Shown: positions 1-33,176 of the stretch, piece by piece | Numbering within the stretch: the stretch's first letter is position 1 | Layout of the letters: every line of letters begins with the position of its first letter | Origin: an uncultured Clostridia bacterium | GTDB lineage: Bacteria > Bacillota > Clostridia > TANB77 > CAG-508 | Assembly (NCBI GenBank): GCA_944390695.1 | Contig: CALXQP010000030.1 | Span: 1-33,176 of the forward strand | DNA: 33,176 bases | Direction of reading: 5' to 3' | Notes under the pieces: model-generated | The model's database searches: none | The model's input: only the letters and a program-made list of their open reading frames with translations | What the model was told of the DNA's origin: nothing | Made by a program: the position numbers and the translations under genes

Positions 1-80
1 AAAAAGAGAACCGGCACCAAATTGCCCGCCAAGGGAAAAAAGAGAACCGGCACCAAATTAACACCTGGCACCAAATTGCC
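1..80 (+). repeat. Dispersed 19-bp core repeat, locus 1 (three copies, cut by window edge)
   Basis: Two intact copies of the core AGAGAACCGGCACCAAATT lie at 5-23 and 41-59. A degenerate copy sharing GGCACCAAATT is at 67-77 and is preceded by CCT instead of CCG. The spacing between the first two is only 36 bp, half the usual 72-bp period, with a short GCCCGCCAAGGG spacer, so this looks like a contracted array. The GC-rich core stands out against the AT-rich background. The same core recurs near 6231, 20373, 30830 and 32781. The array may extend to the left of the window. Confidence 0.85.
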
Positions 81-97
81 ATTTTTCAAAAAAACTA

Positions 98-126
98 TTG
101 TAAAAATTATATATTTAGTGTAAAAT
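98..126 (+). promoter_or_regulatory. Probable sigma-A promoter for the femAB-alr genes
   Basis: TTGTAA at 98-103 and TAAAAT at 121-126 are separated by exactly 17 bp. The pair lies just after the repeat array and about 50 bp before the first start codon. The -35 differs from consensus at two positions, so support is moderate. Confidence 0.45.
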
Positions 127-177
127 AAAGGCAAAATGTAAATAATAAAAACGATATAGAAATGTGAGGTTAGCAAA

Positions 178-1239
178 ATGAGATTTGTAACAGATGAAAA
201 AAGTGAGCAAGAATATAAAGATTTTTTAAGTAATCACGAAAGATGTAATTTTCAGCAGTCACCAGAATGGGCGAAAGTAAAAACGAGTTGGAAAAGTGAA
301 ACAATACTAGCAGAAGATAGTAACGGGAAAATCGTAGGAGCAGTAAATGTATTAATAAGAAAAATTCCTATATTTGGAAATATAATGTATTCTTCAAGAG
401 GTCCAATTTGTGATATACATGATGAAAAGGTTTTAAGGCAACTAACAGAAGGAATAAAAGAGTTAGCTAAAAAATATAAGGCGATAGTTTATAAGGCAGA
501 GCCAGATATTGAAAGCAGTGATGAAGAATTCAGAGAAATAGTAAAAAATTTAGGGTATAAAATAAAAGATGATGCGAAAAACTTTAGAGAAGAAATACAG
601 CCAAGATATGTTTTTAGATTAGATATAAAGGGAAAGACTGAAGATGAGATTTTTGCAGGATTTCATTCAAAAACTAGATATAATGTGAGATTAGCCACTA
701 AAAAAGGAGTAGTAGTTAAAGAGGGGACAAGAGAAGATTTAAAAGATTTTCATAAAATAATGGTTGAAACAGGTGCAAGAGATGGTTTTATTATAAGATC
801 ATTATCATATTTTGAAAAAATGTATGATGAATTGGCTCCAGAACATATGAAATTATTAATGGCATATTATGAGGACAAGCCAATTTCAGGTGTAATACCA
901 ATTTTTTATGGAAATAAAACTTGGTATTTATATGGTGCAAGTAGTAATGAACATAGAAATTTGATGCCAAATTATTTATTGCAATGGGAAATGATTAAAA
1001 TGGCAATAGCAAGAAAAGATGATATATATGATTTTAGAGGAGTGTCTGGAGTAGTTGATGAAAATCATCCACAATATGGATTATACAGATTTAAAAAAGG
1101 TTTTGGAGCAACATTTACAGAGTTTATAGGAGAAATTTATATACCATTTAAACCATTAACATATTCAATATATAAATTTTCAGAAAAAACATTCAGAAAT
1201 TTAAGGGGATTAAAAGCTAAATTAAAAAATAAAAAATAA
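178..1239 (+). CDS. FemAB/FemX family peptidoglycan bridge aminoacyltransferase
   Basis: A 353-residue protein matching the FemA/FemB/FemX/MurM family, cytosolic enzymes that transfer amino acids from aminoacyl-tRNA to the lysine or other side chain of lipid II to build the interpeptide bridge. Family-like features are the FQQSPEWA segment near residue 25, the central GKTEDEIFAGFHSKTRYNVR region (about 151-170), and the late YDFRGVSG and YRFKKGFGATFTEF segments (about 280-325). Residues 23-340 look like paired GNAT-fold domains without an obvious inserted coiled coil. GAGG at 166-169 is 8 nt before the ATG, fixing the start. It is followed after 16 nt by an alanine racemase gene, which fits a cell-wall operon. 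Which amino acid is added cannot be read from sequence. Confidence 0.85.
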   Translation: MRFVTDEKSEQEYKDFLSNHERCNFQQSPEWAKVKTSWKSETILAEDSNGKIVGAVNVLIRKIPIFGNIMYSSRGPICDIHDEKVLRQLTEGIKELAKKYKAIVYKAEPDIESSDEEFREIVKNLGYKIKDDAKNFREEIQPRYVFRLDIKGKTEDEIFAGFHSKTRYNVRLATKKGVVVKEGTREDLKDFHKIMVETGARDGFIIRSLSYFEKMYDELAPEHMKLLMAYYEDKPISGVIPIFYGNKTWYLYGASSNEHRNLMPNYLLQWEMIKMAIARKDDIYDFRGVSGVVDENHPQYGLYRFKKGFGATFTEFIGEIYIPFKPLTYSIYKFSEKTFRNLRGLKAKLKNKK

Positions 1240-1255
1240 GTTTGTAAGGAGTAAT

Positions 1256-2362
1256 ATGAAAGCATTAGTTGTAGAAACCAAAAAATTAAAACATAATCTG
1301 AAAATAATTAAAGAAATAATAAATAAAGATGAAAAAAAAGCTAAAATTATTGCAGTAATAAAAGGAAATGGATATGGGCTAGATTTAGTAGAATATGCAA
1401 AATTCTTAGTAGATAATGGAATAGACTTTTTTGCAGTGGCAACTGTAGAAGAAGCAATTAAGTTAAGAAAAAATGGAATAAAACAAGATATTTTGATGAT
1501 GTCTTCTACAGCGATAAGAAGTGATGTTGAGAATTTAATTGAAAATGATATAATTTTAACAATTGGCTCAAAAGAAGCAGGAAATTTAGTAGAAGAAATA
1601 GCACAAAATATGAATAAAAAAATAAGAGCACATTTAAAAATAGATACAGGTTTTGGAAGATATGGTTTTATATATAATAAATTTGAAGAAGATGTGGAAT
1701 ATATTAAAAATTGGAAACACATAAAAATAGAAGGAGCATTTACACATTTATCAATAGCTTTTTTTGGAGACGGAAAAGAATCTAAAGATCAGTTTGATAG
1801 ATTTATGAAATGTATAGAAATTTTGAAAAAAAATGATATTAGACCAGAAATTTTGCATATTTGTAATTCTTCAGCATTTTTGCGTTTTCCAGAAATGCAT
1901 TTAGATGCAGTAAGAATTGGTTCAGCATTACTTGGAAGACTGTCAATTTCAAATACTTGGGGATTTCAAAAAGTTGGATATTTAACATCTAATGTTGCAG
2001 AAATAAAAATTATACCATCTGGATATAATATAGGATATTCGAATTCATATACAACAAAAAGAGAAACTAAAATAGCTATAGTGCCATGTGGTTATGCTGA
2101 TGGGTTTAATGTAAAAGTTGATAGAGATATGTTTAGAACAATAGATAAATTAAGATATATTGTTAGAGATGTAAAAGATTTTTTTAAAACTAAAGAAATT
2201 TATGTAAAAATAAATGATCAAAAATGCAAAGTTTTAGGTAGATTAGGAATGTATCATATTAGTGTTGATATAACTGGAAAAGATGTAAAATTAAATGATG
2301 AAGTACATCTTGATGTAAGCCCAATGTTTGTAGATAGTGAAATAATAAGAGATTATAATTAG
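1256..2362 (+). CDS. alr: Alanine racemase
   Basis: A 368-residue fold-type III PLP racemase, which makes D-alanine for peptidoglycan in the cytoplasm. The PLP-lysine motif near the N-terminus reads AVIKGNGYG with K36, an atypical version of the usual KANAYG. The second catalytic tyrosine is probably Y261 in GYNIGYSNSY, followed by the family block PCGYADGF near 277-284. HLKIDTGFGRYGF (about 126-138) is the usual substrate/PLP region. The C-terminal barrel has GRLGMYHISVDIT, where most family members have MDQ rather than MYH. AAGGAG sits 6 nt before the ATG. It is probably co-transcribed with the FemAB gene. Because of the motif deviations, a racemase acting on another amino acid (for example serine) is possible, but alanine is the default. 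Confidence 0.85.
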   Translation: MKALVVETKKLKHNLKIIKEIINKDEKKAKIIAVIKGNGYGLDLVEYAKFLVDNGIDFFAVATVEEAIKLRKNGIKQDILMMSSTAIRSDVENLIENDIILTIGSKEAGNLVEEIAQNMNKKIRAHLKIDTGFGRYGFIYNKFEEDVEYIKNWKHIKIEGAFTHLSIAFFGDGKESKDQFDRFMKCIEILKKNDIRPEILHICNSSAFLRFPEMHLDAVRIGSALLGRLSISNTWGFQKVGYLTSNVAEIKIIPSGYNIGYSNSYTTKRETKIAIVPCGYADGFNVKVDRDMFRTIDKLRYIVRDVKDFFKTKEIYVKINDQKCKVLGRLGMYHISVDITGKDVKLNDEVHLDVSPMFVDSEIIRDYN

Positions 2363-2416
2363 TAGTTTATAGGTTAAGCGATAAAACCTAAATATAATTT
2401 ATGTAAGGAAGTTAAG

Positions 2417-3472
2417 ATGAAAAGAGAAGAAACAATAGTAAAAAATAATTTTTTCAAAAAGATATGGTATTCAATTACAAAATTTGAAAAATATCCAGAA
2501 ATGGCTGCAGAGGGAATTCAAAGAGCATTAAAATATTTGATTATATTATCATTAATAGTTGCATTAACTATAATGATTGGTTTAACATTAGAAATGAAAG
2601 ATGTTATACAACAATTGGCAAATTATATAGATCAAAGTATTCCAAATTTTGTGTATGAAAATGAAAAATTAACAATGGAAATAGATGAACCATTATTTAT
2701 AGAAGATGTTAAATATATTGCTATAGATAGAATTATAATTAACCCAATCTTGGAAACTGATGAAGAGAAAGAGAATTTTGAAAAAGAAAATCAAAAAAAT
2801 GGAACAACAATGTTTTTATTTAATGATAAAATAGTTTTATCTTCAAAATCAGAAAATGATTCAACAGCAAGACAAGCATATACATATAAGGAATTTATTG
2901 CAGGATATACGCCAGAAGATGTACAAACATTTGATAAAGCTAAATTAGTAGAATATTTAAAAAGTGAAAATATGATTTCATTTTATACAAGATATTCAGT
3001 ATCAACACTAGTATATGCTATGATTACAAATACTATAATTACATTATATTATTGTCTTATAATTGCAATATTAGGATGGGTAACAACAAAAATAGCTAGA
3101 ATAAAAATTAAATTTGAAAAAATATATAGTTTGTCAGCTTATGCACTAACTTTATCAATAATTTTAAATATAATTTATATTGTAATAAATTACTTTATAG
3201 ATTTTACTATAAACTATTTCCAAGTAGCTTATATAACGATTGCATATATTTATATGGCTGCAATAATCTTTATTATAAAAGATGATTTAATTAAAAAGAT
3301 GCAAGAAGTTGAAGAAATAAAAAAAGAACAAGAAAAAGTAAGAGAAGAAATTGAGATGCAAGAAGAAAATCAAAAGAAAAATAAAGAAGACCAAAAGAAA
3401 AAAGAAAAAAAGGAAAAAGATGAAAAGAAGAAAGAAGATCAAGGGGAAGAACCAGAAGGTTCAGGTGCATAG
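2417..3472 (+). CDS. DUF1189 family membrane protein with charged C-terminal tail
   Basis: A 351-residue membrane protein. The N-terminus (KKIWYSITKFEKYPEMA, about 14-30) matches what I recall of DUF1189, a widespread Firmicutes family of unknown function. One hydrophobic helix lies at about 40-60, then an extracytoplasmic segment of about 130 residues, then several helices between about 195 and 290. The tail from about 293 is a long run of lysine and glutamate with predicted coiled-coil character, ending EEPEGSGA. GGAAG precedes the ATG at normal spacing. It is 19 nt upstream of ftsH, so the two are probably co-transcribed and the protein may work at the membrane with or near FtsH; that is inference. 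The biochemical role is unknown. Confidence 0.7.
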   Translation: MKREETIVKNNFFKKIWYSITKFEKYPEMAAEGIQRALKYLIILSLIVALTIMIGLTLEMKDVIQQLANYIDQSIPNFVYENEKLTMEIDEPLFIEDVKYIAIDRIIINPILETDEEKENFEKENQKNGTTMFLFNDKIVLSSKSENDSTARQAYTYKEFIAGYTPEDVQTFDKAKLVEYLKSENMISFYTRYSVSTLVYAMITNTIITLYYCLIIAILGWVTTKIARIKIKFEKIYSLSAYALTLSIILNIIYIVINYFIDFTINYFQVAYITIAYIYMAAIIFIIKDDLIKKMQEVEEIKKEQEKVREEIEMQEENQKKNKEDQKKKEKKEKDEKKKEDQGEEPEGSGA

Positions 3473-3491
3473 AAAGGAATGAAAATTTAAA

Positions 3492-5294
3492 ATGGATAAA
3501 GAAAAAGACAAACCAAAAAAGATATGGAAAACTTTGATTAATATAATATTAACATTATTGATAATTGCTTTATTAGTGCTTACAATTTATTTTTTGTATA
3601 AAAGCCAAAGAGAAAAAAATTCTGAAGAAAATACTTTATCTTATACAGAACTAGTAAAACAAGTTAATGATGGAAATGTAGAAAAAATAGAGATGACAGT
3701 AGGAAGTACTACTTTAAAAGTAAAATTAAAAGATGTTGAAAAAGAGAAAACAGCAATTATACCAAGCACACAAGTGTTTATGGAATTAGTACAACAAAAA
3801 ACTTTAGAGGGTAATGCAATAAATTTAATTCAAAAACCACAAAGTATGTTTGCAGTATTACCATCATATTTAATATCAATTTTGCCAACAATTATAATGG
3901 TAGCATTATTTATAATGATATTTAAAATGCAAGGACTTGGAGATAAAGGTGAAGTATATGATGATACAGAAAGAAAATCAAAAATTACTTTTGATGATAT
4001 TGCAGGCTTAGATGAAGAAAAAGAAGAACTTAAAGAAATTGTAGAATTTTTGAAAAGACCAAAAAAATTCACAGAAATGGGAGCAAAAATTCCAAAAGGA
4101 GTTTTACTATATGGTAAACCAGGAACAGGAAAAACTTTAATTGCAAAAGCAATTGCAGGAGAAGCTGATGTGCCATTTATATCTATGAGTGGATCAGAAT
4201 TTATTGAAATGTTTGCTGGACTTGGAGCATCAAGAGTAAGAAAATTATTTGATAAAGCTAGAAGATTATCACCATGTATAGTTTTTATAGATGAAATAGA
4301 TGCAATAGGTGCAAGAAGATCAAGTAATAGTGGTGCTGAAACAGAAAATAATCAAACATTAAACCAATTATTAGTTGAGATGGACGGTTTTTCATCTGAA
4401 GAAACAATTATTGTACTAGCTGCAACCAATAGACCAGAGATGCTAGATAAAGCACTTTTAAGACCTGGAAGATTTGATAGACAAGTTACAATACCTGTAC
4501 CAGATTTAACAGGAAGAGAAGCTATTTTAAAAATACATGCTAAAGATAAAAAATTAGCAGAAGATGTAACATTAGCAGGTATAGCAGAAGATACAGCAGG
4601 ATTTACAGGAGCAGAACTTGCAAATATTTTAAATGAAGCTGCAATAATAGCAACAAAAAAAGAGCATGAAGCAATTACAAATTCAGATTTAGATGAAGCG
4701 GTTAAAAAAGTTACAGTAGGAATTGAAAAAACAAGTAGAAAAATTTCAGAAAAAGACAAAAAATTAACTGCATATCATGAAGCAGGACATGCTATTGTAA
4801 GCCAATTCTTACCAACACAAACCGCTGTAAAAGAAGTATCAATTATACCTAGAGGTATGGCTGGTGGATATACTATGTACAAATCTGATGAAGATAAATA
4901 TTATATATCAAAAACAGAAATGCAAGAAAAACTTATTGCACTTTTAGGAGGAAGAGCTGCAGAAAAACTTATATTAGATGATATATCAACAGGTGCAAGT
5001 AATGATATAGAAGTTGCAACACAAATTGCAAAAGATATGATTACAGTATATGGAATGAGTGATGTAATAGGACCTATTTCTCTAAAAGATAATAGTGGAC
5101 AACTAGAATATCAAATGTTTGGAGACAATATGCAAGATGCTATTGGAAAAGAGGTCAAAAAATTAATTGATATTGCTTATAATGATGCTCAAGAAATTTT
5201 AAAACAACATATTGATACACTTCATGCAATTGCAGCAGAGCTTATGACTAAAGAAAAAATCAATGAAGAACAATTTAATAAATTTTTTGCCTAA
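3492..5294 (+). CDS. ftsH: ATP-dependent zinc metalloprotease FtsH
   Basis: A 600-residue membrane AAA+ protease that degrades misfolded and regulatory membrane proteins as a hexamer. Two transmembrane helices (about 13-36 and 121-146) flank a small extracytoplasmic domain. The AAA module carries Walker A GKPGTGKT at 208-215, Walker B CIVFIDEIDAIG and the second region of homology ATNRPEMLDKALLRPGRFDR. The M41 peptidase domain has the zinc motif HEAGH at 429-433, and the third ligand is probably D505 in TGASND. Everything expected of an active enzyme is present. The length is slightly below the usual ~640 residues, mainly from a short C-terminus. The nearest Shine-Dalgarno (AAAGGA) is about 12 nt before the ATG. 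Confidence 0.97.
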   Translation: MDKEKDKPKKIWKTLINIILTLLIIALLVLTIYFLYKSQREKNSEENTLSYTELVKQVNDGNVEKIEMTVGSTTLKVKLKDVEKEKTAIIPSTQVFMELVQQKTLEGNAINLIQKPQSMFAVLPSYLISILPTIIMVALFIMIFKMQGLGDKGEVYDDTERKSKITFDDIAGLDEEKEELKEIVEFLKRPKKFTEMGAKIPKGVLLYGKPGTGKTLIAKAIAGEADVPFISMSGSEFIEMFAGLGASRVRKLFDKARRLSPCIVFIDEIDAIGARRSSNSGAETENNQTLNQLLVEMDGFSSEETIIVLAATNRPEMLDKALLRPGRFDRQVTIPVPDLTGREAILKIHAKDKKLAEDVTLAGIAEDTAGFTGAELANILNEAAIIATKKEHEAITNSDLDEAVKKVTVGIEKTSRKISEKDKKLTAYHEAGHAIVSQFLPTQTAVKEVSIIPRGMAGGYTMYKSDEDKYYISKTEMQEKLIALLGGRAAEKLILDDISTGASNDIEVATQIAKDMITVYGMSDVIGPISLKDNSGQLEYQMFGDNMQDAIGKEVKKLIDIAYNDAQEILKQHIDTLHAIAAELMTKEKINEEQFNKFFA

Positions 5295-5301
5295 TTTATA
5301 A

Positions 5302-5435
5302 AATTTTGGACAGTCCTTTAGCTTGACAAGAACTTGTTGAAATAATTGAAAGAAAATGGATATTCTCAATACAAATTTGGGAGCAAACATTTTCTTTCAG
5401 AATAAATATTTCTAAATGAGGGCTGTTCCAAAATT
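5302..5435. other. Imperfect 134-nt palindromic intergenic element (MITE-like or structured RNA)
   Basis: Between ftsH and the next gene, AATTTTGGACAGTCC (5302-5316) pairs with GGGCTGTTCCAAAATT (5420-5435), giving 15 pairs with one bulged base. Inside this, TTTAG (5317-5321) pairs with CTAAA (5412-5416), ACAAG pairs with CTTGT (about 5326-5337), and GAAAGAAAATG (5348-5358) is a perfect complement of CATTTTCTTTC (5388-5398). The ends resemble terminal inverted repeats of small transposable elements, while the nested arms also make it a plausible folded RNA or ftsH terminator. It contains no ORF. No clear target-site duplication is seen. Confidence 0.5.
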
Positions 5436-5474
5436 AAAATTGTTCATCTTTGAAATTGAAAGGAATGTGATAAG

Positions 5475-6251
5475 ATGGAAGAATTTGCAGAATTTATTTT
5501 AAATGAAGATGATTTAATCTCAAAAATTGAAATTATTTATTTTTTAGCTCCAAAGCTAGGAATCAATTTTGATAAATCAACAATATTTAAAACTGAAATA
5601 GCAAGAATGTTTCTAAAATATACTAAAGTAAAAATGGATAATAATCTGGTATTAACAGCATCACTTTTATGTAATTGCAAAAAAGTTGATGATGCTCAAA
5701 AAATAGGCAAATTAAAAACATATGCCAAAGAAGGAGCAGAACATTTGGCAAAACTTGGTTTTAGTCAAAGATTTTGTAAAATATGTGAGGGAGTAAATAG
5801 ATATAGTGAAATAAAGCAGCGTGAAGGAGAAAGTGACATACTTGAGCTTGCTGACCAATTTGGTGGAATGTTAATAGATAGACCAGAAAGAGTCGGATTT
5901 GCTTCAGATGAAGCTCTTGTGCTAATTGAGCATAGGAACTTAAAATCAGAATATAATAGATATTTAGAATCTTTCAGAAATTTTGTAGAAACTATGGAAA
6001 AAATAGAAGTACCTGGAGCAGTAAACACTACTGTTTTTGCAAAATTGCAGAAATTAATGAGAGAAACAAAAACTCTGCCAGATTTTGTTAAATCAATAGC
6101 AACAGAATATGCTCCAATAATAGATGAAAAAATTTCTGAATTAGATGGTTCTGAAAATAATCTTGTTAGAAGAGACAATAGAGCTATGTTTAGTAGTGAG
6201 ATAGAGCAAAAAATATTAAAAATGGCAAAAGGAGAACCGGCACCAAATTGA
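5475..6251 (+). CDS. Degenerate HD-GYP-like protein, C-terminus formed by a dispersed repeat
   Basis: A 258-residue protein. The block from about 55 to 155 follows the pattern of an HD-GYP phosphodiesterase domain (SLLCNCKKVDD in place of the HD motif, then AKEGAEHLAKLGFS, CKICEGVNRYS, GESDILELADQFGGMLIDRPER, SDEALVLIE), but the metal-binding histidines and aspartates are mostly gone, so it is probably not an active phosphodiesterase. I recognise the pattern as a clostridial HD-like family but know no tested function. The last six residues GEPAPN and the TGA stop are encoded by a copy of the 19-bp dispersed repeat starting at 6231, so the original C-terminus may have been replaced. AAAGG precedes the ATG. 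It stands alone between ftsH and endoQ. Confidence 0.65.
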   Translation: MEEFAEFILNEDDLISKIEIIYFLAPKLGINFDKSTIFKTEIARMFLKYTKVKMDNNLVLTASLLCNCKKVDDAQKIGKLKTYAKEGAEHLAKLGFSQRFCKICEGVNRYSEIKQREGESDILELADQFGGMLIDRPERVGFASDEALVLIEHRNLKSEYNRYLESFRNFVETMEKIEVPGAVNTTVFAKLQKLMRETKTLPDFVKSIATEYAPIIDEKISELDGSENNLVRRDNRAMFSSEIEQKILKMAKGEPAPN

Positions 6252-6321
6252 CAAAATGGCCGAAAACGGCTAGCCAAGCGGGACAGAGCCAAAAAGAAAA
6301 AAAGAGAACCGGCACCAAATT
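6231..6321 (+). repeat. Dispersed composite repeat, locus 2 (core-spacer-core)
   Basis: Core copies at 6231-6249 (first base G instead of A) and 6303-6321 (exact) are 72 bp apart. The 53-bp spacer is GC-rich and begins ACAAAATGGCCGAAAACGGC, followed by the palindrome GGCTAGCC and an A-rich end. The left core encodes the last residues and stop of the upstream gene. The right core ends 23 bp before the next start codon. Confidence 0.9.
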
Positions 6322-6344
6322 AACAAGAAAGGAAAAAGAAAAAG

Positions 6345-7538
6345 ATGTATGAAGTATTTGCAGACCTACATGTTCATATAGGAAGAAGTGAAAATGGAAA
6401 GCCTATAAAAATAACAGCAGCAAAAAGTTTGAATTTTGCAAATATTGCAAAAGAATGTGCAGATAGAAAAGGAATAAATATTGTAGGAATTATAGATTGT
6501 GCATCACCTTATGTAATAGAAGATATAGAAAACTTCCTAAAAACAGGAGATGCATATGAATTAGAAGATGGAGGAATAATATATAAAGACAAAGTTTGTA
6601 TATTACTTGGCAGTGAAGTTGAAACTTCAGAAAAAAGTAGAGATGGAAAATGTGGAAGTGCACATAATATATGCTTTTTTCCACATTTAAAAGATATAAA
6701 AGAATTTTCAAGAGAGATGAGTACACATATAAAAAATATAACATTAAGTACTCAAAGATCAAATGTATCTGGATATGAATTAATTGATATTGTAGAAAAA
6801 TATAATGGAATATTGATTCCTGCACATATTTTTACACCATTCAAAAGTTATTATGGAAATTGTACAGACAGATTAAAAGATATTTTTAAAGAAAAATATG
6901 ATAAAATATTTGCTGTTGAATTAGGTTTAAGTTCAGATACATTTTTGGCTGATATGATTTCTGAATTGGAAAATAAAACTTTTGTAACAAATTCAGATGC
7001 TCATTCTCTTCCTAAAATTGCAAGAGAATATAATAAAATGCAAGTTGAGGATATTAGTTTTAAAGAAGTTGTAAAAGCTCTAAAAAATGAGGATGGAAGA
7101 AAAATTGTTGCAAATTATGGAGTTGATCCAAAACTTGGGAAATATCATAGAACTTATTGTGATAATTGTGATAGTACAATAGAAACAAAAGAGCCTGTGC
7201 AGATTTGTCCTAAATGTGGAAGTGATAAAGTTACTTTCGGAGTTTTTGATAGAATTGAACTTATTAAAGATAAAGAAAATACTCAAAGCCCAGAAAATAG
7301 GCCACCATATATTTATCAAATTCCATTAAGTTTTATTCCAGGAGTAGGAAGTAAAACAATACAAAAATTATTGGATACTTTTGAAACAGAAATGAATATT
7401 TTACATAAATTATCAGAAGATGATATAGAAGCTGCAGTTGGAGAAAAAGTGGCTAGAAATATTGTTAATGCACGTGATGGGAATATGAAAGTTGAATCTG
7501 GCGGCGGAGGAAATTATGGAAAAGTAACAGCTTCATAG
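6345..7538 (+). CDS. Endonuclease Q family protein (PHP domain plus zinc ribbon, YqxK-like)
   Basis: A 397-residue protein of the TIGR00375/YqxK family, homologous to endonuclease Q, which nicks DNA 5' to deaminated bases and abasic sites. The N-terminal PHP metal site begins FADLHVHIG (D7, H9, H11), with further ligands likely in LGSEVETS, ILIPAHIFTP and TNSDAHSLP. A zinc ribbon follows with C272-x2-C275 and C288-x2-C291. A helix-hairpin-helix-like segment IPGVGSKTIQKLL near 327-339 suits DNA binding. The C-terminus is a glycine-rich tail. It precedes spoIIM and xerD, the neighbourhood of yqxK in Bacillus. The Shine-Dalgarno AAAGG is about 13 nt before the ATG, immediately after a dispersed repeat. 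The family call is firm; deaminated-base cleavage by this member is inferred. Confidence 0.85.
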   Translation: MYEVFADLHVHIGRSENGKPIKITAAKSLNFANIAKECADRKGINIVGIIDCASPYVIEDIENFLKTGDAYELEDGGIIYKDKVCILLGSEVETSEKSRDGKCGSAHNICFFPHLKDIKEFSREMSTHIKNITLSTQRSNVSGYELIDIVEKYNGILIPAHIFTPFKSYYGNCTDRLKDIFKEKYDKIFAVELGLSSDTFLADMISELENKTFVTNSDAHSLPKIAREYNKMQVEDISFKEVVKALKNEDGRKIVANYGVDPKLGKYHRTYCDNCDSTIETKEPVQICPKCGSDKVTFGVFDRIELIKDKENTQSPENRPPYIYQIPLSFIPGVGSKTIQKLLDTFETEMNILHKLSEDDIEAAVGEKVARNIVNARDGNMKVESGGGGNYGKVTAS

Positions 7539-7570
7539 TTTTACTTTATATGGTTCTAAAAAAATCTTTA

Positions 7571-7636
7571 TTGCATAGACATTATGTATAAAATGTTTTT
7601 AAAAATGATTATTGAATTAAGGAGATGTCTATGCAA
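7571..7636 (+). promoter_or_regulatory. 12-bp perfect inverted repeat covering the spoIIM start codon
   Basis: TTGCATAGACAT at 7571-7582 is an exact reverse complement of ATGTCTATGCAA at 7625-7636. In mRNA the right arm contains the preferred start codon (7631), and the AAGGAG Shine-Dalgarno (7619-7624) lies in the loop directly at the stem base. Such a hairpin could limit initiation. Confidence 0.5.
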
Positions 7637-8260
7637 AAGAGAAAAAGTGAAATTTTTACAGCTATAAAAAATGATATAATAAATAATGCCAAATCTTATT
7701 TTATTGTTATTATTATTTTTACAGTTGGAATTTTTTTGGGAGTTTTATTTATAAATCAGATAGATGATAAAACTGAAATAAAAAATTATATTAGTACATA
7801 TGTAGATGAAGCAAAATCTATTAAAGAAGGAAATTATTTGGAAGAATTACAAAAAGATGTAAAAAATAATATAGGATTAGTATTTCTTCTTTGGTTTGCT
7901 GGAACTACTATTATAGGAATTCCAATTGTTTTTGGCGTAATATTGTTTAGAGGTTTCTGTTTAGGTTATACTATTGCAGCATGTGTTTTTGCACTTGGAA
8001 GAATAAAAGGATTAATATTTATACTTATAACTATATTTTTACAAAATATAATATTTATACCAGCAATTATGATTTTAGGTGTAAGTAGTATAAAACTATA
8101 TAGGTCTATTGTAAAAGATAGAAGAAAAGAAAATATAAAATTATCAATTGCAAAACATAGTTTAGTATCAATAGGAATTATGATGGCATTAATTATATCA
8201 TCTGTAATTAAAATTGAAATATCTTATAGATTAGTTATGAATCTAATAAAATATTTTTAA
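7631..8260 (+). CDS. spoIIM: Stage II sporulation protein M
   Basis: A 209-residue integral membrane protein of the SpoIIM family. In Bacillus, SpoIIM is part of the SpoIID-SpoIIM-SpoIIP complex that remodels septal peptidoglycan and drives engulfment of the forespore. Helices are visible near 22-42, 85-110, 112-135, 138-160 and 175-200, with the conserved stretch VILFRGFCLGYTIA. The ATG at 7631 is chosen over the ATG at 7625 because AAGGAG ends at 7624 and would abut the earlier codon; from 7631 the spacing is 6 nt. The gene lies between endoQ and xerD as in Bacillus. Presence of spoIIM suggests a sporulating ancestor, but not that this organism sporulates. Confidence 0.85.
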   Translation: MQKRKSEIFTAIKNDIINNAKSYFIVIIIFTVGIFLGVLFINQIDDKTEIKNYISTYVDEAKSIKEGNYLEELQKDVKNNIGLVFLLWFAGTTIIGIPIVFGVILFRGFCLGYTIAACVFALGRIKGLIFILITIFLQNIIFIPAIMILGVSSIKLYRSIVKDRRKENIKLSIAKHSLVSIGIMMALIISSVIKIEISYRLVMNLIKYF

Positions 8261-8290
8261 AAAATGCATAAAAGCTATTTACTTTTTATA

Positions 8291-8340
8291 TAAAATTTGA
8301 TATAACATAAGAGTATATCGGTTATGTAAAATTTGATATA
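8291..8340. repeat. Pair of 14-bp direct repeats upstream of xerD
   Basis: TAAAATTTGATATA occurs at 8291-8304 and again at 8327-8340, 36 bp apart, in the 114-bp gap between spoIIM and xerD. Spacing of nearly three and a half helical turns does not favour a simple co-facial operator pair. It may be a regulator site, duplicated promoter sequence, or AT-rich chance similarity. Confidence 0.35.
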
Positions 8341-8374
8341 AAATAATAACAAAATATTATAGGTGGGGGAAAAA

Positions 8375-9256
8375 ATGGAAAAACAATTAAACTTATTTTT
8401 TGAATTTTTAGAGAATGAGAAAAAGGTATCAGCTAATACCCTTCAATCATATAAAAGGGATTTAAAACAATTTGAAAAATACATAGAAGAAAATGGAAAA
8501 AACTATAGTGAATTAACAGATGAAAATATAAAAGAGTACATTGAATATATGAAAGAAGAAGGAAAGAAAACATCAACAATTTCAAGAGGATTAGCATCAA
8601 TTAGATCTTTTTATCAATATGAAACAAAGAATAAAGAGATGGAAAAAGATCCAACAGAAGGAATTCAATCACCTAAAATAGAAAAAAGAGTACCAAGTGT
8701 ATTAACATCAAGTGAAATAGAATTATTATTAGAACAACCTAAAAATGTTGATTTAAAAGGTACTAGAGATAAAGCTATGCTAGAATTTGCATATGCAACA
8801 GGTATGAGAGTAACAGAAATAATTTCTTTAAATGTAGAAGATATAAATTTAGAAACTGGATATGCAACATGTAGAAATGGTAAAAAAGAAAGAACAGTTC
8901 CTATTGGAACTTTATCATTAAAAGCATTAAAAGATTATATGTTAAATGCAAGAAATACAATGATTAAAGATGAAAATGAAAAAGCATTATTTGTAAATGT
9001 AAATGGTCAAAGACTAACAAGACAAGGATTTTGGAAAATTATAAAATATTATAAAGAACAAGCACATATTGAAAAAGATATAACACCTCATGTTTTAAGA
9101 CATTCATTTGCAACACATTTATTACAAAATGGAGCAGATTTAAAATCAATTCAAACAATGTTAGGACATTCAGACATTTTATCAACACAAATATATATGC
9201 AATTTCAAGATGAAACATTAAAAAATATTTATAAAAAAGCTCATCCAAGAGCATAA
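8375..9256 (+). CDS. xerD: Tyrosine recombinase XerD
   Basis: A 293-residue site-specific recombinase that, with XerC or alone, resolves chromosome dimers at dif. An N-terminal core-binding domain (1-95) precedes the catalytic domain with R145, K170, H239, R242, H265 and nucleophile Y274, which match the spacing of E. coli XerD. The ATG at 8375 is chosen over an upstream in-frame GTG (8363) because the Shine-Dalgarno AGGTGGGGG overlaps that GTG and sits 5 nt before the ATG; the resulting length is typical of Xer proteins. It could be the single Xer enzyme of this genome, but whether a XerC exists elsewhere is unknown. The spoIIM neighbour supports XerD over a phage integrase. Confidence 0.9.
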   Translation: MEKQLNLFFEFLENEKKVSANTLQSYKRDLKQFEKYIEENGKNYSELTDENIKEYIEYMKEEGKKTSTISRGLASIRSFYQYETKNKEMEKDPTEGIQSPKIEKRVPSVLTSSEIELLLEQPKNVDLKGTRDKAMLEFAYATGMRVTEIISLNVEDINLETGYATCRNGKKERTVPIGTLSLKALKDYMLNARNTMIKDENEKALFVNVNGQRLTRQGFWKIIKYYKEQAHIEKDITPHVLRHSFATHLLQNGADLKSIQTMLGHSDILSTQIYMQFQDETLKNIYKKAHPRA

Positions 9257-9259
9257 GGC

Positions 9260-9285
9260 AGAAATCGGGAGTAATCTCGATTTCT
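9260..9285 (+). terminator. Hairpin after xerD, weak intrinsic terminator
   Basis: AGAAATCGGGA (9260-9270) pairs with TCTCGATTTCT (9275-9285) in 11 pairs with one G-U, closed by a GUAA tetraloop. The following ATTGTTAAT is only partly U-rich, so termination may be weak. Confidence 0.6.
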
Positions 9286-9359
9286 ATTGTTAATAAGAAA
9301 AATACTGAAAATAAACAATTTTGGCTGTGTTGCGCCTTAAGAAAGGAAAGAGATTAAAT

Positions 9360-9830
9360 ATGAAAAAAGTATTGTTTATATCAAGTACAGGAGGACATTT
9401 TAATGAATTGCAACAATTAAGTCCTTTATTTGAAAAATATGATTATCATATAATAACAGAAAAAGATGACACAACAAAAAATTTAAAAGAAAAATATGGA
9501 GAAAAAATAGATTATTTGCCATATGGCACAAGAAAAAAATTATTTAGATATATTTTTATATATTTTTATTTATGTATAAAAACAATATATTTTTATTTTA
9601 AAATTAGACCTGAATTTATAGTTACTACAGGCACACATACAGCAGGACCTATGTGTTATTTAGGCAAGTTATTTGGAAGTAAAATTATATATATAGAAAC
9701 TTTTGCAAATAGAAATAAAAAAACTGCAACAGGAAGATTAATATATCCAATAGCAGATTTATTTGTTGTGCAATGGGAAGAAATGCTTAAATTATATCCA
9801 AAAGCAGTTTATGGGGGTGCTATATATTAA
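9360..9830 (+). CDS. ALG14-like glycosyltransferase subunit (PssD/CpsF type)
   Basis: A 156-residue protein with an N-terminal GSSGGH-type start (VLFISSTGGHFNELQQL), a hydrophobic basic membrane-association stretch near 65-80, TTGTHTAGPMCYLGKLFGSKIIYIET and a late FVVQWEEM segment. This is the ALG14/PssD half of a split GT-B glycosyltransferase: it anchors the catalytic partner to the membrane and binds the acceptor lipid. The next gene supplies the ALG13/PssE half and overlaps by one base (TAATG). The ATG at 9360 is preferred over an upstream TTG because GAAAGGAAAG lies just before it. In capsule loci such pairs add the second sugar to an undecaprenyl-linked repeat unit; no other polysaccharide genes are adjacent, so the product here is unknown. 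Confidence 0.85.
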   Translation: MKKVLFISSTGGHFNELQQLSPLFEKYDYHIITEKDDTTKNLKEKYGEKIDYLPYGTRKKLFRYIFIYFYLCIKTIYFYFKIRPEFIVTTGTHTAGPMCYLGKLFGSKIIYIETFANRNKKTATGRLIYPIADLFVVQWEEMLKLYPKAVYGGAIY

Positions 9831-10303
9831 TGATATTGGTGATGCTTGGAACTCAAAATAATGGTTTTCATAGATTATTGGAAGAGGTTCAAAAAAATAT
9901 AGATAATGGAAATATTACAGAAGATGTTGTAGTACAAAAAGGTTATACTAAGTTTGAGTCAAAAGATATGACTATTTATGATCAATTGCCTCAAGAAGAT
10001 ATTCTTAAATTAATAGATGATTCTAGTTTTGTAATAACTCATGGTGGAGTTGGGTCTATTATTACTGCTATAACAAAAGGGAAAAAAGTTATTGCTGTAC
10101 CTAGATTGAAAGCTTATAAAGAACATGTAAATGACCATCAATTAGATATTATTAAGTCTTTTGGAGATATGGGTTATATAATTGGCTTAAATGGTGTTGA
10201 GGAATTGCCACAAGCTTTAAAACAAATAGATAATTTTGAACCCAAGAAATATGTGCAAAATACAGGGAAAATATTAAAAATTATAGAGGATTTCATTAAC
10301 TAG
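9830..10303 (+). CDS. ALG13-like glycosyltransferase subunit (PssE/CpsG type)
   Basis: A 157-residue GT28 C-terminal-type domain, the nucleotide-sugar-binding half of a split glycosyltransferase. It begins MILVMLGTQNNGFHRLL and has the signature THGGVGSIITAITKGKKVIAVPR (T85-R107 region), followed by EHVNDHQ, typical of UDP-sugar binding in MurG, ALG13 and PssE. The start codon overlaps the TAA stop of the upstream ALG14-like gene, and GGGGGTG lies 12 nt before it, so translation is probably coupled and the two proteins equimolar. An alternative ATG at 9842 would remove the first four residues. The donor sugar cannot be read from sequence. Confidence 0.85.
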   Translation: MILVMLGTQNNGFHRLLEEVQKNIDNGNITEDVVVQKGYTKFESKDMTIYDQLPQEDILKLIDDSSFVITHGGVGSIITAITKGKKVIAVPRLKAYKEHVNDHQLDIIKSFGDMGYIIGLNGVEELPQALKQIDNFEPKKYVQNTGKILKIIEDFIN

Positions 10304-10384
10304 AAATTTGAACTAGATAGAGCTGTATAGCTAAAATTATAGTAAAAAAGAAAAATAGAGAAAAAAGGAGAAAAATAGTAGAAA

Positions 10385-10418
10385 AATAGAAAAAGGGACA
10401 TTTTTCTATTATTTTTTT
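10385..10418 (+). terminator. Intrinsic terminator after the glycosyltransferase pair
   Basis: AATAGAAAAA (10385-10394) and TTTTTCTATT (10401-10410) form a 10-bp stem with loop GGGACA, followed by ATTTTTTTT. It separates the glycosyltransferase pair from the ftsE promoter. Confidence 0.8.
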
Positions 10419-10430
10419 TATATATAACTA

Positions 10431-10459
10431 TTGCAAAAAAAGAATATTATTGGTATTAT
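10431..10459 (+). promoter_or_regulatory. Promoter of the ftsEX operon
   Basis: TTGCAA (10431-10436), 17-bp spacer, TATTAT (10454-10459), with TGG immediately before the -10 (extended -10). It starts 13 bp after the preceding terminator and about 40 bp before ftsE. Confidence 0.65.
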
Positions 10460-10497
10460 TAAAGAGAATGAAAAATAATGAGGAAAAGGTAAATAAA

Positions 10498-11184
10498 ATG
10501 ATAGAATTTAAGAATGTAAGTAAAAAATATGGAACAGGAACAATAGCTGTAAAAAATGCTAGTTTTAAGATAGAAAAAGGAGAATTTGCATTTTTAGTAG
10601 GTTCTTCAGGAAGTGGAAAATCAACACTTATAAAATTAATATTAAAAGAAGAAGAGCCATCATCAGGAAATATAATAGTAAATGGAAAAGATACAACATT
10701 TTTGAAACAAAATAGAGTACCATTTTTGCGTAGAAGTATGGGAGTAGTATTCCAAGACTTTAGATTATTACCAGACAAAACAGTTTATGATAATGTTGCA
10801 TTTGCAATGTATATAGTAAAAGCAACTCCAAAACATATACGTAGACAAGTTCCTATGGTATTATCACTTGTAGGACTTAGTGGTAAAGCAAAAATGTACC
10901 CAAATGAATTGTCTGGAGGAGAGCAACAAAGAGTTGCATTAGCAAGAGCATTAGTAAATAATCCATCAATGATAATTGCAGATGAGCCTACAGGAAATTT
11001 GGATCCAGATACAGCATGGGATATAATGAATTTATTGAATGAAATAAATATGAGAGGAACAACTGTAGTTGTTGCTACACATGCTAAAGACATAGTTGAT
11101 CAAATGAAGAAAAGAGTAATACATATAAATAAAGGCGTAATAGTAAAAGATGATAAAAAAGGTGGGTATGATTGTGAGATTTAA
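10498..11184 (+). CDS. ftsE: Cell division ATP-binding protein FtsE
   Basis: A 228-residue ABC ATPase that with FtsX activates peptidoglycan hydrolases at the membrane. Walker A GSSGSGKST is at 35-43, the signature LSGGEQQR at 138-145, Walker B ends D162-E163 in IIADEPTG, and the switch histidine lies in VVATHAKD. MIEFKNVSKKYGTGTIAVKN is the typical FtsE N-terminus, and AAAGGT lies before this ATG (10498), so an upstream in-frame start at 10450 is rejected. Its stop overlaps the ftsX start region. It is the first gene of an operon with ftsX, two EnvC-like M23 genes, a Ctp protease and probably pgsA. Confidence 0.95.
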   Translation: MIEFKNVSKKYGTGTIAVKNASFKIEKGEFAFLVGSSGSGKSTLIKLILKEEEPSSGNIIVNGKDTTFLKQNRVPFLRRSMGVVFQDFRLLPDKTVYDNVAFAMYIVKATPKHIRRQVPMVLSLVGLSGKAKMYPNELSGGEQQRVALARALVNNPSMIIADEPTGNLDPDTAWDIMNLLNEINMRGTTVVVATHAKDIVDQMKKRVIHINKGVIVKDDKKGGYDCEI

Positions 11185-12067
11185 TGTAATAAATTATTTA
11201 ATAGGGGAAGGAATAAGAAACTTATTTAAAAACAAAAAATCAACAATATCATCATTAATGATAATGTGTGCAACAATGTTAGTATTTGGTTTGTTTTTTA
11301 TAATAGGAGAAAATATAAATGCATTTGTAAAAAACGTTTCTGATGCACAAGAGATAAGAGTAATATTAGAAAATACAGTAGATGAAGCAGAAATAGAAAG
11401 AATAGGAAATGAAATATTATCAATTGATGGTGTCAGAAATGCTGAATTTGTATCAAAAGAAGATGCACTAGACTATATGAAAGATATGCTCGGAGATGAG
11501 GCAATGGAGGGATATGAAGAAAGAAATATTTTTTCTGTAGCATATGATGTAACATTAACAGATTTAAAAATGAATGAACAAGTTCAAGAAAATATTATGG
11601 AAATTGAAAATGTTAAGAAAATTGTATCAAGTAATCAAGTAATGGCACAAATTATAAGTTTAGCAAATGGAGTAAGAATAGTAACAGGAGGAATATTAGT
11701 TCTTCTTATAATTATTTCTGTATCAATAATAGCAAATACAATTAAATTAACAGTACATGCAAGAAGAAAAGAAATTTCAATAATGAAATATGTAGGTGCT
11801 ACAAATAGTTTTATTAGATGGCCATTTTTAGTTGAAGGTATAATTATTGGAGTAATTGCAGGTTTATTATCTGTTGCATTAATAGGTATTGCATATACAA
11901 TTATTGCAAATAAGATGTCTGGAGTAGCCTTTTTAGAAATGGCAAATTGGAATTTACTAGAATTTAAAGATATGTTTAGCCTAATTTTAACAGTATATTT
12001 AGGACTAGGAATTGGTATAGGAGTTTTAGGGAGTGGAATTTCTATGAGAAAATATCTTGAAGTTTAA
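11174..12067 (+). CDS. ftsX: Cell division permease-like protein FtsX
   Basis: A 297-residue FtsX. One helix near 23-45 precedes a large extracytoplasmic domain (about 46-165), the part that contacts M23 hydrolases or their activators; three more helices follow near 170-195, 220-245 and 265-290. Alternative starts are ATG 11150, ATG 11168 and GTG 11174. The GTG is preferred because GGTGGG (11161-11166) is 7 nt before it and the product then starts MRFNVINYLIGEGIRN, the usual FtsX N-terminus. The gene overlaps ftsE by about 11 nt, implying coupled translation of the ABC pair. In sequence it is an MacB/FtsX-type permease without transport evidence. Confidence 0.9.
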   Translation: MRFNVINYLIGEGIRNLFKNKKSTISSLMIMCATMLVFGLFFIIGENINAFVKNVSDAQEIRVILENTVDEAEIERIGNEILSIDGVRNAEFVSKEDALDYMKDMLGDEAMEGYEERNIFSVAYDVTLTDLKMNEQVQENIMEIENVKKIVSSNQVMAQIISLANGVRIVTGGILVLLIIISVSIIANTIKLTVHARRKEISIMKYVGATNSFIRWPFLVEGIIIGVIAGLLSVALIGIAYTIIANKMSGVAFLEMANWNLLEFKDMFSLILTVYLGLGIGIGVLGSGISMRKYLEV

Positions 12068-12140
12068 TAATAATTTAATGGTTTATAGATAAATCCATAT
12101 AAAAATCTAAATTTTATAAAGAAAGTAAAAAGGAAGAAAC

Positions 12141-13310
12141 ATGCGCAAATATATAGTTATATTATCAATTTTAGCAATAATAAGTAGTCTATGTATTTGT
12201 GTTTATGCAGAAGACATTACAGGACTACAAGAACAGTCAAATGACCTTGCACAACAGCTTAATGAAACTAATAATCAATTAAGAGCTGTGCAAGAAGAAA
12301 TATCTGCAGGTATGCAAGAATTGCAAGAATTAGATAATCAAATAGCGGAATCAGAAAATGATTTAAGTCTACTAAATGCAGATATTGGTGAATTAACAAA
12401 ACAAATAACAGAAAATGAAGCTAAATTAGATAAAATACAAAAAGAATATGATGAAATTCAAAAATTGCTAGATACAAGATTAATAAAAATGTATGAAACT
12501 CCAAAATTGCAGTTTATACAAGTTTTATTAGAATCAAAAAGTGTAACAGATTTTTTATCAACATATTATGCAATGAAAGAATTAGCTGAATATGATGCAG
12601 AATTGTTACAAAAAGTAAATGACCAAAGAAAAGAAATTGAAACAGTAAAACTGATTTTACAAGAAAAAAAGTCACAAATAGTAGCAAGTAAACAAACCGA
12701 ACAAAAGAAAAAGCAAGTACTAGCTAATGCAAAAACAAAAAGAGAGTATTATATAAGTCAATTGTCAGAAGAAGAAAAAGAATTACAAGCAAAAATTGAT
12801 GAATATAATTTTCAAGTAGCAGAAATAGAAGCTGAAATAAAACTATTAGCATTAAATAGTATAAGTGAAGATTATATAGGTGGTGCAATGATATGGCCTG
12901 TTCCAGGATATAATACAATAACTTCACAATATGGAATGAGAGTACATCCAATAACCGGAGCATATAAATTACATACAGGAACAGATATAAGTGCACCAAT
13001 TGGAGCAAGTTTTGTGGCAGCAGCAAATGGAATTGTATCAAAAGCAACATTTAACCCTGCATATGGCAATATGGTAATAATAGATCATGGAGGAGGTGTG
13101 CAAACACTTTATGCACATGGAAGTGAAATCATTGCACAAGTTGGACAGGTTGTAAGTACAGGTACAGAAATATTAAAAGTAGGGTCAACAGGTTATTCTA
13201 CAGGACCACATGCACATTTTGAGATAAGAATAAATGGCCATACAGTAGATCCAATGGAATATTTACTAGAATTTGATGAAAATCAAAAGGTAGAGGAGGA
13301 AGAAAAGTAA
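12141..13310 (+). CDS. EnvC-like secreted M23 peptidase with coiled coil (first of tandem pair)
   Basis: A 389-residue secreted protein. A signal peptide ends near VYA-ED (residues 24/25), a long coiled coil spans about 28-110 and 150-235, and a C-terminal LytM/M23 domain starts near 250 (IWPVPGYNTITSQYG). Zinc-site motifs are intact: H278-x3-D282 in LHTGTDIS, and H357-A-H359 in GPHAHFEI, with LYAHG between. An active endopeptidase is therefore likely. The coiled coil plus M23 layout and position directly after ftsX match hydrolases controlled by FtsEX (EnvC, CwlO/PcsB-like logic). It is followed after 1 nt by a paralogue with the same layout. AAAAGGAAG precedes the ATG. Confidence 0.85.
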   Translation: MRKYIVILSILAIISSLCICVYAEDITGLQEQSNDLAQQLNETNNQLRAVQEEISAGMQELQELDNQIAESENDLSLLNADIGELTKQITENEAKLDKIQKEYDEIQKLLDTRLIKMYETPKLQFIQVLLESKSVTDFLSTYYAMKELAEYDAELLQKVNDQRKEIETVKLILQEKKSQIVASKQTEQKKKQVLANAKTKREYYISQLSEEEKELQAKIDEYNFQVAEIEAEIKLLALNSISEDYIGGAMIWPVPGYNTITSQYGMRVHPITGAYKLHTGTDISAPIGASFVAAANGIVSKATFNPAYGNMVIIDHGGGVQTLYAHGSEIIAQVGQVVSTGTEILKVGSTGYSTGPHAHFEIRINGHTVDPMEYLLEFDENQKVEEEEK

Positions 13311-13311
13311 C

Positions 13312-14547
13312 ATGAGAAAAATATTAAAAAATGTACTAGGAATCATAGTAATTATGGTATTAATGGCACAAAACATATTAGTATATGCAGCTAATAAAAC
13401 TGATTTACAAAATGAGCAATCAGAAATTGATGATCAAATTGATGATTTAAGAAAAGAACAAGAAGAAATTGAAAAAAACAAATCAGTAGCTATGAAGTCT
13501 GTAGAAGAATTAATAGAAAAAATCTCAGCAGCACAAGTTGAAATTGATAAATTACAAGAAAATGTAGATGAATTGCAAGAACAGATTAATTCAAAAGAAA
13601 AAGACATACAACAAAAAGAAGAAGAATATAATAAACAAGTAGAATTGATGGATGCAAGATTAATTGCAATTTATGAAAGTGGAGAAACAACATATTTAGA
13701 TGTATTGTTAACAGCATCAAGTATTACTGATTTTTTGGCTAAATATTATGCTGCTTCAGAATTAATTGAATATGATAAAGAATTAATACGTGTAACAAAA
13801 GAGCAAAAAGCGCAAATTGAGGCAGAAAAAGCGGAATTAGAAACAAATAAAAGTGAATTAGATAAATCACTTGCAGAAAAAGAATCAAAAGCAAATGAAT
13901 TAAAATCATTAAAAGCTGAAAAAGAAACTCAAGTTGCAAAATTAAATGAAGATGAAAAAGAAGCTCAAAGAGAATTGGAAATATTTGAACAAGAGAAAAG
14001 AGAGATAGAAGCAGAATTAAGAAGAATTGCTGAGGAAGAAGCTAAAAATTCAAATTCTAATAATAATATAGCGTCAACACCTAGCAAATCAGGTTATATA
14101 TCACCAATTCCGGGAACAACGAGTAGAAATATAACTTGTGGATTTTATGGATATACAAATCATGGAGGGGCAGATTTTGGTGGACATTACGGAGAACCAG
14201 TACTTGCTGTAAAAGATGGTACAGTAATAACTTCAACTGCTAGAACTGGATCAATAAAAAATTATGATTTAAATGGAAATTATATAGGGTCATATAGTAG
14301 TTATGGGGAATATATAATTATAAACCATCATGATGGAACAATGACTTTATATGCACATGGAAAGCCAGGTTCAAGACTAGTAAAATCAGGAGATAAAGTA
14401 AAACAAGGGCAACAAATAATGTCTGTAGGAAATACAGGAAATGTACAGCCAAGACCATCTTCAAGTAATCCAAAAGGTGGAGCTCATTTACATTTTGAAG
14501 TAAGAATAAATGGAGCAAGGGTAAATCCAGCACCATATTTACCATAA
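13312..14547 (+). CDS. EnvC-like secreted M23 peptidase with coiled coil (second of tandem pair)
   Basis: A 411-residue paralogue of the preceding gene. The signal peptide ends near VYA-AN (about 27/28). A glutamate/lysine-rich coiled coil fills about 30-245, then a serine/asparagine linker, then an M23 domain from about 262. Zinc motifs are H284-x3-D288 in NHGGADFG and H392-L-H394 in GAHLHFEV, with LYAHGKPG between, so catalysis is likely retained. The shared block DARLIAIYES...SITDFLAKYYAASEL matches the first paralogue, showing a duplication. One base separates it from the upstream stop, and its ribosome site lies inside that gene. Two differing partners could give FtsEX separate division or elongation outputs; this is inference. 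Confidence 0.85.
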   Translation: MRKILKNVLGIIVIMVLMAQNILVYAANKTDLQNEQSEIDDQIDDLRKEQEEIEKNKSVAMKSVEELIEKISAAQVEIDKLQENVDELQEQINSKEKDIQQKEEEYNKQVELMDARLIAIYESGETTYLDVLLTASSITDFLAKYYAASELIEYDKELIRVTKEQKAQIEAEKAELETNKSELDKSLAEKESKANELKSLKAEKETQVAKLNEDEKEAQRELEIFEQEKREIEAELRRIAEEEAKNSNSNNNIASTPSKSGYISPIPGTTSRNITCGFYGYTNHGGADFGGHYGEPVLAVKDGTVITSTARTGSIKNYDLNGNYIGSYSSYGEYIIINHHDGTMTLYAHGKPGSRLVKSGDKVKQGQQIMSVGNTGNVQPRPSSSNPKGGAHLHFEVRINGARVNPAPYLP

Positions 14548-14553
14548 TAAAAA

Positions 14554-14586
14554 GGAGGGGCAGCATTAAAGCTGCAAAAGCAAATG
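14554..14586 (+). promoter_or_regulatory. Shine-Dalgarno and start codon bridged by a hairpin (ctp)
   Basis: GGAGGGG (14554-14560) is 23 nt before the ATG at 14584, too far for normal initiation. Between them GCAGC (14560-14564) and GCTGC (14571-14575) form a 5-bp hairpin with loop ATTAAA. Folding it out leaves 8 nt, an optimal spacing. No in-frame ATG, GTG or TTG lies closer to the Shine-Dalgarno. Confidence 0.55.
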
Positions 14587-15810
14587 GAAGAAGAAAACGA
14601 ATATTCAAGAAAGCATAGAATTTATAAAACAATTATGTTAGTGCTACTAACAGCATTTTTAACATTTATTTTAACAACAGTATATGTTACTGATAAATAT
14701 GATTTAAACAGTGAAGAAGGAAAAATTTCTTCACTGTTAAGTTCTGATAATAAGAATAATTTAAAATCACTTGAAAATATTCAAAAAATATTAGATGAGT
14801 ATTATTTATATGATATAGATAAGCAAAAAGCTATTGATACAGCTATAATGGGCTATGTAGCATCATTAGGTGATCCATACACAGAATATATTCCAAAAGA
14901 AGATATGGAAGAATATACTGAAAGTTTAATGGGGAATTATGTTGGAATTGGAATATATATGGTAAAAAACACGGAGAAAAATGTGATTGAAGTATTAGCA
15001 CCAATAAGATTTAGTCCTGCAGAAGAAGCAGGAATACTTCCAGGAGATATTATATTAAGTGTTAATGGAGTAGAATATTCTGGTGATGATATGACATTAG
15101 CTTCAAATGTTATAAAAGGTGAAGAAGGTTCTACTGTAGAACTTGAAATTTTAAGAGGAGCAGAGAAGTTACATTTTGAAATAATTAGAAAAAAAATAAC
15201 AACAAATCCTATAATTTCAGAGGAATTAGAAAATAATATTGGATATATTCAAATTTCAAGTTTTGATGAAGGGACTGCTGAGAGTTTTAAAAATAAATTC
15301 CAAGAACTTCAAGGTAAAGGCATAAAATCATTAATAATAGATTTAAGAAATAATGGTGGAGGAATTGTAGAAGAAGCTTTAGAAATTGCTGATTATATAG
15401 TTCCAAAAGGTGAAAAGTTATTAATAACTGTAAATAAAGAAGAAGAAGAAAAAATAGAATATGCAGAACAAGATGTAATGATTGATATGCCAATTGTTGT
15501 ACTTGTAAATGAAAATTCTGCAAGTTCTTCAGAAATATTAGCTGGAGCATTAAAAGATTTAGGAGAAGCTACTATTGTTGGTAAAAAAACATATGGAAAA
15601 GGAGTAATTCAACAATTTTTGGCTTTAAGAAATGGTAGTGGGTTAAAAATTACTATAGAAGAATATTATACTCCAAATAAAACAAAAATTAATGGAGTTG
15701 GAATAGAACCTCATGAAACAGTAGAATTGCCAGATACAGTAGAAAATCCATTATTAGTTACAGAAGAAGAAGACACACAACTTCAAAAAGCAATTGAATT
15801 ATTAAAATAA
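14584..15810 (+). CDS. S41 carboxyl-terminal processing protease (CtpA/CtpB family)
   Basis: A 408-residue membrane-anchored serine protease. One N-terminal helix (about 17-36) is followed by a Ctp N-terminal region (SLGDPYTEYIPKEDMEEY), a PDZ domain (about 115-195, with GILPGDIILSVNG), and the S41 core (YIQISSFDEGTAESF, LRNNGGGIVEEAL). The catalytic set S314, K339 and Q343 (SASSSE and YGKGVIQ) has the same spacing as in Bacillus CtpB. CtpB sits next to ftsEX in Bacillus, where it processes sporulation signalling proteins. Here it follows ftsEX and two M23 genes and probably trims envelope proteins; the substrate is unknown. The start depends on the unusual hairpin-spaced ribosome site described separately. 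Confidence 0.9.
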   Translation: MEEENEYSRKHRIYKTIMLVLLTAFLTFILTTVYVTDKYDLNSEEGKISSLLSSDNKNNLKSLENIQKILDEYYLYDIDKQKAIDTAIMGYVASLGDPYTEYIPKEDMEEYTESLMGNYVGIGIYMVKNTEKNVIEVLAPIRFSPAEEAGILPGDIILSVNGVEYSGDDMTLASNVIKGEEGSTVELEILRGAEKLHFEIIRKKITTNPIISEELENNIGYIQISSFDEGTAESFKNKFQELQGKGIKSLIIDLRNNGGGIVEEALEIADYIVPKGEKLLITVNKEEEEKIEYAEQDVMIDMPIVVLVNENSASSSEILAGALKDLGEATIVGKKTYGKGVIQQFLALRNGSGLKITIEEYYTPNKTKINGVGIEPHETVELPDTVENPLLVTEEEDTQLQKAIELLK

Positions 15811-15832
15811 GAATTTTATAAGGAGTACTAAT

Positions 15833-16432
15833 ATGAAACTAAATTTAGCAAATAAATTAACATTATTTAGAATATTGTTAGTTCCAATAATTGTAATAAT
15901 CCCATATTTAGGCCTACAAGGAGATTTTATGGGAATGGAACTTACATATTTTTGGATGGAATTAATATTTATAGTTGCATCAATCACAGATAAAATGGAT
16001 GGCTATATTGCACGTTCAAGAAATCAAGTTACAACTTTTGGAAAGTTTTTAGATCCATTAGCAGATAAGATTTTAGTTTTAGCTACAATGGTTTTATTGG
16101 TAGAATTAGGAAAAATACCTGCATGGATACCTGTTATTGTTCTTGCAAGAGAGTTTATTGTTTCAGGATATAGACTTGTTGCAGTTGAAAAAGGTGGAAA
16201 AGTAATTGCTGCTTCAATATGGGGAAAATTGAAAACTGTAACACAAATGATAGCTATTATATTAATTATATTTGACAAAAATGCTTTTTGGGATTGCTTT
16301 AGAGGTGGACTAACAAGTGTAGATTTTGCAATTAATTTAGTTGCTACTATATTATTACTAATATCTGTGTTTGCAACAATTTTTTCTGGAATAGATTATA
16401 TGAAAAATGGAAAAGATTTATTAAAAGATTAA
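15833..16432 (+). CDS. pgsA: CDP-diacylglycerol-glycerol-3-phosphate 3-phosphatidyltransferase
   Basis: A 199-residue membrane enzyme of the CDP-alcohol phosphatidyltransferase family, making phosphatidylglycerophosphate, the precursor of phosphatidylglycerol. The complete signature D-G-x2-A-R-x8-G-x3-D-x3-D is present in DGYIARSRNQ through GKFLDPLADK (about 46-68). Helices lie near 12-30, 75-95, 98-115, 130-150 and 165-190. MKLNLANKLTLFRILLVPI is a typical PgsA N-terminus, and AAGGAG is 7 nt before the ATG. It lies 22 nt after the ctp gene, so it is probably the last gene of the ftsEX operon. Confidence 0.93.
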   Translation: MKLNLANKLTLFRILLVPIIVIIPYLGLQGDFMGMELTYFWMELIFIVASITDKMDGYIARSRNQVTTFGKFLDPLADKILVLATMVLLVELGKIPAWIPVIVLAREFIVSGYRLVAVEKGGKVIAASIWGKLKTVTQMIAIILIIFDKNAFWDCFRGGLTSVDFAINLVATILLLISVFATIFSGIDYMKNGKDLLKD

Positions 16433-16439
16433 AAAATGC

Positions 16440-16468
16440 TTGACAAAATAAAGAAAGTGAAGTATTAT
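16440..16468 (+). promoter_or_regulatory. greA promoter
   Basis: A perfect TTGACA at 16440-16445, a 17-bp spacer and TATTAT at 16463-16468, 43 bp before the greA start. Confidence 0.75.
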
Positions 16469-16510
16469 CTTAAGTGCTAATATTTATGATTTCAGAAAGG
16501 AATGATATAA

Positions 16511-16987
16511 ATGGAAGAAAAAGAAGTAATATTAACACAAGAAGGATATGAAAAAATAGAAAAAGAATTAGAATTTTTAAGAACTGAACAAAGAGCAGAA
16601 ATTGCAGAAAGAATAAAAGTAGCTTTAGGATTTGGAGATTTATCAGAAAATTCAGAATATGATGAAGCAAAAAATGCACAAGCTGAAAATGAAGCTAAAA
16701 TAGCAGAATTAGAAAATAAAATAAGATATGCAAAAATTATAGATGAAAGTGAAATTGATACAAAAACAGTTCAAATTGGAAATACAGTAACTTTATATGA
16801 TGTTGAATTTGACGAAGAAGTTGAATATACTATCGTAGGTTCAACAGAAGTTAATTTAGCTGAAAACAAAATTTCAAATGAATCTCCAATAGGGAAAGCA
16901 CTTTTAGGAGCTAAAAAAGGTCAAATTGTTGAAGTAAAGGCTCCTGCAGGGATAATTAAATATGAAATTAAAAAAATAAAAAAATAA
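16511..16987 (+). CDS. greA: Transcription elongation factor GreA
   Basis: A 158-residue GreA, which enters the RNA polymerase secondary channel and stimulates cleavage of backtracked transcripts. The N-terminal coiled coil (about 10-75) carries the acidic tip [13 protein letters not shown] with D43 and E46, equivalent to the catalytic-tip acids D41/E44 of E. coli GreA. The C-terminal FKBP-like domain has [11 protein letters not shown] and the [18 protein letters not shown] block. GAAAGGAA precedes the ATG. It has its own promoter, followed by an intrinsic terminator, so it is probably monocistronic. Confidence 0.96.
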
Positions 16988-17010
16988 ATAATATTTATAA
17001 AAGTTTTTTT

Positions 17011-17045
17011 AAAAATGTCAAAAATTTGTTTGACATTTTTTTTTG
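17011..17045 (+). terminator. greA terminator, overlapping the lexA -35 box
   Basis: AAAAATGTCAAA (17011-17022) and TTTGACATTTTT (17029-17040) form a perfect 12-bp stem with loop AATTTG, followed by more Ts. The 3' arm contains the TTGACA used by the lexA promoter. Confidence 0.85.
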
Positions 17046-17058
17046 TTTATGATATTAT
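17030..17058 (+). promoter_or_regulatory. lexA promoter
   Basis: TTGACA at 17030-17035, a 17-bp spacer and TATTAT at 17053-17058, 30 bp before the lexA start. No canonical GAAC-N4-GTTC SOS box is visible in the region, so autoregulation would need a different operator. Confidence 0.75.
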
Positions 17059-17087
17059 ATGAATAGTAAAAAGGAGAAGTGATTTGA

Positions 17088-17735
17088 ATGGGGACTAGAG
17101 CAGAAACAAGTAGAAAAGAAAAAGCAATATTACAATTTATAGAAGAACAAGTTATGGAAAAAGGATATCCACCATCTGTAAGAGAAATTGGAAAAGCAAT
17201 TGGTTTAAGTTCAACAGCAACAGTACATGCATATTTGTCAAAATTAGAAAAACAAGGACTTATAAAAAAAGAAGGTAAAAAAGGAAGAACTTTAAAAGTT
17301 GTAAATGGTTTAAACAAAGGCATGTCATCAAAATCTGATAAAAATTTCTATACACAAAAAGAATTAGTTGATGTACCAATAATTGGAAAAATAACAGCTG
17401 GACAACCTGTACTTGCTGTAGAAAATATTACAGATACATTTCCAATACCAGTAGATTTTGTTGGAAACAGTGAAAGTTTTATGCTAACTGTAAGTGGAGA
17501 AAGTATGATTGAAGCAGGAATATTAGATGGAGACTATATATTAGTAAAAAAACAAAATGATGCAAGAAATGGAGAAATTGTAGTTGCATTAATAGGAGAA
17601 GAAGCTACAGTTAAAACATTTTATAAAGAAAAAGATCATATAAGGTTACAACCTGAAAATCATACAATGGATCCAATAATAGTACCAGATTGCAAGATTC
17701 TTGGAAAAGTTGCTGGAGTATTTAGAAAAATGTAA
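17088..17735 (+). CDS. lexA: SOS repressor LexA
   Basis: A 215-residue LexA, which represses DNA-damage genes until RecA filaments trigger self-cleavage. The winged helix-turn-helix (about 8-72) contains [20 protein letters not shown]. The cleavage site is A104-G105 in [10 protein letters not shown]; the catalytic dyad is S139 (SGESM) and K176 (ATVKTF). These spacings (35 and 37 residues) equal those of E. coli A84/S119/K156, so the protein is almost certainly active. The N-terminus is a little longer than usual. AAGGAG lies about 11 nt before the ATG. A promoter embedded in the greA terminator drives it and a strong terminator follows. Confidence 0.95.
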
Positions 17736-17755
17736 AAAATAAATTCTTAAAATAT

Positions 17756-17788
17756 AAAAAATAGCAAGGAAAAATCTTGCTATTTTTT
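17756..17788 (+). terminator. lexA terminator, overlapping the next promoter
   Basis: AAAAAATAGCAAG (17756-17768) and CTTGCTATTTTTT (17776-17788) form a perfect 13-bp stem with loop GAAAAAT. The 3' arm includes TTGCTA, the -35 of the following promoter. Confidence 0.88.
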
Positions 17789-17805
17789 GTCGAGTATAAT
17801 ATAAT
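17777..17805 (+). promoter_or_regulatory. Promoter of the GH18 gene
   Basis: TTGCTA (17777-17782), a 17-bp spacer and TATAAT (17800-17805), about 25 bp before the start codon. A second TATAAT overlaps at 17795-17800. The -35 is inside the lexA terminator stem. Confidence 0.6.
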
Positions 17806-17830
17806 AAATAAAAAAATAAGGAGAAAACAA

Positions 17831-19522
17831 ATGAAAGAAAAAAATATAAAAGAAAATGTAAAAGAAAATTCGAAAACTAATATAATAAAAAGAGTAGGAA
17901 TAATATTATTAGTACTAATTATAGCTGTATTTGTATTAATAAAAGCCGAAAATTTTATAAGAGAAAAAAATGATGATACTATAAATTTAGTAATAAATAA
18001 TAATAATGTAACACAAAGATTAAAAAATGATATTAAAATCGAAAATGGTATAATTTATGTTTCTCTAGATGACATGAAGAATTTTTTTGACAAATATATA
18101 CATGTAGAAGAAGATATAAATGAAGTAGTTACAACATATGAAGATAAGATTGCAAGTATTGGGTTTGAAGCAAATAAGATGACATTAAATGGAGCTGTAA
18201 AGAAAACAAATGCTTGTGCGAAAAATGAAGGAGATGTTATATATATTCCTATTTCTGAAATGACAGAAGTATATAATGCAGAAATAAAAAATATAGAAGA
18301 AACAAAAATTATAACAATAGATACATTAGATAGAGAATTAATAACAGCAGAAGCAAAATCAAAAACATCAATAAAATGGAAAAAAGAGATTTTCTCTAAA
18401 ACAGTTGCTAAACTTCAAAAAGGAGAAAAAGTTATTGTAATATCACAAGATGATAAAGGATGGGCAAAAGTAAGGAATGAAAAAGGTCAAATAGGTTATT
18501 TAAAATCAAGTAAATTAGATAATATTACAACTGTAAGAGAAGAAATAGTGCCAGAAAAGCAAATTACAGGAAGAGTAAATATGTTTTGGGATTATTTTTC
18601 TCAATGGGTAAAAGCACCAGATAGAACAGGTCAAGTAATAGATGGTGTAAATGCAGTATCTCCATCATTTTTCTACTTAGATGAAGATGATGGAACATTA
18701 AAAGAAAATGTAGGAGATGCAGGTGTAGCATATATAGAATGGGCACATTCAAATGGATATAAAGTATGGCCAATGATTTCAAATGCTGAAGCAGGAATAA
18801 AAATTACATCAAATATATTAAATAGTTATGAAAAAAGACAAGAATTAATTCAAAACATAGTAGAAAAATGTGCACATTATGAAATTGATGGAATAAATAT
18901 TGATTTTGAAAATATGTATGAAGCAGATAAAGATAAATTTTCAAGATTTATGATAGAACTTATGCCAAGAATGCATGAAATGGGAATGGTTGTATCAGTT
19001 GATGTTACAGCCCCAGATGGAGATCCAAACTGGTCTTTATGTTATGACAGAAATGTACTTGGAGATGTAGCAGATTATTTAGTATTTATGGCATATGACC
19101 AATATGGAACATCAAGCACAAAACCTGGTACAACTGCTGGACTTAATTGGGTAGAAACAAGTTTAAAGAAAATTATTGAATATGATGTAGTAGATACAGA
19201 AAAGATAATTTTAGGAATGCCTTTATATACAAGACAATGGACAATTGGTCAAGATGGAACAATAAAATCAAGAGGTGTTGTTTCTATGATGAATATTAAA
19301 ATACCAAATAATGTTGAAAAACAATGGGATGATGAGTTAAAACAATATTATATCGAATACAAGTCTGGAAGAGATACAATAAAAATGTGGATAGAAGATG
19401 CTGCATCAATTAAAGAAAAAGTAGCACTTGTTAATAAATATAATTTAGGTGGAACATCATGCTGGAGAAAAGATATGGAGACAAGCAATATTTGGACAGT
19501 AATAAAAGAAGGACTCAAATAA
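17831..19522 (+). CDS. Membrane-anchored GH18 glycosidase with SH3 domain
   Basis: A 563-residue protein with a short cytoplasmic N-terminus, one helix near 18-38, a stalk-like domain resembling the copper amine oxidase N-terminal family (about 50-165), a bacterial SH3 wall-binding domain (about 178-235) and a glycosyl hydrolase family 18 barrel (about 250-560). The GH18 catalytic motif DGINIDFE is at 353-360 with the general acid E360, and MAYDQYG is the later barrel motif. This layout matches peptidoglycan or spore-cortex N-acetylglucosaminidases of the YaaH/YdhD/CwlE-like type rather than secreted chitinases. The ATG at 17831 is chosen because AAGGAG lies 8 nt upstream; an upstream TTG at 17777 lies inside the lexA terminator. 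Its own terminator overlaps the stop codon. Confidence 0.85.
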   Translation: MKEKNIKENVKENSKTNIIKRVGIILLVLIIAVFVLIKAENFIREKNDDTINLVINNNNVTQRLKNDIKIENGIIYVSLDDMKNFFDKYIHVEEDINEVVTTYEDKIASIGFEANKMTLNGAVKKTNACAKNEGDVIYIPISEMTEVYNAEIKNIEETKIITIDTLDRELITAEAKSKTSIKWKKEIFSKTVAKLQKGEKVIVISQDDKGWAKVRNEKGQIGYLKSSKLDNITTVREEIVPEKQITGRVNMFWDYFSQWVKAPDRTGQVIDGVNAVSPSFFYLDEDDGTLKENVGDAGVAYIEWAHSNGYKVWPMISNAEAGIKITSNILNSYEKRQELIQNIVEKCAHYEIDGINIDFENMYEADKDKFSRFMIELMPRMHEMGMVVSVDVTAPDGDPNWSLCYDRNVLGDVADYLVFMAYDQYGTSSTKPGTTAGLNWVETSLKKIIEYDVVDTEKIILGMPLYTRQWTIGQDGTIKSRGVVSMMNIKIPNNVEKQWDDELKQYYIEYKSGRDTIKMWIEDAASIKEKVALVNKYNLGGTSCWRKDMETSNIWTVIKEGLK

Positions 19523-19541
19523 ATTTTGAGTTCTTTTTTTT
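19511..19541 (+). terminator. Terminator overlapping the GH18 stop codon
   Basis: GGACTCAAA (19511-19519) pairs with TTTGAGTTC (19525-19533) with one G-U, followed by eight or more Ts. The TAA stop (19520-19522) is in the loop. Confidence 0.8.
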
Positions 19542-19576
19542 CTTTTTTAGCATATATTTCATTTGAGGTGATTATT

Positions 19577-20374
19577 ATAAAAACATTATATATAGAGAAA
19601 ATGGATAAGCCCAAGTGCTTATTGAAAAAAATAAAAATAGTGCAAGATGATTGCAAAATTTATATGAATTTAGATAAAGAAAAAAATATTAAAAAATTAG
19701 TGAATAAGCTTATAAAATTAGAAACATCAAATGTAGTTTTAAGCAAGGAACTGCATGAAAATAAAGAATTAATAAATGCAATTAATTCTTGTAATATACG
19801 AATTTTTGATGGTAGGTGGCTAATTAAATATTTAATTCCAGAAATTTTAAATTTTGTGGTTCAAAAAAAGAATATACAAACAGAACAAACTGAAATTGCA
19901 GTAACAACAAATGAGATAACAGATATAACACTTGAAACAATAAAATCATTGGTAAAACAATTTAGAAGAGTTACAGTAGTAACAAATCATACTGAAAAAT
20001 TAAGAAAATTGGAAAAAGAAATCTATGAAAAAGAGGGGATTTTAATAATTGTTTCTAATAACCAGAAAAAAAGCTTGTTAAAACCTCAAATAATTTTAAA
20101 TATGGATTTTAATCAAGAATTACTTAATAAATATAAAATAAATGAAGAAGCTATAATCATCAATTTAGAGGGAGATATTAAAATTAAAGATAAGAGATTT
20201 AATGGAATTAATATTAATGATTATGAAATAGATGTTGGGAGAGAAGAAATTATTTGGAGAGAAAATATGAAATCTTTTAAAGCTAAAGATCTGCTAGAGG
20301 CAAAATTATATATGAAAGATACTTTTTACAATATTCGTACTAAGATAATTAGGTGTTGTCCTCGTTTTTGTTAA
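19577..20374 (+). CDS. Unrecognised protein, apparent AUA start, stop codon supplied by a repeat
   Basis: A protein of about 265 residues that I do not recognise. It has no signal peptide or membrane segment. The second half has alternating beta/alpha patterns (RRVTVVTNHTEKLRKLEKE, ILIIVSNNQKK, PQIILNMDFN, AIIINLEGDI) suggesting a Rossmann-like fold, but no catalytic motif is clear. The best Shine-Dalgarno, GAGGTG (19565-19570), is 6 nt before ATA at 19577, giving MKTLYIEKMDKPKC; the first in-frame ATG is only at 19601 with a poor ribosome site, and in-frame TTG 19526 overlaps the upstream terminator. The reading stops at TAA (20372-20374), the first bases of an inverted dispersed repeat, after an odd CCPRFC ending. 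Composition matches its neighbours. Confidence 0.6.
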   Translation: MKTLYIEKMDKPKCLLKKIKIVQDDCKIYMNLDKEKNIKKLVNKLIKLETSNVVLSKELHENKELINAINSCNIRIFDGRWLIKYLIPEILNFVVQKKNIQTEQTEIAVTTNEITDITLETIKSLVKQFRRVTVVTNHTEKLRKLEKEIYEKEGILIIVSNNQKKSLLKPQIILNMDFNQELLNKYKINEEAIIINLEGDIKIKDKRFNGININDYEIDVGREEIIWRENMKSFKAKDLLEAKLYMKDTFYNIRTKIIRCCPRFC

Positions 20375-20463
20375 TTTGGTGCCGGTTCTCTTTTTGCCTT
20401 TTTCGCCTTGGATCGCTTGGCTAGCTGGTTTTGGGCATTTTGTTAATTTGGTGCCGGTTCTCT
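20373..20463 (-). repeat. Dispersed composite repeat, locus 3 (inverted)
   Basis: Two exact inverted cores, AATTTGGTGCCGGTTCTCT at 20373-20391 and 20445-20463, are 72 bp apart. The 53-bp spacer, read on the - strand, begins AACAAAATGCCCAAAACCAG and contains GCTAGCCAAGCG, as at the other loci. This is the only copy oriented against the neighbouring genes. Its left end provides the stop codon of the upstream gene. Confidence 0.9.
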
Positions 20464-20508
20464 TTTTTCCCTTTTTGCCTTTAAAATATAAAGATTTTAT
20501 TAAAATAC

Positions 20509-20537
20509 TTTTCTTTTTTTAGAAATTGTATTATAAT
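20509..20537 (+). promoter_or_regulatory. Possible PBP1A promoter
   Basis: A clear TATAAT at 20532-20537 with only a weak -35 (TTTTCT, 20509-20514) at 17-bp spacing, 57 bp before the start codon. Confidence 0.4.
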
Positions 20538-20593
20538 GTTGTAAATGATTTTGAAAATGTTCATTTTTAGCCAAAAGGAAGGAATGATATAAA

Positions 20594-23233
20594 GTGGAAA
20601 AGAAAAAAAGGAAATCTAATAAAAAAACACATTCTAAGTCAAATGAAGTAAAAAATACTAAAAGATCAAGAAAAGGCGAAAATAAAAATGCAGTTGCAAA
20701 GAAAAAAGACACAAAGATGAAGTTTAAATATAAACATCCTAAATTAGCATTGGCTTTAAAAATAATATTAATATCACTAATAATATTATTTGTAATAGGA
20801 GCTGGAGTTGTAGTTGGATTAATATTTGGATTATGGAAAGATGATTTTACAATTGATATGTCTGACCTTATATTAAAGGAAAATTCAGTAATTTATGATT
20901 CAGAAGGTAATGTTTTGGCAGAATTGAATGGGGATGAAAGCAGAAAGATAATTACATTAGAAGAAATGTCACCATATTTGCCAAAAGCATATATATCAAT
21001 AGAAGATGAAAGATTTGAAAAACATCATGGTGTTGATATAAAAAGAACAGGTAAGGCTATTCTTTCTTTTATAACAAATGGAGGTAAATCAACAGCAGGT
21101 GGTGGTAGTACAATAACACAACAAGTAGTTAAAAATGTAACAAAAGAAGATGATGCAACAGGAATAGCTGGTGTTATTAGAAAAATGAAGGAATGGGTAA
21201 AAGCATATCAGATTGAAAGTCAAATGTCAAAAGATCAAATACTTGAATTATATTTGAACTTGATATATGTAGGTGCTGGAGGAAGTGAAAAACATGGTGT
21301 AGAAATTGGTGCAGAATATTATTTTAATAAAAGTGCAAAAGACCTAAGTATAGCACAATGTGCTTTTTTGGCAGGAATAAACCATTCACCAAATAGATAT
21401 AATCCATATTCAGATAATGATGTAACAGAAAGAATATCAAAAAGAACCAAAACAGTATTATCACAGATGAAAAAATTAAATTATATAACACAAGAGGAAT
21501 ATGATGCAGCAGTGGCAGAAGTAGATGCAGGTTTCAAATTTGAAAATGGAGTTAGAGGTAATGTATATTCTGCACATACAGATGCTTTAATAGATCAATT
21601 AATAGAACAAATAATGGAAGAAAAACAAATTTCAAAAGGTGCTGCAGAAACATATTTGCAAACAAGTGGATTAAAAATATATTCAACACAAGTATCATCA
21701 ATACAATCTGTAATGGAAGAGGAAGCAAAAAATAAAAAATATAGAGTGCAAAAATCTAAACTACATAAAAATCCAGATGGATCAGCAGTTTATCCGGAAG
21801 CTGCAATGGTTGTAATTGAGCCATCTACAGGATATGTTGTTGGATGTATAGGGCAATTAGGAGAAAAAACAACATCAAGAGGTTTGAATAGAGCTAAATC
21901 TCTTAGAAGTGTTGGATCAGCTTTTAAACCAGTAGCAGATATAGTACCAGGAATTGAAGAGGGAATTATAACACCAGCAACAGTATATTCAGATACATAT
22001 ACTATTTTTAATAAAGGTACACCAGCTGAATATGATCCTAAGAATTATAATGGATATAAAGGTCTAAGATCTATTAGAAGTGCAGTAACAACATCTCAAA
22101 ATATACCTTTTATAAAGGTTATGGCTGAATTAGGAAATGAAAAATGTTTAGAATATCTAAAGAAAATGGGAATAACAACTTTAGATGATAAGAAAGATTC
22201 AGGATTATCAACAGCTATAGGTGGTTTAACATATGGTGTAAGCACATTAGAAATGGCTGGAGCATATGCTTCAATAGCAAATGATGGTACATATATTGAA
22301 CCAACATTTTATTCAAAAGTTGAAGATTCTGATGGGAAAGTTGTATTAGAACCAAACCAAAAAACAGAAAGAGTATGTTCAGAAGATACAGCATATGTAG
22401 TAAAAGATTTATTAACATCAGTAGTAAAAGGTTCTAGAGGAGTTGCAGGAACAGCAACATATTGTGCAATTCCAGGAATGGATGTTGCAGCAAAAACAGG
22501 AACAACAAATGATGATTATGATAGATGGTTATGTGGATTTACAAATTATTATGCAGCAGCAGTATGGTTTGGATTTGATCAACAAGAAGATGTTAATTTT
22601 AGTGGAAATCCAGCTGGTCAAATTTTTGATTCAGTTATGACACAAATTCATAAAGGTCTAGAAAATTCATCATTTGAAAGAACTGCTAATATAGTTACAG
22701 CAACTGTATGTGCTAAAAGTGGAAGACTTGCAACAGACAAATGTACAGATAAATATGAAGAAATATTTATAAAAGGTCATTTACCTGAAACTTGTGATGC
22801 ACATGAAGGGCAATATGTTGTATGTAAAGATTCTGGAAAATTACCAAATGAATATTGTCCAGAAACTAGCAAAGAAGTAAGATCAAATAAATATATAGTA
22901 GAAAAAGAAAGATTGGGCTTATGGGATACTCCTGCAATGAATGTTGCAGACACTCCTGCACCAACAGAATATTGTACAATTCATAAAGAGCCAGAAGAAA
23001 TAACACCTCCAGAAGAAACCGAAAATCCAGGAGATGGAACAGATTCAGGAGACGGAACAGGTTCAGGAGATGGAACAGGTTCAGAAGACGGAACAGATTC
23101 AGGAGATGGAACTGGTTCAGGAGATGGAACAGGTTCAGAAGACGGAACAGGTTCAGAAGATGGAAATAATCCGGGCGATGGAACGTCCGGAGAAGAACCA
23201 CCTGGAGGAAATGAAACAGGTGACAATGAATAG
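20594..23233 (+). CDS. Class A penicillin-binding protein 1A
   Basis: An 879-residue bifunctional peptidoglycan polymerase and transpeptidase. A lysine-rich cytoplasmic tail (1-48) precedes one membrane helix (about 53-78). The GT51 domain (about 105-285) has the catalytic motif E137-D-E-R-F141. The transpeptidase domain (about 370-690) has S442-A-F-K445, S501-Q-N503 and K634-T-G636. A cysteine-containing region (about 705-800, repeated CxxSG and C motifs) is followed by nine hexapeptides of GDGTGS/EDGTDS type (813-866) and an acidic end. The start is GTG at 20594, because the only nearby ATG runs straight into a stop; AAGGAA lies about 10 nt upstream. cysS follows after 8 nt. Confidence 0.95.
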   Translation: MEKKKRKSNKKTHSKSNEVKNTKRSRKGENKNAVAKKKDTKMKFKYKHPKLALALKIILISLIILFVIGAGVVVGLIFGLWKDDFTIDMSDLILKENSVIYDSEGNVLAELNGDESRKIITLEEMSPYLPKAYISIEDERFEKHHGVDIKRTGKAILSFITNGGKSTAGGGSTITQQVVKNVTKEDDATGIAGVIRKMKEWVKAYQIESQMSKDQILELYLNLIYVGAGGSEKHGVEIGAEYYFNKSAKDLSIAQCAFLAGINHSPNRYNPYSDNDVTERISKRTKTVLSQMKKLNYITQEEYDAAVAEVDAGFKFENGVRGNVYSAHTDALIDQLIEQIMEEKQISKGAAETYLQTSGLKIYSTQVSSIQSVMEEEAKNKKYRVQKSKLHKNPDGSAVYPEAAMVVIEPSTGYVVGCIGQLGEKTTSRGLNRAKSLRSVGSAFKPVADIVPGIEEGIITPATVYSDTYTIFNKGTPAEYDPKNYNGYKGLRSIRSAVTTSQNIPFIKVMAELGNEKCLEYLKKMGITTLDDKKDSGLSTAIGGLTYGVSTLEMAGAYASIANDGTYIEPTFYSKVEDSDGKVVLEPNQKTERVCSEDTAYVVKDLLTSVVKGSRGVAGTATYCAIPGMDVAAKTGTTNDDYDRWLCGFTNYYAAAVWFGFDQQEDVNFSGNPAGQIFDSVMTQIHKGLENSSFERTANIVTATVCAKSGRLATDKCTDKYEEIFIKGHLPETCDAHEGQYVVCKDSGKLPNEYCPETSKEVRSNKYIVEKERLGLWDTPAMNVADTPAPTEYCTIHKEPEEITPPEETENPGDGTDSGDGTGSGDGTGSEDGTDSGDGTGSGDGTGSEDGTGSEDGNNPGDGTSGEEPPGGNETGDNE
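23030..23191 (+). repeat. Nine 18-bp repeats encoding the PBP1A tail
   Basis: Nearly identical 18-bp units of the form GGAGATGGAACAGGTTCA code for the hexapeptide G/E-D-G-T-G/D-S. The last two units have diverged. Their regularity predicts copy-number variation between strains; the encoded tail would be a flexible acidic extracytoplasmic linker. Confidence 0.9.
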
Positions 23234-23241
23234 GAGGCAGA

Positions 23242-24624
23242 ATGGATATATATTTTTATAATACATTAACAAAAAGAAAAGAAATATTTAAACCTATAGA
23301 GGAAAATAAAGTAAAAATGTATTCATGTGGACCAACAGTATATAAAGATGCAACAATAGGAAATATGAGAACAAATTTATTTCAAGATACATTAAGAAGA
23401 GTTTTAAGATATAATGGATATGAATTAAAACATGTAATGAATATTACAGATGTTGGACATTTGGTTTCAGATGCAGATGAAGGTGAAGATAAAATGCTTA
23501 AATCTGCAAGAGAAGAAAATAAAAGTCCAATAGAAATAGCAGAACATTATACAAAATTGTTTTTCGAAGATTTAAAAAATTTGAATATAGAAAAACCGGA
23601 AATAGTTTGTAAAGCCACAGACCATATAAAAGAAATGCTTGAAATGGTTGAGAAAATTATGGAAAGAGGTTTTGCATATGAAACTTCTACAGCAATTTAT
23701 TTTGATGTATCAAAATTAGATGAATATGGAATATTGTCAGGAATAAAATTAGATGAACAAAAATCAGGAGCTAGAGTTGATGTAGACCCTGAAAAGAAAA
23801 ATCCATATGATTTTGCAATATGGATAAAAGCTCCTGAAAATCATTTAATGAAATGGGATAGTCCTTGGGGACCAAGTTATCCAGGGTGGCATATTGAATG
23901 TTCAGCAATGAGTACAAAATATTTGGGAGAAGAATTTGATATACATACAGGCGGAATTGATTTAATTCCAACACATCATGAAAATGAAATCGCTCAAAGT
24001 AAAGGAGCTTGTGGAAAAATACCAGCACATTATTGGTTACATGGAGAATATCTACTTATTGATGGTGGAAAAATGTCAAAAAGCCTAGGAAATGTGTATC
24101 TAGTTAAAGATATAATTAACAGAGGATATGATCCATTAGTTTATAGATTATTTAATTTTTCTTGCCATTATAGAGGAAAACTAAATTTTACATGGCAAGG
24201 AATAGAATCAACTTCTATATCTTTAGCAAGATTAAGGGAAGGATATCAAAAACATTTAAGAGGTACAGCAGAAATAGCTGATGAAATTATTAATGATATG
24301 GAAAATAGATTTCATCAAGCAATTAATGATGACCTAAATATGCCTCTTGCTATGAGTGTAGTTTGGGAAGCTGTAAAATATCCTGAAAAATCAGTACAAA
24401 TAGCTAGATTACTAGAAAAATTTGATACTGTTTTAGGAATAAAAATTGATGAAGTTAAAAAAGAAGAAAATATACCACAAGAAATTTTAGATTTAGTCGA
24501 AAAACGTAAAATTGCAAGAGCAGAAAAAAATTGGGCTGAATCTGACAGATTAAGAGATTTAATTTCTCAAAAAGGTTATAGTATTAAAGATACTAAAGAT
24601 GGAATGGAAATTCAAACAATATAA
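23242..24624 (+). CDS. cysS: Cysteinyl-tRNA synthetase
   Basis: A 460-residue class I synthetase that charges tRNA-Cys. The zinc-binding residues are present in MYSCGPTVY (C29), WHIECSAMS and HHENE. KMSKSLGN is intact. The HIGH-type motif reads T38-I-G-N41 within KDATIGNMRTN, so the first histidine, normally conserved for ATP binding, is threonine. The following MNITDVGHLVSDADEGEDK belongs to the subfamily that reads DVGHLTSDADEGEDKM. GGAGG lies 6 nt before the ATG. No T-box leader is possible, since PBP1A ends 8 nt upstream; the gene is probably read through from it. The C-terminal anticodon-binding region appears complete. Confidence 0.95.
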   Translation: MDIYFYNTLTKRKEIFKPIEENKVKMYSCGPTVYKDATIGNMRTNLFQDTLRRVLRYNGYELKHVMNITDVGHLVSDADEGEDKMLKSAREENKSPIEIAEHYTKLFFEDLKNLNIEKPEIVCKATDHIKEMLEMVEKIMERGFAYETSTAIYFDVSKLDEYGILSGIKLDEQKSGARVDVDPEKKNPYDFAIWIKAPENHLMKWDSPWGPSYPGWHIECSAMSTKYLGEEFDIHTGGIDLIPTHHENEIAQSKGACGKIPAHYWLHGEYLLIDGGKMSKSLGNVYLVKDIINRGYDPLVYRLFNFSCHYRGKLNFTWQGIESTSISLARLREGYQKHLRGTAEIADEIINDMENRFHQAINDDLNMPLAMSVVWEAVKYPEKSVQIARLLEKFDTVLGIKIDEVKKEENIPQEILDLVEKRKIARAEKNWAESDRLRDLISQKGYSIKDTKDGMEIQTI

Positions 24625-24652
24625 AAATATAATAGTCAGAAGGAATAGATAT

Positions 24653-26362
24653 ATGATAGATTTTAAAGAAATAATTGCAAATGCAATATCAAATGTACTA
24701 CAATTAGATGTAAATGAAATAAAAATGTCAATAGAAAAGCCAAAAGGAGCAGATAATGGTGATTATGCTTATCCATGTTTCAGATTAGCAAAAACATTAA
24801 AAAAATCGCCACAGATGATTGCAGAAGAAATTAAAGGAAAAATAGATTTAGATAAAAATCAAATTATAAAAGTTGAAACAGTTGGTGGATATGTAAACTT
24901 TTTTGTGAATAAAGAATTATTAGCAAAAGAAGTTATTTCAGAAATTTCAAGTCAACAACAATATGGAAGTTCTAAAATAGGAAATGGCAAAAATATAGTT
25001 ATAGATTATTCTGCACCTAATATTGCTAAACAATTTCATATAGGTCATTTGCGTTCAACAGTAATAGGTGCAGCATTATATAATATATATAAATATTTAG
25101 GATATAATGTTACTGGAATAAACCATTTAGGTGATTATGGAACTCAATTTGGAAAATTAATAGAAGGATATAAATTATGGGGAGATGAATATGATATAGA
25201 TTCAAACCCTATTGATGAATTAAATAAAATATATATACGAATAAATCAAGCTTGTAAAGAAGATGAACAAATTCTAGAAAATTGTAGAAATAATTTCAAG
25301 AAATTAGAAGATGGAGATCCATATTGTTTAGAATTATGGAATAAGTTTAAAGATTTAAGTTTAAAAGAATTTCAAAAAGTATATGATATATTAGGCAGTA
25401 AATTTGATTCTTGGAATGGAGAGGCTTTTTATTCAGATAAAATGCCTGAAGTAATAGAGATTTTAGAAAAATCAGGAAAGTTGACAGAATCTCAAGGGGC
25501 TAGAATTATAGATTTAGAAGATAAAGGAATAAATACACCTTGTATTATAGAAAAATCAAATGGTTCTACAACTTATGCAACTAGAGACTTAGCAGCAATT
25601 ATGTATAGAGCTAGAAATTATGATTTTGATAAAGCTTTATATGTAACTTCTTATGAACAAGTTCTTCATTTTAAACAAGTTTTTGAAGTAGCTAAATTAT
25701 TAGGATTAGATGAAAAATACACTAATGGCTTAGAACATATTTCTTTTGGAATGGTATTATTGCCAACAGGCAAAATGTCAACTCGAGAAGGTACAAGCGT
25801 GAAATTAAATGATTTATTAGATGAAGCAATATCAAGAGCAAAAGCAATTATTGAACAGAAAAATCCTGATTTGCAAAATAAAGAAGATGTTGCCAAAAAA
25901 GTTGGAGTAGGTGCAGTAATATTTAATGATTTATTTAATAGTAGAGTTAAAGATGAAATATTTGATTGGGATACAATGTTAAATTTTCAAGGAGAAACTG
26001 GTCCATATGTTCAATATACTTATGTTCGTACCAAAAGTGTTATTGAAAAAGCAGGAGGAGTACCAAATATATTAGATGTAGATCCTAAATTATTGCAAGA
26101 TGAATATTCAATTAGATTATTTAAACTTATCTATGGTTTTGAAGATATTTTGTTACAAGTTACTGATAAAAATGAGCCATCTATATTATCAAGATATTTG
26201 ATTGATTTGGCTAAAACTTATAGTAATTTTTATAATGAAAATAAAATCATACTTGATGATAAATCTTTGCAAAATGCACGTGTGTTTTTGACTTATGCTG
26301 TAGGTCAGGTGTTAAAAAACGGAGCTGAGTTATTAGGAATGCAAATGCCTGAAAAAATGTAA
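24653..26362 (+). CDS. argS: Arginyl-tRNA synthetase
   Basis: A 569-residue class I synthetase that charges tRNA-Arg. The N-terminal additional domain (about 1-105, with GDYAYPCFRLAKTLKKSP) is followed by the HIGH motif in SAPNIAKQFHIGHLRST, the KMSKS position reads KMSTREGTSV as is common in ArgRS, and the C-terminal anticodon-binding domain includes LSRYLIDLAKTYSNFYNE. The family requires tRNA for activation. The ATG at 24653 is chosen because AAGGA ends 9 nt before it; an in-frame ATG at 24599 lies inside cysS. It follows cysS by 28 nt, so both are probably co-transcribed. A 23-bp inverted repeat lies 27 nt after the stop. Confidence 0.95.
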   Translation: MIDFKEIIANAISNVLQLDVNEIKMSIEKPKGADNGDYAYPCFRLAKTLKKSPQMIAEEIKGKIDLDKNQIIKVETVGGYVNFFVNKELLAKEVISEISSQQQYGSSKIGNGKNIVIDYSAPNIAKQFHIGHLRSTVIGAALYNIYKYLGYNVTGINHLGDYGTQFGKLIEGYKLWGDEYDIDSNPIDELNKIYIRINQACKEDEQILENCRNNFKKLEDGDPYCLELWNKFKDLSLKEFQKVYDILGSKFDSWNGEAFYSDKMPEVIEILEKSGKLTESQGARIIDLEDKGINTPCIIEKSNGSTTYATRDLAAIMYRARNYDFDKALYVTSYEQVLHFKQVFEVAKLLGLDEKYTNGLEHISFGMVLLPTGKMSTREGTSVKLNDLLDEAISRAKAIIEQKNPDLQNKEDVAKKVGVGAVIFNDLFNSRVKDEIFDWDTMLNFQGETGPYVQYTYVRTKSVIEKAGGVPNILDVDPKLLQDEYSIRLFKLIYGFEDILLQVTDKNEPSILSRYLIDLAKTYSNFYNENKIILDDKSLQNARVFLTYAVGQVLKNGAELLGMQMPEKM

Positions 26363-26389
26363 TCAAAAGATGAGCATTGTTCACTCAAT

Positions 26390-26483
26390 AAAAAACTGAA
26401 TATATTATTATTCCATGGCTGAACCATGCCATGGTCTTCGTAAACATGCTCAGCCTTTGCAATAATAATATATTCAGTTTTTT
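26390..26483. terminator. Perfect 23-bp inverted repeat after argS enclosing structured element (family 2, copy 1)
   Basis: The arms 26390-26412 and 26461-26483 are perfect complements (AAAAAACTGAATATATT at the outer left) and the right arm ends in a T-run, so it can terminate argS. The 48-nt interior (26413-26460) can itself fold: GGCTGA pairs with TCAGCC and ACCAT with ATGGT around GCC. The interior is about 80 percent identical to 29942-29990, so it is also a copy of a dispersed element. With the leader that follows, it fills the gap of 312 bases before the next gene. Confidence 0.75.
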
Positions 26484-26495
26484 TCTTTAGTCAGA

Positions 26496-26668
26496 ATAAA
26501 GCTTGAAAATCATTGACTTTTCAAGAAAAATATTGTATAATAGATTCGATGTGGCAAATATGCCATGTCGTTACTTTTTTTCTACTAAATAGTAGGAGAT
26601 AAATTTTCTCTTGCTCTTTAGTTTGCAATATAGTTCGCATTAAAAACTTGAGAGAAGAAGAAAGGGTG
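26496..26668 (+). promoter_or_regulatory. Duplicated promoter-leader, copy 1
   Basis: This 173-nt segment is 97 percent identical (5 substitutions, no indels) to 27299-27471. It holds TTGACT (26513-26518), a 17-bp spacer and TATAAT (26536-26541). A perfect 8-bp inverted repeat, CTTGAAAA (26502-26509) and TTTTCAAG (26518-26525), surrounds the -35 and may be an operator. The predicted transcript begins near 26548 with a 10-bp hairpin, CGATGTGGCA-AATA-TGCCATGTCG (26547-26570), followed by CTACT-AAAT-AGTAG, a pyrimidine run and the polypurine ribosome site GAAGAAAGGG. The leader is about 127 nt. Confidence 0.8.
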
Positions 26669-26674
26669 TTGAAA

Positions 26675-27106
26675 ATGTTGAAAGCATCACTTGCGCAGCT
26701 AAAGGCTGCCGATGCGCTCGTGGAGCGGTGTATGGAAATCAACTACACTGCTACAGAAGAGAAAAACAAGATCGAGAAAGTCGCCCAAAACCTGTTCTTC
26801 TGGATTTTACACCAGATGAATGAAAGAGCCATCTTTGTCTCAGATATGGGAAAAAATCACATGGACGAGATAGAGATGAAGTTCGAGTTTGAAGTCACTG
26901 AATTTTCATTCAAGTTGATGGATGCAACCTATGCCGGAAGCAGCAACTTCGTGGTACTGAAAGGAATATTGAACCTTTCTGAGCTCAAAAGAGTTAGGGA
27001 AAGGTTGAAAGATACTTTCAACCAGTTACCCAATTACAAAGCATGGACTTATATGCAAAAAGGCGAAAACCTTGAAGGACTCAAGGTGAGACTTGAACTC
27101 TTATAG
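26675..27106 (+). CDS. Orphan paralogue 1, unrecognised small protein
   Basis: A 143-residue soluble protein that I do not recognise. It starts MLKASLAQLKAADALVERC, continues with a helical first half, NLFFWILHQMN near 39-49, then beta-rich MDEIEMKFEFEVTEFSFKLMDATYAGSSNF and a C-terminal DTFNQLPNYKAW block. It has no signal peptide, membrane helix or zinc motif. The ATG at 26675 is chosen because GAAAGGGTG precedes it; a TTG 27 nt earlier has no ribosome site. The coding GC is visibly higher than in neighbours (codons such as GCG, CTC, CGG), suggesting transfer. It is about 40 percent identical to the gene at 27478, which has an almost identical leader. Function is unknown. Confidence 0.75.
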   Translation: MLKASLAQLKAADALVERCMEINYTATEEKNKIEKVAQNLFFWILHQMNERAIFVSDMGKNHMDEIEMKFEFEVTEFSFKLMDATYAGSSNFVVLKGILNLSELKRVRERLKDTFNQLPNYKAWTYMQKGENLEGLKVRLELL

Positions 27107-27125
27107 ACAACTTTCTTATGAGAGA

Positions 27126-27167
27126 AACCAGAAAAAGCAGATTAAAAAATCTGCTTTTTCTGGTTTT
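27126..27167 (+). terminator. Strong terminator after orphan paralogue 1
   Basis: An 18-bp perfect stem (27126-27143 with 27148-27165; core CCAGAAAAAGCAGATT) with an AAAA loop, then TTTT (27164-27167 in and after the stem). It makes the first orphan gene a separate transcription unit. Confidence 0.88.
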
Positions 27168-27190
27168 AAAAGGTTATAAATTATGCTTCA

Positions 27191-27292
27191 GGTCAATTGT
27201 AAAATTAAAATATGTTTTTTTTAGATGAAAGTATATTGGAAATTATATTTCGGTCAATTGAAAAGTTAAATGTAATTTCGAAATTATATTTC
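27191..27292. repeat. Short direct repeats upstream of the second orphan unit
   Basis: GGTCAATTG-x-AAA-x-TTAAA occurs at 27191-27209 and 27252-27270 (17 of 19 identical). GAAATTATATTTC, itself nearly palindromic, occurs at 27239-27251 and 27280-27292. These lie between the first terminator and the second promoter and have no counterpart before copy 1. They may be regulator sites or remnants of the duplication. Confidence 0.45.
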
Positions 27293-27298
27293 ATTTCG

Positions 27299-27471
27299 AT
27301 AAAGCTTGAAAATCATTGACTTTTCAAGCAAAATGTTGTATAATAACTTCGATGTGGCAAATATGCCATGTCGTTACTTTTTTTCTACTAAATAGTAGGA
27401 GAAAAATTTTCTCTTGCTCTTTAGTTTGCAATATAGTTCGCATTAAAAACTTGAGAGAAGAAGAAAGGGTG
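27299..27471 (+). promoter_or_regulatory. Duplicated promoter-leader, copy 2
   Basis: Copy 2 of the 173-nt segment. TTGACT is at 27316-27321 and TATAAT at 27339-27344 (17-bp spacer), with the same 8-bp inverted repeat around the -35 and the same 5' hairpin (27350-27373). The five differences from copy 1 fall in the promoter spacer and just after the -10 (four) and one in the leader, so both hairpins are unchanged. Confidence 0.8.
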
Positions 27472-27477
27472 GCTGAA

Positions 27478-27912
27478 ATGTTGAAACTCTCACTTGCACA
27501 GCTAAAAGCAGCTGATGCTCTTGCGGAGCGGTGCGCTGATTTAGCGTATTCCAAGGGCCAAGAGAGGAATGTGTGTGAAAAGACGACTGAAGATATATTC
27601 TTCTGGGTCTTGCACCGAATGAACAAGGAGCTGGTCTCTTCGATAGATACTAGCTTCAAGAGTGAGATCGAACTCAGGTTTGAGTTACAAAGGAGTGAGT
27701 TGACGGGCTGTTTCGAAATAGTGAATGCAACTTATTCGACCTCTTCAAACGATTTCAAGGTCTTAAAAGAAATTATGGACGTGGATTCTGCGAAAAAGGT
27801 CATGGGGGAATTGGCTGAGTCGTTTAACCAAATTCCTGATTACACGGCAAGGGTATGCAAGACCAAGGGGGAGGGCCTGCTAGATTTTATTATCAGGCTT
27901 GACGTTCTGTAA
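27478..27912 (+). CDS. Orphan paralogue 2, unrecognised small protein
   Basis: A 144-residue paralogue of the gene at 26675, starting MLKLSLAQLKAADALAERC. Shared blocks are the N-terminus, DIFFWVLHRMN, SEIELRFELQRSE, NATYSTSSNDFKVLK and ESFNQIPDYTAR, ending in IIRLDVL versus VRLELL. The first 19 residues and the ESFNQ region are the most conserved. No catalytic motif is seen. ATG 27478 is preceded by GAAAGGGTGGCT. A longer in-frame reading through the leader is rejected because the same frame in copy 1 has a TAA and the leader is conserved as RNA-like sequence. Coding GC is higher than in neighbours. Function is unknown; the pair could be sensors, immunity-type or antitoxin-type proteins, but nothing in the sequence decides this. 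Confidence 0.75.
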   Translation: MLKLSLAQLKAADALAERCADLAYSKGQERNVCEKTTEDIFFWVLHRMNKELVSSIDTSFKSEIELRFELQRSELTGCFEIVNATYSTSSNDFKVLKEIMDVDSAKKVMGELAESFNQIPDYTARVCKTKGEGLLDFIIRLDVL

Positions 27913-27936
27913 ATCCTATCATCAAGGGAAATTAGG

Positions 27937-27962
27937 AAAAGGTGGCTTTGTTGCCACCTTTT
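27937..27962 (+). terminator. Terminator after orphan paralogue 2
   Basis: AAAAGGTGGC (27937-27946) and GCCACCTTTT (27953-27962) form a 10-bp stem with a TTTGTT loop; the U-run is short (TTTT). Confidence 0.75.
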
Positions 27963-27975
27963 GGCATATAATATG

Positions 27976-28004
27976 TTAACAGAATAAAAAAATAATCATA
28001 TAAT
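27976..28004 (+). promoter_or_regulatory. Promoter of the cysteine synthase-like gene
   Basis: TTAACA (27976-27981), a 17-bp spacer and TATAAT (27999-28004), 81 bp before the start codon. Confidence 0.6.
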
Positions 28005-28026
28005 ATACTAAATAAAAAAGTATAAG

Positions 28027-28066
28027 CTATGTAGACAATTTATAAATAATGTTTACATAGTTTTTT
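28027..28066 (+). promoter_or_regulatory. Terminator-like hairpin in the cysK-like leader
   Basis: CTATGTAGACA (28027-28037) pairs with TGTTTACATAG (28050-28060), 11 pairs with one G-U, followed by TTTTTT (28061-28066). It lies between the promoter and the start codon, so it could act as an attenuator. No T-box or known riboswitch pattern is recognised. Confidence 0.5.
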
Positions 28067-28085
28067 GTATAAAGGAGGATATTAA

Positions 28086-29054
28086 ATGGAAAAATTAGAG
28101 AAAATTATAGGAAATACTCCAATGATAAGATTAAATTATGAATTAAATGGCGAAAAAAGAAGTATATATGTTAAATTAGAATATTATAATTTAACAGGAA
28201 GTATAAAAGATAGGGTAGCATATTATATAATTAAAAATGCAAAAAAAAATAAATTACTGAAAGATAATATGCCAATAGTAGAGGCTACTAGTGGAAATAC
28301 GGGAATCGCATTATCAGCTTTAGGTGCATATTATAATCATCCAGTATATATTTATATGCCCAATTGGGTAAGTAAGGAAAGGGTAAATTTAATGAAATCA
28401 TATGGAGCAAATATTATCTTAATCTCGAAAGAAGAAGGAGGGTTTATTAAATGTGTTGAAGAAGCAAAGAAAAAAACAGAGGAAATACATGGCTTTTGGG
28501 CTAATCAATTTGCTAATCAGGACAACTATCTAGCACATTTTGAAACAACTGGAAGAGAGATAATCAAGCAGTTGCCAGAAAAAGTATATGCATTTATTTC
28601 AGGAGTTGGAACAGGAGGGACTTTAATGGGAATAGGAAAAAGATTAAGAGAAGAATTTAAAGAACTTAAAATAGTAGCCTTAGAACCAGACAAGATGCCA
28701 ATAATATCTCAAGGAAAGATAATAAGTAACCATAAAATAGAAGGGATTGGAGATGATTTTGTTCCAGATTTAATAGATAAAAAAGCAATAAATGATATTG
28801 AATTAGTTAATGATGATGATGCTATAAATATGTCAAAACGATTAGCAAAAGAATTAGGTTTGGGAGTTGGGATATCTTCTGGGGCAAATATAATTGCATC
28901 TATTTTATTTCAGGAAAAGATGGATAAACCAGTAGTTACAGTTTTTGCAGATGATAATAAAAAATATTTATCAACAGAATTGATGGGAGAAGTTCAAAAA
29001 AATAAAAAATTTATTTCAAATAGTATTAAGTTATTAAATTATGAACAAGTATAA
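28086..29054 (+). CDS. Cysteine synthase-like PLP enzyme
   Basis: A 322-residue fold-type II PLP enzyme of the cysteine synthase family, which makes cysteine from O-acetylserine and sulfide. The PLP lysine is K41 in TGSIKDR, followed by ATSGNTGIALSALG (about 67-80), the phosphate-binding GVGTGGT and the late GISSGAN. The lysine motif reads LTGSIKDR rather than the usual NPGGSVKDR, so a related activity (cystathionine beta-synthase-like or another beta-replacement) cannot be excluded. The AAAGGAGG site 6 nt before the ATG is strong. It has its own promoter and a leader with a terminator-like hairpin, and faces deoD convergently. Confidence 0.85.
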   Translation: MEKLEKIIGNTPMIRLNYELNGEKRSIYVKLEYYNLTGSIKDRVAYYIIKNAKKNKLLKDNMPIVEATSGNTGIALSALGAYYNHPVYIYMPNWVSKERVNLMKSYGANIILISKEEGGFIKCVEEAKKKTEEIHGFWANQFANQDNYLAHFETTGREIIKQLPEKVYAFISGVGTGGTLMGIGKRLREEFKELKIVALEPDKMPIISQGKIISNHKIEGIGDDFVPDLIDKKAINDIELVNDDDAINMSKRLAKELGLGVGISSGANIIASILFQEKMDKPVVTVFADDNKKYLSTELMGEVQKNKKFISNSIKLLNYEQV

Positions 29055-29064
29055 AGTTGATAAC

Positions 29065-29111
29065 GTGGGCTTTAAAGTGTTATAAATATATAAAATGTTC
29101 CCAAAGCCCAC
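29065..29111. terminator. Bidirectional terminator between cysK-like gene and deoD
   Basis: GTGGGCTTT (29065-29073) is a perfect complement of AAAGCCCAC (29103-29111), enclosing an AT-rich 29-nt loop. It lies between two convergent stops and could serve both strands, though the U-runs are weak. Confidence 0.6.
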
Positions 29112-29118
29112 TATTATT

Positions 29119-29841
29119 CTATAGATAAAAACATGAATCAAGAGCGAGTTTTATCATATTATTAAGACCTGTTTGACGTTCTTCAGGTGTAGCAATATCT
29201 TTAATATATTTTGAATCAACAACACTCATTAAGCAAGCAGCCTTTTTGTTTAAAATTTTTGCAACATAGAAAAGAGAAAAAGCTTCCATTTCAGCAGATA
29301 TTGGATTAAAATTTTCTGGAACTCTTGCCAAAAATTTATTTACATCTGTCATGTAAACATCAAAACAATCAGTGCAAACTGTATTTCCAATCGTAAGAGA
29401 AATATTGGTTTCTTTTGCGGTTCTAGTAATAATGTTATTCAAATTTTTGTCACTTGAAACTATGTGGCAATCTTCATTATTTAAAGTTAGAGCAAAATTG
29501 CTTTCAGAAAATACATTTTCAGATAATATAATGTCAAATAGTTTTAATTCTTGTTTATAGGCTCCACATGAGCCAATTCTTATTATATTTTCTACTCCAT
29601 AAAATTTGTATAATTCATATGAATAAATTCCCATACTTGGCATTCCCATTCCTGACGCCATTACTGTTACATCTTTTCCTTTGTAAATACCTGTATATGC
29701 ATACATTCCTCTAACAGAATTAACTAGTTTTGCATTTTCTAAAAAATTTTCAGCTATATATTTTGCACGAAGTGGATCACCTGGAGTTATAACTGTTTTT
29801 GCTATATCTCCTAAATTTGCTTCATTATGTGGTGTAGACAT
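29119..29841 (-). CDS. deoD: Purine nucleoside phosphorylase DeoD
   Basis: A 240-residue DeoD-type phosphorylase, a hexameric cytosolic enzyme that splits purine nucleosides to base and ribose-1-phosphate in salvage. Motifs are STPHNEANLGDIAKTVI with PGDPLRAKYIAE, VMASGMGMPSMGIYSYEL, the phosphate region IRIGSCGAY, the ribose/purine pocket ISAEMEAFSLFYVA, and SVVDS, where the aspartate matches the catalytic D204 of E. coli. It is the only gene on the - strand here. AAGGAGG lies 6 nt before the ATG at 29841. A consensus promoter is found 44 bp upstream of the start. Confidence 0.95.
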   Translation of the reverse strand: MSTPHNEANLGDIAKTVITPGDPLRAKYIAENFLENAKLVNSVRGMYAYTGIYKGKDVTVMASGMGMPSMGIYSYELYKFYGVENIIRIGSCGAYKQELKLFDIILSENVFSESNFALTLNNEDCHIVSSDKNLNNIITRTAKETNISLTIGNTVCTDCFDVYMTDVNKFLARVPENFNPISAEMEAFSLFYVAKILNKKAACLMSVVDSKYIKDIATPEERQTGLNNMIKLALDSCFYL

Positions 29842-29884
29842 AAAATACCTCCTTGATTATTTTTATTAAATTATAAATATAAAT

Positions 29885-29915
29885 ATTATATATCATTGTA
29901 ACATGTGAATGTCAA
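29885..29915 (-). promoter_or_regulatory. deoD promoter
   Basis: Read on the - strand, TTGACA (29915-29910), a 17-bp spacer and TATATA (29892-29887), overlapping TATAAT two bases further on. Half of a 9-bp inverted repeat (CATGTGAAT 29902-29910, ATTCACATG 30030-30038) lies in the spacer. Confidence 0.7.
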
Positions 29916-29941
29916 GGTTATAGTCTTTTAAATTACAATTT

Positions 29942-30008
29942 CATGGCCGAACCATGCCAAGGTTTTCGTACCAAGCTCAGTCTTTGGCGAAGTAATATAT
30001 TTTCAGGA
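29942..30008 (+). repeat. Dispersed structured element, family 2 copy 2
   Basis: The segment starting CATGGCCGAACCATGCCA matches the argS-distal element at 26414 (CATGGCTGAACCATGCCA) and continues through TTCGTA, GCTCAG, CTTTG and TAATATATT-TCAG, about 80 percent identity with one or two gaps. Unlike copy 1 it lacks perfect flanking arms. It occupies the middle of the 328-base gap between divergent deoD and the alarmone synthetase gene; the rest of that gap holds the deoD promoter and AT-rich sequence. Confidence 0.65.
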
Positions 30009-30169
30009 TTTCTTCTTATGATTATATTAATTCACATGAAAAACACATAAAGAAAATATTTCTATAACAAAATATATATAAAATGCAATTAGTAAAACTT
30101 ACCAATAGATATAATTATTCTTAAAATAATTGCATAGAAATTATGATAGAATATGAAAGGAAATAAATT

Positions 30170-30811
30170 ATGAGAGAAAATGATTTAATAATAATTGAAA
30201 ATTTTTTAGAAAATAAAGATGAAAAATTAGATGTGAAAGATGAGCCGTTTGATAAATTGATGTTTTTTTATAGGTCAGCATTAAGTCAATTAGAAACACA
30301 GATGAATATCATAAAAGATGAATTTAAGATAATATATAATTATGATTTAATAGATCATATAGACACAAGAATTAAAGAACCAAAAAGTATTATAAAAAAG
30401 ATGGAGAAGAAAAAATATGAAAAAACCTATATAAATCTAATTGAAAAAATAAATGATATTGCTGGAATGAGGATTGTGTGTACATTAAAAGATGATATAT
30501 TCTTTATAAAAAATTTAATAAAGCAAAATCCAGATATACATATATTAAAAGAAAAAGATTATGTAACAAATCCAAAGCCAAGTGGGTATTCTAGTTATCA
30601 TTTAATAGTAGAAGTACCTGTTAGATTAACACAGCAAATTATAAATGTAAAGTGTGAGATACAAATTAGAACACTAGCAATGGACTTTTGGGCAAGTTTT
30701 GAGCATAAAGTTAAATATAAAGCTGAGACAGAAGTAAGCAAAAAAACTTCAAAAGAATTAATAGCATGTGCAAAAGCAATTAACAAATTTGATGACAAGA
30801 TGTCACTATAA
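30170..30811 (+). CDS. Small alarmone synthetase (RelQ/YjbM type)
   Basis: A 213-residue single-domain (p)ppGpp synthetase, which transfers pyrophosphate from ATP to GTP or GDP. No hydrolase, TGS or ACT domain is present, as in RelQ/SasB/YjbM. Motifs are DIAGMRIVCT (D96, R101), EKDYVTNPKPSGYSSYH (Y140, H144) and CEIQIRTLAMDFWASFEHK (E163, Q165, R167, H179). The catalytic glutamate-containing EIQIRT motif is intact, so it should be active. AAAGG precedes the ATG. No NAD kinase gene is adjacent, unlike the relQ neighbourhood in Bacillus. A dispersed repeat array starts 19 bp after the stop. Confidence 0.9.
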   Translation: MRENDLIIIENFLENKDEKLDVKDEPFDKLMFFYRSALSQLETQMNIIKDEFKIIYNYDLIDHIDTRIKEPKSIIKKMEKKKYEKTYINLIEKINDIAGMRIVCTLKDDIFFIKNLIKQNPDIHILKEKDYVTNPKPSGYSSYHLIVEVPVRLTQQIINVKCEIQIRTLAMDFWASFEHKVKYKAETEVSKKTSKELIACAKAINKFDDKMSL

Positions 30812-30829
30812 AATGGCAAAAACAAAAAA

Positions 30830-30997
30830 AGAGAACCGGCACCAAATTAAAGAACCGGCACCAAATTAACAAAATGGCGCAAACTGGCTGGCCAGGCGGA
30901 ACAGAGCGAAAAAAGGAAAAAAGAGAACCGGCACCAAATTAACAAGCCAGCCGAGAGAGCCGGAGCAAAAAGGCAAAAAGAGAACCGACACCAAATT
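30830..30997 (+). repeat. Dispersed composite repeat, locus 4 (four cores)
   Basis: Cores lie at 30830-30848, 30849-30867 (first bases altered), 30922-30940 and 30979-30997 (GACACC instead of GGCACC). The first two are directly joined with no spacer, the second and third are 73 bp apart with the standard spacer (ACAAAATGGCGCAAACTGGC, then GGCTGGCCAGGCGG), and the last is 57 bp on with a shortened spacer. With the rny promoter it fills the 333-base gap between the alarmone synthetase and RNase Y. Confidence 0.9.
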
Positions 30998-31018
30998 AGC
31001 GAAAATTAAAAAAAGTAC

Positions 31019-31047
31019 TTGACAGTTGACAATAATAATTATACAAT
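31019..31047 (+). promoter_or_regulatory. rny promoter
   Basis: TTGACA (31019-31024), a 17-bp spacer and TACAAT (31042-31047), starting 21 bp after the repeat array. The leader to the start codon is about 90 nt, with no clear strong hairpin. Confidence 0.75.
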
Positions 31048-31144
31048 ATAAGAGGTTGAAAAAATATATAAACATAAAAAATTAAAATTGTAAAGATATA
31101 TTTATTCGAACATTGAAAAATAAATAAGAAAGAGGTGTATGATT

Positions 31145-32686
31145 GTGGATATTTTAATCATAGTAGCCGCTGTCTTAGTCTCACTAGCAATAGGAATACC
31201 AGTAGGAATGGTAATTAGAAAAAAAATTGCTGAATCTAAAATTCAAGGAGCAGAGCAAGAAGCAAAAAGATTATTAGACCTAGCAAAAATAGAAGCAGAA
31301 AATTTAAAGAAAGAACAAATTTTTAAAGCTAAAGAAGAAATTATGAATGCTAGAAATGAATTGGATCAAGAGATTAAAGAAAGAAGAGGCGAAATACAAA
31401 AACAAGAAAGTAGAATTATCCAAAAAGAAGAGAATTTAGAAAAACGCTCAGAAAGTTTCGAGAAAAAAGAAAGAGAATTAGAGCAAGAAGAAAAGATGAT
31501 CAAAGAAAAGGAGATTGAAGTCGAAAAATTAAAAGATGAGCAATTAAAAGTACTTCAAAAAGTTGCAGCTTTAAGTCAAGAAGAAGCAAAAGTTCAATTA
31601 TTACAAAAAGTTGAGCAAGAAATAACAAGTGAAAAAGCAATATTAATTAGAGACTTAGAGCAAAAAGCCAAAGAAGAGGCTGTAAAAAATGCAAAAGAAA
31701 CTATAAGTTATGCAATACAAAAATGTGCAGCAGATCATTCTGCAGAAACAACAGTTTCAATTGTACCACTACCATCAGATGACATAAAAGGTAGAATAAT
31801 TGGTAGAGAGGGAAGAAATATAAAAGCATTAGAAACTCTAACAGGAATAGATCTAATAATAGATGATACACCTGAAGCAGTAATCTTATCAGGTTTTGAT
31901 CCATTAAGAAGAGAAGTTGCAAGAATAGCTCTAGAAAAATTAATTGATGATGGAAGAATCCATCCAGCCAAAATAGAAGAAATGGTTGAAAAAGCAAAAG
32001 AAGAGTTATCTGAAACTATTAAGTCTGAAGGAGAAAGAGCGGCATTAGAAACTGGTGTAATTGGTTTAAATCCAGAACTTATAAAATTAATAGGAAAATT
32101 AAAATATAGAACAAGTTATGGACAAAATGTATTAAATCATTCAATAGAAGTTTCAAATTTAGCAAGAATAATGGCAGATGAACTTGGATTAGATACAAAA
32201 ATTGCAAGAAGAGCAGGATTATTACATGATATTGGAAAAGCTTTAGACCATGATATGGAAGGAACACATGTAGAAATAGGTGTTGATATATTAAAGAAAT
32301 TTAAAGAAAATCCAATTATTATTAATGCTGTTGAAGCTCACCATGGAGATGTTGAACCACAAACATTAGAAGCTGTTTTAGTTCAAGCTGCTGATGCAAT
32401 ATCTGCATCTAGACCGGGAGCAAGAAGAGAAACTTTAGAAGCTTACATAAAGAGATTGGAAAATCTTGAAGCTATTGCAGATTCTTTTGATGGTGTAGAA
32501 AAATCTTTTGCTATACAAGCTGGTAGAGAAGTTAGAATAATTGTTAAACCTGACAAAATTTCAGATGATAAAATGACATTACTTGCAAGAGATGTTTCTA
32601 AACGTATTGAAGAAGAAATGGATTATCCAGGACAAATTAAAGTAAATATTATTAGAGAAACTAGAGTAGTTGATTATGCAAAATAA
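31145..32686 (+). CDS. rny: Ribonuclease Y
   Basis: A 513-residue membrane-anchored endoribonuclease that initiates mRNA decay. One N-terminal helix (about 1-23) is followed by a long coiled coil (about 30-195), a KH domain (about 200-265, with [10 protein letters not shown]) and an HD domain with H361-D362 in [13 protein letters not shown] plus the later EAHHGD. Length and order match Bacillus RNase Y. GAGGTG (31132-31137) abuts an ATG at 31139 but stands 7 nt before GTG 31145, so GTG is the more likely start; the ATG would add two residues. It has its own promoter and a good terminator. Confidence 0.95.
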
Positions 32687-32689
32687 AAT

Positions 32690-32758
32690 AAAAATAGGTA
32701 TATATGTATTAAATCTAAGATTAAGTTTTTAGATTTATGCATAATACCTATTTTTTTA
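32690..32758 (+). terminator. rny terminator
   Basis: AAAAATAGGTAT (32690-32701) and ATACCTATTTTT (32744-32755) form the outer stem and an internal stem AAATCTAA with TTAGATTT stacks inside; Ts continue the right arm. Confidence 0.8.
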
Positions 32759-32780
32759 TTATATAAGGAAAATGGCAAAA

Positions 32781-32871
32781 AGAGAACCGGCACCAAATTA
32801 GCAAAATGGCCGAAACCAGCCAGCCAGGCGAGCCGAGAGAAAAAGGACAAAAAAAGAACCGGCACCAAATT
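32781..32871 (+). repeat. Dispersed composite repeat, locus 5 (core-spacer-core)
   Basis: Cores at 32781-32799 (exact) and 32853-32871 (first bases AAAG) are 72 bp apart. The spacer begins AGCAAAATGGCCGAAACCAG and continues CCAGCCAGGCGAGCCGAGAG, related to the spacers at loci 2 to 4. It sits after the rny terminator. Confidence 0.9.
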
Positions 32872-32901
32872 GACAAATGAAAAAATATGTGGTAATATAT
32901 G

Positions 32902-32962
32902 GCTATACTAAGATTTTTTAGTATAGCTTTATTAATTAATTCTGTGCCATTATTAAGGCACA
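32902..32962. other. Two hairpins before the last gene
   Basis: GCTATACTAA (32902-32911) pairs with TTAGTATAGC (32918-32927) around GATTTT, followed by TTTATT, a possible terminator. TGTGCC (32943-32948) then pairs with GGCACA (32957-32962). The remaining sequence to 33073 is AT-rich with no promoter I can support. Together with the rny terminator and repeat locus 5 this accounts for the 387-base gap. Confidence 0.5.
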
Positions 32963-33073
32963 AAAATAAAATTCAAAAATTTTAAATCTTTAAATCAAAT
33001 TAAATTTAAGTCTTTAGTTTTAGAAGAAGCAAAAATTTTAAAATTTATATAAAGAGAGCGAGGTGATAGATGG

Positions 33074-33176
33074 TTGAAAATAAAGCAAATCGCGAGAGAA
33101 GATGAATACATATTAAAAATGTATTTTTATAAGCAGCTAGAAAAAACAAGTTTAAAAGAAATAGAACCAAAAGGTG
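33074..33176 (+). CDS. Start of an unrecognised gene, cut by window end
   Basis: An open frame beginning with TTG at 33074, preceded by GAGGTG (33060-33065) at 8-nt spacing, gives LKIKQIAREDEYILKMY and continues to the window end (34 codons). Codon use matches the neighbouring genes. An ATG at 33070 in another frame stops after 11 codons and is less likely. The visible part is charged and helical, with no recognisable domain. Confidence 0.5.
   Translation, partial: MKIKQIAREDEYILKMYFYKQLEKTSLKEIEPKG

Follow-up and report, generated by a model that had tools for sequence, protein, structure and literature searches.

Two small genes of an uncultured Clostridia bacterium, lying one behind the other, are in our view tandem members of a fast-diverging protein family, whose units were likely acquired horizontally and whose common leader was likely homogenised by gene conversion together with selection and would switch both genes on together; we give this reading a probability of roughly 0.55. 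The window in which they lie, a stretch of 33,176 nucleotides, is contig 30 of a draft genome of 1.3 Mb in 69 contigs, 86%-complete. ORF A (26675..27106, forward strand, 143 aa, with an FFW motif in predicted helix 2) and ORF B (27478..27912, forward strand, 144 aa), both members of the family, are found between argS, which ends at 26362, and a cysK-like gene at 28086. Their proteins are 46% identical in a pairwise alignment, slightly above the figure of about 40 percent given in a previous sequence-only reading of this DNA, and 16 of the first 18 residues coincide. The same reading had placed them in a higher-GC island with deviating codon composition, which is borne out by a GC content of 0.42 and 0.45 for the two genes versus 0.28 in the flanks, and by GC3 values of 0.53 and 0.54 versus a mean of 0.12 in six neighbouring ORFs. 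Independent support for ORF A comes from a protein database, where its 90%-identity cluster comprises two contigs, the longest of which (72,207 bases) exceeds that of the window.

Among the 29 argS loci of relatives that were read, argS and deoD are directly adjacent, without A, B or cysK, in three genomes (G052, G055 and G103), so that the A/B region is an insertion relative to these. Positions 26389-26487, in the gap that separates argS from ORF A, form a hairpin element of about 100 nt with 26-nt arms; the motif of its loop is repeated around 29942-29970, the two copies thus flanking ORF A, ORF B, cysK and deoD, and a shortened form of the motif was absent from the fetched loci of other genomes. 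As a separate observation on argS, this gene appears as two overlapping pieces, meeting near codon 233-260, in eight genomes (G002, G024, G048, G067, G074, G084, G109 and G113), as if an intervening sequence, a frameshift or an intron were involved.

Each of the two genes would form a unit of its own, likely horizontally acquired, with predicted promoter, leader, gene and terminator. The promoters read TTGACT-17-TATAAT and lie on the forward strand at 26513..26541 for ORF A, with 11 of 12 consensus positions, and at 27316..27344 for ORF B, as located by a promoter scan. Both are overlapped by a perfect palindrome, CTTGAAAA-N8-TTTTCAAG, identical in the two copies, which covers the -35 element at 26502..26525 (+) and recurs 5' of ORF B at 27305..27328 (+) in a genome pattern search, and which is a candidate operator. 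With 22 letters of this 24-nt stretch fixed and up to three mismatches allowed, these two sites were the only ones in the genome, and the reversed control gave 0. Transcription would start from the consensus-like promoter, and the first 22 nt of the transcript would fold into a hairpin that may serve either as a stabiliser shielding the 5' end or as an early attenuator. For ORF A this hairpin (26547..26570, +), followed by a U-run, has a 10-pair stem that was flagged as terminator-like and is present in the minimum-energy fold; its counterpart for ORF B (27350..27373, +) was found by folding and by the terminator scan. At the other end of the units, a hairpin closes both genes, with a perfect 19-bp stem for ORF A (27125..27166, +) and a 10-bp stem recognised by eye, AAAAGGTGGC/GCCACCTTTT, for ORF B (27937..27962, +). 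The idea that each gene has its own, likely terminator is plausible to this extent, but the terminator scan flagged neither hairpin.

The transcribed leaders, of about 127 nt from a predicted start site, extend over 26548..26674 for ORF A and 27351..27477 for ORF B (both +), each with an internal hairpin found by folding and scan (26591..26615 and 27394..27418, +). Their folding is stronger than that of dinucleotide shuffles, with a z of -2.9 on one span and -4.0 on another. A masking of the Shine-Dalgarno core by the leader was considered and dropped, since shuffled leaders mask it as well (81 of 200 as low). An Rfam scan of positions 26000-28200 reached no gathering score, the best match (E 0.0015) being a microRNA model on the hairpin 3' of ORF A. 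Among 14 family members examined, one of them with a leader too short, a folded leader (z < -2) occurs in A, B, G316, G417 and G468 only; the leaders of the other members differ from that of the window, most being short and folding no more strongly than shuffles. The window leader is therefore not supported as a family-wide element.

As first described, the near-identical promoter-leader segments comprise 173 nt (26496-26668 and 27299-27471) with five substitutions and no indel. The substitutions fall at window positions 26526, 26532, 26543, 26544 and 26600, which leaves a single difference in the 121 nt from 26548 to 26668; four more differences then crowd into the last 6 nt 5' of the start codon, past the Shine-Dalgarno stretch, at 26669-26672. 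The leader repeat continues for 235 nt into the genes at 92% identity, and within the coding sequence the Nei-Gojobori proportions rise from a pS of 0.58 and a pN of 0.12 in codons 1-20 to 0.92 and 0.37 in codons 21-143. The earlier statement that the leader is far more constant than the coding sequence is thus upheld, synonymous sites being saturated past codon 20, and the trend is repeated in a second pair. This pair, from other species, is formed by G316 and G417 (L160 and L161 among the named records), whose proteins are 57% identical with a pS of 0.65. Aligned from the -10 box through to the start codon, the two sequences agree in 64 of 69 columns, with two single-base indels in addition; the terminators are conserved as well, while the likeness fades outside promoter and terminator and the flanks are unrelated. 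Scanned with A plus B, the named genomes gave no match; scanned with the G316/G417 pair, they gave two loci. In the leader hairpin and in the terminator hairpin of this pair there is one compensated pair each, from two sequences; about half of the shuffles equal this (247 and 245 of 500), and as a sign of kept structure these changes would be suggestive only.

Several explanations for such a constant leader were weighed. A recent duplication, after which selection diversified the protein, would account for the near-identical leaders and for the 16 of 18 identical first residues, but it is highly improbable, given that most of the gene is saturated at synonymous sites (pS 0.92 beyond codon 20) and that pN stays below pS, an argument that would lose its force if recombination had replaced the later stretch of one gene; A and B are on these grounds old paralogues, and the near-identity of their leaders has no explanation in a recent event. 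The main rival, which we regard as rather unlikely, holds that the leader is a riboregulator under purifying selection strong enough on its own, without any gene conversion. Such a view agrees with the jump in divergence just 5' of the start codon (four of the last six leader bases, and then a pS of 0.58 in codons 1-20), with a folding beyond that of shuffles by a z of about -3 to -4, and with the likewise conserved leader of G316/G417 and its compensated pair. Against it, the loops and unpaired stretches of the A and B leaders are unchanged too, which is why we favour homogenisation by gene conversion, and the G316/G417 leader has accumulated five substitutions and two single-base indels in 71 columns at a pS of 0.65. 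Having changed more at a lower synonymous divergence, this second leader makes one difference in 121 nt seem too few for constraint alone. Neither does the leader belong to any Rfam family, nor did it find relatives elsewhere: matches to its DNA at E <= 0.001 occur in 45 of 192 genomes, its own included, but in the 191 others the 53 matches listed are of only 21-51 nt, 44 of them covering the promoter end of the query and the other 9 falling within its leader, and were taken as chance or promoter likeness, although a diverged leader could have escaped, since four candidates were scored per genome. Under the preferred reading, gene conversion on top of selection would have kept the leaders of the tandem copies near-identical, and this shared leader would switch both genes on together.

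A multi-copy, co-regulated set with further members elsewhere in the genome had also been anticipated. This was not borne out in the 1.3 Mb, 86%-complete assembly, where the leader DNA, ORF A and the family profile each give exactly two copies. The description of A and B as orphans needs a similar qualification: no curated family recognises them, as had been stated, yet iterated profiles place them in a wider family. Matches to A and B stayed far below the cut-offs in Pfam (best E 0.13 and 0.044) and in NCBIfam (0.029 and 0.077); in PHROGs the best E-values were 0.02 and 0.045. Searching 5.8 billion proteins with A, or with A and B, recovered only copies of the window's own proteins, whereas a 12-row alignment returned five proteins, two of them named as a hypothetical protein of 'Clostridiales' or 'Clostridia bacterium'. 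The literature offered parallels and no paper on the family, whose lack of a name bars a direct search.

The family is hyperdivergent, its members being mostly of 115-150 aa with an F-x-W motif in which F and W are each kept in 18 of 20 alignment rows, and it is present in at least 16 genomes of the order, one copy being decayed; this count is a lower bound, since unread weak matches may hide members. A profile of A and B matched 38 of 385 genomes of the order at E <= 0.05; seven of these loci were read and three were taken for having the same size and the same motif, providing the first links with per-genome E-values of 8e-5 (G392, with two members in tandem behind tuf), 3e-4 (G379, behind pnp) and 0.004 (G126, an array of four). 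Iterated profiles then added G219, G491, G440, G124, G134, G398, G397, G417, G316, G468, G152 and the decayed copy of G246. In the second round, 15 of 243 genomes matched at E <= 0.01 and six loci were read, from which G219, G491, G440, the decayed G246 and later G468 were taken and G496 was left out. In a further round, with 34 of 385 genomes at E <= 0.01, we accepted G316 and the 12 genomes whose E was 2.4e-5 or lower. Matches in a sample of the class amounted to 9 of 291 genomes, only G000 and G124 being credible, and the last round (4 of 28 genomes) contributed G124, G134 and G152. G316 and G468, which resemble G417 and one another (identity to G316 of 57% for G417 and 32% for G468), were accepted on this ground and on a hold-out E of 9e-5. 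Matches of 117-128 aa behind infB (G373, G440:C28 and G329) looked RbfA-like by eye and were rejected.

When groups were held out and the profile was rebuilt, all 12 of 12 were recovered at E-values of 2.4e-22 to 1.5e-4 (for a nominal 2000 sequences), and a profile made without A and B found A at 8.7e-9 and B at 1.7e-8. As recruitment started from A and B through weak first links, these recoveries speak for consistency and not for full independence. Judged by such profile comparisons, the family, absent from the searched libraries, is real and well supported. The G246 member (L110 / L140) carries internal stop codons in a gatC neighbourhood where the G491 copy is intact, and is a case of loss in progress.

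With A and B as the only input, the predicted structure was poor (pLDDT 54.8), and a usable model, of the G126a member (pLDDT 87.2, pTM 0.81), was obtained only from the 20-row alignment; this model had no clear match to a solved fold. The product is predicted to be a soluble alpha-alpha-beta-beta-alpha-beta-beta domain, a fold assigned to A and B by homology, since the usable model is that of the G126a member. The N-terminus, MLKASLAQLKAADALVERC, has by eye no hydrophobic stretch and aligns with helix 3-22 of this model. A hint at function is given by the G124 member, in which a Spo0A C-terminal DNA-binding domain (PF08769; E 1.5e-8, above the Pfam cut-off) stands in front of the family domain, itself recovered in the hold-out at 3.2e-9. 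This fusion, of which there is one occurrence, is the only match that passed a cut-off, and it does so outside the family domain; ORF A and ORF B do not contain Spo0A_C. Spo0A itself has a receiver domain in place of the family domain. On the strength of this one relative, binding of a partner or ligand is likely for the stand-alone forms; that they may in this way feed a regulatory or protective response is the weakest step of the argument.

The units likely spread between species, as suggested by their occurrence singly or in small sets, by their differing neighbours and by their higher GC. Members adjoin genes as different as tuf, pnp, smc, gatC, eno, pyrB and others (named by eye), and GC3 is higher than in the neighbouring ORFs for 20 of 20, by 0.05 or less in six of them (G126b, c and d, G392b, G124 and G134) and by less than 0.01 in one. 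No neighbouring gene has a GC3 as high as that of the member in 12 of 15 loci (all except G126, G440 and G124); this excess could have a cause other than transfer. Moreover, the members of G134 and G398, two genomes that belong to separate families within the order, share 54% identity, versus 13-36% between the alignment rows and the first row, which fits transfer. A tRNA-linked integration was dropped, ARAGORN giving one tRNA in 15 regions, and the units are not linked to any mobile-element gene; recombinase-like fragments adjoin the member only in G316, as two ORFs that resemble by eye pieces of a tyrosine recombinase (L160:2290-3055, +), directly 5' of the family gene. Two other loci have singular neighbours. 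Within the array of four members in G126 there is a gene that looks by eye like a second ribosomal protein S11 (L099:903-1307, -). In G134, a gene resembling by eye a P-loop NTPase with a CYTH-type domain (L138:1830-2990, -) ends where the frame of the member begins, for which reason the two may share an operon; the G152 member also lies close behind another ORF.

A phage or plasmid origin was rejected, the searches having given no credible relative. By tblastn, ORF B found one phage record (E 0.7) and no plasmid; ORF A found no phage at E 10; the G316, G134 and G219 members found none among phages, nor G316 among plasmids; and the six phage records of G126a (E 3 to 9) were taken as chance. 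The leader DNA matched neither phages nor plasmids, and viral contigs, scanned with patterns that reach close relatives only, contained no credible relative. The best viral structure match, an uncharacterised siphovirus protein of 142 aa (Foldseek E 0.011, probability 0.93, TM 0.40, rmsd 8.6), was too weak to be retained.

An alternative for the proteins themselves is that they are stand-alone immunity or anti-mobile-element factors, passed on as orphan immunity genes are and without a regulatory role. Hyperdivergence and tandem copies (four in G126, two in G392 and two in the window) would be expected of such factors, as would the patchy distribution, in which 12 of 385 genomes examined within the order match at E 2.4e-5 or below, the decay in G246, and the fact that no neighbour gene is widely shared among the 25 most recurrent ORFs listed, of 183, a set made up largely of family members, M23-type peptidases and common genes. 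We nonetheless consider it unlikely: the 20-row alignment including A and B gave in PADLOC one weak match of one member (Cas11e, E 0.003), Imm63 was matched by one member only (E 0.068), no toxin partner was noticed in the course of an analysis without a dedicated search for one, and the Spo0A_C fusion points to regulation. The orphan immunity genes of gut bacteria, an acquired interbacterial defence, are likewise stand-alone, patchy, small and passed between bacteria (e.g. PMC10470768), and the A/B family differs from them in having no immunity-family match above cut-off.

The best parallel that we found to a constant leader in front of a free-running protein is that of the variable surface proteins of a pathogen. 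The erp (ospE/ospF-related) genes of Borrelia burgdorferi have a conserved promoter/operator, the 'upstream homology box', and co-expression of the copies is reported (PMC10016077). As in A and B, a constant promoter, operator and gene start precede a strongly divergent coding sequence, a likeness in kind and without sequence homology. The erp products are surface lipoproteins encoded on cp32 prophages, whereas A and B are only two and lie among housekeeping genes; moreover, the window proteins do not look like lipoproteins, judging by eye from the N-terminus, and for this reason A and B are not the erp family. A further likeness is to the FESNov unknown gene families of uncultivated taxa, which also belong to uncultured lineages and lack known homologues (PMC10849945).

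Altogether, two apparent orphans turn out to belong to a protein family for which a fold is predicted, a fusion hints at the role and the evolutionary pattern is clear. It is possible, and we propose it tentatively, that they represent a new class of travelling one-gene unit of uncultured Clostridia, made up of its own promoter, leader RNA and terminator around a fast-evolving, sensor-like domain, in which co-resident copies would be held as one regulon by a leader kept alike through conversion while their proteins diversify freely. The pair offers a concrete test of how uncultured bacteria with small genomes gain fast-evolving genes, keep them in step and lose them.
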